Positions 1 through 64,000 of a DNA stretch of 64,000 nucleotides are shown one piece after another. Position 1 is the first letter of the stretch, and every line of letters begins with the position of its first letter. Source of the DNA: Halodesulfovibrio sp. (lineage in GTDB: Bacteria > Desulfobacterota > Desulfovibrionia > Desulfovibrionales > Desulfovibrionaceae); assembly GCF_015482765.1 (NCBI RefSeq), contig NZ_JADMLB010000017.1, positions 62,001 to 126,000 on the forward strand. Direction: 5' to 3'. A program made the position numbers and the translations under genes. The notes beneath the pieces are model-generated. The model was not told the origin of the DNA and ran no database searches. It saw only the letters and a list, made by a program, of their open reading frames with translations.

Positions 1-495
1 GATTACAGTCCGTTGATGCTGCTCTGGAAAGGCATAGGCCAGTACATTCTGCGTCGTCCTGGTACTCGTTACTTGTTTGGCCCGTGTAGTCTGCCGCTTG
101 AGTTTAATCCGTTCACGCTTGTAACGGCGGTAAACTATCTTAAAGAGCATCATATTGATAAGGAATTGGCGACACTTGTTTCCGGCAAAAAAGCTCCAAA
201 GCTGAAATTGCCGAAAGGTGTTCCGTCCGCCTTCAATATTGCTGATTTAAGTTTTACAGGGTTGAATGGTTTAGTCAGAGACATGGAAGATGGCAGAACA
301 ATGCCTATTCTGTTTAAGCATTATTTGCGGCTTGCCGGTAAGATCGGAGCGTTCCATGTGGATAGTGCGTTCGGCAGCCTTGATGCTTTTCTTATGATTG
401 ACCTTTCAGAAACCCCGCTTCGTACGCTGAAGCGTTATCTCGGTGATGACGAAGCCGTGCAGCTTCTGGAATCATTTGAAGCTGGTGAAAAGTAG
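1..495 (+). CDS. C-terminal part of GNAT-type N-acyltransferase (OlsF/hemolysin-like), 5' end outside window
   Basis: The frame is open from base 1 and ends with TAG at 493-495, so only the last 164 codons are present. The segment DYSPLMLLWKGIGQYI followed by RYLFGPCSLP is typical of the GNAT-fold acyltransferase family once called putative hemolysin (PF13444), which transfers acyl chains from acyl-ACP to an amino acid head group in ornithine- or glycine-lipid synthesis. In bifunctional OlsF proteins this domain is C-terminal to a PlsC-type O-acyltransferase. Whether such a domain lies upstream cannot be seen. Membrane-associated lipid synthesis is the likely role; the amino acid substrate is unknown. 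A strong terminator follows about 65 bases downstream. Confidence 0.6.
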   Translation, partial: DYSPLMLLWKGIGQYILRRPGTRYLFGPCSLPLEFNPFTLVTAVNYLKEHHIDKELATLVSGKKAPKLKLPKGVPSAFNIADLSFTGLNGLVRDMEDGRTMPILFKHYLRLAGKIGAFHVDSAFGSLDAFLMIDLSETPLRTLKRYLGDDEAVQLLESFEAGEK

Positions 496-559
496 CAGAA
501 AGGTATGCTCAGCTGCTGGTTGTGCAGTAGAGAAGGATTTCCTTACCAAAGCAATAAAA

Positions 560-592
560 AAAGCCCTCAGCATGTGCTGAGGGCTTTTCTTA
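560..592. terminator. Bidirectional intrinsic terminator
   Basis: A 12-bp stem (561-572 with 575-586, AAGCCCTCAGCA / TGCTGAGGGCTT) is flanked by an A run on the left and a T run on the right. It can serve both the + strand acyltransferase and the - strand NhaC gene that converges on it. Confidence 0.9.
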
Positions 593-612
593 TTTATATG
601 ATGCAGTAGATT

Positions 613-2319
613 CTAGTTTGCATCCGGCAAACGCTTACCGAAGAGGAACAGCAAGCCGAGAATTGCTACAAGACCTACAGGCAGTGTGATCATCGGGGAG
701 AGACCGAGACCGGCTGGCAGGAAGCCGAAGAGGATAGAAACACTACCAACGGCAACTGCATAAGTCAGCTGGGTGCGAACGTGGTCAATGTGGTCACAAG
801 CAGAACCCATGGATGACAGGATGGTGGTATCGGAGATAGGTGAGCAATGGTCACCGAAGATAGCACCCGTAAGAACTGCGCCTACGTTAAGAAGGAGGTA
901 CGCCTGATCCGGATTGATTGCCCATGCTAACGGAATTGCCAGCGGCATGAGGATACCCATTGTGCCGTAGGAAGTACCTGTCGCAAATGAAATGACAGAT
1001 CCAAGCACAAAGATGATGGACGGAAGCAGGAAGGCAGGTAACGCGTCTGAAAGAACACTTACGAGCCACATTGCAGTTCCGAGTTCCTTAATGATGCCGG
1101 AAAGTGACCATGCGAGAAGCAGGATAACAGCAGTGATGTTCATGGATTTAATACCAAGAACCCAAGTGGTAATTGCTTCTTCAATGCTGAAGATTTTTTT
1201 GCTGATGCCCATTACGATTGCAACGATACCAGCGAGTAATGCTGCCTGAAACAGAACAACAGAAGCGTCGGAAGCACCGAAGCATTCGCGGATTGCGAAG
1301 AAGCTGTAAGGAGCTTCATGAATTTTAGCCAGCAGTTCCGGATTATCGATAGCGCTCAGACCGTTGAAGTAGAAGCCGAGGAAGGCTGCAACAATGAGGG
1401 TACCGATAGGGATAATTGCATTCCAGATAGAAGGAACAACATGAGAGCCGGGCTCAAGCTGCGTTGTTTCTTCAGAAGCCATTGGGTTTGCATTGTCGGC
1501 AAGAACTTTACCGTGTTCACGCGCGCGTTTTTCAGCTTTAAGCATAGGGCCGAATTCACGCAGCATCATAATGCCAGCAAGAACGAAGAACAGAATGAAG
1601 ATGTTGTAGAAGCGGTATGGAATGGTTTCTACAAAAGCACCATAGGCGTTCATCTGAATGCCGATCTGTTCAAAGCCGTCTTTGATAAGACCTACTTCGT
1701 ATGCAACCCAAGTGGAAATAAGTGCGATGCCTGCAATCGGTGCTGCGGTAGCATCAATAATGAATGCAAGTTTTTCGCGGGAAACACGCATGCGGTCTGT
1801 AACCGGACGCATGATAGGGCCTACGGTCAATGAGTTTGCATAGTCATCAAAGAAGATAACCAGACCCATCAGCCATGTGAAGAACTGTGCGCTTCGAGGG
1901 CCTTTTGCCTTGCGCGCCAGTGCTTCTGCAACTGCCAGTGTGCCGCCCATTTTGGAAACAACTGCGATAAGACCGCCGATTGCAAGACACTGCAATACAA
2001 TACCGGCGTTCCAAGGGTCAGCCAAGGAACCAAGAATTTCGTTTGAAACACGCTGGAAGGAACCGAGCAGGCCGTGGTAAAAATCAAAACCGGTGGTTTC
2101 CAGCATCATAGCGCCGGAAAATACACCAAGGAATAAGGACAGGACAACGTTACGGCTGATAAATGCGAGGATAATCGCTACCAGCGGCGGAACCAGTGTC
2201 CAGAATCCGAAAATTTGTGAGTTTGCAGCACCTTTGCTTGAGTCAGCAGCAAATGCAGGTGCAGAAATAAAAAGAATTCCTACTGCGGAAAGCAGCAGCA
2301 ATAAATGTCTAAGTCTCAT
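613..2319 (-). CDS. Na+/H+ antiporter, NhaC family
   Basis: A polytopic inner-membrane protein of 568 aa with the NhaC-family fold (PF03553). Membrane segments alternate with conserved acidic stretches such as FFDDYANSLTVGPIMRP and GDHCSPISDTTILSS, which carry likely ion-binding residues. It should exchange cytoplasmic Na+ for external H+ (or the reverse), matching a marine or brackish habitat. The frame extends 36 codons further upstream, but the ATG at 2319 is preceded by GGGAGAGAG at good spacing and begins a signal-peptide-like segment (MRLRHLLLLLSAVG... ending AFA|AD), so that start is chosen. The cleavable-looking N-terminus is a little unusual for this family. Substrate specificity is inferred; NhaC relatives also include malate/lactate and tyrosine exchangers. 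It is monocistronic. Confidence 0.85.
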   Translation of the reverse strand: MRLRHLLLLLSAVGILFISAPAFAADSSKGAANSQIFGFWTLVPPLVAIILAFISRNVVLSLFLGVFSGAMMLETTGFDFYHGLLGSFQRVSNEILGSLADPWNAGIVLQCLAIGGLIAVVSKMGGTLAVAEALARKAKGPRSAQFFTWLMGLVIFFDDYANSLTVGPIMRPVTDRMRVSREKLAFIIDATAAPIAGIALISTWVAYEVGLIKDGFEQIGIQMNAYGAFVETIPYRFYNIFILFFVLAGIMMLREFGPMLKAEKRAREHGKVLADNANPMASEETTQLEPGSHVVPSIWNAIIPIGTLIVAAFLGFYFNGLSAIDNPELLAKIHEAPYSFFAIRECFGASDASVVLFQAALLAGIVAIVMGISKKIFSIEEAITTWVLGIKSMNITAVILLLAWSLSGIIKELGTAMWLVSVLSDALPAFLLPSIIFVLGSVISFATGTSYGTMGILMPLAIPLAWAINPDQAYLLLNVGAVLTGAIFGDHCSPISDTTILSSMGSACDHIDHVRTQLTYAVAVGSVSILFGFLPAGLGLSPMITLPVGLVAILGLLFLFGKRLPDAN

Positions 2320-2548
2320 AATCACTCTCTCCCGATGATTGCTCTCTTTTGCGTAGTTCCTAAAAGAAATACCCCTGCATTGCAAGCATTGTCTTTTTTG
2401 TTTGAAAATAGAGAAAATAGGCAGCAAATTGAAATAGTAAGGTGCTCTTCAGGTGTTGCTCATGTCAGTATATTTACGTCATTGTTAAACACTGTTCTTC
2501 CATCGTTTGCAGATTGACTTTCGAGTGCGTGCGCAGCATGTTCATGAC

Positions 2549-5506
2549 ATGCATGAGGATAAGGACATAGTAGCGGAATACGTGGAGGCGTTGCGTCAGT
2601 CAGAACGACTTGGCGATCAAGTTGTGTATCATAAGGTTTTGCCTGATGTGGATGCGCAATTTGCAGAGAACCGCCGCCCGTGGGCACAGGCAATTAAAGA
2701 TATGCTGGCAATGCAGGGCATACGTCAGCTTTATGCACATCAAACGTTGGCAACAGACCATATCCGTGCCGGAAGACATGTTGTTGTGGCAACGCCTACT
2801 GCAAGCGGCAAAAGCCTTGTATACAATCTTCCGGTCATTGAGCGTTTTTTACAGGACCCTGATGCACGTGGTCTGTACCTTTTTCCATTAAAAGCGCTGG
2901 CTCAGGATCAGTTAAAAACCTTCCAGTCTCTTACCGCGCACTGGCCTAAAGAAGCACGACCGGAGGCCGCCATTTATGATGGTGATACCACGCCTCATTT
3001 TCGTAAAAAGATCCGTACAAAGCCGCCTACAGTCCTTATGACGAACCCTGAAATGCTGCATTTGTCTATTTTGCCCCATCATGAGCAATGGATAGAGTTT
3101 TTAGCTTCGCTTCAGTTTATTGTTGTGGATGAGGTGCATACGTACCGTGGAGTTATGGGGTCGCATATGGCGCAGTTGTTCCGCAGATTGCTTCGAGTCT
3201 GCAAGCAATACGGCATTACTCCGACGTTTATTTTTTGCTCAGCAACTGTAGGTAATCCGGCTGAACTTTGCGAAAACCTGACTGGAATTGCTCCTACGGT
3301 GATTACTGAAAGCGGAGCACCGCAAGGTAAGCGTCATTTTGTCTTCATGGATCCGCATCAGAGCCCGTCATCCGCGGCTATTTCATTGTTAAAATCTGCG
3401 TTGATGCGCAATATGCGTACGATTGTCTACACACAGTCTCGTAAGATGACTGAGTTAATAAGCATGTGGGCGGGGCAGAAGTCCGGAGCATTTAAGGACA
3501 GAATCTCCGCATACCGCGCCGGTTTTTTACCGGAGGAGCGTCGCGAGATTGAGCAGAAAATGACCAGCGGGGAATTGTTGGCTGTAATTTCTACCAGTGC
3601 GTTGGAGCTGGGGATTGATATCGGCGCACTCGATTTGTGCATTCTCGTTGGATATCCCGGTTCAATTATGTCTACAATGCAGCGTGGTGGTCGTGTAGGG
3701 CGTAAAAAGCAAGAATCTGCAGTTGTCCTTGTAGCTGGTGAGGATGCGCTGGATCAATATTTTATGCGGCACCCTAAAGAGTTCTTCTTACGCCCGCCTG
3801 AATCAGCGGTGTTGAATCCGCATAATCCTGTCATTTTGAAACGCCATCTTGAGTGTGCAGCGGCTGAGCTGACGTTAAGAAGTTCTGAAGACTGGTTGCA
3901 GAATAAAGATGTTACAGCAGCAGTTCATGAGCTTGAACAGTGCGGCCTTTTATTACGGGATGCTGAAGGGACAGCGATTTTTGCTGCGAAAAAACGTCCG
4001 CATCGTCATGTTGATCTTCGCGGAGCAGGGAACAATTTTCACATAGAATCAGAAGACGGCACCGTTATTGGCAGTGTTGACGGGGTAAAAGCCTTTAAAG
4101 AGACCCATCCGGGAGCCGTTTATCTTCATAAAGGACAAACGTGGTCGATTACCGAGCTTGATTTCGGTACGCGAACAGCCAAGGCAAAGAAGGGGCGTGT
4201 TAATTATTACACCCGTACCCGCTGTAATAAGAGTACGGAGATTTTAGAAGTGCTCGATCAGACCATCGTTTGTGGTACAAGGCTTTGTTTTGGCAAGCTG
4301 CGAGTAACAGAGATCATCAGTGGGTTTGAGAAGCGCAGTGTGCAGGGTGGTAAATTACTAGGCATTACTCCGTTGGATCTTCCTCCGCTTGTTTTTGAAA
4401 CGGAAGGCATCTGGTTTGAAGTTCCGTTGGGGATACAGCGAAAAGTTGAAGATGAGTTTCTGCATTTTATGGGATCGATCCATGCGCTTGAGCATGCAAT
4501 GATCGGCATTTTACCTATCCTCGTGTTAACTGATCGTAATGACCTTGGTGGCATTTCAACGCCTATGCATGCTCAGGTCGGAAAACCTGCTGTCTTTGTT
4601 TATGATGGAATGGAAGGCGGTGCCGGATTGACTCGGCATGCATTTACTCTTGCAAAGGATATTTTTGAGCGAACGTTAGCCGCTGTTCGTGACTGTGGGT
4701 GTGAGCTTGGCTGTCCGAGCTGTGTACATTCCCCGAAATGCGGGTCCGGCAACCGTCCAATCGATAAAGCGGGCAGTATTTATCTGCTACAGGAAATGAT
4801 GAAAGGTGAATTCGCACCTTCGCCCGATGACGTTTTTGAAGTGGAACTCTTACCAACGTTACCGGACTCACCACCACGAGTCAGTCCGGACATAGTCCGA
4901 GTTGATTCAGGGAAGTTTGAAATGCCTTCCAGACCGGCTGAGATCATAACGGGAGATAGCTCTACGGAATTGCCGCAACGGTATGCTGTGCTTGATATTG
5001 AGACACAACGGTCTGCTCAAGAGGTTGGCGGCTGGCATCGTGCAGATAAAATGCGTGTATCAGTAGCGGTACTCTATGATTCACAAGAAGATGTTTTTAT
5101 CAGGTATATGGAAGAAGATATGCCGGAGTTGCTGGAACGGCTGAAAGGATATGATTGTATCATCGGGTTTAATATTATCCGTTTTGATTACAAGGTACTT
5201 TCTGCATACGCCGACTATAACTTGAAAGCATTACCTACCCTTGATTTGCTGGATGAAATCCGCAAGCGATTAAATTATCGAGTGTCACTGGACAACCTTG
5301 GGTCAGCTACGCTCAATGCACCTAAATCTGCTGATGGCCTACAAGCGTTGAAGTGGTGGAAAGAGGGCAAGGTTGATGAGATAGCAACGTATTGTGAGGC
5401 TGACGTTCGCATTACCCGCGATATTTATCTGTATGGTAAGGAACACGGCTACCTGCTCTTTACGAACAAGGCTAAGCAGAAAGTTCGTATTCCCATTGCG
5501 TGGTAA
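2549..5506 (+). CDS. DEAD/DEAH helicase (MrfA/YprA-like) fused to RNase H-like nuclease (MrfB/YprB-like)
   Basis: About 985 aa. The N-terminal part is a superfamily 2 helicase: Walker A ATPTASGKS near residue 81, DEVH near 193, the SAT motif, and motif VI QRGGRVGRK near 377. Then comes the DUF1998-type zinc module with four cysteines (CGCELGCPSC...PKCGSGN, about 714-732) seen in MrfA. The last 170 residues form a separate DEDD exonuclease-type domain: VLDIET near 813, FNIIRFDYK, and CEADVRIT. In Bacillus subtilis the helicase MrfA and nuclease MrfB are separate proteins acting in mitomycin-lesion repair; here one chain carries both. The start is uncertain: an in-frame TTG lies at 2507, but neither it nor the ATG at 2549 has a good ribosome site. 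A strong terminator follows. Confidence 0.85.
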   Translation: MHEDKDIVAEYVEALRQSERLGDQVVYHKVLPDVDAQFAENRRPWAQAIKDMLAMQGIRQLYAHQTLATDHIRAGRHVVVATPTASGKSLVYNLPVIERFLQDPDARGLYLFPLKALAQDQLKTFQSLTAHWPKEARPEAAIYDGDTTPHFRKKIRTKPPTVLMTNPEMLHLSILPHHEQWIEFLASLQFIVVDEVHTYRGVMGSHMAQLFRRLLRVCKQYGITPTFIFCSATVGNPAELCENLTGIAPTVITESGAPQGKRHFVFMDPHQSPSSAAISLLKSALMRNMRTIVYTQSRKMTELISMWAGQKSGAFKDRISAYRAGFLPEERREIEQKMTSGELLAVISTSALELGIDIGALDLCILVGYPGSIMSTMQRGGRVGRKKQESAVVLVAGEDALDQYFMRHPKEFFLRPPESAVLNPHNPVILKRHLECAAAELTLRSSEDWLQNKDVTAAVHELEQCGLLLRDAEGTAIFAAKKRPHRHVDLRGAGNNFHIESEDGTVIGSVDGVKAFKETHPGAVYLHKGQTWSITELDFGTRTAKAKKGRVNYYTRTRCNKSTEILEVLDQTIVCGTRLCFGKLRVTEIISGFEKRSVQGGKLLGITPLDLPPLVFETEGIWFEVPLGIQRKVEDEFLHFMGSIHALEHAMIGILPILVLTDRNDLGGISTPMHAQVGKPAVFVYDGMEGGAGLTRHAFTLAKDIFERTLAAVRDCGCELGCPSCVHSPKCGSGNRPIDKAGSIYLLQEMMKGEFAPSPDDVFEVELLPTLPDSPPRVSPDIVRVDSGKFEMPSRPAEIITGDSSTELPQRYAVLDIETQRSAQEVGGWHRADKMRVSVAVLYDSQEDVFIRYMEEDMPELLERLKGYDCIIGFNIIRFDYKVLSAYADYNLKALPTLDLLDEIRKRLNYRVSLDNLGSATLNAPKSADGLQALKWWKEGKVDEIATYCEADVRITRDIYLYGKEHGYLLFTNKAKQKVRIPIAW

Positions 5507-5541
5507 TGAGTAGCTATTACTGGCGACTGATAGGAAAAAAG

Positions 5542-5577
5542 AAACGCTGACCTGATACTTCAGGTCAGCGTTTTTTT
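5542..5577. terminator. Bidirectional intrinsic terminator
   Basis: Stem AAACGCTGACCTGA / TCAGGTCAGCGTTT with a four-base loop and a run of seven T. It separates the convergent helicase and cytochrome genes and overlaps neither coding region. Confidence 0.92.
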
Positions 5578-5578
5578 G

Positions 5579-8212
5579 TTATTTCTCTATGATAGGGTGG
5601 TGAGCTGATTCGTATACGCTCATCTCCATTGTGTGGCAGACACAGCCGCCATCAGATCCCAGAGGGGCAGCGAATTTTTGATATTGCATCGGAGCAATGT
5701 TGTTTCGTGTTTCGCCGTAGTCATTTTCCGCAGGGTACAAGGCGTGCGCAGTGCCATGACATGCCTGACACATAACAGCTTCAAGGTCATCTTTTCTATT
5801 CTTGAAAAGTTCTTGTTTGCTTTCTGTCCACTGGTTTGCAGCAGAAGCGTCACTATCCGGTGTCTCAAAGAAGGTATGGCATGCGCCGCAGTCCGGCTGA
5901 TTTACCCATGCTTCACGCGGTGCCACCTCATCGAGCGTTGCAGACACTCGTGGAATAAGGTTTTTCATCAAAAGTTTTGCTCGTGGTTTGCCTTTTTCAT
6001 CTTCTGCTTTCAATAAACCAAGGGCATGGTCTTCGATGGTGCCGTGGCAGTTTGTGCAGGTGATGTCACGATCAACATGCAAGCCTCGCATGGCTTGTGT
6101 GTCAGTATCGTGTCCTGCCGGATGGCAGCTTTCACATGTAATGTCGTCGCGTCCTGCCAGATAGTTTGCATGCCAACCATGAACGGCAGCAGAGAAATTG
6201 AGTATCTGTTTTTTGCCAGCATCACCTGTTCGCGGTGATTCATGGCAAGACTGACAGCGTGGCGGTGTGCCTTTTTCTGCTTTTTCAGCAAGGCTGGTTC
6301 CGTTGATTTTGTCATGTGCAGCCAAGATATTATCTGCTGTCTTGTCAGAAATACCGGCAGTGCCAGCAACTCTCCATTCGCCATCATGACAGTTACGGCA
6401 ACCCCATTCTGTTGAAACAGGAACAGCAACTTTTGTTGTGGCGAGAAGCTTGCCGTCAGCTGTACGGGCTTCGACAGTCACCAACGGATAAGGATTTACC
6501 GAACCATCATTTGAATACGGGAAAACAGGTAGTGAACATGCCTCAAAGAAGCCGTTTTCATCATCAAGTTTGAACGTACCTATCAGGTTTGTGTCGCAAG
6601 TTCCTGTGTCTACAGGCAGATTTTTACCTGTAAGTTGTTTTGCGTATTTCCAAAAATCGACGTGCTCAGAAGGTGTGGAGAATGCTTTGTCGATTTTATA
6701 CGTCAGCGTTACGTCCTCTGTGATGATTTCGGGAACATCATCGCGCAGGAACAGTTGTGCACGAATTGTTGAGCCGGGGAGCTGCATGGTGAACTTTGCG
6801 TAGTTATCAGAAATTGTGTTCATACCTTCTGTTGCCCATGCCAGAAGAACGTATTCTGCTTCTTCAGGATCAAAGGATGGCAGAACAACATTTTCTTCTT
6901 TCGGCTGCTTGGCCGGTGCCGCTTCGAGTGGTTTATTCATTACATGCGCGAGGTAGGCTGAAACAGCCTTACGTTCTTCATCATTACCAAGGAACGGCGG
7001 CATGAATTCACGTAATTTCCCCTGTCCGTTGAATTGAGCCATTAAGCCTTCACGGGTAAGGCCTGCCGCTTCTCGTTCTGCCGCAAGCATCGGGCCGTTG
7101 ATGCTGTGACAGCTCATACATTGGACTCTGTAGAGCTCTTCACCGGCGGTGAGAAGATTGTTATCTGTAATTTCTTTGGTTTTTATCCACTTAGCATAGG
7201 CAAGCATGCCGTTTTCGCGGATAGCTTCAGTCTGTTCAACAAGAATAGAGTTCGACCACATGTATCCGTGAATGATGTATGGGCGTCGACCTGCTTCTCG
7301 AATCCATTCAAATGTACCGATTTGTCCTATTCCTATAACAAGAAGAACTGCCAGAAGCGCAGGACGAACCACTTGAGGAGTGAAATAGGCAAATGCCAGA
7401 ACACCTGCCAACAGTAAGGCTGAAAGCGGTAGGAATATTTTTACAAGCTGCGGGGTCTGCGCTGACTTTGTCAGGATCATCGTAAATTGCGCTTCAGGCA
7501 ATGCGTAGATGTACCAGATAGAGCTGAGAACGAGCAGCCCGAACGGTAACGCTACGAATTGCACTGCATAGCGGATCATTTGTTCACGAGTTTTCTTATC
7601 TTCAATACGGTAAGCAGTTACCAGAGCAAAAAGGCCGGCAAGCATAAGACAGATTGCGAAACGTAAAAACAGCGATGGCCAGAAAGTAGGGTTCCAGAAG
7701 CCGTCCCAGAAGGACTGAGTCTGAAGCCAATTTCCCGGTGTGAGCATCATTGTGATGATGCCGTTGATAACGAAGAGGGAAAGAAACGCAAACAGCGCGT
7801 AGAACCAGCCGACGATTTGATGATCGCGGCGGGACATTTTGCCGAACCGGTAATGGTAGATAAGAAGAGCTACAATTTCACAGAGGAAGAAGACCCATTC
7901 TGTTGCCCACCCAAAACCGAAACGGTGAACCAGAACAGATGTAGCCGCCGGGGAAAGCAGGCCAATGGTGAACCATATGCCTACACCGGTCATTCCGCCT
8001 GCCACCATAGTAAGCAGAAGGAAAAATTTGGTGTGCCGTTTTACGTAGTCAACAATTAGCGGATTGTTTTCCGCGTACCCTTTTCTTTCAGTGAGAACGA
8101 GAAAGAAGCCGCCGCCAACTGCAAAGTGAGCAATGAAAACATGGAAGATTGCCATACAGGCAATGAGTAAACCGCCGGAAAAAGAAGGGAGCCACCATAC
8201 TGGATATTCCAT
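5579..8212 (-). CDS. Cytochrome bd-like membrane subunit fused to a multiheme c-type cytochrome domain
   Basis: 877 aa. Residues 1-300 contain about eight membrane helices with a cytochrome bd subunit I-like arrangement (early FIAHFAVGGG, GFGWATEWVFFLCE, conserved EWIREAGRRPY near 302-312). A class I-like heme site CMSCH (365-369) follows, then a periplasmic domain with six more CXXCH sites at 605, 653, 693, 719, 775 and 815, and a final CVCH (857-860) that is one residue short of the usual motif. The likely role is quinol- or c-cytochrome-linked electron transfer across the membrane, perhaps with an O2- or other acceptor-reducing core; the direction is unknown. The start has GGAGG six bases upstream, one base after the stop of the partner gene, so translation is probably coupled. 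An earlier in-frame ATG overlapping that gene is less likely. Confidence 0.8.
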   Translation of the reverse strand: MEYPVWWLPSFSGGLLIACMAIFHVFIAHFAVGGGFFLVLTERKGYAENNPLIVDYVKRHTKFFLLLTMVAGGMTGVGIWFTIGLLSPAATSVLVHRFGFGWATEWVFFLCEIVALLIYHYRFGKMSRRDHQIVGWFYALFAFLSLFVINGIITMMLTPGNWLQTQSFWDGFWNPTFWPSLFLRFAICLMLAGLFALVTAYRIEDKKTREQMIRYAVQFVALPFGLLVLSSIWYIYALPEAQFTMILTKSAQTPQLVKIFLPLSALLLAGVLAFAYFTPQVVRPALLAVLLVIGIGQIGTFEWIREAGRRPYIIHGYMWSNSILVEQTEAIRENGMLAYAKWIKTKEITDNNLLTAGEELYRVQCMSCHSINGPMLAAEREAAGLTREGLMAQFNGQGKLREFMPPFLGNDEERKAVSAYLAHVMNKPLEAAPAKQPKEENVVLPSFDPEEAEYVLLAWATEGMNTISDNYAKFTMQLPGSTIRAQLFLRDDVPEIITEDVTLTYKIDKAFSTPSEHVDFWKYAKQLTGKNLPVDTGTCDTNLIGTFKLDDENGFFEACSLPVFPYSNDGSVNPYPLVTVEARTADGKLLATTKVAVPVSTEWGCRNCHDGEWRVAGTAGISDKTADNILAAHDKINGTSLAEKAEKGTPPRCQSCHESPRTGDAGKKQILNFSAAVHGWHANYLAGRDDITCESCHPAGHDTDTQAMRGLHVDRDITCTNCHGTIEDHALGLLKAEDEKGKPRAKLLMKNLIPRVSATLDEVAPREAWVNQPDCGACHTFFETPDSDASAANQWTESKQELFKNRKDDLEAVMCQACHGTAHALYPAENDYGETRNNIAPMQYQKFAAPLGSDGGCVCHTMEMSVYESAHHPIIEK

Positions 8213-8213
8213 G

Positions 8214-9275
8214 TTACGCCTCCTTGTTGCTGCGCATTGCAAGTTTGATCATGTACGCAATGGCAACAAGTCCCAGTGCAAGAGAAACGATAAACATGAT
8301 GAATGGTGAGTATTCTGCCTGAACAGGAAGCGCTGCAATGCCTCCGAACGGGTCAAGCATGGCTTTACGGAGCAGTGCCCTGATTCCAGACATTATGAGG
8401 ACTGTAAACACCAGTGTTATAATGGTTCCGTACAGATTGCGGCTAGCAGCCTGAAAGAGAAGCATCGCAACAAAGGTTAACGCAATAAGCAGTGTGCCTG
8501 TGTAAAATTCGGAGCCGCCGGAGAACAGTGTGCGTACGTGTTCCGGTATGGCAAAAAACAAGGTTACGCCGATGAGGATTTGTACAAGGGAACTGAAGAG
8601 GAAGATATTTAAACCAAGTTGTTCCTCTTTTTTTGCAGTTTCCGGATCATCTTTGGCAAGGCTGTGTCGTGCAATAAGAGCAAGCACCAGCCCACCCACG
8701 GCGACAGAAGCAACAACTACATGAAGATAGCGGAGCCATACGGTCTGGTCTCCAAAATTCAATAATGTTCCGCCGGGGGAAGAGAAGTACTCTGACCAGA
8801 CGTCCGGCCTGAGCATCAGCGTCATGTTGTTTGAAAGAATTAGGCCAATACACAACATGGCTGCACTGCTTGCGAATATTGCTAACGGAAATTTGGCATG
8901 TGTTCCGTATCTACCTGCGAAGATATAGAGCGCGTAGTATGCAATGATTGCAAGAAAAACTACACTTAACCAGTACACTGCCATCAAAATGGAACTTGTG
9001 TACAGGTATTGTCCATAGAGCATTTGAATAAACAGCAAAGGAGCAACCCCGAAGTTTACCGCAAGGGCAAAAATAGACGGCAGAACCTTGGCCATTTTTT
9101 TTATGAGAATGCTTTTTCTGTTCACAATGCTGCGTACGGAGCACACGAGTGATCCTCCGAGGACAGCATTAACGAGAAGAATGTGCAAAGCGAAAGTCAG
9201 TATTAAAAGTGCTTCCAACCAACCGGCTGCAACCGGAATCGCATCTGGAGCAGGAATAAGAGCAGCAGCTTGCAT
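8214..9275 (-). CDS. Polytopic membrane partner subunit of the bd-like cytochrome complex
   Basis: A 353-aa protein of about nine hydrophobic segments, with AAGWLEALLILTFALHILLV near the N-terminus and histidines within or near helices (ALHILLVN, RYLHVVVAS) that could bind heme. It lacks c-type heme motifs. It is the first gene of a two-gene operon with the multiheme bd-like protein, one base apart. By position and topology it should be the second membrane subunit (bd subunit I- or II-like). The family is not named with certainty. The start ATG is preceded by AAGGAGA. Confidence 0.7.
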   Translation of the reverse strand: MQAAALIPAPDAIPVAAGWLEALLILTFALHILLVNAVLGGSLVCSVRSIVNRKSILIKKMAKVLPSIFALAVNFGVAPLLFIQMLYGQYLYTSSILMAVYWLSVVFLAIIAYYALYIFAGRYGTHAKFPLAIFASSAAMLCIGLILSNNMTLMLRPDVWSEYFSSPGGTLLNFGDQTVWLRYLHVVVASVAVGGLVLALIARHSLAKDDPETAKKEEQLGLNIFLFSSLVQILIGVTLFFAIPEHVRTLFSGGSEFYTGTLLIALTFVAMLLFQAASRNLYGTIITLVFTVLIMSGIRALLRKAMLDPFGGIAALPVQAEYSPFIMFIVSLALGLVAIAYMIKLAMRSNKEA

Positions 9276-9714
9276 TAAATCTCCTTAGAAAAATGCGCTA
9301 CAGGAACATTGTAAACTGTTTCATGCAGCTTTATTTGTTTTTTCTCTTTTTTGTTCTCTTGTTTTATTCTATCAAAGAGGGTACGTGCCGCTACAGCACG
9401 AGTCGTTGGCGCAGTAGTGTGCAGGGCAAAGCCGTTTATAATCATATATGCGGTGGACTGAAACCCGCACAGCACTCTTGCTACCGAAACAACGCATTTC
9501 TTTTTATTTTGAATGCGTATTTCGAACGATTTCTAATAATATGTAGATACCGCACTGTATACTACTATGTATTGTCTGTATTCGGATGAAATCCAGATAC
9601 AGAATGCCGGTAGTGAGCATGTTATACCTACTTAAAGTTCCTGATGATTTGTTGTTATAATATGTACAAATCGTAGAGTGCATGCTCAGGTGTTGAGATT
9701 CAACCAGAGGAAAT
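9276..9714. promoter_or_regulatory. Divergent intergenic region of cytochrome operon and coaX
   Basis: A 439-base AT-rich gap without a convincing gene; its open frames have no ribosome sites or family features. For coaX a perfect TATAAT lies at 9656-9661 with a weak TTAAAG about 18 bases upstream. I see no clear promoter or operator for the cytochrome operon, whose start is at the left edge. Confidence 0.5.
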
Positions 9715-10503
9715 ATGGCTAACACAGTTTTATTATTCGATATTGGGAATACTAATATTAAAATTGGTATTACACAAAGAGAAGATCTCGCCACAACATA
9801 TGTCTTGCCCACAGACCCGCACCAGACCTCGGATTCTATTGGGTTCCGCATAGGAGACATTCTCTCGCATATGTCTATTTCCCCTGATGACGTCAGGGCA
9901 TGTATCGGCAGCTCTGTTGTGCCGGATATGAACCCTATCATCCGCAAAGCAGTAAAGCGCTATCTTAACCAGCGACTGCTTCTCGCTCCCGAAGACATTC
10001 CTATTCCTTTGGAGAATCGTTACACCCGACCGGAACAGGTTGGCGCTGACCGTCTTGTGGGTGCATATGCAGCTCGCAAGCTGTGTCCTGAAGCCCGCTC
10101 CATCGTTTCTGTAGATTTCGGCACCGCAACAACCTTTGACTGTGTACAAGACAACGCCTACCTTGGCGGACTGATTTGTCCGGGGGTTAAGTCTGCGGCG
10201 TCTGCACTTGCCAGTAATACTGCTAAACTTCCTCAAATCAGTCTGGAAGTACATAGTGATATGCCGGTTTTCGGGCGCAGCACATCAACCAGTATTAATC
10301 ACGGGTTTATTTTCGGTTTTGCTTCCATGACAGAAGGGCTGTGCAAACGCCTCTCAAGCACCCTTGAAGGGCCTATGGAAGTTGTTGCAACCGGCGGTTT
10401 TGCAAAAGATATTGCCCGCGTGGCATCTTGTTTTGATCATGTCCGTTCAGATCTTCTCATGGAAGGTCTGCGGTTATTATATTTGGAAAGTGGCATTCGG
10501 TAA
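9715..10503 (+). CDS. coaX: Type III pantothenate kinase
   Basis: 262 aa, the usual CoaX length. It phosphorylates pantothenate in the first step of coenzyme A synthesis and acts in the cytoplasm. Diagnostic features are the N-terminal DIGNTNIKIG phosphate-binding motif, RPEQVGADRLVGAYAA in the middle, VDFGTATTFDC and GGLICPG. All fit the ASKHA-fold type III enzyme rather than the type I CoaA kinase. The start ATG follows AGAGGAAAT. It lies 79 bases upstream of eno on the same strand without an obvious terminator between them, so cotranscription is possible. Confidence 0.95.
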   Translation: MANTVLLFDIGNTNIKIGITQREDLATTYVLPTDPHQTSDSIGFRIGDILSHMSISPDDVRACIGSSVVPDMNPIIRKAVKRYLNQRLLLAPEDIPIPLENRYTRPEQVGADRLVGAYAARKLCPEARSIVSVDFGTATTFDCVQDNAYLGGLICPGVKSAASALASNTAKLPQISLEVHSDMPVFGRSTSTSINHGFIFGFASMTEGLCKRLSSTLEGPMEVVATGGFAKDIARVASCFDHVRSDLLMEGLRLLYLESGIR

Positions 10504-10513
10504 CACGCCGTAG

Positions 10514-11872
<1,359 letters not shown>

Positions 11873-11898
11873 GCTTCCTTTTGGACAGTCTATAAATA

Positions 11899-11932
11899 AA
11901 GCCGGAGCGCAATTGCGCTTCGGCTTTTTTGT
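11899..11932. terminator. Intrinsic terminator after eno
   Basis: Stem AAGCCGGAGCGC / GCGCTTCGGCTT with an AATT loop and one G-T pair, then six T. It also lies just past the stop of the convergent exonuclease gene. Confidence 0.88.
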
Positions 11933-11951
11933 TACGTAGTTCTAAATGGTA

Positions 11952-12719
11952 TTAAATATCGAGCTCAAGCCAGACAGGACAGTGGTCTGAGCCGAACTGT
12001 GAGTCTTCAATCCATGCATCTTTGATGGAATCTTTTAATTCTTCGGAGACAAAGAAGTAGTCAATACGCCATCCAGTATTGTTTTTACGGGCATTAAAGC
12101 GGTAAGACCACCATGAATATTTGTCTTTAGCGTCTGGATTAACATGGCGGAAGGTGTCAACGTAACCTGCTTCAACCAGCTTATCGAGCCATGCTCTTTC
12201 GATTGGAAGAAAACCCGAAGTGCCTTCGTTAGGTTTTGGGCGTGCAAGATCTACGGGCTTGTGAGCCGTGTTGAAGTCGCCGCAGACCACGATAGGTTTC
12301 GATTTTCTAAGCTCTTCTGCGTGCTCGAGGAAGGCATCGTAAAATCCGAGCTTGTATTCCAGTCGCTCTTCACCGGCCTGTCCGTTTGGAAAGTAAATAT
12401 TGAAGTAATGGAATGCTTCAAATTCCAGATGAATGACACGCCCTTCACCTTGGTATTCACTGTTAGGCAAATCATAGCTTACGCTGAGTGGTTTGAGCTT
12501 AGAGAAGACAGCGGTTCCTGAGTAGCCTTTTTTTACGGTAGAACCAAGCCAGTAGCTGTAAATCCCTTCGGGATGTCTATCTTCTTCAGCAATCTGTTCC
12601 GGCATCGCCTTTGTTTCCTGAATGCCGATTACATCTGCTTCATTTTCTTCAAACCATTGCCATTCGGGCTTTTTACGTACGGCGCGAAAGCCGTTTACAT
12701 TCCAAGAAGTCAGTTTCAT
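11952..12719 (-). CDS. xthA: Exodeoxyribonuclease III
   Basis: 255 aa. An AP endonuclease and 3' exonuclease of base-excision repair in the endonuclease/exonuclease/phosphatase fold. Conserved sites are TSWNVNGFRA at the N-terminus, GIQETKA (metal-binding Glu), YFPNGQ, VVCGDFNTAH, and the terminal GSDHCPVWLEL with the catalytic Asp-His. The frame extends 11 codons upstream, but ATG 12719 is preceded by GAGGAAT and starts at the family's usual MKLTSWNVNG. Monocistronic, divergent from the M24 peptidase; a palindrome in the shared upstream region may control one or both. Confidence 0.96.
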   Translation of the reverse strand: MKLTSWNVNGFRAVRKKPEWQWFEENEADVIGIQETKAMPEQIAEEDRHPEGIYSYWLGSTVKKGYSGTAVFSKLKPLSVSYDLPNSEYQGEGRVIHLEFEAFHYFNIYFPNGQAGEERLEYKLGFYDAFLEHAEELRKSKPIVVCGDFNTAHKPVDLARPKPNEGTSGFLPIERAWLDKLVEAGYVDTFRHVNPDAKDKYSWWSYRFNARKNNTGWRIDYFFVSEELKDSIKDAWIEDSQFGSDHCPVWLELDI

Positions 12720-12781
12720 AGTGATATTCCTCGAGCTGGTGAATTTGCTCATCGAACGTAACGTAGAGGGTTTTTGCCGTC

Positions 12782-12802
12782 AATTAGGAATTGTTCCTAA
12801 TT
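12782..12802. promoter_or_regulatory. Perfect 9-3-9 palindrome, probable operator
   Basis: AATTAGGAA-TTG-TTCCTAATT lies 62 bases upstream of xthA and 160 bases upstream of the M24 peptidase gene. There is no T run, so it looks like a dimeric repressor or activator site rather than a terminator. A smaller hairpin, TGCCTG/CAGGCA, follows at 12812-12829. Confidence 0.55.
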
Positions 12803-12961
12803 TGATTTCATTGCCTGTTGTGACAGGCAGGTATATGCTGTCAGTTTAACCGACACATAAAACAGAAGTTCCAGAATGGTTTGGTTTTATAGACATAATT
12901 GGTTTCTGAAATGGTCTGTTTTTCCTGTATACAATGCTTCTATGAAGGAAATGGGTAGAGT

Positions 12962-14029
12962 ATGATTCAAGTATGCGAAGCAAGGCGCGAAAAACTTCGC
13001 GCACTGATGGATGAAAAAGGGATTGATGCCCTTTTTATCAGTCATGAGGCAAACCGTTACTATTTATCCGGCTTTGAATTACATGATGGGCAGAAAAACG
13101 AATATGCCGGCTATCTGCTTATTACCAAGGACGGGAAAGACTGGTTGTTTACTGATTCCCGTTACTGGGATGCAGCAAAGCGATTGTGGGAAGAATCTCG
13201 AATTTTTATTTACCGAGCAAGTGCCGCTGCATCTATTAATGAGCATATCAAGCAGCTTGGATATAAGCGTGTGGGCTTTGAAGCCCGTACGATTCCATAC
13301 GCGTTCCACAAAGTTTTCGCAGATGGACTTACCTGCGTGGAAGGTGACGGCCTTGTTGAACAATTGAGAATGATTAAAGATGCACATGAAATAGCGTGCC
13401 TTAAAAAAGCATGTGCATTGAACCATAAACTTATGCAGTGGGTTCCGTCTGTTTGTCGTCCGGGACGGACAGAACGTGCTGTAGCTTGGGATATTGAAAA
13501 ATTCTTTCGTGACAACGGTGCCAGCGAATTAGCCTTTGCCTCTATCGTAGCTGTAGGCAAAAATGCAGCGCTTCCTCATGCTATTCCGGGCGATACTGTT
13601 ATTACAGAAGAATGTCCTGTTCTCATCGATGTGGGCTGTCGTTTAGACGATTATTGTTCTGACCAGACCAGAACTATTTGGGTCGGCTCAAATCCTACAG
13701 ATGAGTTTAAACGTACCATGGAATTTGTGCGGACTGCACAGGACGCTTCTATTGCTGCAATGGGACCCGGTATACCTGCTAAAGAAGCGCATGCTGTGGC
13801 TGCGAATGTCTTTGCAGATGCAGGTGTGGCAGAGTATTTCACGCATTCACTTGGGCATGGTGTGGGGCTTGAAACCCACGAAGCTCCTTCCGTAAATTCC
13901 CGTTCTGATGCTGTGTTACAGCCGGGCATGGTTGTTACTGCTGAGCCTGGATTGTATTATCCGGAATGGGGTGGAATTCGCTGGGAACATATGGTTCTTA
14001 TTACTGAAGACGGAGCAGAGCGAATGTAA
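12962..14029 (+). CDS. M24 family metallopeptidase (Xaa-Pro aminopeptidase type)
   Basis: 355 aa with a creatinase-like N-terminal domain (to about residue 130) and a C-terminal pita-bread domain. The five dinuclear-metal ligands are visible: D223 and D234 (DVGCRLDDYCSDQTRT), H299 (HSLGHGVGLETHE), E328 (TAEPG) and E342 (GGIRWE). It should remove N-terminal residues preceding proline from peptides in the cytoplasm. The annotation as PepP/PepQ-type is by fold; exact preference is not determinable. Start ATG with GAAGGAA upstream. It ends before a strong terminator, so it is monocistronic. Confidence 0.9.
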   Translation: MIQVCEARREKLRALMDEKGIDALFISHEANRYYLSGFELHDGQKNEYAGYLLITKDGKDWLFTDSRYWDAAKRLWEESRIFIYRASAAASINEHIKQLGYKRVGFEARTIPYAFHKVFADGLTCVEGDGLVEQLRMIKDAHEIACLKKACALNHKLMQWVPSVCRPGRTERAVAWDIEKFFRDNGASELAFASIVAVGKNAALPHAIPGDTVITEECPVLIDVGCRLDDYCSDQTRTIWVGSNPTDEFKRTMEFVRTAQDASIAAMGPGIPAKEAHAVAANVFADAGVAEYFTHSLGHGVGLETHEAPSVNSRSDAVLQPGMVVTAEPGLYYPEWGGIRWEHMVLITEDGAERM

Positions 14030-14088
14030 TGAAAAGTATGGTACGTATGCGTATCATATTGTTTCTATGAGTTTTCTAGACTTTATAA

Positions 14089-14127
14089 GACCCGTAATGC
14101 GTTTTTTGCATTGCGGGTCATTTTTTT
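14089..14127 (+). terminator. Intrinsic terminator
   Basis: Stem GACCCGTAATGC / GCATTGCGGGTC with a T-rich loop and a trailing run of seven T, 60 bases after the M24 peptidase stop. Confidence 0.88.
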
Positions 14128-14260
14128 AGCCCCATACTCCCTTGAATCCGTTCAGTTATCCCAACCATCATCCTGTTTATCAACGAACGGTGTATGGCAG
14201 AGTGCTACAATGGTGCGTACTCAGAATAGGTACGTGTTCATGGCCATGGGAGGGCTAGGT

Positions 14261-14893
14261 ATGACTAAGATAGTACAATGTTTCGCACTGGTCGCTTGTC
14301 TGTTTTTGCTTGGTGCAGCGAATGTCTCAGCCGATTATACGCAGCAGGATTGTGATAAATTCTATTTTTCAGCGCAGTATGATGAAGCTTATCAATGTAT
14401 TGAATCAATGGCCTCAGAAGGTGATCCGCAGTCGCAGTTCAATTTGGCTGTCCTGTATCATTTGGGACAGGGCGTAGAAAAAGACACGTCGAAAACCATC
14501 TACTGGCTCACGCGTGCCGCAGAGAACGGTCACCCGAATGCTCAATTCGGTATTGGTGCAGCGTATGAAGCCGGATTTGGTGTTGATAAAGATTTGGTCG
14601 CCGCTGCTAAGTGGTACAGCATGGCTGCTAATCAAGGCCATGCTGCAGCGCAGACAAATTTAGGCGTAATGTACGGTAATGGTGAGGGTGTTGAGCAGAA
14701 TTCAATTGAAGCCCTGAAATGGTTTAGACTTGCAGCGTTCAGTGGAAGCAGCAAGGCAAAGCGGAACGCAGAGGTTCTTGCTCAGCATATGACAGATGAA
14801 GATATTTTAGAGGCCGATGCTATGGCGGCAGCATGGGAGCCTGTTGCGTCTGGAAATGTTTCTCCGTTATCTAATCCTTCCGTACATAAGTAG
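14261..14893 (+). CDS. Secreted Sel1-repeat protein
   Basis: 210 aa: a cleavable signal peptide (MTKIVQCFALVACLFLLGAA...VSA|DY) and then three Sel1-like TPR repeats (for example AQFGIGAAYEAGFGVDKD and AQTNLGVMYGNGEGVEQN) covering residues 60-170. Such solenoids mediate protein-protein contacts in the periplasm or envelope; no enzymatic domain is present. The frame is open 50 codons upstream, but ATG 14261 with GGGAGGG just ahead and the signal peptide decide the start. It is followed 8 bases later by a SpoIIAA-like gene, suggesting a two-gene operon. Confidence 0.85.
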   Translation: MTKIVQCFALVACLFLLGAANVSADYTQQDCDKFYFSAQYDEAYQCIESMASEGDPQSQFNLAVLYHLGQGVEKDTSKTIYWLTRAAENGHPNAQFGIGAAYEAGFGVDKDLVAAAKWYSMAANQGHAAAQTNLGVMYGNGEGVEQNSIEALKWFRLAAFSGSSKAKRNAEVLAQHMTDEDILEADAMAAAWEPVASGNVSPLSNPSVHK

Positions 14894-14901
14894 AGGATAG
14901 T

Positions 14902-15264
14902 ATGCTTAAACTAATAGAAGGCTTTGATGATGCAACTCTTGCTGTGGAATCAGAAGGCAGGATTACGCATAAAGATTATGAAGAGGTTATTATTCCACGT
15001 GTAAAAGAAATTTTGCAGACCCATGACAAGGTGAATTGCTTTATGCATTTTACAGAGGGCACAGAGTACTCTGCTGGTGCAATGGCAACTGATGCCGTTT
15101 TTGGTTTGCGACATCTTTTTTCATGGAATAAAGTTGCAATCGTAACAGATCTTAGCTGGGTTCATAAGGCCGCGGGATATTTTTTACCGCTGATGCCGTT
15201 TAAGGCTAAAGTTTTTGTCAACGAAGAATACGAACTTGCCAAGAGTTGGTTGGAAGGTGTGTAG
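14902..15264 (+). CDS. SpoIIAA-like (STAS-related) protein
   Basis: 120 aa, matching the SpoIIAA-like family (PF11964) in its pattern: N-terminal GFDDATLAVESEGRITHKDY, a central FMHFTEG segment, and a conserved W-containing AIVTDLSWVHKAAGYFLPLM. Members have a STAS-like fold and include proteins that bind lipids or partner proteins; the specific role is unknown. It starts with ATG behind GAGGATAGT, eight bases after the Sel1 gene, and ends just before a bidirectional terminator. Confidence 0.8.
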   Translation: MLKLIEGFDDATLAVESEGRITHKDYEEVIIPRVKEILQTHDKVNCFMHFTEGTEYSAGAMATDAVFGLRHLFSWNKVAIVTDLSWVHKAAGYFLPLMPFKAKVFVNEEYELAKSWLEGV

Positions 15265-15296
15265 CCTGAGTAATGTTTTGGCAGGTATGAAGAAAG

Positions 15297-15336
15297 GAAA
15301 GGCTGTTCCGGTGGTTGCGGAACAGCCTTTTTTTAT
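15297..15336. terminator. Bidirectional intrinsic terminator
   Basis: Stem GGCTGTTCCG / CGGAACAGCC (15301-15310 with 15318-15327), A-rich before and T-rich after. The T run overlaps the stop codon of the convergent serine dehydratase gene. Confidence 0.9.
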
Positions 15337-16547
15337 TGTTTTCGGCAGCGTCCTGCGTATGCCTTGGCGAGTCCCCCTGTGGAAGTCTCACGATACAGGC
15401 TTGGCAGATCGTGTCCTGTCTGCTTCATAACGTGCACAACCTCATCAAAGGTAATGTGGTGTGTGCCGTCAGAAAGAATAGCCATTTGTGCACATGAAAG
15501 TGCACGTGTTGCTGCACATGCGTTACGTTCGATGCAAGGAATCTGCACCAGTCCGTCAACGGGATCACAGGTTAGCCCGAGGTGGTGCTCGAGTCCCATT
15601 TCCGCAGCGTATTCAATTTGTCTTAGTGTTCCGCCCAGTAGTTCAGCAGCAGCCCCTGCCGCCATAGCACATGCGGAACCTACTTCGCCCTGACAACCCA
15701 CCTCTGCTCCGGAAATTGAGCCATTAAATTTAATGACATTACCGAATAAGCCTGCGGTTGCCAGTGCACGCAGAATGTCACGACGAGTCAGTTGCTGCTG
15801 TTCTTGAAGGTAGTATAATACTGCCGGAACAACGCCGCTTGCACCGCACGTCGGTGAGGTGACGATAATGCCGCCCCCTGCGTTTTCTTCTGATACAGCA
15901 AGTGCATACGCTGTAATAAGCCCTGTTTGCTGCATTTCTTCAGAGGCACTCCGGCATCTCCGTAAGAAGCGCCATGCCTGTCTGCTGAGCCCGATAGAAC
16001 CCGGTAAAACACCTTGGTTTTCAAGCCCTCTTTTTACTGCTGTTTCCATTGTTTCCCAGACAGTATCCAGAAAATCAAAAATAGTTTCCCCTTCGCATTC
16101 CACTACATATTCCCAGTACGTGATGCCTTTTTGCGAACAGTACTCCATAATTTCTTTCACTGTCGTGATTGGGTAAACAGCCTCGCTTTCTTTTTCTTCT
16201 TGCCCAAGTTCGCGGATTGCTCCACCACCCACACTGAAAAAGGTACGAGAACCTAACAGCTCTCCTTGTTCATCAAACGCTTCAAATGTCATAGCGTTTG
16301 GATGCTCCGGCAAACATTTTTCAGGATGCCATTTAATTGTTGTGTATTCCTTGCCAAGTACTTCCAGTACTGCCTGGTCTGTAAGGTGCCCTTTGCCTGT
16401 AGCAGCAAGGCTTTCATACAGATGTACCACATACCGGTGGGCATGTGTGTACTGCTGTAAAAACAGCTCTGCTGCCCGCTTTGGGCCCATAGTATGACTG
16501 GAAGAAGGTCCGACACCAATTCTGTACAATTCACGAATGGATTTCAT
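15333..16547 (-). CDS. sdaA: L-serine dehydratase, iron-sulfur dependent, single chain
   Basis: 404 aa. It deaminates L-serine to pyruvate and ammonia. The N-terminal beta-domain begins with the family signature ELYRIGVGPSSSHTMGPKRAA. The alpha-domain carries conserved cysteines for the oxygen-labile [4Fe-4S] cluster in SPTCGASGV, EVGCQGEVGSACAMA and LTCDPVDGLVQIPC. The length fits fused one-chain enzymes of Gram-negative bacteria. The ATG has GGAGATGAG upstream. It would feed serine into pyruvate for energy metabolism. It is monocistronic with a long upstream region shared divergently with the porin gene. Confidence 0.95.
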   Translation of the reverse strand: MKSIRELYRIGVGPSSSHTMGPKRAAELFLQQYTHAHRYVVHLYESLAATGKGHLTDQAVLEVLGKEYTTIKWHPEKCLPEHPNAMTFEAFDEQGELLGSRTFFSVGGGAIRELGQEEKESEAVYPITTVKEIMEYCSQKGITYWEYVVECEGETIFDFLDTVWETMETAVKRGLENQGVLPGSIGLSRQAWRFLRRCRSASEEMQQTGLITAYALAVSEENAGGGIIVTSPTCGASGVVPAVLYYLQEQQQLTRRDILRALATAGLFGNVIKFNGSISGAEVGCQGEVGSACAMAAGAAAELLGGTLRQIEYAAEMGLEHHLGLTCDPVDGLVQIPCIERNACAATRALSCAQMAILSDGTHHITFDEVVHVMKQTGHDLPSLYRETSTGGLAKAYAGRCRKQ

Positions 16548-17038
16548 AACAGCTCATCTCCATCTCAAATGAAGAATTGTCTGCCGCTCGACCCCAACAT
16601 TGCGGTTTAAACAATTTTTTACATTTGGAAGAAAACAATTTTTTGTGTTCAGCACCAGTGTTTAGCACACAATCAAAATCTCGGCTGATAAGCAAGCTTT
16701 TCCGAAACGTTTTTTTTATCTTGCTAGAATCGCTGAACACTGTTCACTTTTTTATGAAAAGTAAGCACATCGAAAGTCAATAGTATTGCTATTTTTTATA
16801 AACTAAAAACTCTCAATAAGGGGGATGTGAGTAACACTCTGACGAGTGTATGCAGCTGTCGTTAACAGTGTTTACTGATTGCTAATATCCTGATTTTTCT
16901 TGCAAATAACCGTTCTAACGATTAGGAGAGTGCTACTTCAATTTGATAATAACGACTGAATTGAACGAGGGACACACGATTTTGTAAGGTAGCCAAGGGG
17001 AATGGTTGCTGCATCCTTAACTCACATTAGGAGAGAAT
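16548..17038. promoter_or_regulatory. Divergent regulatory region of sdaA and porin gene with palindromes
   Basis: A 491-base non-coding stretch. Two operator-like inverted repeats stand out: TGAACA-C-TGTTCA at 16734-16746, and ACACTC-TGAC-GAGTGT at 16834-16849. Neither has a terminator T run. The first is about 190 bases from sdaA, the second about 190 bases from the porin start. I identify no specific regulator and no strong promoter. Confidence 0.45.
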
Positions 17039-18277
17039 GTGACTCGTCGTGTAATCCAACTTATTGTTATCTGTTCTATGGTGTTAGCTGCTGTTTCAGT
17101 TCAGGCAGCTGGTTTTGGGATTTATGAGTACAGTGCCCGTGCTAACGCATTGGGTAACTCTGTGATGGCTGGTAAAGCAGACCCTTCTTCTATAGCTGTT
17201 AACCCTGCACAGCTGACACAGCTCGAAGGTACACAGATTGCTATCGGTGCAACCGGAATTTACCCGCAGGCGACTGTAGAGATAGATTCTCCAGCATCTG
17301 ATGCCGGCTCGTATGATGGTGAAAGCAGTCTTTGGACTATGCCGCACTTGTATGTGACACACGCATTAAACGAACAAATTTCTTTTGGTGTCGGTGTATA
17401 TTCTCGCTTCGGTCTTGGTACAGAGTTTAAAAGTTCTTGGCCTGGTGCGTCTGATGTATACAAAGTGGGCATCAAAACCGTCTCCATCAACCCGATTGTC
17501 GGGTACAATGTAACGAAGAATTTTTCTATTGCTATCGGCCCTGAAATTATGTGGTTCGATTTTGACCTTAAGAAAAAGACTGGCCACCGAAGATATCCGG
17601 GATACCTTGATACTGAAATGGGTGGCGATAGCTGGGGAGCAGGCTTCTCTCTTGGCGCTCGTTACCAGTGGAACGATTGGCTTTCTTTTGGTGCGAGCTA
17701 CCGTTCTGAGGTAACTCAGAAGGTTGAGGGTGATATAAAAATGAAATTTGCTGGAGCATCTATCCTTGATAGCGATGCTTCCGGTAAAATCACTCTTCCT
17801 CAGCAGATCGGTTTTGGTATTAATGTTAAGCCAATGGATAAATTGAGCATTGAAGTTGGTGCAACTTGGATTGGCTGGAGTAGCTATAAAGAGCTTAAGG
17901 TTGATTACAATTCTCGATATTCTCCATTTTTGAAGCATAGTAATTACAACGATACTTGGCGCTTTAATATCGGTGCTGAATACAACCTTACAGAGAACTG
18001 GGATTTGCGTGCAAGCTATGTGTACGATGAATCTCCGCTTAACAGCGACAGTTTAAGCTACATGGTTCCTGCGAATGATCGTCAGATCATTGGTGTCGGT
18101 GTAGGCTGGCACAATGCAAATTGGTCTGTAGATGCGAGTTACAACTACTTGTTTATCTCAGATCGTTCTGGTCACGTAGAAGTTACTGACGCTAACGGTA
18201 TTCCATACACTCAGGACTGTGAGTTTAAAGACGGCGATGCTCATCTCGTAGGTATCACTGTCGGCTACAAATTTTAG
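17039..18277 (+). CDS. OmpP1/FadL/TodX-family outer-membrane transporter
   Basis: 412 aa with a signal peptide ending in VQA|AGFGIYEYSARANALGNS, which leads into the family's typical N-terminal hatch motif (residues like SSIAVNPAQLTQLEGTQIAIG). The remainder alternates short amphipathic strands and ends in ITVGYKF with terminal aromatic F, the signal for outer-membrane barrel insertion. Relatives move long-chain fatty acids or other hydrophobic compounds across the outer membrane; the substrate here is unknown. The start is GTG 17039 behind AGGAG; it overlaps an ATG-TGA start-stop pair at 17037-17042 in another frame. Confidence 0.88.
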   Translation: MTRRVIQLIVICSMVLAAVSVQAAGFGIYEYSARANALGNSVMAGKADPSSIAVNPAQLTQLEGTQIAIGATGIYPQATVEIDSPASDAGSYDGESSLWTMPHLYVTHALNEQISFGVGVYSRFGLGTEFKSSWPGASDVYKVGIKTVSINPIVGYNVTKNFSIAIGPEIMWFDFDLKKKTGHRRYPGYLDTEMGGDSWGAGFSLGARYQWNDWLSFGASYRSEVTQKVEGDIKMKFAGASILDSDASGKITLPQQIGFGINVKPMDKLSIEVGATWIGWSSYKELKVDYNSRYSPFLKHSNYNDTWRFNIGAEYNLTENWDLRASYVYDESPLNSDSLSYMVPANDRQIIGVGVGWHNANWSVDASYNYLFISDRSGHVEVTDANGIPYTQDCEFKDGDAHLVGITVGYKF

Positions 18278-18297
18278 TAGTTAGGATATAAGCAAGT

Positions 18298-18332
18298 AAA
18301 AAGGGCTGTCCGTATTGGACAGCCCTTTTTTA
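18298..18332 (+). terminator. Intrinsic terminator after the porin gene
   Basis: Stem AAAAGGGCTGTCC / GGACAGCCCTTTT with a short loop and six T. It also sits just beyond the 3' end of convergent asnS. Confidence 0.92.
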
Positions 18333-18359
18333 TATCTTTTAGGCAGCGTCGTATTGAAT

Positions 18360-19745
18360 CTAAAATTCAATGTGCTGAGGGGTACGTGGGAACGGAATAA
18401 CGTCACGAATGTTTGAAATACCGGTCACAAGCATAAGAAGGCGTTCAAAGCCCATTCCGAATCCGGCATGAGGAACTGAGCCGAAGCGGCGAAGGTCTGT
18501 GTACCACCAGTAGTCTTCAGGGTTCTGACCCATTTCATTAATGCGTTCAAGAAGAACGTCCATACGTTCTTCACGCTGAGAGCCGCCGATCAGTTCACCG
18601 ATGCGTGGAACGAGAACGTCCATCGCCGCTACAGTTTTGCCGTCATCGTTCATTCGCATGTAGAATGCTTTAATATCTTTAGGGTAGTCATATACGATAA
18701 CAGGCTTTTTGAAATGTTCTTCAGCAAGGTAACGTTCGTGTTCTGTCTGAAGGTCAATGCCCCATTCAACAGGGAATTCCCATTTCTTTTTTGCAGCAGA
18801 AAGCAGTTCAACAGCTTCTGTGTAGCTTACACGTGCAAATGGTTCGTTGATGATGTTCTCAAGACGTCCCATGAGTTCTTTATCAACAAATTTTGCAAAA
18901 AGTTCGATGTCATCAGCGCAATTATCAAGAATGTGCTTAACAACGTATTTGGTCATCTCTTCAGCGAGATCCATGTTGTCTTCATTGTCGGCAAAAGCAA
19001 CTTCTGGTTCGATCATCCAGAATTCAGCAGCGTGACGTGGAGTGTTGGAGTTTTCCGCGCGGAATGTTGGGCCGAAGGTGTAAACTTTGCCAAGCCCCAT
19101 TGCGAGGAGTTCTGCTTCGAGCTGGCCGGATACAGTTAAGTTGGCTTCACGACCGAAAAAGTCATTATCAAATACGGAGCCTTCTTTTGGTGCTTCAACG
19201 CCTGTCGCAGGCAGTGTGGAAACACGGAACATTTCACCAGCACCTTCGCAGTCTGAACCGGTCAGGATTGGTGTGTGAACATTAAAGAACCCTTTGTCAC
19301 GATAGAAATTGTGAATAGCGAAGGATGCTTCAGAACGAATTCTGAATGTTGCGCCGTATTTGTTGGTGCGGGGACGAAGGTGAGCAATCTGGCGAAGGAA
19401 TTCGTCAGAATGACGCTTTTTCTGGAGCGGGAAATCATCTGCATCAGCAGTGCCGAGTAATTTAAGTTCTGTAGCGCGAACTTCCCATTTCTGACCTTTA
19501 CCCGGAGAAGGGACAAGTTCACCAAGCACTTCGACAGCAGCGCCGGTGGTTACATCTTTAATGATCTCATAGGTCGGTACAGATTCGTCGACAATGGCTT
19601 GCAGGTTTTTAAGGCAAGAGCCGTCGTTCATTTCAAGAAATGAAAAGCCCTTGGCGTCACGTCTGGTTCGTACCCAGCCGCAAATTTTAATTTCTTTAGT
19701 AGCCTCTTCTGCCTGCAATGCATCAACAATGGGGGTTCTACGCAT
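18360..19745 (-). CDS. asnS: Asparaginyl-tRNA synthetase
   Basis: 461 aa class IIb synthetase that charges tRNA-Asn with asparagine. An N-terminal OB-fold anticodon-binding domain ([24 protein letters not shown]) is followed by the catalytic domain: motif 2 [21 protein letters not shown] and motif 3 near the C-terminus [15 protein letters not shown]. The N-terminal open frame is longer, but ATG 19745 has AAGGAG and starts the conserved region. Presence of asnS implies direct Asn-tRNA charging rather than only the amidotransferase route. Monocistronic. Confidence 0.97.
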
Positions 19746-20154
19746 TCCCTGTCTCCTTACAGTCGTGTAGCGGTATACAATGCCGTAGTCGGCACTGTTA
19801 TTTACTTGGTATTGAAGCTCTATAACTGACTTGCAAGTCCACTGCAATTTGATATTACTTGCTATTATGAAGATGGGTTTATGTCTGACTGTTTGAAATA
19901 ATGATAAAAAGCTGCGTTACGTCTTTTGTTGAAAAAAACAATGCAACTCAATGGCGTTGAGTTGGAAATAACCTTATGTACTGTATATTTCAGCAGCAAT
20001 TTGGAAAGAAAGAGCTTGCTTACTTGCAACTGCTTAAGGCAAACAGTACAAAAAATGTTGGTATGAAATGCATAATTATTTTCATACGGACTCGCCTGTC
20101 ACGACGATTCTTTTTATGCACCCTAACCTTCTGAAAGACCGGTCCGGAGGACGC
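19746..20154. promoter_or_regulatory. Divergent region of asnS and dsbA-like gene with two inverted repeats
   Basis: 409 bases without a supported gene. It holds a perfect 8-5-8 inverted repeat CAACTCAA/TTGAGTTG at 19944-19964 and a perfect 8-bp repeat GTATGAAA/TTTCATAC at 20061-20087 with an 11-base AT-rich loop. The second lies 68 bases upstream of the dsbA-like start and could be an operator or leader hairpin. Confidence 0.45.
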
Positions 20155-20937
20155 ATGGTTCAAAGAATTTTTATGGCAGTGTTTGCACTGCTGCTCCTTA
20201 TTCCGCAGAATGTTTCTGCTGCTAGTACCCCTGAATTGAAAGCTCAAGTAGAATCAATACTGCGAGAGAATCCGGACATTTTACTCAGCATTATTCGTGA
20301 ACACAGCGAACAGGTGCTCATTGCGTTGCGTGAAGGTAATTCCAAAGCTAAAATTGCTGCGATGAAAGCACAGTGGAAGCAGGATGTTGCTGTTTCTAAA
20401 ACTGTTGCTCTCAAGGATCGTGCGATTAGAGGAAGTGAGGATGCTCCTGTAACTATTGTGGCATTTTCTGACTTCACTTGTCCTTACTGCGAGCGAGCAG
20501 CATTTACGTTGAACAGCCTTATGTCCCATTACGGCAAGACAGTGCGGTTTATTTTTAAGAACTACCCGTTAGCCTCACATGAGAATGCACGCTTAGCGTC
20601 ACAGTACTTTGTTGCCGCAAACAATTTTGATTCTGAGAAGGCATGGAAGCTGTATGACGAGTTCTTTGCCAACAGAGAGGCATTGATCGCTCAGGGCGAA
20701 CCATTTATGCAGAAGCTTGCCAAAAAAGTCGGGCTCGATCCTGAAAAATTGGCAAAAGAAGCCCGTGCAGAGTCTGTAAATGCCATTATTGATGAAGATA
20801 TGGCGGATGCAAAAGCTCTTGAACTTGAAGGCACCCCGTATTTTCTCGTGAACAATATTCTTATTCGCGGTGCATTGCCTTTGGATTTGTATTCTGAAGC
20901 CGTTGAAATTGCGCTTGATTACGAGAACAATAAGTAA
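20155..20937 (+). CDS. DsbA-family periplasmic thiol-disulfide oxidoreductase
   Basis: 260 aa: signal peptide (MVQRIFMAVFALLLLIP...VSA|AS), a helical N-terminal extension with EILRENPDILL-type sequence, and a thioredoxin fold with the active site CPYC at residues 109-112 (FSDFTCPYCERA) and the cis-proline loop EGTPYFLVN. The architecture resembles BdbD/DsbG-like DsbA relatives that form or repair disulfides in exported proteins. The ATG at 20155 is preceded by GGAGG and begins the signal peptide; upstream in-frame starts lack both. Monocistronic. Confidence 0.9.
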   Translation: MVQRIFMAVFALLLLIPQNVSAASTPELKAQVESILRENPDILLSIIREHSEQVLIALREGNSKAKIAAMKAQWKQDVAVSKTVALKDRAIRGSEDAPVTIVAFSDFTCPYCERAAFTLNSLMSHYGKTVRFIFKNYPLASHENARLASQYFVAANNFDSEKAWKLYDEFFANREALIAQGEPFMQKLAKKVGLDPEKLAKEARAESVNAIIDEDMADAKALELEGTPYFLVNNILIRGALPLDLYSEAVEIALDYENNK

Positions 20938-20977
20938 ACATTGTTTATACCTTTTAGTACGGCTTGTACGTGAAATG

Positions 20978-21014
20978 AAAAGCCTCTGCATAACTATGCA
21001 GAGGCTTTTTTTAT
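20978..21014 (+). terminator. Intrinsic terminator
   Basis: Stem AAAAGCCTCTGCATA / TATGCAGAGGCTTTT with a two-to-four base loop and a T run. Confidence 0.92.
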
Positions 21015-21165
21015 AGAAAAAGAGCAATTACAAATTTGTAACAAATTTACGATTTTAAGCAAAAACAGTGAAATAGTAGGGTGAGAGCGCTTGCATTGTT
21101 GTTCTTGTTCAGGCTATCGTCCCGTTTCGAATTATATTTTTAGCATGTACAGGGAGAGTTCATCC

Positions 21166-22308
21166 GTGCAGAAAACAGTGTATTTTATCGAAGGCGACGG
21201 GATCGGCAAAGAGGTGTGGGCAGCTGCACGTCCGGTTCTTACTGCTGCGATTGAAAAAGCGTACGGCAAAGAACGTTCCTTGGAATTTAAGGAGCTTCTC
21301 GCCGGAGAAAAAGCATTTAACGAGACAGGCGAATACCTGCCGCAGGAAACATTGACTGCATTGCAGGGAGCGGAACTTGCCATTAAAGGCCCGCTTATGA
21401 CTCCTGTAGGGAAAGGGTTCAGAAGCCTTAACGTTACCATGAGACAGACGCTCGACTTATACGCCTGTATTCGTCCTATCCGCTACTATGACGGCATTAT
21501 TTCGCCGGTAAAGCGTCCTGATCTTGTGGATATGGTTGTGTTCCGCGAAAACACCGAAGACGTCTACGCCGGCATTGAATTTGAATCCGGCAGCTCTGAA
21601 GCAAAGCGCCTTATTGCATTTTTCCGTGATGAGCTTGGCATTTCTGTAGATAACACTGCCGGTGTCGGTCTTAAGCCGATTACACCGAACGGTTCTAAAC
21701 GCCTTGTGCGAAAAGCGTTGGAATTTGCAGTGGCACAGGGCAAGCCAAGTGTGACCCTTGTTCATAAAGGGAACATCATGAAGTACACCGAAGGCGGTTT
21801 CCGCCAGTGGGGGTACGATGTTGCTTCTGAAGAATTTGCTGCGCAGACCACAACAGAAGATGCACCGGCAGAGGGTAAAATGGTTGTTAAAGACCGCATT
21901 GCAGATGCAATGTTCCAGGAAGCCCTTATTCGTCCGGAGCAGTACTCTGTGCTCGCTACAACAAACTTGAACGGTGACTATCTTTCTGATGCGCTTGCAG
22001 CACAGGTTGGCGGTCTTGGTTTGGCTCCGGGTGTGAACATGTCTGACAAACTTGCCTTCTTTGAAGCCACACACGGAACTGCGCCTACAATTGCCGGTAA
22101 AGACATGGCAAACCCTGGCAGTGTTATTCTGTCCGGTGCCATGATGCTTGAGCACATTGGCTGGACAGAGGCTGCTGAATCTATTCACACAGCGGTAAGC
22201 AAAGCCATTACAGGAAAAACAGTTACTTGCGATCTAGCAAGCCAGATGGAAAGTGCGACGACTGTCGGCTGTAAAGAATTTGGTGAACTGGTGGGAAGCC
22301 TGTTGTAA
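21166..22308 (+). CDS. icd: Isocitrate dehydrogenase (NADP-type)
   Basis: 380 aa. It oxidatively decarboxylates isocitrate to 2-oxoglutarate, providing carbon for glutamate synthesis; in sulfate reducers it supplies the oxidative branch of an often incomplete cycle. Features: substrate-loop region GFRSLNVTMRQTLDLYACIRP, FRENTEDVYAGIE, VHKGNIMKYTEGGFR, and the nucleotide-binding THGTAPTIAGKDMANP. The start is chosen as GTG 21166, eight bases behind AGGGAGAG, giving MQKTVYFIEGDGIG; ATG 21145 or 21091 would place the ribosome site inside the gene. Cofactor is inferred from family similarity. Confidence 0.93.
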   Translation: MQKTVYFIEGDGIGKEVWAAARPVLTAAIEKAYGKERSLEFKELLAGEKAFNETGEYLPQETLTALQGAELAIKGPLMTPVGKGFRSLNVTMRQTLDLYACIRPIRYYDGIISPVKRPDLVDMVVFRENTEDVYAGIEFESGSSEAKRLIAFFRDELGISVDNTAGVGLKPITPNGSKRLVRKALEFAVAQGKPSVTLVHKGNIMKYTEGGFRQWGYDVASEEFAAQTTTEDAPAEGKMVVKDRIADAMFQEALIRPEQYSVLATTNLNGDYLSDALAAQVGGLGLAPGVNMSDKLAFFEATHGTAPTIAGKDMANPGSVILSGAMMLEHIGWTEAAESIHTAVSKAITGKTVTCDLASQMESATTVGCKEFGELVGSLL

Positions 22309-22331
22309 TCGTATCGTACAATACAACATTG

Positions 22332-22366
22332 AAAGGGTGGTCTCGCTGGAGGCCACCCTTTTTTTA
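22332..22366 (+). terminator. Intrinsic terminator after icd
   Basis: Stem AAAGGGTGG...CCACCCTTT with a GC-rich inner part and seven T. Confidence 0.9.
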
Positions 22367-22434
22367 TGCACTAGAAAGAGAGGCTATAGTTGCAGGTGCT
22401 TTTTTATTCGAAAATGAGAAAACAGCGAAAATGC

Positions 22435-22502
22435 CAATTTTGACAAAATTGTATATTTTGACCAAAAATACCAATTTAAAATTGTCAAATTTGACAAAAT
22501 TG
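22435..22502. promoter_or_regulatory. Cluster of four palindromic sites upstream of amtB
   Basis: Four dyads in 68 bases: CAATTTTGACAAAATTG (22435-22451), TTTTGACCAAAA (22456-22467), CAATTTAAAATTG (22472-22484), and CAAATTTGACAAAATTG (22486-22502). A perfect TTGTCAAATTTGACAA spans 22482-22497. They lie 57-125 bases upstream of the sigma-54 promoter, the usual place for an enhancer-binding activator, or could bind a repressor or nucleoid protein. They do not match the E. coli NtrC consensus. Confidence 0.6.
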
Positions 22503-22558
22503 TAAAAAACAAAAAGTCAGAAAAAGTATGAATTGAGTAAAACCAAGTAGTTATGTTT

Positions 22559-22577
22559 TTGGCACAGACCCTGCTTT
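22559..22577 (+). promoter_or_regulatory. Sigma-54 promoter of amtB-glnK
   Basis: TTGGCACAGACCCTGCTTT has GG at 22561-22562 and GC at 22573-22574 with the obligatory ten bases between, close to the TGGCAC-N5-TTGCW consensus. Transcription should start near 22585, about 27 bases before the amtB ATG. This fits nitrogen-responsive control by an NtrC-type activator. Confidence 0.8.
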
Positions 22578-22611
22578 AGTAAAACCAAAATCGTTAAAGT
22601 AGGAGGTTACT

Positions 22612-23982
22612 ATGTCTGTGTGCAAAAGCACGTTATCCCGAACAGGATTAGTTGCGGTAATGACAGTTTTGGCGCTTGGCGCAAGCGCAACGCTCGTCCA
22701 TGCGGAAGAAGAGGCGGTATATCTGACCCAAACAAACGCGAACATAGTATGGACTCTGCTCGCTGCCATGCTTGTGATGTTTATGCAGGCCGGATTTACG
22801 TTGGTAGAATGTGGACTGACCCGTTCAAAGAACGCCGGTAATATTCTGATGAAGAATATGTTGGATTTTGGCGTTGGAACAATGCTCTTTCTTATGATCG
22901 GGTACGGATTGATGTTCGGTAAAGACATTATGGGCATGATTGGAACGGATGGATTTTTCCTTTCTTTCATTGGCAGCCCGTCCCCTTCTCGGGATTTTGA
23001 TATTACATTCTGGTTTTTCCAGTCTGTATTTGCTGCAACCGCAGCAACTATCGTTTCAGGCAGTGTTGCCGAACGAACTAAATTTCAAGCGTATATTGTG
23101 ATCAGTGTGCTTGTTACCGGTTTAATTTACCCGATAGCAGGACATTGGGCGTGGGGTGGTCTTACCGGCAATGCCGGATGGTTGGAGTCTCTTGGCTTTG
23201 CAGACTTTGCAGGTTCAACAGTTGTCCATTCTTTAGGTGGATGGGTTGCTCTGGCTGGTGCTATGGCTGTCGGCCCCCGCATCGGTAAGTACATGCCGGA
23301 CAAAAAACCTCGTGCGATTCTTGGGCACAACATGCCTATGGCTGGACTTGGTGTCTTTATCCTTTGGTTTGGCTGGTTCGGTTTTAATGCCGGTTCAACA
23401 ACAATGGCAGACGGCAGCATCGGGTATATTGCTCTAAATACCAGTCTGTCAGGGTGTGCAGGCATGATTGCTGCCATGATTACTGTCTGGGTGCGCTTCG
23501 GCAAGCCTGAAGCATCTATGACAATGAACGGCGTACTTGCTGGCTTGGTCGGTGTAACTGCCGGTTGCAGTGAGCTTTCTCCTTTCGGAGCGATCATGAT
23601 CGGTGCCATTTGCGGGGTCGCAGTTGTCGTCGCCATAGAGTTCATTGATACTGTGTTGTGTGTAGATGACCCTGTAGGTGCTATATCTGTTCATGGTGTC
23701 TGCGGTGCGCTGGGAACCCTTGGTGTCGGCCTGTTTGCATCACCGGAATACGGTTCTATTACGGGTTTTTTCTATAACGGAGATTTAACCCAGTTCGGCG
23801 TTCAGTTGCTCGGAGTGGTCGTCTTTTTTGCATGGGCATTTGGAGCCGGCATAGTATGTTTTAAGGTTGTAGATAGTCTTGTAGGGCTTCGTGTAAGCCG
23901 TGTTGAAGAAATTAAGGGACTGGATATTACCGAGCATGGCTCTGAAGCCTACAACGGATTCCAGATTTTTAGTGTCGAATAA
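22612..23982 (+). CDS. amtB: Ammonium transporter
   Basis: 456 aa. A signal peptide (to about residue 34, VHA|EE) precedes eleven membrane segments of the Amt family. The two pore histidines are in STVVHSLGGW and SVHGVCGALGT, and FTLVECGLTRSKNAGN is the usual periplasmic-face signature. It carries ammonium into the cell under nitrogen limitation. The ATG follows AGGAGG. It is cotranscribed with the PII gene 18 bases downstream, which should gate it, and is driven by a sigma-54 promoter. Confidence 0.97.
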   Translation: MSVCKSTLSRTGLVAVMTVLALGASATLVHAEEEAVYLTQTNANIVWTLLAAMLVMFMQAGFTLVECGLTRSKNAGNILMKNMLDFGVGTMLFLMIGYGLMFGKDIMGMIGTDGFFLSFIGSPSPSRDFDITFWFFQSVFAATAATIVSGSVAERTKFQAYIVISVLVTGLIYPIAGHWAWGGLTGNAGWLESLGFADFAGSTVVHSLGGWVALAGAMAVGPRIGKYMPDKKPRAILGHNMPMAGLGVFILWFGWFGFNAGSTTMADGSIGYIALNTSLSGCAGMIAAMITVWVRFGKPEASMTMNGVLAGLVGVTAGCSELSPFGAIMIGAICGVAVVVAIEFIDTVLCVDDPVGAISVHGVCGALGTLGVGLFASPEYGSITGFFYNGDLTQFGVQLLGVVVFFAWAFGAGIVCFKVVDSLVGLRVSRVEEIKGLDITEHGSEAYNGFQIFSVE

Positions 23983-24000
23983 CCTGATTGGAGAAAAACA

Positions 24001-24327
24001 ATGAAAAACGTCGTTGCTTTTATCAGACCGGAACGTCTCCCGCAGGTTAAGCAGGAGTTGTTCGCAAAAGAACTTTTTGGCCTGTCAGTTACCAACATTC
24101 TTGGAAGCGGGCAGCAGAAGGGATTTACTGAAACCTACCGTGGTGTCACCAAAGAAGTGAACCTTCTTAAAAAGCTGCGGATTGAACTTGTTGTTCAGGA
24201 AGAACGACTTAATGACGCTATTTCAGCCATAGAAACAGGCGCCCGAACTGAAACAGAAGGCGACGGCATCATTTATTTCCAAAATATTCATGGTGTCCGA
24301 CGAATTAGAACCGGCGAGGAGCTTTAG
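24001..24327 (+). CDS. glnK: PII nitrogen regulatory protein without Tyr51
   Basis: 108 aa trimeric signal protein that binds ATP/ADP and 2-oxoglutarate and blocks AmtB. It aligns without gaps to E. coli GlnK through the T-loop: QKG at 39-41 and Tyr46 are kept, but position 51, the uridylylated tyrosine, is Lys (YRGVTKEV). Control by uridylylation is therefore unlikely; direct ligand sensing is inferred. The B-loop TEGDGIIYF has two extra residues before it relative to E. coli. The C-terminal RIRTGEEL is typical. Start ATG behind GGAGAAAAAC. Confidence 0.93.
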   Translation: MKNVVAFIRPERLPQVKQELFAKELFGLSVTNILGSGQQKGFTETYRGVTKEVNLLKKLRIELVVQEERLNDAISAIETGARTETEGDGIIYFQNIHGVRRIRTGEEL

Positions 24328-24388
24328 TAGAAAAGAGAAAGCAAGCGTATACGCTGCGCCTGATCGGCAAGAAATTGATTGAAAAAAT

Positions 24389-24420
24389 AAGGGTAGAGTT
24401 CCCAGACTCTACCCTTTTCT
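24389..24420. terminator. Bidirectional terminator between glnK and aroE
   Basis: Stem AAGGGTAGAGT / ACTCTACCCTT with A-rich left and T-rich right flanks. Confidence 0.9.
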
Positions 24421-24440
24421 TATGCATGAAAAAGAGTGTG

Positions 24441-25259
24441 CTAAAGGTGCAGCAGGTTGGAGACCAGTTTTCTGATGTGATCTAGAGGAAGTGTTTTATC
24501 TGTCCATAAACGGAACTGTTCTGCGCCTTGAGCAGCAAACATGTGTAACCCGTCTATAGTTTCCCATCCGGCAGCAGCTGCCGTGCGGAGAAAGGCTGTT
24601 TCTAGTGGATTGTATACCAGATCATACGCAACGCCTGTTTCGCTGAACATGTCAGCTTCATACGGTGTTTTTTCAACGTGTTCGCCAGCCATTCCCATTG
24701 GAGTGGTGTTAATGATCAAATCAGTGTCTACAGTACCGCGAGATTCCCAATCAACAGTTTTGACCGAGAATTGTTCAGCCAGCTTTTCTGCACGTTCTGG
24801 GGAGCGGTTGCAGATTGTGATATCTTCAACACCGAGCTCCTGTAATCCGGCAAGAACAGCTTTTGCGGCGCCACCGGCACCAAGCACGAGGGCTTTAGAG
24901 CCTTTGTTTTCGCGTGTTGTTAATGGCTGCATGAAACCGAGTACGTCTGTATTGTCGCCCACAAGTAGGTCATTTTCCCAATAGAGCGTATTAACGGCAC
25001 CGACTTTCTGTGCTCTCGGAGTAATACTGTCCAGATAATCCATGACAGTTTCTTTGTGCGGAATAGTAACACTGGCGCCGTACATTGGCAGCTTGCGAAA
25101 GTTGTCCATAAACTCGCTAAGTTTTTCCGGAGGGGTAGGGAATGCCATATAAACAGCATCGAGGGAAAATTTATTGAACCCGCTATTGTGCAGAGCAGGA
25201 CTCATTGTGTGACCGAGTGGGTGGCCAATAATTCCGTAGAGTTTCTTATGTGCTGGCAT
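24441..25259 (-). CDS. aroE: Shikimate dehydrogenase
   Basis: 272 aa. It reduces 3-dehydroshikimate to shikimate with NADPH in aromatic amino acid synthesis. Substrate-binding sequences GHTMSPALHN and ASVTIPHKE (catalytic Lys), DNTDVLGF, the nucleotide-binding GAGGAAKAV, NRSPERAEKL and INTTPMGM are all present. The ATG has AAGGATG upstream. The mRNA should start within about 100 bases, because a strong - strand terminator at 25364-25397 isolates aroE from the transcripts farther upstream. Confidence 0.96.
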   Translation of the reverse strand: MPAHKKLYGIIGHPLGHTMSPALHNSGFNKFSLDAVYMAFPTPPEKLSEFMDNFRKLPMYGASVTIPHKETVMDYLDSITPRAQKVGAVNTLYWENDLLVGDNTDVLGFMQPLTTRENKGSKALVLGAGGAAKAVLAGLQELGVEDITICNRSPERAEKLAEQFSVKTVDWESRGTVDTDLIINTTPMGMAGEHVEKTPYEADMFSETGVAYDLVYNPLETAFLRTAAAAGWETIDGLHMFAAQGAEQFRLWTDKTLPLDHIRKLVSNLLHL

Positions 25260-25363
25260 TGTTCATCCTTCTTGGGCAACAAGTTGTGCATTGCGTTTAC
25301 TGTGTGCCTTGGAGTGTAGCCAAGAAAAATATGAACGTACAGTATGAGGGGAATGAAGAAGAC

Positions 25364-25397
25364 AAAAAAGCGGAGTGCCAGCCTAGCACTCCGCTTA
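25364..25397 (-). terminator. Intrinsic terminator of the small RNA candidate
   Basis: Stem 25368-25378 with 25386-25396 (AAGCGGAGTGC / GCACTCCGCTT), followed on the - strand by six T (25369-25364). On the + strand no T run follows, so it is directional. Confidence 0.88.
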
Positions 25398-25458
25398 AGA
25401 AATATGGGTTTGGGGAGCCACCCCTCGCCATGAAATACCTGTGAAAGAAAGAAGGTAC
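25364..25458 (-). ncRNA. Candidate sigma-54-dependent small RNA
   Basis: A near-perfect sigma-54 promoter on the - strand (25468-25484) and a strong - strand intrinsic terminator (25364-25396) delimit an independent transcript of about 95 nt with no convincing reading frame. The 5' end is a C/U-rich, probably unpaired run (CCTTCTTTCTTTC, complementary to purine-rich ribosome sites). A GC hairpin GGGG-UGGCU-CCCC (25412-25424) and the terminator stem follow. An AUG inside it opens a frame that would run through the terminator stem, so coding use is unlikely. Targets are unknown. I do not recognise it as a described RNA family. Confidence 0.6.
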
Positions 25459-25467
25459 TGTAACTGT

Positions 25468-25484
25468 AGCAACGAGTGTGCCAA
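25468..25484 (-). promoter_or_regulatory. Sigma-54 promoter on the - strand
   Basis: On the - strand: TTGGCAC-ACTCG-TTGCT. The -24 GG (25482-25481) and -12 GC (25470-25469) are exactly ten bases apart, and both elements match consensus almost fully. The expected start is near 25457. The next gene upstream on this strand, the acyl-CoA synthetase, ends 183 bases earlier. Confidence 0.82.
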
Positions 25485-25666
25485 CTTCTTTTTATTTTTG
25501 GTATTTTTTAAAAGTCCTGAAAAATCAACGCATAGCGGTATGGTGAGTATTTCTTCAAATACACGCGTGCGTAAAGGATTTTATACTTGGGAAAAAGCTT
25601 CCGCTATTATCAGGCGCTCTGTACAAAAAATTTGAACCGGTTTGGTTCGGTACAACAGCAATTGAC

Positions 25667-27403
25667 CTAATCTACGTATAGGTAGCGTTTAATTTTCTGA
25701 GTAGGGGTTTTCTCAAACGGCTCAGTTTGCTCAATTACTTTAGCAATACGTGAGAAGCCTGCCACCTTGCTGTTAACTGCGGTACGAATTTCTTCAAGTA
25801 ATTTAAGAATCTTTTCTTCAACTTTGGCAGCATGCAACGAGCCGTACTCTTCATCAATTTTGGCTCTGTCGAGGTGGATACGGGCAACAAGCTTTCTATC
25901 CTGTTCATAAACAATGGTTTCCAGAACCCAAGGAGATTGCATAATCATTCCTTCAAGTTCTTCAGGATAAATATTTTCTCCACTTGGGCCGACAATAACG
26001 TTTTTGAGTCGTCCTCTGATGTAAAGGAACTCGTCGCGGTCAAATTTCCCTAAGTCGCCTGTACGGAACCAGCCATCTTCTGTGAATACAGATTTCGTAA
26101 TTTCCGGAGCCTTATAGTATTCACGCATGATACTAGGGCCTTTTGCAAGGATTTCACCTTCACCGGTTTCCGGATGCGGGTTGTCGATTTTAAGCTCAAC
26201 GCCGCTGAGCTTATAGCCTGTAGAAGTCAGACGGGTTTGGGCGGGACCTGTTCCGGCAAGAAGCGGACTTGTTTCTGTTAACCCATATCCGATGGCATAT
26301 GGAAAACGGGCTTCTTTTAAGAATCGTTCAACTTCCGGTGCAATGGCTGCACCGCCGATACAGAAGACGCGAAGGCTGCCTCCAAAGGTAGCCAAAAGCT
26401 TTTTACCAGCAAGAGCATGCAGCTTAGGTCGGGCAACTTTGTACAGCATACGTTTTGCCCAGCTGCTGGTGAGTTTAGGTAGAATGGCTGCCTTAAATAT
26501 TTTTTCAATAACGAGCGGTACAGAGAGCATAACCGTCGGCTTTACTTGAGCCATTGCAGGAAGCAGTGCACGGGCTGTAGGCGGTTTATCCATGTAGTTG
26601 ATATGCGCACCGTTCATAAGCGGGAGGATAAGTCCCAGAGTACACTCGTAGGTGTGAGAAAGCGGCAGAATGGATAGCAGTCTGTCGCCGGGACCGACCT
26701 CTACAATGGAGCGGACAGCGTAGGCATTCGCAACAATGTTTTCATGTGTGAGCACAACGCCTTTGGAATGTCCTGTGGTGCCTGAAGTGTAGATAATAGC
26801 AGCTACATCATCAGGGGCAATAGAGTGTCCTCCAGAAAAGAGGCTGACACTGCCTTTAATCTTTTCTGCATGCTCGCGTTCAATAAATTTTTGAGTAAGG
26901 TCTCGCGCTTTATCCATGATGGAGCGAAATTCGCGCAAACCGGCTTTTTTAAGTTCCTTGAGCTTCTGCGGTTCTTCGTCAAACGCAACAGCGGTAAATG
27001 TTTCCATAAGAAACAGTTCTGGCGGAGTATCGTATTGTCCGTCTTCAACTTTGCTGAAGAGTTTTTGTGAGACAATAACGGCAGACGCTTCTGAGTGTCG
27101 GATGATGTGGTGAACGGCGTCAGGATGGAAGTCTGGCAGAATAGGAACTGCAACTGCTCCCATGGCGGTGATGGCAAAGTATGCGATCCCCCAGTTCGGA
27201 GTGCTTTCACTTAAGATGGCAACTTTATCTCCGGCAGAGATACCATGTTCTGCAAGAAGTCCCTGAAGCCCCTGAACGGCTCTGGCAAACTCTTTGTAGG
27301 TGATTGGTGCTCCGCCGACTCGTGAAAGTGCCGGTTGATCTGGGAACAGGTCAGCACTGCGTTCCAGCACTGCTGTAAGCGTATGTGTCGTAAGTGGGTA
27401 CAT
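25667..27403 (-). CDS. AMP-forming long-chain acyl-CoA synthetase-like protein
   Basis: 578 aa adenylate-forming enzyme. The AMP-binding P-loop YTSGTTGHSKGVVLTHEN, YGLTETSPLL, the hinge and ATP-binding GWFRTGDLGKFD, and a C-terminal Lys in FEKTPTQKIKRY are present, so it should be active. Overall form resembles long-chain fatty acid:CoA ligases (a cap insertion and a C-terminal GRLKNVIVGPSGENIYPEELE). It would activate fatty acids for lipid remodelling or degradation. The start ATG 27403 has GGAGC at good spacing; the frame is open seven codons further. It is monocistronic and lies downstream of no obvious partner. Confidence 0.88.
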   Translation of the reverse strand: MYPLTTHTLTAVLERSADLFPDQPALSRVGGAPITYKEFARAVQGLQGLLAEHGISAGDKVAILSESTPNWGIAYFAITAMGAVAVPILPDFHPDAVHHIIRHSEASAVIVSQKLFSKVEDGQYDTPPELFLMETFTAVAFDEEPQKLKELKKAGLREFRSIMDKARDLTQKFIEREHAEKIKGSVSLFSGGHSIAPDDVAAIIYTSGTTGHSKGVVLTHENIVANAYAVRSIVEVGPGDRLLSILPLSHTYECTLGLILPLMNGAHINYMDKPPTARALLPAMAQVKPTVMLSVPLVIEKIFKAAILPKLTSSWAKRMLYKVARPKLHALAGKKLLATFGGSLRVFCIGGAAIAPEVERFLKEARFPYAIGYGLTETSPLLAGTGPAQTRLTSTGYKLSGVELKIDNPHPETGEGEILAKGPSIMREYYKAPEITKSVFTEDGWFRTGDLGKFDRDEFLYIRGRLKNVIVGPSGENIYPEELEGMIMQSPWVLETIVYEQDRKLVARIHLDRAKIDEEYGSLHAAKVEEKILKLLEEIRTAVNSKVAGFSRIAKVIEQTEPFEKTPTQKIKRYLYVD

Positions 27404-27602
27404 GGGCGCTCCGTAAAAAATCATCCGTTAACAACAATGAATACTGTTCACTGCTAAACGAATTGTCTGTACGCGAAGATTGCGAACTCTGCAATGCTCC
27501 TCGGGGCTTTTCAGCTGTTCCTGTACCCGCGGCAATTGACCTTTTTGGCTCTTTGAGCATAAGAAAAAGAGTACAACATTATTTTGCAGAAAGGATAATC
27601 TC

Positions 27603-27908
27603 ATGATTAAACATATCGTATGGTTTACTCTTAAAGAGGAAGCAGAAGGCGCAACAGCAGCAGAAAATGCAGCAAAAGCTGTGGCAATGCTCCGTGATCT
27701 TGAAGGAAAAATTCCATCCCTGAAGACTTTGGATGTGTCTATGGAATTTGCGGCAACCACCACTGAAGATGCACAGGTAATTCTTCTTTCCACCCATGAT
27801 GATGAAGCCGGTCTTGCTGATTACGCAAATGACCCTCTTCACGTTGCCTGTGTTGATTTTATTAAAAAAGTTATTTCCGGTCGAAAAGCTATCGATTTTG
27901 TTGTGTAG
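27603..27908 (+). CDS. Dabb-family stress-responsive protein
   Basis: 101 aa ferredoxin-like alpha/beta barrel (Dabb, PF07876): starts IKHIVWFTLKEEA, has the central IPSLKTLDVSMEF and ends HVACVDFIKKVISGRKAIDFVV. Homologs form dimers and are induced by stress in plants and bacteria; a few are enzymes or metal/heme-linked, but most are uncharacterised. ATG with AAAGGATAATC upstream. Divergent from the acyl-CoA synthetase. A clear terminator follows. Confidence 0.88.
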   Translation: MIKHIVWFTLKEEAEGATAAENAAKAVAMLRDLEGKIPSLKTLDVSMEFAATTTEDAQVILLSTHDDEAGLADYANDPLHVACVDFIKKVISGRKAIDFVV

Positions 27909-27977
27909 CTTTTTGCCATCAGTTTTCCGTATGGAGGGCTGAACGCCTTTGGCAACCAATTTGCCATTAAGAAGAAG

Positions 27978-28013
27978 AAAAGGGCTGCTCGGTAACGAGC
28001 AGCCCTTTTTTAT
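27978..28013. terminator. Bidirectional intrinsic terminator
   Basis: Stem AAAAGGGCTGCTCG / CGAGCAGCCCTTTT with a GTAA loop and T run. It ends both the Dabb gene and the carB-purF-kdsD operon. Confidence 0.93.
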
Positions 28014-28032
28014 AGCATATAGACTGTGAAGC

Positions 28033-29031
28033 TTATCGACTGAACTTTACGCGTCCCTTACCAAGCAGATCATGCATATGCACAATGCCGCAAAGTTTAC
28101 CGTCGTTTTCAACAACAGGCAGAACCGTAATTTCTTTTTCTTCCATAAAATCAAGAAGCTGAGCCACAGAAGAACCTTTTTGAGCTCTGTATGGGTCGCT
28201 GATCATGATGCGGGAAGAAGGTTGTTCCATGTCGAGTGTACCTTTGCAGATGAGTCGACGCAGGTCGCCATCTGTAAGGATACCTGTAAGGCAGCCTTTT
28301 TCATCAGTAAACACAACAACTCCGAGATGCCCTTTATCCATAACTGCAAGTGCTTCAGCAAGAGGTGTCTCTTCTGTAACAACAGGGTCTGAGTCGCGAA
28401 GAATCAGTGCATCAATGGACATGGTAAGGCGTTGACCAAGAGCACCACCGGGGTGGTAGCGTTTAAAGTCTGCCGCTGTGAATGCTTTTGCTTCGATCAA
28501 GCAGGCCGCAAGGGCATCGCCAACAGCGATTGTTGCCGTTGTAGAGCTTGTCGGAGCAAGGTCGAGCGGACAGGCTTCTTTTGGAACACCCGTATTAATG
28601 ACGATGTCGGAAAGACGCGCCATAGTTGAATCAACGCCGCCAGTCAGGGAGATTACAGATGCTCCCAGTGAGCGCATAGCCGGAAGGACTGCGTTGAGTT
28701 CGTCGGTTTCTCCGGAGTTGGATATAGACACCACAACGTCTTCTTTTCTGATCATGCCCAAGTCGCCATGAGCGCCTTCAACAGGATGCAGGTAAAAAGA
28801 CGCAGTCCCTGTGGAAGACAGGGTAGCTGCAAGCTTGCGTCCGACGAGGCCGGATTTGCCAAGACCGGTAATAATTACTCGGCCCTTACATTCTGCAAGC
28901 AGGTCAACGGCTTTGACAAAGGAGTCATCAAGATTTGTTTTAACAGTCTCCAGACCTTCAATTTCAATCTGGAGTGCTTGACGGCCTTTAGCCAGCCAGT
29001 CACCAGCCGGTGTACAGGTACACTTATTCAT
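28033..29031 (-). CDS. kdsD: Arabinose-5-phosphate isomerase (KpsF/GutQ/KdsD type)
   Basis: 332 aa. A sugar-isomerase (SIS) domain (GLGKSGLVGRKLAATLSSTGT, HPVEGAHGDLGM, SISNSGETDEL) is followed by two CBS domains (about 205-325). It converts ribulose 5-phosphate to arabinose 5-phosphate, the first step of Kdo synthesis for lipopolysaccharide. It is the last gene of an operon after carB and purF, 28 bases behind purF; GGAG lies rather far (11 bases) from the ATG. The operon partner set is metabolic rather than envelope-related. Confidence 0.93.
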   Translation of the reverse strand: MNKCTCTPAGDWLAKGRQALQIEIEGLETVKTNLDDSFVKAVDLLAECKGRVIITGLGKSGLVGRKLAATLSSTGTASFYLHPVEGAHGDLGMIRKEDVVVSISNSGETDELNAVLPAMRSLGASVISLTGGVDSTMARLSDIVINTGVPKEACPLDLAPTSSTTATIAVGDALAACLIEAKAFTAADFKRYHPGGALGQRLTMSIDALILRDSDPVVTEETPLAEALAVMDKGHLGVVVFTDEKGCLTGILTDGDLRRLICKGTLDMEQPSSRIMISDPYRAQKGSSVAQLLDFMEEKEITVLPVVENDGKLCGIVHMHDLLGKGRVKFSR

Positions 29032-29059
29032 TATTCACTAAGCTCCAGCGTGTCTGTAA

Positions 29060-30445
29060 CTAGCAGTTACAGGACCCGCAATTGCTGCCCGGACAAGGGA
29101 TTGCATAATCCCCGTTAAAGCAAGCAAGACAGTAATCATCAGGAGATGACACCGATTTGAGCAGGCCTTCGATGGAAAGATAATGAAGGCTGTCCAGACC
29201 GATGAATTTTTCGATCTCCTTAACGGAATTATTGGCAGCAATGAGTTCCCCTTTAGAGGAGAAGTTGATGCCGTAGTAACACGGGAACTTGATAGGCGGG
29301 CAACTCACACGGAAGTGAATTTCCTTAGCGCCCAGTTCCCGTAGCTTCTTAACACGGGAGCGGATTGTGGTACCGCGAACAACTGAGTCATCCACAATAA
29401 CAATACGCTTATCTTTAATAAGGCTCTTAACAGGGTTGATTTTAACACGGGTGCTAAAATCGCGCATGTTCTGAGACGGCTGAATAAATGTTCGACCCAC
29501 GTAATGGTTTCGAATCATTGCATGCTCGTACGGTAACCCGGATTCCTGTGCGTAGCCAACAGCACAGTAAATTCCGGAATCGGGGAACGGCATAACAAAG
29601 TCAGCATCCACATGAGACTCCAGCGCAAGCTGATGTCCCATTTCTTTTCGACAGGTATACACGTTTTCGCCAAAGACAAGTGAGTCTGGGCGGGAGAAGT
29701 AGATAAGTTCGAAAATACAATGGCGTTTTTTCTCTACTTTCACGTCCATTCTGTAGGACTCAATAGAGTTGCCATCCATAACTATCATTTCTCCCGGCTC
29801 AACATTACGCACAAGGTCTGCTTCAAGCAGATCAAATGCACATGTCTCAGATGCGATCACATGTGAATCTCCGAGACGTCCGAGTACTAACGGGCGAATG
29901 CCAAGCGGGTCACGAACTGCGATGAGCTTATTATTAGCCATAAGCAGCAGCGAGTATGAACCCTTGGCTTCTTTGCAAGCAGCAAGTACCGCTTCTTCAA
30001 GCGGTTTTGTGCGCAAATGTTTAACAATCAGATGCACAATGACTTCACTGTCAATTGTGGTCTGAAAAATAGAGCCGCTTGCTTCAAGTTCAGCGCGCAG
30101 TTCCATTGTGTTTACAAGGTTTCCGTTATGCGCAATGGCAAGCTGCAGGTCTTTGTACTGAACCATAAATGGTTGAGCGTTTCTCAGACGGGAACCACCG
30201 GTGGTTGAGTACCGGATATGACCCATACTGATGTCGCCTTTCAGCTCCCTGCTTAAATGCTCTTCATTGAACACGTCGGGAACAAGTCCCATGCCACGTT
30301 CTTCACGAAGCTTTGTGCCGTCCCATGTTACAATACCGGCACTTTCCTGTCCTCTATGCTGCTGAGCATATAGACCAAAGTACGTAAGGCGGGCTGCCTC
30401 TTCGTGATTATAGATCCCGAACACACCACAATATTCACGTTTCAT
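29060..30445 (-). CDS. purF: Amidophosphoribosyltransferase
   Basis: 461 aa. First committed step of purine synthesis: PRPP plus glutamine to phosphoribosylamine. A five-residue propeptide (MKREY) precedes the catalytic Cys6 of the N-terminal nucleophile glutaminase domain. The PRTase motif is IVIVDDSVVRGTTIR. C-terminal cysteines (DYCLACFNGDY and PGSNCGSCNC) fit the [4Fe-4S]-containing B. subtilis-type enzyme, which is oxygen-labile. It follows carB with 28 bases between. Confidence 0.97.
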   Translation of the reverse strand: MKREYCGVFGIYNHEEAARLTYFGLYAQQHRGQESAGIVTWDGTKLREERGMGLVPDVFNEEHLSRELKGDISMGHIRYSTTGGSRLRNAQPFMVQYKDLQLAIAHNGNLVNTMELRAELEASGSIFQTTIDSEVIVHLIVKHLRTKPLEEAVLAACKEAKGSYSLLLMANNKLIAVRDPLGIRPLVLGRLGDSHVIASETCAFDLLEADLVRNVEPGEMIVMDGNSIESYRMDVKVEKKRHCIFELIYFSRPDSLVFGENVYTCRKEMGHQLALESHVDADFVMPFPDSGIYCAVGYAQESGLPYEHAMIRNHYVGRTFIQPSQNMRDFSTRVKINPVKSLIKDKRIVIVDDSVVRGTTIRSRVKKLRELGAKEIHFRVSCPPIKFPCYYGINFSSKGELIAANNSVKEIEKFIGLDSLHYLSIEGLLKSVSSPDDYCLACFNGDYAIPCPGSNCGSCNC

Positions 30446-30473
30446 GGCATCCCTTCCAGCCTTTTATGGAGAA

Positions 30474-33400
30474 TTATTCTCCAGCGTAATATTCCTGCAG
30501 ACTTCGAACTGTAAGTCCGCAGTTTCTCTGTTCTGCTATAGCCATAGATATAGCACGAGCTCCGGAAACTGTTGTGGAGTAAGGTACTCCGTACACCAGT
30601 GCTTCCTGACGGATAGACTTGGAGTCCTGCACGGTGCGTTTACCTGAAGCCGTGTTCAAGAGGAGAGCTACTTCACCATTCTTAATAAAGTCAACTATGT
30701 TTGGTCGACCTTCGTACACTTTTGCAACTCTGGTTGCCGGAATTCCGTTTTCTATGAACAGTTTAGCGGAACCGGAAGTTGCGAGTACTTCAAATCCAAG
30801 ATCAACAAAACGCTTCGCAACATCCAGAATGTATGGTTTGTCACGATCATTTACTGAAATGAAGACTTTTCCTTCCTGAGGCAGTACCTGTCCAGATGCA
30901 ACCTGTCCTTTCAAGAATGCTTCTTCTACTGTCTTAGCAATACCCATTACTTCACCGGTTGAACGCATTTCAGGTCCAAGCAGGATATCAACACCCGGGA
31001 AGCGGGAGAATGGGAAGACGGATTCTTTAACAGAAACGTAGCCGTGTTTACGCATGGACCAAGGGTCGAGGTCTGCAAGCTTTTCGCCGAGCATAACCTG
31101 TGTTGCCAGACGCGGTAACGGTACGCCGGTTGCTTTGGAAACAAACGGTGCGGTTCGGGACGCACGAGGGTTAACTTCAAGAACGTAAATCTGCTTGTCT
31201 TTAACCGCAAACTGGATGTTCATAAGGCCGACAACACGAATTTCTTTAGCGAGTTCGATGGTCTGTCTGCGAATTTCACCTACGATTTCAGCAGGGAGTG
31301 TATGCGGAGGCAGAACACATGCGGAGTCACCGGAGTGGATACCAGCTTCTTCAATGTGCTCCATGATGCCTGCAACGTATACTTCGTCGCCGTCACTGAT
31401 AGCATCAACATCAACTTCTGTTGCGTTCTCAAGGAATTTATCCAGAAGGATAGGGTGCTCAAGGTTCGCTGGAACATATTTATCGAAGTAAGTAGCAAGC
31501 TGCTCTTCATCGAAAACGATTTCCATTGCGCGTCCGCCAAGTACGTAGGAAGGACGAACAACCAGAGGGTAGGTGATAGTTTTTGCAGCCTTGCGTGCTT
31601 CTTCAAAAGACATAACGGTCGCGTTAGCAGGCTGCATCAAATCAAGCTTGTTGATAAGAGCCTGGAAGCGTTCGCGGTCTTCAGCGCGGTCAATGGAGTC
31701 CGGATGTGTGCCGAGGATTGGTACACCGGCACGCAACAACGGTACAGCAAGGTTCAGCGGAGTCTGACCGCCGAACTGGATGATTACTCCGTCCGGTTTT
31801 TCCATTTCTACGATGTTCATAACATCTTCAAAAGTGAGCGGCTCAAAGTAGAGACGGTCAGATGTATCGTAGTCAGTAGAAACAGTTTCAGGGTTGGAGT
31901 TAACCATGATGGACTGTACGTCCATGTCGCGCAGTGCAAAGGATGCATGACAGCAGCAGTAGTCAAACTCGATGCCCTGACCGATACGGTTAGGACCGCC
32001 GCCGAGGATGATTACTTTTTTCTTATCCGCAACTTCAATCTCGCTGCCTGTTTCATAGGTGGAGTAGTAGTACGGAGTGTATGCTTCAAATTCAGAGGCG
32101 CAAGTATCTACAAGGTAGTATACTGGCTCAAGACCGAGTTCTTTACGCAGCTGGCGGATTGCTGTTTCCGGTTGCTTCCACATTTCAGCAAGCTGACGAT
32201 CAGAGAAGCCGTACTCTTTCGCACGTTTCATGAGTGCATGGAGTTCTTCGTTCTCAGGAGCAAGAGAGTTTGCAAGACCAAAGTCTTTAATCTCTTCTTC
32301 CATGGAGATGATGTCTTTAAGCTGGTGGAGGAACCACGGGTCAATGAAAGTGATTTCGTGCAGTTCTTCGATGGTCATGCCAAGGAGGAACGCATGGCGC
32401 AGAGCAAAAACTCGTTTGGAGTTCGGTGTGCGGAGCAGACCCATGATGTCTTCCAGTTCAGGAAGTTTACCACGGTAGTCATTACCGAAGCCGGCAACAC
32501 CAACTTCAAGAGAGCGCATGCCTTTCTGGAAGGATTCTTTGAAGGTACGTCCGATAGACATAGCTTCACCAACACTCTTCATAGCAGTGTTGAGTTCGTC
32601 CTGAGCGCCCGGAAATTTTTCAAATGTAAAGCGAGGAAGCTTGGTTACGCAGTAGTCAATGGTCGGTTCAAAAGAAGCCATTGTCTCACGGGTAATGTCG
32701 TTAGGGATTTCATCAAGAGTGTATCCCACAGCAAGCTTTGCCGCAATTTTAGCAATAGGGAAGCCGGTTGCTTTAGAAGCAAGGGCAGAGGAACGGGAAA
32801 CACGCGGGTTCATTTCAATAACCACGAGGTCGCCGTTTTTAGGGTTCACACCGAACTGAACGTTGGAACCACCGGTTTCAACGCCGATTTCACGCATGAT
32901 AGCGATAGAGGCATCACGCATTTTCTGGTATTCAAGGTCGGTGAGAGTCTGTGCAGGTGCTACAGTAATGGAGTCGCCGGTGTGCACGCCCATCGGGTCA
33001 AAGTTTTCAATGGAACAAATGATAACGCAGTTATCCGCTTTATCACGCATAACTTCCATTTCGTACTCTTTCCAGCCGATGATGGACTGTTCAAGCAGCA
33101 ACTCTGACTGAATAGACGCGGCAAGACCCTGTGAAGCAATCGCTTCAAGGTCTTCCATGTTGTAAGCAATACCGCCGCCTTTACCACCCATGGTAAATGC
33201 AGGACGGATGATGATCGGGAAGCTCATTTCTTCGCCGATACGACGTACGTCGTCCATACTTCTTGCAATGTCAGAAGCTGGAACGCTGAGGCCGATGTTC
33301 GCCATTGCTTCACGGAAAAGCTCACGGCTTTCCGCTTTTTCAATAACTGACTTGGTTGCCCCGATAAGTTCAACGCCACACTCTTCAAGCACGCCGGATT

Positions 33401-33710
33401 CTGCAACTGCAAGGGCAGTGTTCAGACCGGTCTGACCGCCAAGTGTGGGCAGAAGAGCACAAGGTCGCTCTTTTCGAATAATTTCAGCAACCGTTGCAGG
33501 TTCAATTGGCTCAATATACGTCCGGTCGGCAAGTTCAGGGTCTGTCATAATCGTAGCTGGGTTGGAGTTCACCAACACAACTTCGTACCCTTCTTCTTTC
33601 AAGGCTTTAACAGCCTGAGTTCCGGAGTAATCAAACTCACAAGCCTGACCAATTACAATTGGTCCGGAGCCAATAACCATGATGCGCTTTAAATCTGTCC
33701 TTTTTGGCAT
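30474..33710 (-). CDS. carB: Carbamoyl-phosphate synthase large subunit
   Basis: 1078 aa, the normal length. It makes carbamoyl phosphate for arginine and pyrimidine synthesis, using ammonia channelled from CarA (not in this window). Two homologous ATP-grasp halves are seen ([17 protein letters not shown]... and [19 protein letters not shown]), with oligomerisation domain between and an MGS-like allosteric domain at the C-terminus ([24 protein letters not shown]). The start is ATG 33710 ([16 protein letters not shown]); longer in-frame starts are not supported and the ribosome site is weak. First gene of carB-purF-kdsD. Confidence 0.97.
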
Positions 33711-34100
33711 GGTGGCAAAAATCTCTGGTTGTAAAGGTTGCACCTTCTCGGTGAAGACAGAAAATACTGTCGGGCACAAAAATAGCGGGAAAGAATTCCC
33801 CGCAAGATTAATGACGTAAGAATCCGAGATTACCGTCAACCTGTAAGACAAGGAGCGGATTGTACCTCGAGCCCTCGCCAGAAATCTCCGTGTCTTACGC
33901 TAGCGGAAATCAAAAAGCAAACAAAAAAATGAAAACTGGGCAAAATATATCCTGCCGTGCAATGTAATGCAAGTGGCGTCCTAAATACTTGCTCTTCTCG
34001 ATTCTGCCTGTTACTCCCCAAACTGAATCTTTATAAACTACTGCTGTATCCAACAAAGTGATCAGCGTAGAACAGAACACTACATAAGGAGGCCGCTCAC
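33711..34100. promoter_or_regulatory. Divergent region of carB operon and hisHF
   Basis: 390 bases with no supported gene, no strong inverted repeat and no recognised riboswitch. It should hold both promoters. The only clear element is the hisH ribosome site AGGAGG near 34087. Confidence 0.5.
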
Positions 34101-34742
34101 ATGCTCGCGATTCTTGAGTACAAAGCGGGGAACCAGACAAGCGTGAAACGTGCGCTTGATCACCTTGGTATCCCAAATAAAATTACAGCAAACCCAGATG
34201 AAGTGTTGGCGGCTCATGGAATTATTTTCCCTGGTGTCGGTGCCGCAGGTCAGGCTATGGATGAATTAGTCGCCTCCGGTCTTGAAGCAGTGCTTCGTGA
34301 TGCTATTGAACAGGGGAAACCGCTGCTCGGTATTTGTGTTGGTTGTCAGATTATGCTCGATTACAGTCAGGAAGGTAACACTAAGACTCTTGGTATTATT
34401 CCGGGACAGTGTAATCTTTTTAATGACGAATGGAAGGACATGAACGGTGATCCGATTCGTGTTCCACATATGGGCTGGAACAAAATTACACAGCGTAAGC
34501 CGTGTGAATTGTTAAAAGGCATCAGTGATGACGATGAATTTTATTTTGTTCATTCATACTTCCCTGAGCCTGATCCTGAATATGTTATTGCAACAACGCA
34601 GTACGGCTATGAATTCTGCTCCATTCATGGAGGTCCCGGTTTGTGGGCTGTTCAGTTCCATCCGGAAAAGAGCGGACGCGCAGGACTTCGCTTGATCAAA
34701 AACTTCTACAACTACTGCGAGGAGGCCGCTAATGCTAAGTAA
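34101..34742 (+). CDS. hisH: Imidazole glycerol phosphate synthase, glutaminase subunit
   Basis: 213 aa class I glutamine amidotransferase that supplies ammonia to HisF. The nucleophile is in [12 protein letters not shown] and the His/Glu dyad in [10 protein letters not shown]. Starts [16 protein letters not shown]. It overlaps hisF by 11 bases, a coupled pair isolated from other his genes. ATG behind AGGAGG. Isolated HisH/HisF pairs can in some bacteria serve surface-sugar amidation, but the sequences here look like normal histidine enzymes. Confidence 0.93.
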
Positions 34743-35511
34743 ACGTATTATTCCGTGCCTTGACGTACGTGATGGAAGATTGACCAAGGGTGTAAAATTT
34801 AAAGGTAACGTGGATATCGGTGATCCGGTAGAAACTGCCAAGAAATATTACGATGAAGGTGCTGACGAGATTGTTTTCTACGATATTACAGCATCGCACG
34901 AAGGTCGCGGGATTTTCCTTGATGTTGTTGAGAAAGTAGCTTCAACAATCTTCATTCCGTTTTCTGTCGGCGGCGGTATTAATTCCGTACAGGATATGCG
35001 AGATGCCTTGAATGCCGGTGCAGAAAAGGTTTCCGTGAACTCCGGTGCTGTTAAGAATCCTGATATTATCAGTGAAGGCGCTGCCCGCTTCGGTAATCAG
35101 GCGATTGTTCTCGGTATGGATGTTAAACAGGTTCCTGTTACTTCCGAGATTCCGTCCGGCTATGAAATTGTTATCCATGGTGGCAGAAAGCATATGAATA
35201 TGGATGCAATTGAATGGGCAAAAACTGCTGAAGCGCTTGGTGCCGGTGAAATTTGCGTTAACTCTATTGATGCAGACGGTACTAAAGACGGCTATGAATT
35301 GAATCTTACAAGCACCATTGCTAATGCCGTAAATATTCCGATCATCGCTTCCGGCGGTGCGGGAAACCCTCAGCATATGTATGATGCCGTGACCGAAGGT
35401 CGTGCAACAGCAGCGCTCATTGCTTCTATTGTCCATTATGGCGAATACACCATCCCTGAGCTGAAACGCCAGATGGCTGCCATGGGTGCAAAAATGCGTA
35501 TGAGCTGGTAG
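34732..35511 (+). CDS. hisF: Imidazole glycerol phosphate synthase, cyclase subunit
   Basis: 259 aa TIM barrel that closes the imidazole ring and releases AICAR, linking histidine and purine synthesis. It shows [19 protein letters not shown] (catalytic Asp), [42 protein letters not shown] (second Asp), and IASGGAGN. Start ATG lies inside hisH with GAGG upstream. Confidence 0.97.
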
Positions 35512-35556
35512 GTTGAGAGAGTGTAGACTCTCCTTGATCTCTTAGTAGAATAGAAT

Positions 35557-35590
35557 GAGAGCTTCTCTGTTTCAGGGGAGCTCTTTTTTT
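35557..35590 (+). terminator. Intrinsic terminator after hisF
   Basis: Stem AGAGCTTCTCT / AGGGGAGCTCT with two G-T pairs and a run of eight T. Confidence 0.82.
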
Positions 35591-35735
35591 GTGCGTAAGC
35601 TAACGGAAAAGTGACTTAAGCAGAGGGTAGGAATGACCTTTAAAGAGAGTGAGGTCTCTTTGTTGTCAGGCTGAGGGCGTGTGTAAAGAGTCAGCTGAGC
35701 TGTGCCCGCTGTATGTATCTGTCGATCAGTAAGGG

Positions 35736-36695
35736 TTAGCGGATAGTTCTGCCGCTGGTTTTAGCGGCAAATTTAGCAAGCAGGTACAACTTTGTGCCGA
35801 GCCAGTCGATAACGAGTGCAGGAGCTACAAGTGCATTGAGAGAGTCCTGACATTCGCTGAGAACTTCGTCGAGCTTGCGTTGGCGTCCCATATCAAGTTG
35901 GGCAAAGAGTCTTGCCAGCTCGCCGCCTTTTCTGCCGGTGATCGCTTTAGCCAGTTCATGTTGGCAGTGTACGACCAGGTGGGCAGCCAGTGTTGCGTCA
36001 AGCGCACCGCGAGTTCCGGTTTTGGTAAGCAGCCCTGTGCCTTCAACCATGAATGTCGCAAGCAGTTCAGACCATTCACGAACATCATCAGAATGGGCGG
36101 AAGTCTCTTCGCCTGTAGGCCACGCAAGGGTTACAACCCAACTTCTGGAGACCAGTGTAGGGAGTAATCGTTCGCGCTGCGGAGCAAGGAGAAGGAAGCT
36201 TGTGTTCGGGCGGGGTTCCTCAAGAGATTTGAGGAGTGCGTTGGCTGACGCGATGCTCAAAGACTGTGCTTCAAAAAGAACGACAACACGTTTTTTTTCA
36301 GAACGTGGCGGTTCGCCGAGGATGGAACGCAGTTCACGTATCCACTCAATTTTGATGGTTCCCGTGTTGTTCGGTTCTCCATCAAATCCAATAGATCCGG
36401 CGCGTCCGTCAAGAAAGAAGAGATCGCGTGATGATTTGGTAATCATCTGTTTGCAGGCACTGCACTCCAGACAGGGAGCTGGAGAGTTGAGGCAGTTTAT
36501 GCGCGCAGCCCAATAGAGCGCCACGGCTTCACGTTCATCGGTGGTTCCACCTTCGAACAGGATTACTTGTGGCGGGTCTTCTGCGAGCTGCTCAATAAAG
36601 CCCCGCACTCTGGCATGACGAGCATCCAGAGACGGGGCTATAATATCATGAGGCTCCAGAGCGGACTGGGTTGATTGGTCTTTTGACGTACCCAA
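35736..36695 (-). CDS. holB: DNA polymerase III subunit delta' (HolB-like)
   Basis: 319 aa clamp-loader AAA+ protein. The zinc-binding cysteines CLNSPAPCLECSACKQM, the sensor region ANALLKSLEEPRPNTSFLLL and the C-terminal helical domain are seen. The P-loop is degenerate (FEGGTTDER), as in delta' subunits that do not hydrolyse ATP. The start is TTG 36695 with GGAGG seven bases upstream; no ATG candidate fits. It lies 20 bases after purA on the same strand, so the two form an operon. Confidence 0.85.
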   Translation of the reverse strand: MGTSKDQSTQSALEPHDIIAPSLDARHARVRGFIEQLAEDPPQVILFEGGTTDEREAVALYWAARINCLNSPAPCLECSACKQMITKSSRDLFFLDGRAGSIGFDGEPNNTGTIKIEWIRELRSILGEPPRSEKKRVVVLFEAQSLSIASANALLKSLEEPRPNTSFLLLAPQRERLLPTLVSRSWVVTLAWPTGEETSAHSDDVREWSELLATFMVEGTGLLTKTGTRGALDATLAAHLVVHCQHELAKAITGRKGGELARLFAQLDMGRQRKLDEVLSECQDSLNALVAPALVIDWLGTKLYLLAKFAAKTSGRTIR

Positions 36696-36715
36696 ACCGT
36701 TACCTCCGGGTAAAA

Positions 36716-38071
<1,356 letters not shown>

Positions 38072-38204
38072 TTAATACACTCTTTGCGTACCCGTCAATT
38101 GATTCAAGGAGAAAAATTCACTAGCGGCGTATTAGATTCCTGTTATAATGCCGCTACGATGAAAAAAGTTACAGGTACAGTTTGTTACCTGCTTCGGAGA
38201 TTCT

Positions 38205-39818
38205 ATGAAGAGACGTTTTTTCACCTCGTGGGAAGTAGTTTTACTACTCCTGCTGATAACAGCGCAGGCAGCGCTTATGGTAGGGCAAGAAATTGTAACC
38301 TACCTTTACCGCATTCCTCCGGTTCGCGTTGTTGTGCCCAACGTTTCTCAGTTCTCCTCCCTTGTTTCACCATACGGACTGGGCGTTGACGGGGAATTGC
38401 TGAGTAGTTTTGCTAAAGAAAAAGGCTACACAATCAGCATTATTCGCGTAAAAAGCGATGAAGAGGCATGGGAGCTTATCTCAAAAGATAAAGCTGACTT
38501 GCTTGTAGGGTTCGGCGGCGAAGTGCCGGAGGACTTTGCAAAGAAAATTACTGCCGGTCCTGCGTATGATGATTACCAATCTGTCATAATCAAAGATACT
38601 AAGCAGGCAGATAACGAAGAATTACAGGCTCTTTGCAGCAGTCTTCTGGATACAGTTCCTGAGGGCGTAGATGAAGAGGTGTATCGGGAAAATGCTAACT
38701 TCCTTTCTTCGCTTGCCGAGGCATTGCCGGAAGTTGTCTCTCCTCGTGAAGGCAGTGAGCCTTCAGGTCAAACACCGTATGCAAAAGAGACGCTCGGAGC
38801 AACAACTCCAGCCCTTGATGAAGATAAAAAAGAGCGTAGAACGCCGCCCGCCACAGTAGCAGAAGTGCAGCAGGATGCTCTTGAAAACGTCGACTGTGTG
38901 GATTTTGACCGCTTCCACATGTATCATCTCATGTCATTCGACAGCAGCGAAGGTGGAACGGCACAAATTGATGTGCGTAACTTTACCATGCTGCAACCTT
39001 TCTTCCTTGATGTCGTTCCAAAGTCTCAGGTGCACGACGGCGACTCTTATCGCTGGTTCTGGCGAAACAAATTTTTTGCTGGAGTTGGGTTGCAAAAGGA
39101 CCTTGCTGAGTTCTGGGATGAAGTTAACGCTCAGAACATTGTCGCGGTGCTTAAAGAAAAGCACTATGGGTTCTTCCCTGAAGATTTGAATTACTATGTC
39201 GTCGGTAAGCTGAAAAAAGCATTACGACGTAAGATGCCGAAATATATTAAGACAATGGAAAAAGCGAGCAAGAAGTACGATGTTGATCCGTTATTGCTTG
39301 CTGCTGTTATTTTTCAGGAATCTCATTTCAACAACAATGCCCGTAGTCGAACCGGCGTTCGCGGGTTGATGCAGATTACACAGACTACTGCCAAAGAGCT
39401 TGGAATCAATAGGCTTGACCCTCACCAGTCCATTATGGGGGGAGCAATGTATCTGCGAAAATTATGGGATCGGTTTGAAGATCTTAATTTGAAGAAATGG
39501 GATAGGTGGTTCTTTACCCTTGCTGCATATAATCAGGGGTATGGACATGTTACCGACGCTATCAAGCTTTCTCAGAAACGAGGCGGCACGGGCAAAACAT
39601 GGCAGGAGTTGAAAGAAATTCTGCCGTTGCTGGCCTGGAAGCGGTATTTTTCTCAGACCAGACACGGCTACTGTCGCGGCTATGAAGCCGTAACCTATGT
39701 GGAAAATATCCGGTATTACTACTACCTGATTAACGGGCTAGTCGTTCTTTCTCGGCCTGAAGGCGAGCACCTTGGCAAGCTTAGGAGCAGCGTTGGTGTT
39801 GCTACCCCCGACGCTTGA
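38205..39818 (+). CDS. Membrane-bound lytic transglycosylase, MltF type
   Basis: 537 aa. An N-terminal membrane anchor or uncleaved signal (about 8-32), an extracellular-solute-binding-like domain (about 38-130), a variable acidic linker, and a C-terminal SLT domain (about 355-480) with the catalytic Glu in FQESHFNNNARS, plus GLMQITQTTAKELG and AAYNQG. It cleaves peptidoglycan glycan strands in the periplasm with anhydro-ring formation. The second, partial solute-binding half is unusually insert-rich compared with MltF of E. coli. ATG preceded by CGGAGATT. Its 3' end overlaps the convergent unknown gene by 81 bases. Confidence 0.85.
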   Translation: MKRRFFTSWEVVLLLLLITAQAALMVGQEIVTYLYRIPPVRVVVPNVSQFSSLVSPYGLGVDGELLSSFAKEKGYTISIIRVKSDEEAWELISKDKADLLVGFGGEVPEDFAKKITAGPAYDDYQSVIIKDTKQADNEELQALCSSLLDTVPEGVDEEVYRENANFLSSLAEALPEVVSPREGSEPSGQTPYAKETLGATTPALDEDKKERRTPPATVAEVQQDALENVDCVDFDRFHMYHLMSFDSSEGGTAQIDVRNFTMLQPFFLDVVPKSQVHDGDSYRWFWRNKFFAGVGLQKDLAEFWDEVNAQNIVAVLKEKHYGFFPEDLNYYVVGKLKKALRRKMPKYIKTMEKASKKYDVDPLLLAAVIFQESHFNNNARSRTGVRGLMQITQTTAKELGINRLDPHQSIMGGAMYLRKLWDRFEDLNLKKWDRWFFTLAAYNQGYGHVTDAIKLSQKRGGTGKTWQELKEILPLLAWKRYFSQTRHGYCRGYEAVTYVENIRYYYYLINGLVVLSRPEGEHLGKLRSSVGVATPDA

Positions 39819-40097
39819 TGGTGCGTCGTTTTCTGCTTCGCGTTTCACCATGTCAAAGGCTGCCTGCGGCGGCAGATTGCGAACATGACCCTGCTCTGAT
39901 TCTGCCCAGTGATGGTTGAAGAGCTGGTTTTTCCAGCGTACAGCCTGAATCAGTGAAAAAATCAACGCAGATTCTTCCCATTCCCTGCTCGGTTCAAAAG
40001 ATTCTGTCTTTGTTGCGTACTTTTCCCACAAATCCATGAGGGATGCTTCGTCGTATCCATTTAGCTGTGCAGCTAATTTTCGAAGGGCGCGTTCCAT
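39738..40097 (-). CDS. Conserved-looking unknown protein
   Basis: 119 aa, not recognised. It is soluble, begins MERALRKLAAQLNGYDEAS, has a helical middle rich in Trp (LWEKYAT, REWEESALIFSLIQAVRWKNQLFNHHW), and ends in a basic tail KLAKVLAFRPRKND. It starts with ATG 40097 with AAGGAG twelve bases upstream, rather far. Its last 27 codons are antisense to the end of the transglycosylase gene. It could be real because the composition is protein-like and it has a ribosome site; function is unknown. Confidence 0.6.
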   Translation of the reverse strand: MERALRKLAAQLNGYDEASLMDLWEKYATKTESFEPSREWEESALIFSLIQAVRWKNQLFNHHWAESEQGHVRNLPPQAAFDMVKREAENDAPSSVGGSNTNAAPKLAKVLAFRPRKND

Positions 40098-40318
40098 AGC
40101 AGTAAATTGCTCCTTTCTACATGTGAATAATGATGGTACCGAATCTCTACTGCAATCTGCCACAGGCTTCAAATGAAAATTGCCCCCCGTGCTACTGTAT
40201 GATACTTTCTTGCGCCTCTAGGGGTGTTGTTGCCGGGGGATGGCAACCAAACTCGGCGATGCACCACATGTTTGTGTTTTATTTGGGCTACTAACATAAC
40301 AAGCGGAGTCAAAACCTC

Positions 40319-41593
40319 ATGAGCGACTTGAAGAATATGTACAAAACCATTCTCGGAGACCCATTTCCTTCCGAGATGAAAGTTCAGTTGGGCGATCAAG
40401 AGCTTGTGTATCGCAAGCGCACGTGGGAAATTGACGGGGAAGAAAAAGGGCTGCGCTACGGCGAGAACCCTGACCAGCCTGCAGCTGTATACGAGCTGGC
40501 TGAAGGCTCCCTTACTCTTGGTGGTGTGGAGTTTCGTGGACCGGGCAAAGGACTTGTTTCTGCATTGACTGAAGAAAACATGATTCAGGCAGGCAAGCAT
40601 CCTGGTAAAACCAACCTGACAGATGTTGATAACGCCATTAACATTTTGCAGTACCTTACTGCAAAACCGGCTGCCCTCATCTTAAAACACAACAACCCTT
40701 GCGGTGCCGCATGGTCTGACAAGGGTGTTGCAGATGCGCTTGATAAAGCCTTCTGGAGTGACCGCATCGCAGCCTTCGGTGGCGCGGTAGTGGTAAACCG
40801 TCCTATGGATATGGAGTGCGCTAAGGTTATTAACAGTGCGTACTTTGAGGTTGTGGCAGCACCAGCATTTGAAGACGGTGTTGTTGAAGAGCTGAAAAAG
40901 CGTAAGAACCTGCGCATCCTCGAAATTCCGGGTATGGCGCATCTTGAAGAGCTGGTTAACGTACCTATGCTTGACTTCAAGAGCCTTATTGACGGCGGTA
41001 TTGTTATGCAGCAGTCTTTCCGCAACCGTATCCTCACAGCAGACGACTTTATCCCTGCTACAGCGGAAAAAGACGGTGTGGAAGTGGCAGCACGTAAGCC
41101 GACAGCACAGGAAGCGGACGACCTTCTCTTCGCATGGGCTGTTGAAGCAGGTGTTACCTCCAACTCTATTATCTTTGCACGTAATGGTGCCACCGTATCT
41201 ATCGGTACCGGCGAGCAGGACAGAGTTGGCTGTGTAGAGCTGACTATCCATAAGGCATACACAAAATTTGCTGATATGCTGGCATTTAAGGAACATGGTA
41301 TTTCTTTGTACGAGCTGAAATTGAAAGCGCTCAAAGACAAAGAATCACAGGCGATTCTGGACGACATTGAAGCCCGTACCCGCGCAGAAAAAGGTGGACT
41401 CATGGGAACCGCAATGGTTTCTGATGGATTCTTCCCGTTCCGCGATGGTGTTGATGCTGCACTTGCGCATGGCGTTGGTGCGATTGCACAGCCGGGCGGC
41501 TCTATTCGTGACCATGAAGTTATTGAAGCAGTGAACGAGGCGTCACCGCAGGTAGCTATGGTCTTCACCGCACAGCGTTCCTTTAAGCATTAA
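40319..41593 (+). CDS. purH: AICAR transformylase (PurH C-terminal domain only)
   Basis: 424 aa. It formylates AICAR in the penultimate step of IMP synthesis. Catalytic LILKHNNPCGAAW and the C-terminal GGSIRDHEVIEAV, AAFGGAVVVNRP are typical of the transformylase domain. The N-terminal MGS-like IMP cyclohydrolase domain of bifunctional PurH (about 190 aa) is missing, and no such domain lies next to it, so cyclisation must be done by another protein (for example a PurO-like one). GGAG lies 12 bases before the ATG. Confidence 0.92.
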   Translation: MSDLKNMYKTILGDPFPSEMKVQLGDQELVYRKRTWEIDGEEKGLRYGENPDQPAAVYELAEGSLTLGGVEFRGPGKGLVSALTEENMIQAGKHPGKTNLTDVDNAINILQYLTAKPAALILKHNNPCGAAWSDKGVADALDKAFWSDRIAAFGGAVVVNRPMDMECAKVINSAYFEVVAAPAFEDGVVEELKKRKNLRILEIPGMAHLEELVNVPMLDFKSLIDGGIVMQQSFRNRILTADDFIPATAEKDGVEVAARKPTAQEADDLLFAWAVEAGVTSNSIIFARNGATVSIGTGEQDRVGCVELTIHKAYTKFADMLAFKEHGISLYELKLKALKDKESQAILDDIEARTRAEKGGLMGTAMVSDGFFPFRDGVDAALAHGVGAIAQPGGSIRDHEVIEAVNEASPQVAMVFTAQRSFKH

Positions 41594-41600
41594 AAAAGAT

Positions 41601-41634
41601 ACTTCCCGCAGGTGGAAATACACCTGCGGGAAGT
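41601..41634 (+). other. Strong hairpin after the AICAR transformylase gene
   Basis: A perfect 14-bp stem (ACTTCCCGCAGGTG / CACCTGCGGGAAGT) with a 6-base loop. No T run follows on the + strand; on the - strand a TCTTTTTT tract follows. It may end transcription inefficiently or protect the mRNA 3' end. Confidence 0.7.
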
Positions 41635-41764
41635 TCCTGTATGGTTACAAGAAAATTTTGCTTTCCAGTAATTGGAAACGCTTCTGAAAAATACACGGTG
41701 AGAGACACACCGCATTGATACGAATGAATATCGGCATAAGCCGGTTCCAAATAAAGCAGGTAAT

Positions 41765-43843
41765 ATGAGTGCTTCTTCTCTGGTTCGGTATCCCGGACCG
41801 GGCTGTGTTGTAGAGTTCATGCACGGTAACAAGGCTCAGCAGGGCTGGGTACTTGACGAACAGGGTGGAAAACTACGGCTTCTTACTATCAATAAACGCG
41901 AGATGAAGCTTGCTTCTTCACGCGTTCTTCCTTGGGCTGGTCCTTCTTACAGCGGCGAACGTTCACGTCAGGAAATCGGTGTATTGTTAGAAGAACACCG
42001 TGCAAAGCGTGATGCCATGAGTGCGGAAATTGACGCGCTCGAACTGTGGGATTTTGCGCAGGGTGAGGTGGATAAAGAGACCATTCAGTGGTTTGCAGAA
42101 CTGTTGTGGGAAGAACCGACTATTGACCAGCTTGCTGCTCTTGGCAGCGCAATGCTTGCCTGCAAAACGCATTTTAAATTTCAGCCACCAGAGTTTGAAA
42201 TTTATCCGGCAGAAAAAGTGGAAAAGCGCCTTGAAGAGGACAGAAAGCGTTTAGAACGTGAAGCGCTTGTTACACAGGGTGTCGGCTTTTTCCGCAGCCT
42301 TTGGGAGAAGCACTCCAAAGGGCGGGCATTGGGTAAAGAGCCTGATGAAGGAGTTGCTGAGCAGCTTAAACATATCATTCTCGGACGGATGAGTGATCCT
42401 GACAGCCATGAGATTGAGCAGGTGTGGAAGCAGCTTGCAAAAGGGCTTCCTGAAGATCAGCATATGGCATTGCACCTTGCTCAGGCATGGGGACTTGTGC
42501 CGCCTCATCATAACTTCTGGTTAGACCGCGCAGATTATGATTGCTCAAATAGCTGGGCAGATGAATTTGCCGGCGACGTGCAGGATATTAAAGACAAATG
42601 CTTGTCTGTACGTCAGGAACCGGAAGACCGAACCTATATTTCTATTGATTCCGCTACTACCAAAGATATTGATGATGCCTTTAACATAGAGCGTCGTGGT
42701 GATGGCGGGTATCGTTTACGTATTTCCCTTGCATGTCCGGCGGTCGCATGGCCGTTCGGCAGTCGTTTCGATAAGCATGTATTACGTCGCGCTACCAGTG
42801 TCTACTTGCCGGAAGGTGACTGCCACATGATGCCGACGGCATTGGGAACAGATTTCTTCAGTCTTCATGCAAATGAAGACCGCCCGTCACTTATTCTTGA
42901 TATGGAATGCAGCAGCACCGGCGAATTGGAACGCTGCACGCCTGTTCCTGTATGGGTAAACCTTGCAGCGAACTTGACTTATATCGACTCAGAAGCCGTG
43001 ATTAATGGCGGCGGAGAGGGAACTCCTGCTGCTGCATTTGCAGAGCAGATTACCCTTGGTGCAGAATTAAGTGACAAACTTCAAGAACAGCGTATTGCCA
43101 ATGGTGCTGTCATAATCGAGCGGAATGATCCAAAGGTTAAACTTTCCGGAGAAGGAAGCGATACCAAGGTAGAGATTCATCCTGCAGAAGATACACCAAA
43201 GGCTATGAAACTTGTGAGCGAGATGATGATTCTTGCGAACTCAGGTATCGCGTTGTGGGCTAAAGAACATGGCGTAACACTGCTTCATAGAACGCAGGAT
43301 GTGGCTGTACCTAAAGAGTATGTAGGGATTTGGAGCGCTCCGCATGACATTGCACGTGTTGTTAAAGCGCTGTCTTCTGCTATTCTGGAGATCACCCCGC
43401 GCCCGCATAGAGGTATCGGGGTGGATGCATACAGTCCGATTACTTCACCGCTCAGACGATACCCTGACCTTGTCAACGTAGCTCAAGTAATACACTATAC
43501 TGCTACAGGTGAGGCGCAGTGGTCCAGCGAAGAAGTAACGACAATGCTTCCTTTGCTTAACGCCCGTCTTGACTCTGTAGGGCAGATTCAGCGTTTCCGC
43601 CCGCGCTATTGGAAGCTGCTGTACTTTAAGCAGCAGGGGGACAAAGTTTGGCGTGAAGCTATTGTTACGGAAGAAAACGATGCATTCGTAACGGTTTCTT
43701 TACCGAATGAGCAAATTTTTGTACGTGGCAGACGTAAGTCATTTGGCGATAAGGTGAATCCGGGGCAACATTTTATGGTTCGCATCGGTAAGGTTCACCC
43801 TTTGAATAACGAAATCCAAATTCTGGATGCTATGGAAAGTTAA
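41765..43843 (+). CDS. RNB-domain ribonuclease (RNase II family)
   Basis: 692 aa 3'-5' exoribonuclease. The RNB catalytic block starts at about residue 290 with YISIDSATTKDIDDAFNIE, carrying the metal-binding aspartates, and ends with SPLRRYPDLVN. The N-terminal half is an atypical, charged region (first 100 residues SH3/OB-like, then helical) unlike the cold-shock domains of E. coli RNase II; the C-terminus has a short S1-like tail (about 625-690). The ribosome site is weak (GCAGGTAAT). Role: mRNA decay in the cytoplasm. Confidence 0.85.
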   Translation: MSASSLVRYPGPGCVVEFMHGNKAQQGWVLDEQGGKLRLLTINKREMKLASSRVLPWAGPSYSGERSRQEIGVLLEEHRAKRDAMSAEIDALELWDFAQGEVDKETIQWFAELLWEEPTIDQLAALGSAMLACKTHFKFQPPEFEIYPAEKVEKRLEEDRKRLEREALVTQGVGFFRSLWEKHSKGRALGKEPDEGVAEQLKHIILGRMSDPDSHEIEQVWKQLAKGLPEDQHMALHLAQAWGLVPPHHNFWLDRADYDCSNSWADEFAGDVQDIKDKCLSVRQEPEDRTYISIDSATTKDIDDAFNIERRGDGGYRLRISLACPAVAWPFGSRFDKHVLRRATSVYLPEGDCHMMPTALGTDFFSLHANEDRPSLILDMECSSTGELERCTPVPVWVNLAANLTYIDSEAVINGGGEGTPAAAFAEQITLGAELSDKLQEQRIANGAVIIERNDPKVKLSGEGSDTKVEIHPAEDTPKAMKLVSEMMILANSGIALWAKEHGVTLLHRTQDVAVPKEYVGIWSAPHDIARVVKALSSAILEITPRPHRGIGVDAYSPITSPLRRYPDLVNVAQVIHYTATGEAQWSSEEVTTMLPLLNARLDSVGQIQRFRPRYWKLLYFKQQGDKVWREAIVTEENDAFVTVSLPNEQIFVRGRRKSFGDKVNPGQHFMVRIGKVHPLNNEIQILDAMES

Positions 43844-43918
43844 CATCTTGCTTTGCGGTTACGCACAACTGTAGATACCGCAAGCGGGTTTTGATGAGCT
43901 ATCGCAAGGAGAGTGAAC

Positions 43919-44524
43919 ATGCTGGCAAAACTTCTCTGGCTTGGTATGGCGTATGTTATGGGTTCCGTTCCGTTTGGTCTGCTTATCGCTAAAGCTACCT
44001 GCGGAATTGATCCACGTCTCGACGGCAGTAAAAACGTTGGTGCAACCAACGTAGCGCGTCTGTGTGGCTTTAAATACGGCGTTGCAACATTGGCATGTGA
44101 CCTTCTTAAAGGCGCTATTCCGGTAGCAATTGCGTTTACCATCAGCCACAACTGGTTATTTTTAAGTCTGGTTGCACTTGCTGCGCTTATGGGACACGTC
44201 CGTTCCTGTTTCCTCGGTTTTGAGGGCGGCAAAGCTGTTGCAACAACCGTTGGCGTATTCGTACCGCTGGCATTTTTCCCTATGCTTTTTAGCTGCATCG
44301 CCAGTGCGTTTGTTATCTGGCGCTCCGGTTATGTGTCTATGGGGTCACTCACACTTGTGGTAACCCTGCCTATATTCCTGTTCCTGTCCGGCCATTGGTC
44401 ATTTATTCCTCTGGCTCTCGTAGTGCTTGCACTCGTATTCTGGACTCATAGAGAAAACATCGGCCGCCTTGCACGCGGTGAAGAAAAATCGTGGCTTAAG
44501 AAGAAGCACGAGGAACAAGCATAA
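43919..44524 (+). CDS. plsY: Acyl-phosphate:glycerol-3-phosphate acyltransferase
   Basis: 201 aa inner-membrane enzyme that makes lysophosphatidic acid, the first step of phospholipid synthesis. Five membrane segments and the PlsY motifs [24 protein letters not shown], and [19 protein letters not shown] are present. ATG 43919 is chosen because AGGAG lies seven bases upstream; GTG 43913 is too near. The stop codon overlaps the ATG of thrC (TAATG), so translation is coupled. Confidence 0.95.
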
Positions 44525-45975
44525 TGAAAAACGCATCAGTGTTCCCCGAATATCGGGGAGAGATGGAATACTACTGTCTTGGTTGTGGAAAACGATTCGG
44601 CATTGAAGAACTGCTGTACACTTGCCCTGAGTGTGGCGGCGTATTCCTGCTCGACAACCTTGATTTCGACAAACTTTCCGAACGTACCGGTGAAGAATGG
44701 CGTGAACTGTTCGACACCCGTGCTGCTTCCAAGAACACCGCGCTTCGCGGCATCTTCCGTTTTTACGAGTTGATGGCTCCTGTTCTTGAAGAAGAAGATA
44801 TTGTTTACCTTGGCGAAGGTAATACCCCGATTGTTGAAGCGAACGATCACCTTGCTGAAAAGACAGGCATTCGTTTTGCGTTCAAAAACGACGGTCAGAA
44901 CCCGAGTGCGTCTTTTAAAGACCGCGGCATGGCATGTGCGTTTGCCTATCTTAAAGCGCTCGTACGTAAACATGGTTGGGATGAAGTACTGACTGTCTGT
45001 GCTTCCACGGGTGACACATCCGCGGCAGCAGCTTTGTACGCCTCCCATATCGGTTCTCCACTTAAGTCTGTGGTGTTGTTGCCGCATGGCAAAGTAACTC
45101 CGCAGCAGTTGTCACAGCCTTTGGGCTCCGGTGCGACTGTAATGGAAATTCCGGGCGTTTTTGATGACTGCATGAAGGTTGTAGAAAACCTTGCAGAAAA
45201 CTACCGTGTTGCGTTGCTGAACTCTAAAAACAGCTGGCGTATTCTTGGTCAGGAATCCTACGCATTTGAAATTGCGCAGTGGTGTGACTGGGATCTCAAG
45301 GGCAAATGTGTCTTCGTACCTGTCGGTAACGCGGGCAACATTACTGCTGTTATGGGTGGTTTCCTTAAGTTGCATCGTCTTGGCATTATCAACGAACTTC
45401 CTCGCGTGTTCGGTGTGCAGTCTCATCATGCAGACCCTGTGTACCAGTACTACAGCGTGGAAGATCCTGCTAAACGTGAATACAAGCCGGTTGCGGTAAC
45501 ACCGTCTGTTGCACAGGCTGCAATGATTGGTAACCCGGTGTCGTTCCCACGTGTTAAGCACTTTGCAGAGCAGTTCGAAGCAATTGGCGGCAAGGGTGCT
45601 TTCCAGGTGCTTCAGGTAACAGAACAGTCCATCATGGATTCTATGATTGAAGCAAACATGAACGGACACATCGCTTGTACTCAGGGCGGTGAGTGTTACG
45701 CAGGTCTCAAGCGTGCAAAAGAACTCGGACTTATTGCTGACGATGAATTTGCAATCCTTGATGCAACAGCACACGCACTGAAGTTCTCCGGTTTTCAGGA
45801 TATGTACTTCAGTAACAGCTTCCCTGCGGAGTTCGGAGTTAATCCGGATACTTCTCTTGCTAATGCTCCTGAGCTGGTTATCGAAGAATCTGCAAAAGCA
45901 GAGTTGGCTCCTGAAGCTTTCACAGAAGCAGCAGCTAAGACTATCGCCGGTAAATTAGGTCTTCAGAGCAAGTAG
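44524..45975 (+). CDS. thrC: Threonine synthase
   Basis: 483 aa PLP enzyme converting O-phosphohomoserine to threonine. An N-terminal zinc ribbon (CLGCGKRFGIEELLYTCPECGG) precedes the catalytic fold with the PLP lysine in NPSASFKDRGM, ASTGDTSAAAA, and the phosphate loop PVGNAGN. Overlaps plsY by one base and ends before a terminator. Confidence 0.95.
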   Translation: MKNASVFPEYRGEMEYYCLGCGKRFGIEELLYTCPECGGVFLLDNLDFDKLSERTGEEWRELFDTRAASKNTALRGIFRFYELMAPVLEEEDIVYLGEGNTPIVEANDHLAEKTGIRFAFKNDGQNPSASFKDRGMACAFAYLKALVRKHGWDEVLTVCASTGDTSAAAALYASHIGSPLKSVVLLPHGKVTPQQLSQPLGSGATVMEIPGVFDDCMKVVENLAENYRVALLNSKNSWRILGQESYAFEIAQWCDWDLKGKCVFVPVGNAGNITAVMGGFLKLHRLGIINELPRVFGVQSHHADPVYQYYSVEDPAKREYKPVAVTPSVAQAAMIGNPVSFPRVKHFAEQFEAIGGKGAFQVLQVTEQSIMDSMIEANMNGHIACTQGGECYAGLKRAKELGLIADDEFAILDATAHALKFSGFQDMYFSNSFPAEFGVNPDTSLANAPELVIEESAKAELAPEAFTEAAAKTIAGKLGLQSK

Positions 45976-46041
45976 GATACGAGTATGACAGCTGAGTTTG
46001 TTGAAGCTTGGCGAACTGTTCTGTCCTTTTGATAAAAATAA

Positions 46042-46073
46042 GAGGCTGTCCCTTTGGGGGCAGTCTTTTTTTA
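46042..46073 (+). terminator. Intrinsic terminator after plsY-thrC
   Basis: Stem AGGCTGTCCC / GGGGCAGTCT with wobble pairs, TTTG loop and a run of seven T. Confidence 0.85.
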
Positions 46074-46238
46074 TTGTGATATACTGTGGCAAAACTCTAT
46101 GCTGAGAAGGCCGCACGTTGTTTTTTCTTTTCTGTACTATCTTCAATTGTATGTGGACAAGAACAGTCTGTTGTAAAGTACGTTTATTTGAATTACCGTT
46201 AATCACAATTTTGTAATTAATCTTCAGAGCTGCTCTTG

Positions 46239-49115
46239 ATGGGGGATTTTCGGAAAATGGAAGGTACTGCACCACACGACTCAGTCTCATATCCCTCCTT
46301 ACTCGTATGGCATTGGTATTTTATTGCCTGGGCTGCCGGATTATGGGGAGCACGTTATTTCCTTCCCTCTCTTGCTGCTCTCGGGGCAATTGTCTTTTTC
46401 TACGTACTTACACGTCTTCTTGCCCGTCAAATTCCAGAAGAAGGGGTCTCTTCACCAATCATTTCAGCAACACAGGGTGTTGTGAGACTTTGTGTTGTTT
46501 TTGCTGTCTTTGTGCTCGGATTACAGGTCGGGTCAACAGCACTCTCTGATCGTCCGTTTGATATAACAAAGTCTGAAACCTTACCGCAATTTGTGTTGGA
46601 AAAAGAGTACACACAGGTCACCGGTACCATACGTGAAGTGCAGACTTCACCGGACAGGCGGATTAAGTTTATTCTTTCAGATGCAAGCTACACGTATGAT
46701 GGAGTGAAAACACCTGTTTCAGGCGATGTTGTCTGGACTTGGGCTAACAGGAAGGATGCATGGAAAAAGCAGCAGAAACGTGCTTCTGAAGATGAAACGG
46801 GAGGGCTGAATTCTGAGGAGCCTTCGGTTTCGAATATTTCACGTCTGCGCCCAATGGTCGGAGAAACCATTACTCTTCGAGCCAAGCTGGTGCCGATTGT
46901 GGGTTTTCGTAATAAAAGTTTATGGAACAGCGGCGATTACTGGCAAAACAGAGGTGTCTTTTGGCGAATGTACACATGGGGGGATAAAGCAATTCCTTCG
47001 CGTTCAGGGGATGTAGCCTTTTGGACACTGTGGCGTGAGAAGATCCGTTTTTCTGTTTCGCAGCAGGTGGACGAGTTAGCGCACTCAGAGGTGTTTCATT
47101 CTCTTGCCGCTGTTTTTGGAAAAAAAGCCACAAGCGATGCCTTCAGGGTTATTCCTGCGTTAGTTTTCGGGGATAAATATAGCTTTTCAAGCAAGCGCTA
47201 TGGACAGCTTTCTCGTGCGTCATTGTCCCATTCTTTTGCTCTTTCGGGCATGCATTTGGCGATTGTTTCGTTACTTATCTCAGTCTTATGTTCGCTCTGC
47301 GTCCGTAACGGACGGATTTTTGAACACCTGAGTCGGTCAAAGCTTATTGCGCTGACAGTCCTTCCTGCCGCAGGGCTGTATGTCTGGATTGGCGGTGGTT
47401 CGCCTTCCCTTGAACGGGCTTTTATAATGCTTGCGTGCTGGTGTGTGCTGATGCTCTTTAACAGGCCGCGGGTCTTTATGGACGGCTTGTTCTGGGCACT
47501 TGCAATCATGACTGTTGTTGACCCGCTTATTGTTTTTGATTTGCGCCTTCAGCTTTCTGCTTTGGCCATTGTCGCTATGATCGTTGCCTTACCGTTGCTT
47601 AGCGTTGCGAGAGAGGCGTTGTTGCCTGAGAAGGATACTTTTTTCCAGAGAATTAAGCGTTCAGCTTTTGATATTCTGTTTATCTCAATTTCTATTCAGC
47701 TTGTCTTGTATCCAGTCACTGTCTGGAACTTTAACGAATTATCCTTATGGAACATTCTGAATGTGATCTGGCTTCCGCTGCTCGGTATGGTTATTATGCC
47801 GCTGTTGTTGTGCGGGTTAGCTGCAGGATGTCTTACAATGGCACTCCCAGTATTCTTGCCAGTTACAGAAGCTATATTCACTGTAGCCGCTACACCTATT
47901 GCGGCATTATTCGCTTTTTTGGACGATATGGATAAGGCAGGTTTTTTAACCCCTCTCATAATGGAGCGCCCGCATTGGGTTGAGATTTTCGCATGGTACG
48001 GTTGTATTGTGTCTGCATTGGTTTGGTGGAGCATTGAAGGAAAAGCTGTTTTAACGCTGATGTACTCCTCACTGAGTGAAGGTGCTCCTACATGGGAAAA
48101 TAAGCTGTTTACTGCTGTTGGACTGCCTTTAGTAGGGAGTGACATAGAGCGAGAAACTGAGCCGGCGTCATCCGTTGTGCTGCGTGAGATGGAGTCTCAA
48201 AAAGCACAAGGGAGTGGGGGGAGTGCTTTTGCAGCTTGTGATAAACGATGCGGTCTTTCGCATTGGGCGCATTGGGCTGCCCGCCTTGCTCTTTCCGGTT
48301 TTGTTTTGTTGTTGTTTTTGCCTGATGCACTGCACGCATACCACCTGGAGCAGCGAACTACGCTGAATGTGTTGGATGTGGGACAGGGACAGTCTTTGCT
48401 ACTTACGTTCCCTGACGATAAACGCATGCTTATTGACGGTGGCGGGTTTTCATCTCGTTCTTTTGATGTCGGCCGTGCGCTGGTTGTTCCGTGCCTTACA
48501 CGACAACATGACGCTTCTGTACAATGGGTTATGGCAACGCATCCTGATACCGATCATATTCGTGGGTTGTTTCATCCACTCGCATATGCGGACGTGAAAG
48601 GGTATTTTGCAACAGATGCTGAGCCTCATGGCTGGAATAAAACACAGCTTGCTGCCGCACTGAAAAAAGCCGGATTAGAGAAACAGATTTTGGTTGCCGG
48701 AGATGTACTCATTATTTCTGATTCCCTTGAAGTGGAGGTACTGCATCCACCCAAACAATCTCAACTTGCTGGAAACAACAAATCGCTCGTGCTTCGCCTT
48801 GTTCACGTTGATGGCAAAAAAAGAAAAGGATTGGCACTTCTTACAGGCGATATTGAAGTGAAGGGGATAGAGGAGTTGCTCCGGTCAAATGCAGAGTTGA
48901 AGGCGGATGTGCTTATTCTCCCGCACCATGGATCTGCATCAAGTTTTTCTCCGGAACTTTATGATGCAGTTACGCCGAAAATTGCCGTGGCGTCGTGCGG
49001 ATTTTTGAATAAATTTAAGTTTCCTTCACCGGTTGTTATGGATGAGTTGCACCGAAGAGGTATACAAACAATGACGACAGCAATGCAGGGTGAAGTGGAA
49101 CTCTATTTAGAGTAA
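46239..49115 (+). CDS. comEC: DNA-uptake channel protein ComEC/Rec2
   Basis: About 958 aa. Order: N-terminal membrane helices and DUF4131-type OB-like domain (to ~240), the polytopic Competence domain (about 285-560, with LSHSFALSGMHLAIVS), and a C-terminal metallo-beta-lactamase-like domain (about 700-958) with LDVGQGQSLLL, MATHPDTDHIRG and ILPHHGSASS. It would pull single-stranded DNA across the inner membrane, the C-terminal domain probably degrading the other strand. The start is unsure: TTG 46236, ATG 46239 or ATG 46257, the last having GGGGGA upstream. Other competence genes are not in the window. Confidence 0.92.
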   Translation: MGDFRKMEGTAPHDSVSYPSLLVWHWYFIAWAAGLWGARYFLPSLAALGAIVFFYVLTRLLARQIPEEGVSSPIISATQGVVRLCVVFAVFVLGLQVGSTALSDRPFDITKSETLPQFVLEKEYTQVTGTIREVQTSPDRRIKFILSDASYTYDGVKTPVSGDVVWTWANRKDAWKKQQKRASEDETGGLNSEEPSVSNISRLRPMVGETITLRAKLVPIVGFRNKSLWNSGDYWQNRGVFWRMYTWGDKAIPSRSGDVAFWTLWREKIRFSVSQQVDELAHSEVFHSLAAVFGKKATSDAFRVIPALVFGDKYSFSSKRYGQLSRASLSHSFALSGMHLAIVSLLISVLCSLCVRNGRIFEHLSRSKLIALTVLPAAGLYVWIGGGSPSLERAFIMLACWCVLMLFNRPRVFMDGLFWALAIMTVVDPLIVFDLRLQLSALAIVAMIVALPLLSVAREALLPEKDTFFQRIKRSAFDILFISISIQLVLYPVTVWNFNELSLWNILNVIWLPLLGMVIMPLLLCGLAAGCLTMALPVFLPVTEAIFTVAATPIAALFAFLDDMDKAGFLTPLIMERPHWVEIFAWYGCIVSALVWWSIEGKAVLTLMYSSLSEGAPTWENKLFTAVGLPLVGSDIERETEPASSVVLREMESQKAQGSGGSAFAACDKRCGLSHWAHWAARLALSGFVLLLFLPDALHAYHLEQRTTLNVLDVGQGQSLLLTFPDDKRMLIDGGGFSSRSFDVGRALVVPCLTRQHDASVQWVMATHPDTDHIRGLFHPLAYADVKGYFATDAEPHGWNKTQLAAALKKAGLEKQILVAGDVLIISDSLEVEVLHPPKQSQLAGNNKSLVLRLVHVDGKKRKGLALLTGDIEVKGIEELLRSNAELKADVLILPHHGSASSFSPELYDAVTPKIAVASCGFLNKFKFPSPVVMDELHRRGIQTMTTAMQGEVELYLE

Positions 49116-49201
49116 GTCAAAATGTTAGAATTAAATTATATTGTAATTAGAACGCGTTAGATAGGCTTAGATTGATTATTTTTCATGAAATAACGCTAAA
49201 A

Positions 49202-49490
49202 GGACTTGAGGTCTGTCGACGATGTGGTAGGAAAAAAGAAAGCATATTGGCGGGTTGGTAGAAACCTGAAACTACCCCTCGGGAAAATCAGCCATCCATA
49301 TGCTCAGGGAGATACGTTTGGATTCGACTCCGGACATGCGGCGGCCCCATTCCGCTTAAAAAACAGGGCCGCTACACACATTATCCTGATGCTGAAGAGT
49401 GACCAGCTCTTTCAGCAAGTCCCTGAAGGATGACCCCCTTCAAGAGACAATATCTCAAAAAGGGCACGCTCTAGGGCGTGTCCTTTTTAG
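49202..49490 (+). ncRNA. Candidate structured RNA between comEC and the receiver gene
   Basis: In the gap between two convergent genes a dense set of paired elements is visible: closing stem GGACTT/AAGTCC (49202-49207 with 49417-49422), hairpins GGTAG/CTACC (49257/49272), ATCCA/TGGAT (49294/49319), GCGGCCC/GGGCCGC (49341/49366), GCTGAA/TTCAGC (49391/49411), and TGAAGG/CCTTCA (49424/49437), ending in a terminator. A 75-codon open frame runs through it without a ribosome site. It does not match tmRNA, RNase P, SRP RNA or riboswitches I know. Strand is a guess from the closing stem and terminator. It could instead be a decayed gene. Confidence 0.4.
49458..49487. terminator. Bidirectional intrinsic terminator
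   Basis: AAAAAGGGCACGC / GCGTGTCCTTTTT with one G-T pair. It ends any + strand transcript of the gap and also the - strand receiver gene. Confidence 0.87.
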
Positions 49491-49510
49491 TTCGAAAAGA
49501 AAAAATAATG

Positions 49511-49870
49511 CTATTCGAAAAAACTTGCAACCTTCGCTTTCAATTCTGTCAAATCCACCGATTTAACGACGTAATAGTCTGCGGCAATTGACTTCATATC
49601 ATGTTGAAAGCTGTCGTACGCTGTACTTAATATAACAGGTAACGTTGAATTCATGGTGCGGATATCTTGTAGCAGATCCAAACCGGTCAGTTTTTGATTC
49701 AGCCGGATATCGAGTATTACCACATCAGGTTTCTCTTTACTGAGAACTTCCAGAATAGGTTCAGTCCCGTCAGAAAGTGCCACGGCGTACCCGTCCTCTT
49801 CGAACGCGTCTTTATATAACAGCCGGATATTCTCTTCATCATCCACAATCAGTACTTTTTTATCAGCCAT
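49511..49870 (-). CDS. Stand-alone receiver-domain response regulator
   Basis: 119 aa, receiver domain only. Acidic pocket in LIVDDEEN, phosphoacceptor Asp in VVILDIRLN, Thr in ILSTAYDS and Lys in YVVKSVD are present, so it should be phosphorylatable. It has no output domain and so probably acts like CheY/Spo0F through partners. No histidine kinase lies nearby. ATG 49870 has GGGGGAG upstream; the longer in-frame start is unsupported. Confidence 0.9.
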   Translation of the reverse strand: MADKKVLIVDDEENIRLLYKDAFEEDGYAVALSDGTEPILEVLSKEKPDVVILDIRLNQKLTGLDLLQDIRTMNSTLPVILSTAYDSFQHDMKSIAADYYVVKSVDLTELKAKVASFFE

Positions 49871-50387
49871 ATCATTCTCCCCCAAAACGGAAAAAAAGAA
49901 CAATTCTCTACAAGGTAATCTCGCGTAGAGGCTGATTGCGCAATGATTAAAACATTGCGGGGTTGGTTATATACAGATGTTGAAAATGAAAAAGCGTTCC
50001 TTCAAATAATACCGCGTATACTTGGCATACACTGAAAACAAATGCAACGACATTCGTAACCCCTTCATTAGAATGTACAAGCTTGGCAATAACGCATGTT
50101 TTTTGCTGAAAATAGATGTGATCACTGTTTACCGATTAATTACCCGATATTATAGAGTATGTATTGTTTGTGGTCTTGCACCTATAGATTAGCGACCATT
50201 TACTTTTCTGTTTCTTGTCATGCTGTAAAAAATGAGTAAAGTATGCACGGGCTGTCGAGTAACTGTGTTGCACAACTGTAGCGATTACGGTGACGGTTGC
50301 ACGACCCCCGTAGGTATGATGCAAACTACTGCCTCGGCTCAAAAGAGACAGTAGCTTTTCAATAATTTATAGAGTTGGATATACAAA
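49871..50387. promoter_or_regulatory. Divergent region with a terminator-like hairpin before the ThiS-like gene
   Basis: 517 bases without a supported gene. At 50327-50359 CTACTG...CAGTAG with inner CTC/GAG forms a stem followed by CTTTTC, a likely intrinsic terminator 28 bases upstream of the next start. It could end a leader transcript (attenuation). Preceding sequence (50240-50327) has repeated TTGCAC words, but I cannot assign it to a riboswitch class. Confidence 0.45.
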
Positions 50388-50618
50388 ATGCCAGAAGAAA
50401 AGGTTGTTTATACGAGACCGTACGGAGTTACTGTTACGCTCCAGCCGCAAAATGAAACTCGTACAGTAAAGGCTCGCTCAGTGCGTCAGCTTTTGAACAT
50501 TGTCAAAGCAAGCCCGACAACAGTGCTCGTGATTCGTAACAACGAATTACTTACCTCAGACAGAAAATTATCGCATGGCGATGAAATTATCGTTCGCACT
50601 GTTGTTTCAAGCGGTTAA
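50388..50618 (+). CDS. ThiS/MoaD/TtuB-like ubiquitin-fold sulfur carrier
   Basis: 76 aa beta-grasp protein: VTVTLQPQNETRTVKARSVRQLLNIV, then VLVIRNNELLTSDRKLSHGDEIIVRTVVSSG. The NNELL...L..GDEI pattern is that of ThiS/MoaD carriers, whose C-terminal glycine is turned into a thiocarboxylate. The C-terminus here is Ser-Gly rather than the usual Gly-Gly. It is 95 bases upstream of a TtuA-like tRNA thiolase on the same strand, so it probably carries sulfur for that enzyme. The ribosome site is weak (TTGGAT). Confidence 0.82.
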   Translation: MPEEKVVYTRPYGVTVTLQPQNETRTVKARSVRQLLNIVKASPTTVLVIRNNELLTSDRKLSHGDEIIVRTVVSSG

Positions 50619-50713
50619 CGAGTCTCATCGGTACCTTTGTACCGGATTTTTTGATGTTATGCTCCGGTGTCGACTATCCAAGGCGCCGCATCTATCGATA
50701 AGGAAAACTCAGA

Positions 50714-51622
50714 ATGAAATGTAAAGTATGTAAGGCAACTGCCGTTGTCTCACTCCCAAGTCATAATACCGGCTTTTGCTCTGACTGTTTCATGGCATTT
50801 TATGAGCGTTCTGTTGAGCGCAGTATTCGTCGTCAAAAGCTGTTTACATTTGAAGATAAGATTCTTGTTGCACTTTCAGGTGGCAAGGATTCTCTGGCCT
50901 GTGCGCTTGTACTTAAAAAGCTTGGCTACAAAGTGCACGGTTTGCATATCGATTTAGCAATTCCAGAAAGTTCAGCCGCTGCACGCGGTGTTGTTGAACG
51001 CTTTTGTGCTGCCCACGATATTCCGTTGATTGTGAAAGAGATGGAAGAAGAGGGACTTCAGATTCCGCGCGTAAAGAAAGTGCTTTCCCGTTCCGTATGT
51101 TCCGCATGTGGTCGTATTAAGCGCTACTTCTTCAACAAAGTTGCAATGGATGAAGGGTTTACTGCGCTTGCAACAGGGCACAACCTTGATGACGAAATTG
51201 CACGTCTTTTTTCAAATACATTGCGTTGGGATATCCCTCACCTGAGTGATCAGGGACCGCTTCTTGAAGCTGATAACGGCTTTTCACGCAAAGTCCGTCC
51301 ACTGTATCGTCTTACAGAATTTGAAAATGCGAACTACGCATTTTTGAACGGGCTGGAATACCATTACGCACCGTGTCCGTATTCTCCGGGAGCTACTTCC
51401 ACCGCGTACAAAAAGTTGTGGAACCAGCTGGAAGAAGAAATGCCTGGTCGTAAGCTCGCATTCTATACAGCATTTCTGGCACATGGGCGTGAACCTTTCC
51501 GTCAGTTTGAACAAGCTGAAGGAACAAAACCTGTTCCTTGTGAACGGTGTGGGTACCCGACATCAGCTGGTATTTGCGGTGTATGCCGTACTCGCGATGC
51601 TGTCGCTGCTGACGAAAGCTAA
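50714..51622 (+). CDS. TtuA/Ncs6-family tRNA thiolation enzyme
   Basis: 302 aa. N-terminal zinc finger (CKVCKATAVV...CSDCF), PP-loop VALSGGKDSLACAL for tRNA adenylation, cysteines in SVCSACGRIKR and APCPYS that match the three [4Fe-4S] ligands of TtuA, ATGHNLDDEIARLF, and a C-terminal zinc finger (CERCGYPTSAGICGVCR). TtuA makes 2-thiouridine-type bases in tRNA using the carrier TtuB; Ncs6/CTU1 act on U34. The target position here is not determinable. Paired with the small carrier gene upstream. Confidence 0.88.
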   Translation: MKCKVCKATAVVSLPSHNTGFCSDCFMAFYERSVERSIRRQKLFTFEDKILVALSGGKDSLACALVLKKLGYKVHGLHIDLAIPESSAAARGVVERFCAAHDIPLIVKEMEEEGLQIPRVKKVLSRSVCSACGRIKRYFFNKVAMDEGFTALATGHNLDDEIARLFSNTLRWDIPHLSDQGPLLEADNGFSRKVRPLYRLTEFENANYAFLNGLEYHYAPCPYSPGATSTAYKKLWNQLEEEMPGRKLAFYTAFLAHGREPFRQFEQAEGTKPVPCERCGYPTSAGICGVCRTRDAVAADES

Positions 51623-51670
51623 AGTGTTTGCTGCCGCCGACTTGGTGGGTAATGATTTCTGAAAATAAAT

Positions 51671-51706
51671 AAAAAGGGAGGAGCATTTGCTCCTCCCTTT
51701 TCTTAT
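51671..51706. terminator. Bidirectional intrinsic terminator
   Basis: Stem AAAAGGGAGGAGCA / TGCTCCTCCCTTTT with T-rich flank, between the convergent thiolase and AMP-ligase genes. Confidence 0.93.
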
Positions 51707-51712
51707 GTAGTC

Positions 51713-53359
51713 TTAGCGAACTTCGAAGTACTTTTCGTAATCGTCACGAAGTTTGAATTTCTGGATTTTACCAGAGGCTGTCATTGGATATTCTTCTACA
51801 AAGGCGATGTAACGTGGAACTTTGTGCCATGCAATTTTACCGCGGCAGTAGTCACGTACATCTTCCGGTGCAAGGTCGTATCCTTCTTTATTGATAATAA
51901 AGGCAGCAACTTCTTCACCGTATTTGCGGCTTGGAACACCCACAACCTGTACATCATGAACGCCGTCCATTCCGTACAGGAATTCTTCAATTTCACGCGG
52001 GTAAATGTTCTCACCACCGCGGATGATCATATCTTTGATGCGGCCGGTGATGACAACATAGCCGTCTTCATCCATGACACCAAGGTCACCGGAGTGCAGC
52101 CATTTTTCTTCATCAATGGCAGCTGCGGTAGCTTCCGGCATTGCGTAGTAGCCTTTCATGACGTTGTAGCCACGGCAGACAACTTCACCCTGAGTGCCAC
52201 GCGGGCATTCTTCGCCGGTTTCAGGATCAAGAATACGTACTTCAATACCCGGCATTTTTTTGCCGACACTCTGCGTGCGACGTTCGAAACTGTCGTGCGG
52301 CAATGTCTGAGTCATTACCGGAGAGCCTTCGGTGAGGCCGTAGCAGATTGTAACTTCAGTCATGTTCATATCTTCAATAACACGTTTCATAAGTGGCTCC
52401 GGACAAATGGAACCAGCCATGATGCCGGTGCGTAATGAAGAGTAGTCAAATTTGCTGAACATTTTATGCTCAAGCACAGCAAGGAACATAGTCGGTACGC
52501 CGTACAACGCTGTACAACGCTCCTGATCCACTGAAGCCATGATATGAACAGGAGAGAAGTTTTCCAGAATAACAAGTGCTGCACCATGGTTTACGGCGGC
52601 AAGGACGCCGAGTACGCAACCAAAGCAGTGGAACAGCGGTACAGGCAGACATAATCTGTCTTTGTTTGTAAAGTTCTGGTTTTTACCGATCCAGTATCCG
52701 TTAAGCCCGATACCGACGTGAGTAAGCATAACCCCTTTAGGGAACCCTGTAGTACCGGAAGTGTACTGCATGTTCACAACATCGTATGGAGATAGGGTGT
52801 CCTGCCGTTCTTTATACTCTTCATCAGATACCATTGCTTTCATCGCCATGATTTCCGGAATAGAGTACATACCGCGGTGTTTTTCCACACCAAGGAACAT
52901 GACACGCTTCAGGGACGGAAGCTTGTCTACATTGAGCTTGCCGCGGGACTGTGTGCGTAATTCCGGAATCATATCGTAAATAGTCTGAACAAAGTCGTGG
53001 TCGCGGTAGCCGTCCATAATGAACAGGTTTTCGCATTCAGACTGAGATAGCAGGTATTCTAGTTCGCTTTTACGGTAGTTGGTATTCACAGTTAGAAGGA
53101 TGGCACCAATTTTTGCTGTGGCAAACTGTAGTGCAACCCAATAAGGAACGTTTGTTGCCCATACGGCAACTTTTTCGCCCCGCTGGACACCAAGAGCCAT
53201 AAGCCCTTGCGCCAGATCATCAACCACCTTGCCAAATTCTTTGTAAGTCTGACGGTAGTCACGGTCTACGTATACAACGGCATCATTGTCCGGATACGCT
53301 GCAACTGTTTCATCAAGAATCTGACCAAGGGTCTTTTCGCGAAGTTCGAATGCTTGCAT
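51713..53359 (-). CDS. AMP-binding acyl-CoA ligase
   Basis: 548 aa acyl-CoA synthetase of the medium/long-chain type: YTSGTTGFPKGVMLTH, YGLTEGSPVMTQT, KWLHSGDLGVMDEDGYV, IRGGENIYPREIEEF, and the C-terminal catalytic Lys in MTASGKIQKFKLRD. It would activate a carboxylic acid via acyl-AMP. It is cotranscribed with the HTH-cupin regulator 8 bases upstream, a pairing that suggests regulation by the substrate or product. AGGAAATTCC precedes the ATG. Confidence 0.9.
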   Translation of the reverse strand: MQAFELREKTLGQILDETVAAYPDNDAVVYVDRDYRQTYKEFGKVVDDLAQGLMALGVQRGEKVAVWATNVPYWVALQFATAKIGAILLTVNTNYRKSELEYLLSQSECENLFIMDGYRDHDFVQTIYDMIPELRTQSRGKLNVDKLPSLKRVMFLGVEKHRGMYSIPEIMAMKAMVSDEEYKERQDTLSPYDVVNMQYTSGTTGFPKGVMLTHVGIGLNGYWIGKNQNFTNKDRLCLPVPLFHCFGCVLGVLAAVNHGAALVILENFSPVHIMASVDQERCTALYGVPTMFLAVLEHKMFSKFDYSSLRTGIMAGSICPEPLMKRVIEDMNMTEVTICYGLTEGSPVMTQTLPHDSFERRTQSVGKKMPGIEVRILDPETGEECPRGTQGEVVCRGYNVMKGYYAMPEATAAAIDEEKWLHSGDLGVMDEDGYVVITGRIKDMIIRGGENIYPREIEEFLYGMDGVHDVQVVGVPSRKYGEEVAAFIINKEGYDLAPEDVRDYCRGKIAWHKVPRYIAFVEEYPMTASGKIQKFKLRDDYEKYFEVR

Positions 53360-53367
53360 GGAATTTC

Positions 53368-53937
53368 CTAGTCAGGGTAGTAGATTACTGCGTAGATTTC
53401 AGCTTCTTCACCATCTGCCGCACCTACGTAATGCGGAACAATGGAGTTGAAGTAAGCACTGTCGCCTGCTTCAAGGATGTGTTCTTCTTTTCCGTAACGG
53501 ATAAGCAGCTTGCCGGAAGTAACAACGATAAATTCTTCACCCTGATGGGAAGAGATTTTACGGTTTTCTTCTGATTCCGGTGTAATATGAATGAAGAAAG
53601 GTTCCATATTACGGTCAGTTTTGCCTTTACCCAGAGAATGGAACAGGAAGCTAGGGCTTTTATCACCGGCTTTCTGCATGGTAAGGTCTGCTTCGCGGCA
53701 GGACTTACGTACAATAAGCGGATCAACAGAAATTTCGTCATCCATAAATGTGCCGAGACGTACGCCTAAAGCACGGGCAATCTTTTGTAACGGCGCGATG
53801 GAAGGGTATAAATCCTCTTCTTCCAATGCAGTTACAAATAATTCAGTTAAATCTGCCTGTTCAGCAAGTTCTGCTCGGCTTAAGCCGCGCTCTTCCCTGA
53901 ACTTGCGAATGCGATTTCCTAATTTTTCAGTCGCCAT
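53368..53937 (-). CDS. XRE-family regulator with cupin domain
   Basis: 189 aa. N-terminal helix-turn-helix (LGNRIRKFREERGLSRAELAEQADLT, to about 62), then a C-terminal cupin (about 115-188; SSHQGEEFIVVTSGKLLIRYG...GDSAYFNSIVPHYV) that may sense a small molecule. It is first in an operon with an acyl-CoA ligase, which it probably controls. ATG with GGAGAG upstream. Confidence 0.92.
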   Translation of the reverse strand: MATEKLGNRIRKFREERGLSRAELAEQADLTELFVTALEEEDLYPSIAPLQKIARALGVRLGTFMDDEISVDPLIVRKSCREADLTMQKAGDKSPSFLFHSLGKGKTDRNMEPFFIHITPESEENRKISSHQGEEFIVVTSGKLLIRYGKEEHILEAGDSAYFNSIVPHYVGAADGEEAEIYAVIYYPD

Positions 53938-54175
53938 GGTCTCTCCATACTACAAAATTGTTCAAATTAGCCTTACAGGTAGCCGACGTTCCAAGAATAT
54001 TCAAGTGTTCAGAGGCTATGAATACAGTTTATCTATGAATTAGAGTGGCGTAGGTAATACTATAATAAATTATTGTAACAAGTTATTAACGGTGTTTATT
54101 TTCGCAAAATTGTAATCATTATATTTGCGTAGCGCATTCTCTTTTCTCTGTGTGGTATTTGCGGTATGGTTTTGC

Positions 54176-56512
54176 ATGACTCATCATGCACGCCGCAAGC
54201 GCTATATCATTACTGGTCAGGTTCAGGGTGTTGGATTTCGTCCGTTTGTGTACAGAATTGCCTTGGATAACAAGGTGACTGGCACTGTCAGTAATACTTC
54301 AGATGGGGTATTCATTGAAGTGCAGGGCGATGAGAAGGCACTCGCTGGTTTTGCTTTTGACTTAGTAGACAAACTGCCGCCACTGGCCGAGGTGACCTCG
54401 AAAACAGAGGAAGATCTTCCTTCAGTTGATGGCGAAAAAGAATTTACAATTTTGGCAAGTGAGGGCAGGAAAGGTAATCGTGTTCTCATCAGTGCCGATG
54501 TTGCCACGTGCGATGATTGTCTGCGCGATATGTCTGATCCAGATAATCGACGATTTGAATATCCCTTCACTAACTGCACCAACTGCGGTCCACGGTATAC
54601 CATCACAAAATCCATCCCTTACGACAGAGCCAAAACCTCAATGGCCTGTTTTCCGTTATGTCCTCAGTGTAAAACAGAGTATGAAGATCCGTTGGACAGA
54701 CGATTTCATGCACAGCCAAATGCGTGTGATGTCTGTGGTCCTTATGTCTGGTTTACAAAGAACGACGGCATAGAAGTATGCAGAGGAACAGAAGCAATTG
54801 TTGATACTGCTGAAGCGTTGGCAGCTGGTAATATTGCCGCGGTCAAAGGACTTGGCGGATTCCACTTGGTCTGTATGGCAATGGGAAACGAGGGACAGCG
54901 TGCTATTGAAACGCTTCGCACTCGTAAGAACCGTTGGGGAAAACCGCTTGCTGTAATGGCGCGAGATATCGAAACCGCTCGAGCAATTGCAGAGATATCC
55001 GAGGAAGAAGAGAAGCTGCTTCTTACGAAAGAGCGTCCTATCGTTTTGTGTAAGCAGCGTGGAAACGCAAATATCGCAGAGTCGCTGAACCCCGGAACTC
55101 AATATGTCGGGATAATGCTTCCGTACACACCACTACATCATATTCTATTTAAATATTTCGCACAGAAAGCAAATGGGTTGCCAGTACTTGTTATGACTTC
55201 TGGTAACATGAGCAGCGAACCTATCGCATTGGGCAACCGCGAGGCATTGAAACGACTCCATGGTTTAGCTGACGTTTTTTTACTGCATAACCGCGATATT
55301 CTGGTTCGTGTTGATGATTCAGTTGTCCGTGTTCAAAAGGATACAGATAAATCGCAATTTTTCCGGCGTGCAAGAGGTTTTGCCCCGAGACCGGTATTTA
55401 TGGCGGAAAAAGCACCTTCTGTACTCGGTGTAGGGCCAGAGTTGAAGAATACATTGTGCTTTACTCGAGATAACGAAGCCTTTGTTTCTCAACATATTGG
55501 AGACATGCAGAATTTGGAGGTCTACTCCTTCTATGAAGAGATTGCTGAATTCTTACCTGAAATTTTAGAGGTAGAAGTTGAAGCAGTCGTTCATGATCTA
55601 CATCCTGATTACATGACAACGCGTTTTGCCCGTGAATATGGGAAGAAACATGATGTTCCTGTGATTGGTTTGCAGCACCATGCTGCACATATTTACAGTG
55701 TCCTTGCTGAAAACAAGTTCGAAGGAACAGCGCTTGGTTTAGCCTTGGATGGTACAGGCTATGGTGATGACGGAACAATCTGGGGCGGCGAGCTGCTGTA
55801 TGTGGATAATGCGTCTTTGGAACATCGCCGTGTCGGGCGGTTTGCACATATCCCGCTTCCGGGTGGTGAAACTGCAATTCATGAACCTTGGCGCATTGCT
55901 CAGGGTATCCTTTGGAATGCAGGTATCACAGAGCCTTCACAAGAGTGGACATGGCTGACTTCATTCAAACAACAAGCGCAATTTCTTCCTCAACTGCTAG
56001 AACGAAATATCAACACACCGCTCACTTCCTCCTGCGGACGATTATTTGATGCAGTGTCGGCCATGCTCGGCATCTGCCATACTGTCACATATGAAGGAGA
56101 GGCAGCTATCCTGCTTGAAGATGCACAAGATATGCACGTTACTGACTCCTACGACTGTCCAATACGAAAAGAGGGAGAGCTTTGGGAGCTTGATAGCGTG
56201 GCGCTTTTCTTACAGTGCTACGAAGGTTGGTTGAAAGGTGAGTCCGTAGGAACCATTGCTCGAAAATTTCATCTTGGATTGATTCAAGGCTGTGCAGAGC
56301 TTGTTATGCTCGCTGCTCAAGAATCAGGGATAGATACCATCGCACTCTCAGGTGGAGTGATGCAGAGTTTTACTGTGGGGACTAATTTGCCTGAGGAGCT
56401 TTCAAGGCGAGGCTTATCTGTGATTCAGCATACGCAGCTGCCACCGAATGATGGCTGTATTTCTCTTGGTCAGGCCGCTTATGGCAGGCAATGGTTGTTA
56501 AAAAATAGCTAA
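54176..56512 (+). CDS. hypF: Carbamoyltransferase HypF ([NiFe]-hydrogenase maturation)
   Basis: 778 aa. It makes the carbamoyl group that becomes the cyanide ligands of [NiFe] hydrogenases. Domains in order: acylphosphatase (GQVQGVGFRPFVYRI, 15-95), two zinc-finger pairs (CDDCLRDM...CTNCGPR and CPQCKTEY...CDVCGP), a YrdC-like domain (about 195-385, KGLGGFHLVCMA), and a Kae1-like domain (HDLHPDYMTT, GLQHHAAHI, LDGTGYGDDGTIWGGE). The ATG 54176 begins the usual region; the ribosome site is poor. Other hyp genes are not near. An inverted repeat pair follows. Confidence 0.95.
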   Translation: MTHHARRKRYIITGQVQGVGFRPFVYRIALDNKVTGTVSNTSDGVFIEVQGDEKALAGFAFDLVDKLPPLAEVTSKTEEDLPSVDGEKEFTILASEGRKGNRVLISADVATCDDCLRDMSDPDNRRFEYPFTNCTNCGPRYTITKSIPYDRAKTSMACFPLCPQCKTEYEDPLDRRFHAQPNACDVCGPYVWFTKNDGIEVCRGTEAIVDTAEALAAGNIAAVKGLGGFHLVCMAMGNEGQRAIETLRTRKNRWGKPLAVMARDIETARAIAEISEEEEKLLLTKERPIVLCKQRGNANIAESLNPGTQYVGIMLPYTPLHHILFKYFAQKANGLPVLVMTSGNMSSEPIALGNREALKRLHGLADVFLLHNRDILVRVDDSVVRVQKDTDKSQFFRRARGFAPRPVFMAEKAPSVLGVGPELKNTLCFTRDNEAFVSQHIGDMQNLEVYSFYEEIAEFLPEILEVEVEAVVHDLHPDYMTTRFAREYGKKHDVPVIGLQHHAAHIYSVLAENKFEGTALGLALDGTGYGDDGTIWGGELLYVDNASLEHRRVGRFAHIPLPGGETAIHEPWRIAQGILWNAGITEPSQEWTWLTSFKQQAQFLPQLLERNINTPLTSSCGRLFDAVSAMLGICHTVTYEGEAAILLEDAQDMHVTDSYDCPIRKEGELWELDSVALFLQCYEGWLKGESVGTIARKFHLGLIQGCAELVMLAAQESGIDTIALSGGVMQSFTVGTNLPEELSRRGLSVIQHTQLPPNDGCISLGQAAYGRQWLLKNS

Positions 56513-56515
56513 CCC

Positions 56516-56728
56516 AAAATATTTTTGTCTCCGACGGGCAGGGGAAATGATTCCCCCTGCACCCCCCGTAAGTGGTGCAGTATTCTGCTATGAAAAAGAA
56601 CCGCCTGTTGTTTGCGTTACTGAGGCAGTACGCAACCAACAGGCGTTTTGTGTAATGCGAGTCGAGAGGAGCTTCCTCTCGCGGGGTGGAGGGGCAGAGC
56701 CCTCCTCGCCGAAGGCAACATATTTTTA
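56516..56728. repeat. Inverted pair of dispersed palindromic repeats (BIME-like) between hypF and cobT
   Basis: The left arm (56516-56572) and the reverse complement of the right arm (56655-56728) share one pattern: AAAATAT, then GCCTxCGxCG, a GAGGGG/CCCCTC hairpin, and CACCCCxCG. Between them lies a long inverted repeat (56601-56645, CGCCTGTTG...CAACAGGCG). The GC-rich arms contrast with the surrounding sequence. Such repeats are scattered non-autonomous elements in Desulfovibrio-like genomes and may stop transcription of hypF and cobT. Confidence 0.75.
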
Positions 56729-56730
56729 CC

Positions 56731-57876
56731 CTATAAATTATCGGGAGGATCGACTTCGGTATCGCTGTAGGTTGTCATTTGGTTGTAGGTGTTGCAAGCG
56801 CAGCGCATGAGGAAGAGAGCAAGAGGAACGCCGCTCCCCTCACCAAGCCTCAGCCCTAGATCATGCAATGGATCAATTTGCAATTTAGCGAGAATTTGCT
56901 TGTGTCCGGCTTCTGCTGATGCATGAGAGAAAAACGTGTAATCTTTGACGGTTGGGCAGAGCTTCCACGCTGCTGTGTACGCTGCTGTAGCAATGAAGCC
57001 ATCGAGAAGAACAAGTTGATTGTTGGCTGCTCCACCAAGGATAAGTCCGGCAAGGGCGGCAATTTCGTAGCCACCCAGTGAGGCCAAAATGTTTATTGGA
57101 TCTCCACCACTGATGGTTTCCGAGTGAAGAGATAACGCCCGCTCTATGACGCGAGTTTTTCTAGAGATGCCCTCTTGGTCAAGCCCACCCCCTGCACCGG
57201 TAATATCTTTAGGAAGAAGGTTGAGATACGCGCAGTAGAGCGCGGTAGACGGGGTAGTGTTTGAAACGCCCATTTCTCCGGTGCCTATTGCCGGAAAGCC
57301 TTCAGCTTGTGCTTTGTTGGCGAGCTCTGCACCGATAAGTATTGCGCGTAAACACATCTCCCGGCTCATGGCGGGTGCTTTGGCGATATTGTGTGTGCCC
57401 TGAGCTATTTTGCATTGAAGTAACGATGGATGGTTCGGGTAACCTCCACCTTTAGAAGCTAGATCAACAACGCAAAGCTCTGCCCCCGCAGTGTCTGCAA
57501 GAACATTAATACCTGCTCCGCCGTCGCAGAAATTTTGAACCATCTGCCGTGTTACATCCTGCGTGAACGCTGAAACCCCTTCTTCATTTACTCCGTGGTC
57601 GCCTGCGATGGCGTATATCCTGAGTGGGTCAGCGCTGATGCCGAGTGTCTTGTTTTGAATGCAGCACATGCGTACGGCAAGTTCTTCTAACTTGCCGAGG
57701 CTGCCGATGGGCTTGGTCAGATTATCAAGACGGTGGTTTGCCGCTTGGCAAAGCGTGGTGGAAACCGGCTTGATTTTTTGAAGAAGATCGCGCAGCAGAG
57801 CTTCGTTTTCTGCGGTGTTCTCGTAGGTGCAAACACCTTCACCCGCAAAATCGCAATCCGGTAAAGAGGTCTTCAT
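56731..57876 (-). CDS. cobT: Nicotinate-nucleotide:dimethylbenzimidazole phosphoribosyltransferase
   Basis: 381 aa. It makes alpha-ribazole phosphate, the lower-ligand precursor of cobalamin. Signs: LDNLTKPIGSLGKLEELAVR, IYAIAGDHGVNEEGVSAF (catalytic-region DHGV), GTGEMGVSNTTPSTAL, and LRLGEGSGVPLAL at the C-terminus. An N-terminal extension of about 25 residues precedes the family core. AGGAGATTGC lies before the ATG. The stop codon lies next to the repeat arm. Confidence 0.95.
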   Translation of the reverse strand: MKTSLPDCDFAGEGVCTYENTAENEALLRDLLQKIKPVSTTLCQAANHRLDNLTKPIGSLGKLEELAVRMCCIQNKTLGISADPLRIYAIAGDHGVNEEGVSAFTQDVTRQMVQNFCDGGAGINVLADTAGAELCVVDLASKGGGYPNHPSLLQCKIAQGTHNIAKAPAMSREMCLRAILIGAELANKAQAEGFPAIGTGEMGVSNTTPSTALYCAYLNLLPKDITGAGGGLDQEGISRKTRVIERALSLHSETISGGDPINILASLGGYEIAALAGLILGGAANNQLVLLDGFIATAAYTAAWKLCPTVKDYTFFSHASAEAGHKQILAKLQIDPLHDLGLRLGEGSGVPLALFLMRCACNTYNQMTTYSDTEVDPPDNL

Positions 57877-58032
57877 GCAATCTCCTGAATTGATGGAATG
57901 ATAAGCCGGAACATTCTGTTGTGTTGACTTTATTCGTGCTGGCTATAGCTTTTTAAGGCAGACATATTTACAGTCTGAGTTATCTGAACGCCAGTCTACA
58001 TATTAACCACAAGAACAGGGTAAAGGTATCTG

Positions 58033-59388
58033 ATGCGCCGAATCTTCGCAATATTCCTTGTTATCATGCTTAGTTCAAGCATGGCATTCGCTCAGAATAA
58101 CTATGAAAAATTACAAAGTCAGGGGAGTGTTCGCATAACTCCTGTAGTGACAGCTGTGCAGAAGGCTGCTCCGGCAGTTGTAAGTATCAGTACAGATAGG
58201 ATTGTTGAACGTGCGGTAAACCCGTTTGCCCATTTACTACCGCGTAACCCGTTACTTGATGAATTTTTCCAGCGGGGACAAGGGCGTCGCAGAGTAAAAG
58301 AACAAACGCTGGGTTCTGGCGTTATTATTGATTCAAAAAAAGCTATTGTGCTGACGAACGCTCACGTTATTCAGGGAGCAGCGCAGATTAATGTTACGCT
58401 TCTTGATGGTCGTACATTTACGGCTTCATTAATCGGGTCTGATCCGGATTTCGACCTTGCGGTTTTGAAATTGGATAAGGCTTCAAATCTTCCGGCATTA
58501 CCTATGGGACAGTCTGATGACCTTATGCCGGGGGAGACCGTAATCGCTATCGGGAACCCTTTAGGGTTCAGCCATACAGTGACAACAGGAGTTGTTTCTG
58601 CGCTTGATCGTTCTATCAAAACAGATCGATCAACCATTACAGATTTAATTCAAATTGATGCCGCAATTAACCCCGGCAACAGTGGCGGGCCGCTAATCAA
58701 CCTTGCTGGGGAGCTTGTTGGAATTAATACAGCCATGTTGCGCCAAGCTGCGAATATCGGTTTCTCCATTCCTATTGATAAAGCGCGCAGAGCCGTAACG
58801 GAGTTGTTGGAGTCCGGCCATATTGTTCCTGTATGGTTTGGGATTGCTGGACAGAATCTTGATGAAAATACTGCTGCATGGCTACGTTTGTCTTCAACAA
58901 AAGGGCTTCTTGTTACAGCCGTTTATGATGGTACTCCTGCTGCAAAAGCAGGAATTACATCCGGTGACACAATAATTAAAGTAAATGACAACTTGGTGAC
59001 AGACCATCGGCATTACGTTCAGTTATTAAAGAATATGACTAAGGGTGAAGTCGGTTCGATTACTCTGATGCGTGACGGCACAGAAAAAACTGTTCAAGTG
59101 CGAACTGTGCCGTATACAGAAGCGCTTGCAGTACAGCAGATACAGGCGCGATGGGGTATGACGCTTCGCAAAGGTAAAACCTATTTAGTCGTAGAATCTG
59201 TACGGCAGGGAAGCCCTGCTGCGAAGCTGGGCTTGCAGCGTGGTGACTTGCTTGTGAACGTAAGCGGACGGAAGATAACCAGTATGAAGATACTCTATCA
59301 GGCTTTCTTTACCCACAGACTGGACTCTTCACTGATTTTGTTTGTCGCAAGAGACGGTAAAGGCTACCGCGTACGTATGGATATATAG
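58033..59388 (+). CDS. Periplasmic DegP/HtrA-type serine protease
   Basis: 451 aa with signal peptide (MRRIFAIFLVIMLSSSMAFA|QN). Trypsin-like domain with the triad His (LTNAHVIQG), Asp (DPDFDLAVLKL) and Ser (NPGNSGGPL), then two PDZ domains (about 265-345 and 360-445). It degrades or chaperones misfolded envelope proteins. The length and two PDZ domains fit DegP/DegQ, though the second PDZ is short. ATG behind AAAGG. Monocistronic. Confidence 0.92.
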   Translation: MRRIFAIFLVIMLSSSMAFAQNNYEKLQSQGSVRITPVVTAVQKAAPAVVSISTDRIVERAVNPFAHLLPRNPLLDEFFQRGQGRRRVKEQTLGSGVIIDSKKAIVLTNAHVIQGAAQINVTLLDGRTFTASLIGSDPDFDLAVLKLDKASNLPALPMGQSDDLMPGETVIAIGNPLGFSHTVTTGVVSALDRSIKTDRSTITDLIQIDAAINPGNSGGPLINLAGELVGINTAMLRQAANIGFSIPIDKARRAVTELLESGHIVPVWFGIAGQNLDENTAAWLRLSSTKGLLVTAVYDGTPAAKAGITSGDTIIKVNDNLVTDHRHYVQLLKNMTKGEVGSITLMRDGTEKTVQVRTVPYTEALAVQQIQARWGMTLRKGKTYLVVESVRQGSPAAKLGLQRGDLLVNVSGRKITSMKILYQAFFTHRLDSSLILFVARDGKGYRVRMDI

Positions 59389-59472
59389 TGTTATGATTAC
59401 TGGAAAAATTAATTAGCGTGTGATATGCACGCAAAAAATGCTGCAAAGCTCAAAGATAATGTCTTTCAGGTC

Positions 59473-59600
59473 TTGACACTGAAGACAGGTCAGGGCTAAT
59501 TGCAGGTTTCGATGAGACTAACGCACCAAACCTAGTCGCTAGGTGTTGATGCTTTACTTACAGGTTCATCGAGAACCAAAATCAAACCTGGAGGATTACC
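59473..59600 (+). promoter_or_regulatory. Promoter and structured 5' leader of the ferredoxin gene
   Basis: TTGACA at 59473-59478 and TAATTG at 59497-59502, 18 bases apart, form a good sigma-70-type promoter. The leader of about 90 nt contains a perfect ACCTAG-TCG-CTAGGT hairpin (59530-59544) and GGTTC/GAACC (59563-59577), then the ribosome site CTGGAGG. The structure may stabilise the message of this abundant protein. Confidence 0.65.
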
Positions 59601-59789
59601 ATGGGTTACAATGTTACCGTTGATACAGACAAATGTACTGGCGACGCAGAATGCGTAGACGTATGTCCAGTTGAAGTTTTCGAAATGCAGGACGGCAAAG
59701 CAGAGCCAGCAAACGCAGACGAATGTCTCGGTTGTGAATCCTGTGTTGAAGTTTGTGAAGCAGACGCAATCACTGTTGAAGAAATGTAA
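59601..59789 (+). CDS. Dicluster ferredoxin with Asp in the first cluster motif (ferredoxin III type)
   Basis: 62 aa. Low-potential electron carrier of the cytoplasm. The second cluster motif is complete (C42, C45, C48, C52). In the first, CTGDAECVDVCP, position 2 is Asp15 (Asp14 without Met), giving C12-D15-C18-C22. This matches the known D. africanus ferredoxin III, in which Asp14 allows a [3Fe-4S] cluster that can take up another metal; it is therefore likely a 7Fe ferredoxin. Strong ribosome site and its own promoter; likely abundant. Confidence 0.95.
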   Translation: MGYNVTVDTDKCTGDAECVDVCPVEVFEMQDGKAEPANADECLGCESCVEVCEADAITVEEM

Positions 59790-59826
59790 TTCAACACGTG
59801 CGTTTTTTCGCATGCTTTGATTTTTG

Positions 59827-59862
59827 AACCGGACAGTGGGGTCACTCGCTGTCCGGTTTCAT
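59827..59862 (+). terminator. Intrinsic terminator after ferredoxin
   Basis: AACCGGACAG / CTGTCCGGTT with a 12-base loop and a modest T-rich tail. Confidence 0.78.
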
Positions 59863-60164
59863 ATATGGGCGGGCTAATCGTCTCATATATAACCTTTAAC
59901 TGTGTTCAGTGATATTTCAGAGCAAAAAATTACTTCCCACTGCAACCGTTGGTATTCAACGCATCGAAGCAAATTTTTTTATTCTACTGCCGTTCTTCCC
60001 TTGCCAGTTGGGCATTTCGTTACTAATGATTTGTTGCAGACAGGTACAAGGTTGCCAGTACCTGTTTCACTACTACTTAGAAATTTATTGCTCCAATCAT
60101 TGATTATAAAAAGGCTACCGAATCGGGACACCTAACGGGTCTACGGGGGGTAGGGAGTTTTCTG
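59863..60164 (+). promoter_or_regulatory. Upstream region of the ykgJ-TPR operon
   Basis: About 300 bases, AT-rich, without a supported gene; open frames on the + strand lack ribosome sites. The ribosome site AGGGAG for the next gene is at the right edge. No operator is evident. Confidence 0.4.
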
Positions 60165-60836
60165 ATGAAGTTGGATTTTTCTGAATTTTTTGCACAATAC
60201 GAAGCACTTGTTGCTGAAGTAGATTCCGTTTTTAATCGTGTAGCTGATATGCACAGCGACTGTATTAACTGTGGTTCCGGCTGCAGCGACTGTTGCCATG
60301 CATTGTTTGATGTAAGCCTGATTGAAGCGTTGTACATAAATCACAAATTTCTCGAACAGTTCCCGTTTGGCGAAGAGCGCTCTAATATCGTAGAGGCTGC
60401 CGGCGAAGCGGACCGTAAGATCTACAAACGTAAGCGCCAATTGTACCGCGACTCCATGAAAGGTGCCGAGCCTCGTGAACTTCTTGAAGCGATGGCTAAA
60501 GAGCGTATCCGCTGTCCTCTTTTGAACAGTGAAGATAAATGTACCATGTACGACGCTCGTCCAATTACATGCCGACTGTACGGTATTCCAACCAATATCG
60601 GCGGCAAGGCACACACTTGCGGGCTTTCAAAATTTGAACCCGGCAAACCGTACCCGACTGTATCTTTGGATATTATTCAGGATCGACTTGCTAAAATCAG
60701 CCTTGATCTGTGTAAAGCAATCAAGTCTAACTACAAAGAATTGCCGGGTGTTTTTGTTCCTGTGTCAATGGCTCTTATTACTAACTACGACGAAGAGTAC
60801 CTTGGTCTTAAAGAACCTAAGAAAAAGGGTGCGTAA
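60165..60836 (+). CDS. YkgJ-family cysteine-cluster protein
   Basis: 223 aa. Cysteine-rich zinc or Fe-S chelating family (PF03692): CINCGSGCSDCCHALFDVS, RCPLLNSEDKCTMYDARPITCRLYG, and HTCGLS. The function of these proteins is not known; they are thought to bind metal. It is the first gene of a three-gene operon whose genes overlap. Start ATG behind AGGGAG. Confidence 0.9.
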   Translation: MKLDFSEFFAQYEALVAEVDSVFNRVADMHSDCINCGSGCSDCCHALFDVSLIEALYINHKFLEQFPFGEERSNIVEAAGEADRKIYKRKRQLYRDSMKGAEPRELLEAMAKERIRCPLLNSEDKCTMYDARPITCRLYGIPTNIGGKAHTCGLSKFEPGKPYPTVSLDIIQDRLAKISLDLCKAIKSNYKELPGVFVPVSMALITNYDEEYLGLKEPKKKGA

Positions 60837-61225
60837 TGAGTATTTCCGCGAGCATGTACCGAACCGGTGCTGATCACGAATTGACGCCGGAAGAAGAAGA
60901 ACAAAAGCGGTTCATGTACGAGCAGATGGCGCCTCGCCGTCGCAAGTTCATTGACCGTATCGGATATGATAACTGGGATCCGTTCCCTAAACCGAACGAT
61001 CCTATGGAATTGCGTATGGACCTTTCCAAACGCACCACACAGCAGCTCGTTCGCGAGTTTCTCCAGTCTCATAGAGGCCAGTATTCCAACGACTACGGTC
61101 GCGGCGCGTTAGAAACGGCTGTCGGCATTGTCAATAAGGATGAGAAGTACCGCGGCATTTTCGATTTCTGCGTTTGGTATTACAACCTCTTGCTTGAAGA
61201 AGGGCATATAAGTCATGACGACTAA
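60836..61225 (+). CDS. Unknown protein, operon with ykgJ and TPR gene
   Basis: 129 aa soluble, charged, not recognised. Starts MSISASMYRTGADHELTPEE and contains MAPRRRKFIDRIGYDNWDPF, then a helical C-terminal half with LVREFLQSHRGQYSNDYGRGA and FDFCVWYYNLLLEEG. One base overlap with the upstream stop (TAATG) and 11 bases overlap with the TPR gene, so it is certainly translated as part of the unit. No domain is visible. It could be a partner or substrate of the TPR protein. Confidence 0.8.
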   Translation: MSISASMYRTGADHELTPEEEEQKRFMYEQMAPRRRKFIDRIGYDNWDPFPKPNDPMELRMDLSKRTTQQLVREFLQSHRGQYSNDYGRGALETAVGIVNKDEKYRGIFDFCVWYYNLLLEEGHISHDD

Positions 61226-61847
61226 AGAATTCGCAAGTATTGAAGAATATATTGCATTTTTGCGTAAAGAGATTGATGAGAATCCAGAATGTGCAAACCA
61301 CCATTACAACCTTGGTGTAGCACTTCTTTCTGCTCGTGACTGGAGTGGTGCAGAGGCAGCATTCCTCGAGTGTATCCGTAACTCCAGCCGCTTTGCTGAA
61401 GCATATGTTCAGCTCGGTGGTATCTGCATGCAGCGTAACGACCTTGAAGGTTGTATGCAGTACAACAAAGAAGCTGCACAGTGTCGTGCTAAATTCCCTG
61501 TGCCTTGGGCAAACATGGCGTTTGTTCACCTCCAGCAGGGTAATGCAGAAGAAGCTATTAAATGTGCTATGAAAGCCCTTAAATGGGACCCTGATTTCGT
61601 TCAGGCTCAGGCTACTATTGCTTCTGCTCACTACATGCTCGGCGAACTGGATGACAGTGAAAAAGTTTCTAAAAAAGCTATTGCTGCATACCCTGCGTTT
61701 GCACCTGCATACAACAACCTCGCTCTCGTAGCTCTTGAGCGTGGTGATTACGATGTAGCAATCGAAAACGTAGACAAAGCAATTGAGCTTGGCTTTGAAG
61801 TTGATCCTAACTTCCTTGCTGAACTCGCTCCGCATCGTAAAGCGTAG
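61215..61847 (+). CDS. TPR-repeat protein
   Basis: 210 aa. About five tetratricopeptide repeats (for example NHHYNLGVALLSARDWSGAE, VPWANMAFVHLQQGNAEEAI, APAYNNLALVALERGDYDVA) with no signal peptide, so probably a cytoplasmic adaptor. It overlaps the upstream gene by 11 bases and ends before a strong terminator. Codon use suggests high expression. Specific partners unknown. Confidence 0.9.
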   Translation: MTTKEFASIEEYIAFLRKEIDENPECANHHYNLGVALLSARDWSGAEAAFLECIRNSSRFAEAYVQLGGICMQRNDLEGCMQYNKEAAQCRAKFPVPWANMAFVHLQQGNAEEAIKCAMKALKWDPDFVQAQATIASAHYMLGELDDSEKVSKKAIAAYPAFAPAYNNLALVALERGDYDVAIENVDKAIELGFEVDPNFLAELAPHRKA

Positions 61848-61923
61848 TGTTTTCATTGCGTCTGTTGGCGTAATGTTTGTCAGTGCACCGTTATGTAGTA
61901 TTTCGGTGTGTATTGTGAAAGAG

Positions 61924-61959
61924 AAAAGGCTGTCCTTGAAAAAGGGCAGCCTTTTTTTT
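61924..61959 (+). terminator. Intrinsic terminator
   Basis: AAAAGGCTGTCC / GGGCAGCCTTTT with an A-rich loop and eight T. Confidence 0.9.
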
Positions 61960-62237
61960 ATGCATTCAGCAGAATCTCGCCGGTATACTTATAAAAAATA
62001 CTAAACGAGTTTCTATTTGTATCATAATCACAAAAAGATACAGTGTGTTGCGCAAATGAAGAGTTGGCGGGCGCTGTAGGGGAAAAAGTACATGTTTCCT
62101 ATGGTTCTAGCCGACTGTCATTCCTTGAAAATAACGGAGTGAGGGGGTAACCTGTGCAGTCCGCGTGTTAATTTTGTTGATTTTTACATAATTGTATACA
62201 ACAACTGTTCATCAGCTTTTTACAAGGCAGGAGTGCT
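61960..62237 (+). promoter_or_regulatory. Upstream region of ftsEX
   Basis: About 280 bases, no supported gene. TTGTTG at 62174-62179 and TACAAC at 62197-62202 (17 bases apart) could be a weak promoter; TTGTTG/CAACAA there also form an inverted pair. Confidence 0.35.
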
Positions 62238-62945
62238 TTGCTTAACGTTACAAACTTGTCGCATAACTTTGGACCGTATTGGGCATTGAAAAATTGCTCT
62301 TTTTCGTTGGATAAGGGCGAATTTCTTTTTCTCACTGGCTCATCCGGTGCTGGTAAAACAACGCTTTTACGGCTGTTGTATGCCTCTCTTCCGGTTATGC
62401 GGGGAAATGTAACGGTAGCTGGGTATAATTTACGAGCTTTACCCGCCCGTAAAGTTCCTGACCTGCGCAGGCAGGTGAGTGTTGTTTTTCAGGACTTTAA
62501 AATTCTGCCGTACCGTACTGTTTATCAGAATGTGGCTATGGCTCTTGAGGTTCGAGGGCTGAATCAAGTGCACATTGATAGGCGTGTGCGTGCGGTTGTG
62601 AGAGGTTTGGGGCTTGAATCACGTATTAATATGCTGTGTGGAGAGCTTTCCGGCGGAGAGCAGCAGCGTGTAGCTGTTGCCCGTTCTGTGGTTGTGAATC
62701 CAAAAATTCTTTTAGCGGATGAACCGACAGGTAACCTTGATGAAGAACTGGCAGCGCGCATGATCGGAATTTTTAAACAATTCCACATGCACGGAACAAC
62801 CGTGGTTCTTGCGACGCACAGCAGCGATATTGTGCGGATGCATCCAGAGGCTCGTCAGCTTAGGTTAGAGCATGGCAAGATTGTTGCCGCTAACTGGCGC
62901 GGAGCGGAGATCTTTTCTGACGGAATTTCGGAGGTGCATGTATAA
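62238..62945 (+). CDS. ftsE: Cell-division ABC ATPase FtsE
   Basis: 235 aa. Walker A TGSSGAGKTTLLRL, Q-loop VFQDFKILPYRTV, signature LSGGEQQRVAVARS, Walker B ILLADEPTGNLDEE. With FtsX it forms a division-site complex that activates peptidoglycan hydrolases. Start is TTG 62238 with AGGAG close by (4 bases, short). The stop overlaps the ftsX ATG. Confidence 0.93.
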   Translation: MLNVTNLSHNFGPYWALKNCSFSLDKGEFLFLTGSSGAGKTTLLRLLYASLPVMRGNVTVAGYNLRALPARKVPDLRRQVSVVFQDFKILPYRTVYQNVAMALEVRGLNQVHIDRRVRAVVRGLGLESRINMLCGELSGGEQQRVAVARSVVVNPKILLADEPTGNLDEELAARMIGIFKQFHMHGTTVVLATHSSDIVRMHPEARQLRLEHGKIVAANWRGAEIFSDGISEVHV

Positions 62946-63817
62946 TGCGTGTATTCTTCAAACTGTTGGGACAAGGTGTTCGCGATATTGCTTTGCATCC
63001 TTGGGCGCAATTGATGACCTTGCTGGCTGTAACGTTCATAACGTTTCTGGCAGGATTAATGTTGCTGGGTGTAGGGAATCTGGACAATGAATTACGGGTA
63101 ACGCGGGGCGAAGTGGCTTTTCAGATATACTGGAAAGAAAATGCTTCGCCAGAGCGGGTAAAGACAGCGTGGAGATCTTTGCGCGGCATGGACGGGGTTG
63201 TAGAAGTTTTAACATATACCCCCAAACAGGCGCTTAAAGATTTGAGTTCTACACTCCCGGGGGGAAGCCGTGGGCTGCTTCAAGCAGAAAGCAGCCCGCT
63301 ACCCTATACGGCGGTTATAAAATTTGCGCATCGCTCCGGTGATGTGGCAAGTTGGAAAAAGGCGACCCTTGCCGCACTGAAGGGACTTCCCGATGTGCGC
63401 TCCGTTCGTTCAAGCAGTTTAAAAGATGAGGTTAGCCGTGCATGGCAGGAGCTTTCCAGCACGTTTATGGCACCGGTACTTGTCTTTTTAGTGCTTATTC
63501 TTTCCATGGCTGTCGGGAATACGATGAAGCTTTCACTCATCAGCAGACAGGATGAAATTGAAATTCTCAAACTGGTGGGTGCTAAAAACTGGTATATTCG
63601 AACTCCATTGTTGGTCGGCGGAGCACTGCTGGGCAGTGTCGGCGGTCTTCTTGGTGTTGCCGGATTATACGCAGCTTGGTGGAACTTGAAGGACACGTTT
63701 AATTTTGCCCCGCTTTATTGGGAGCTTCACTTTTTGCCTGTAGACCAAGCGCTGATGCTTATACTTATTCCGATGCTTGTCGGTTGTGTCAGCAGCTGGG
63801 TTGCTGTTCGTAATTAA
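62945..63817 (+). CDS. ftsX: Cell-division permease-like protein FtsX
   Basis: 290 aa. One N-terminal membrane helix (LMTLLAVTFITFLAGLMLLG), a periplasmic loop of about 120 residues (TLPGGSRGLLQAESSPLP inside), and three C-terminal helices (PVLVFLVLILSMAVGNTMKL, then VGGALLGSVGGLLGV and the end). Cytoplasmic DEIEILKLVGAKNW is the family signature. Overlaps ftsE by one base. Confidence 0.93.
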   Translation: MRVFFKLLGQGVRDIALHPWAQLMTLLAVTFITFLAGLMLLGVGNLDNELRVTRGEVAFQIYWKENASPERVKTAWRSLRGMDGVVEVLTYTPKQALKDLSSTLPGGSRGLLQAESSPLPYTAVIKFAHRSGDVASWKKATLAALKGLPDVRSVRSSSLKDEVSRAWQELSSTFMAPVLVFLVLILSMAVGNTMKLSLISRQDEIEILKLVGAKNWYIRTPLLVGGALLGSVGGLLGVAGLYAAWWNLKDTFNFAPLYWELHFLPVDQALMLILIPMLVGCVSSWVAVRN

Positions 63818-63880
63818 TGCTGCACGTGTTGCGGCAGCTCATATTTTTGATTGACCAGAAACACTACAGGAAGCTTAACT

Positions 63881-64000
63881 ATGCGTAGTAAAAAAATGAC
63901 AGGCGGTCTTGAAAAAGCGCCGCATCGCTCCTTGCTGTACGCTCTCGGGCTTACACGTGAAGAAATTTCCCGCCCGCTTGTGGGTGTTGTTAACGCAGCC
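63881..64000 (+). CDS. ilvD: Dihydroxy-acid dehydratase, N-terminal part (continues past window)
   Basis: The last 40 codons of the window read [20 protein letters not shown] and then [20 protein letters not shown], the conserved start of IlvD, the Fe-S dehydratase of branched-chain amino acid synthesis. ATG 63881 has AGGAAG upstream. The rest lies outside. Confidence 0.9.

Follow-up and report, generated by a model that had tools for sequence, protein, structure and literature searches.

A multicopy family of predicted sigma-54-dependent small RNAs in Desulfovibrionales that probably pairs with porin mRNAs

Introduction

Porins set what enters the cell, and their synthesis is subject to control by small RNAs (sRNAs). 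In enterobacteria, the porin repressors MicA, RybB and OmrA/B pair near the ribosome site to stop outer-membrane protein synthesis; they are driven by sigma-E or OmpR and depend on Hfq. The LhrC family of Listeria consists of multicopy siblings with C/U-rich pairing motifs that are induced by cell-envelope stress, in Gram-positive hosts and under two-component control without sigma-54. The Qrr sRNAs of Vibrio have several sibling genes per genome, each with a sigma-54 promoter and upstream sites for one enhancer-binding protein (EBP); they are Hfq-dependent and their EBP site differs from the one described here. NrsZ is among the RNAs controlled by NtrC. To our knowledge, the cyanobacterial sRNA Yfr1 is not sigma-54 dependent.

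According to the available text on Yfr1, this RNA is nearly universal in its group, and two porins have been shown to be its targets (PMC6778093). NcS25 of Burkholderia, another porin-regulating sRNA, is reported in the accessible part of its description as constitutively expressed (PMC10117139), and CJnc230 of Campylobacter jejuni is presented in the corresponding text as a 98-nt sRNA that needs RpoN and carries a putative anti-Shine-Dalgarno stretch, CCUU (PMC11187230). For Desulfovibrio vulgaris, the main text of Kazakov et al. 2015 includes four non-coding RNAs in the sigma-54 regulome (PMC4641369). The predicted sigma-54 ncRNAs of D. vulgaris Hildenborough lie near DVU0653, DVU0679 (identical to Dv_sRNA2), DVU2357 and DVU3282 (PMC4641369, PMC3333781, main texts). 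The one upstream of DVU3282 is assigned there to the DVU1419 regulon, which is annotated as an envelope stress response (PMC4641369), and Dv_sRNA2 is named by Rajeev et al. 2011 with its function given as unknown (PMC3333781, main text). Porins are not mentioned in the main texts of these two papers.

Results

A predicted small RNA gene between an acyl-CoA synthetase gene and aroE

The window analysed here is the whole stretch of 64,000 nucleotides presented above. On its minus strand, positions 25484-25468 read TTGGCAC-ACTCG-TTGCT with a GG-to-GC spacing of 10 bases (sequence inspection), as a preliminary description of this DNA had proposed; the motif, the alignments and the comparison across the family all support a sigma-54 promoter of the form TTGGCAC-N5-TTGCT at 25468..25484. 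If the start is placed at the A 13 nt past the -12 C, the predicted RNA comprises ~93 nt (25364..25456, minus strand), close to the ~95 nt first suggested. Within it we distinguish a putative 5' pairing region, ACCUUCUUUCUUUCA (25442..25456), a middle hairpin, GGGGUGGCUCCCC (25412..25424), which shows no change among six close homologues, and an intrinsic terminator (25364..25396) whose stem of 13 pairs spans 25396-25368 and whose U-run extends to 25364. The RNA is flanked on the same strand by genes for an acyl-CoA synthetase (25667-27424) and aroE (24441-25259), both names being backed by Pfam, and the 25259-25667 interval between them holds no likely gene, which bears out the earlier view that promoter and terminator follow each other with no gene in between. 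Between the RNA terminator and aroE, a stretch of the CTGTACnTTnnnTTTTTTCTTGGCTACACT type (25290-25345, minus strand) is conserved; it is probably the aroE promoter.

The features generally expected of a sigma-54-dependent sRNA gene are present, namely a -24/-12 box, the 10-base GG-GC spacing and upstream activator sites, and the RNA gene is free-standing and non-coding, with a terminator of its own. Its predicted fold has a z of -2.57. With one mismatch tolerated, the promoter motif has 4 matches in the window against 3.6 expected, 25484-25468 being the sole exact one; a terminator scan of 24500-26500 found 3 against 2.7 expected, the 25396-25368 stem being the longest by far. These two counts alone are within chance, and hence the significance of the locus rests on conservation and comparison. 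No Rfam family matched the window or 20 homologous loci at the gathering score, and the best match below threshold was to LhrC (RF00616; 24 bits, E 0.19, with a gathering cut-off of 110 bits). On all the evidence given below, we are highly confident that the locus is a real sigma-54 small RNA gene, whose transcription we infer from the sequence.

Close homologues within the genus

A BLAST search of 59 genomes, 10 of which represent the window's own genus, recovered the region in six, the source genome included, and all six belong to that genus. A pattern scan of named genomes matched a single contig, one of Halodesulfovibrio spirochaetisodalis JC271. Aligning these homologues shows little or no variation in the sigma-54 box, GTACCTTCTTTYTTTCA or AGGGGTGGCTCCCC. 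In the upper terminator stem, one base pair reads C-G in three of the six and U-A in the other three, so that both sides change. A block 100-160 nt upstream is kept too, even in G007 and G008, whose farther-upstream sequence differs. The preliminary description had allowed for a reading frame conserved in relatives, but no frame is common to the six homologues, and the reading of the locus as a small-protein gene was rejected for this reason. As a separate observation, six genomes of the genus carry a conserved intergenic hairpin of the AAGCGGTGTGCTTTTGCACACCGCTT type downstream of an apparent infA (L051, L052, L053, L054, L055 and L056).

A family spread over the order

The six close homologues were built into a covariance model (R1), which was run on 288 genomes. 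The search in relatives that the preliminary description had recommended did yield further members: among 20 weaker places that were read, two (in G005 and G003) belong to the family. A weak group of matches within the genus (G004:C12 and others) was dropped, as it consists of a terminator-like hairpin only, without the promoter. A pattern free of any promoter element, combining the C/U tract with the loop GGGTGGCWCC, matched 12 places in 8 of the 288 genomes, and its reversed control matched none; each of the 12 has TGGCAY-N6-TGCT ~11 nt upstream. When promoter and tract were combined, 48 places were matched, distributed over 27 of 348 genomes searched within the order, with a single match for the reversed control. 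One of these matches (G000:C62:36780-36817) is a second copy in the source genome (L113; G000:C62:36764-36817, minus strand), which sits between a tsaC-type gene and NUDIX-glgA-glgB and is present in the five other genomes of the close group too.

Of 44 non-redundant copies, 42 have an A exactly 13 nt past the -12 C and 38 have a pyrimidine tract that begins at 14; the RNA therefore probably begins with the tract. One of the 48 pattern matches, G051:C25:57729, was rejected for its wrong spacing (the tract lies 7 nt past the C); it is counted among the 44 copies but was left out of R2, a sequence model of the promoter and 5' end built from 42 sequences. At E <= 0.1, R2 has matches in 315 of the 348 genomes. 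Many of the weak ones may be any sigma-54 promoter, and only genomes with a best E <= 1e-6 were therefore counted: these number 101 of 348, in 16 genera and three families.

From the R2 matches with E below 1e-6 outside the window's own genus, 20 regions holding 27 copies were read. All 27 copies, which represent ten other genera (three in families f3/f5), have the box, the A at +13, the pyrimidine tract and the hairpin, so that the module runs from palindromic upstream sites through the sigma-54 box, the A and the C/U tract to the hairpin. The U-run is weak in some of them, L217 and L220 for example. By a permissive criterion, which 34 of 79 mononucleotide shuffles pass too, 79 of 79 copies have a hairpin with a U-tract after it.

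The copies lie at several unrelated loci, one of which recurs across genera: a tsaC-type gene, RNA copies, a NUDIX gene and glgA. Names of neighbouring genes were tested for the source genome and judged by resemblance elsewhere; by this measure the copies in G003 and G006 seem to follow an acyl-CoA synthetase gene, like the window copy. Four of five regions in genus g8 have tandem copies, two or three of them at intervals of 284-389 bp. Within the arrays L201, L202, L203 and L205, every copy has its own sigma-54 promoter and upstream palindromes.

It is thus next to certain that the window RNA belongs to a multicopy family that extends across the order Desulfovibrionales. The family looks to be undescribed so far, since a search of the open literature, judged by title and start of abstract, returned no description of it. 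Matches to sX4 reported for O. alaskensis G20 in the available text of PMC11124144 come from tRNA sequences and were not counted in the family.

Palindromes upstream of the RNA genes

Two putative activator sites precede the window promoter on the minus strand: site 1, GGTTCAAATTTTTTGTAC (25621..25638), starts 155 nt upstream of the TGGCAC box and is kept in the close homologues, and site 2, GTATAAAATCCTTTAC (25571..25586; GTAAAAATTACTTTAC in relatives), starts 103 nt upstream of it. A palindrome of the type GGTTCAAA..TTTGNACC emerged from a Gibbs search of 46 upstream regions. For the relaxed form GGTNNAAA..TTTNNACC, 69 of 84 copies match at least 10 of 12 positions, whereas 20 Markov resamplings averaged 6.2 such copies and never exceeded 13; this score is partly circular because the motif was derived from part of the scored copies. 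Less circular is the fixed placing of the palindromes, whose centres cluster family-wide at -150 to -140 and -110 to -90.

A stricter search in six g8 genomes gave 9 sites, and its reversed control gave 6; the pattern alone thus proves nothing, and only the locations of the sites are informative. Five are at sRNA genes; of the other four, two fall within coding sequence, and the remaining two lie upstream of cheW and of a porin gene. The cheW site (L244 near 1500, G232) is directly upstream of the gene and may be a regulon member or chance. The corresponding search of the window's genus returned 8 rows against 6 control rows; of its sites, three belong to sRNA genes and two lie upstream of porins, while one falls in uvrC (on both strands) and one is unexplained. 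Besides sRNA genes, these searches therefore point to three places upstream of porin genes, which belong to DESULF_POR1 by NCBIfam.

Complementarity to porin mRNAs

DESULF_POR1 matches number 50 in 17 genomes; 49 start regions were extracted, the partial G004:C19:333909 being left out, and seven of the 49 starts, which were shifted from the model's start, are less certain. The C/U-rich 5' end had been thought able to pair with ribosome sites, and it is indeed complementary to the Shine-Dalgarno region of the porin mRNAs. Within the same genome, and with G-U counted, the predicted contiguous pairs number 26 in G254 and 24 in G260, two genomes of a single genus; G043, from another family, reaches 16, and the source genome 18, where the second copy meets the leader of porin G000:C12; the window copy matches that same leader across 12 nt, AAAGAAAGAAGG. 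Past the Shine-Dalgarno core, the porin leader covaries with the RNA genus by genus, UCAGCAAAA going with UUUUGCUGA and AAUCGCAAAA with UUUUGCGAUU.

The porins were compared with 86-194 background genes per genome; a simple rule set the start codons of these genes, and individual ones may be misplaced as a result. No background gene pairs as strongly as the best porin in G238 (141 genes), G254 (98), G043 (100) and G093 (86), that is, 0 of 425. In the source genome, the best porin (G000:C12) is equalled by 3 of 194; among the other porins, C39 and C24 are equalled by 8 and 9, and the remaining three by 25 or more. Taken alone, the window copy has C39 as its best porin, equalled by 4 of 186 background genes, and the second copy has C12, equalled by 0 of 186. 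Dinucleotide-shuffled RNA ends pair equally well in at most 6 of 300 cases for 12 of the 13 genomes in this test, and in 19 of 300 for G277 (G001, G004, G007 and G009 were left out). Complementarity beyond chance is hence kept across genera, as would be expected of porin-repressing base-pairing sRNAs, although it is weak in the source genome.

From these comparisons, we consider it probable that the family RNA acts on porin mRNAs. A possible extension, compatible with this but one that we hold with some reserve, is an sRNA with many targets, whose 5' tract is a general anti-Shine-Dalgarno element and whose porin targets are simply the best conserved. The three non-porin leaders that equal the best porin in the source genome are in keeping with it, as are seeds such as CCUUCCUCCUUUU, which we take to resemble the 3' end of 16S rRNA; moreover, the cognate RNA is often equalled in pairing by RNAs from other genomes, above all for porins of the window's own genus. 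Breadth of this kind accounts poorly for pairing that runs past the Shine-Dalgarno core into covarying sequence, and for a best porin that stands above all background genes in four genomes.

Palindromes at porin genes and the search for a regulator

With the motif fixed beforehand, the palindrome (at least 10 of 12 positions) precedes 23 of the 49 porin genes; 60 resamplings gave 3.0 such genes on average and 8 at most. In nine of the 23, all from the window's own genus, it lies 57-64 nt ahead of the start codon. For the remaining 14 (in g5, g8, g14, g43 and g48) the distance is mostly 121-143 nt, and in the porins that were read the palindrome stands upstream of an apparent sigma-70 promoter (by eye). 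Given that RNA promoters and porin genes have the palindrome in common, one regulator may act on porins both directly and via the RNAs. An unlikely variant is that the regulator bound at porin genes works via sigma-70, the RNA genes being served by another activator whose site is similar. At porins such as that of G022 the site is ~27 nt upstream of a sigma-70-like -35 box (by eye), a position from which ordinary activators work; against this, the same motif occupies two preferred positions in RNA promoters, which need an EBP.

The source genome has 38 matches to PF00158, 36 of them very strong. Among 40 neighbourhoods of copies, one contains an EBP gene (found by motif), against ~5 expected by chance on our own estimate. 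At 30 of the 38 PF00158 loci, two palindrome-like sites were seen (12 and 13 of 14 positions), and both were set aside, as neither is arranged as at the RNA genes. An EBP gene of the source genome with a nearby sigma-54-like box and a palindrome site of 13/14 was noted at L150 (G000:C8:5576-6076), 2992 and 3389; the layout there does not resemble that of the RNA genes. On a 7-kb contig, a DESULF_POR1 porin gene adjoins an enhancer-binding protein gene (G000:C64:234-1616 and 2100-2600). The source genome, which is 99.97% complete, has no match to the Hfq model PF17209, against 5 positives among 14 control genomes, E. coli included; the proposed pairing would consequently need to function without Hfq.

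The preliminary description had linked the RNA to nitrogen, formate or other activator-driven regulation, and had pointed to a sigma-54 promoter at amtB in the same window. A sigma-54-like promoter is indeed seen there, TGGCACAGACCCTGCT (22560-22575, plus strand), preceded by TTTGACAAAATTG repeats within 22440-22575, which are probably the sites of another enhancer-binding protein. That the sRNA is nitrogen- or formate-responsive, like NrsZ or other NtrC-controlled RNAs, is suggested by the presence of amtB with its own promoter 3 kb off, but we regard it as improbable: the amtB upstream region has this different motif and none of the palindromes of the sRNA promoter, a scan of the window for the palindrome shows only the sRNA site and one other place, 16604, and the palindrome is common to porin genes instead.

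We reject, as having very little chance of being right, the idea that the sigma-54 promoter drives aroE with the hairpin as attenuator, since copies occur without aroE: the RNA does lie on the same strand 105 nt upstream of it, and aroE is the adjoining downstream gene in all six close homologues, yet the terminator is strong and the module stands at many places with no aroE beside it, among them the tandem arrays and tsaC-[sRNA]-NUDIX-glgA.

Discussion

We propose that the window RNA belongs to a family of trans-acting base-pairing sRNAs, switched by an EBP and sigma-54, that lowers porin translation, and we consider this reading as a whole to be likely. It draws on features visible at the level of sequence: the module and its conservation, the copies and tandem arrays, the palindrome at RNA and porin genes, and the covarying complementarity. 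A putative EBP would bind the palindromes ~90-160 nt upstream and, once bound, would open the sigma-54 promoter; presumably sigma-54 and one EBP drive all the copies. The resulting short RNA would have a single-stranded C/U tract at its very 5' end and the terminator hairpin at its 3' end. The tract may then pair with DESULF_POR1 outer-membrane porin mRNAs at their Shine-Dalgarno region, and such pairing would block ribosome entry and lessen porin synthesis. The effect on porins is accordingly expected to be repression, and the signal would be an envelope condition. More tentatively, and with somewhat less than even confidence, we suggest that in Desulfovibrionales sigma-54 fills the role that sigma-E has in enteric bacteria, with a single envelope-sensing EBP that would bind one palindrome both at porin promoters and at the multicopy RNA genes and so control porins doubly, through transcription and through Hfq-free control of translation by a 5'-terminal anti-Shine-Dalgarno tract.

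If the proposal is true, it would provide a function, a target and a regulon logic for the sigma-54 ncRNAs of sulfate reducers, which were predicted earlier without a stated target in the main texts cited above. It would also mean a sibling sRNA family across a whole order, and short-RNA control of porins in a genome with no detectable Hfq. The host bacteria matter for corrosion, sediments and the gut.

Among known systems, MicA, RybB and OmrA/B share with the proposed RNAs the shutdown of outer-membrane proteins by pairing close to the ribosome site; their sequences are unrelated, and a place among Hfq-dependent sRNAs, which calls for Hfq in the host, is not indicated for the source genome. 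The LhrC siblings are likewise multicopy and have C/U-rich pairing motifs, but a covariance match of 24 bits against a cut-off of 110 places the window RNA outside that family. The Qrr sRNAs resemble it in having sibling genes, sigma-54 promoters and upstream EBP sites, and differ in sequence, hosts and targets; a Qrr match in Rfam, by which membership would be assigned, was not obtained here. As described in the available text, CJnc230 is also a short RpoN-type sRNA with an anti-Shine-Dalgarno stretch, but one that lies downstream of flgE, has a flagellar role and carries its pairing stretch between two stem-loops and not at the 5' end (PMC11187230). Yfr1, on the same basis, is wide in its group and has porin targets, but is found mostly at one conserved locus, guaB-trxA (PMC6778093). 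The D. vulgaris ncRNAs, compared by their description in the main text, are under four different EBPs and come without a stated target, family, pairing tract or porin link; like the family described here, they belong to the same order and are non-coding RNAs behind sigma-54 promoters with EBP sites (PMC4641369). The annotation of one of their regulons, that of DVU1419, as an envelope stress response fits the present porin and envelope reading.
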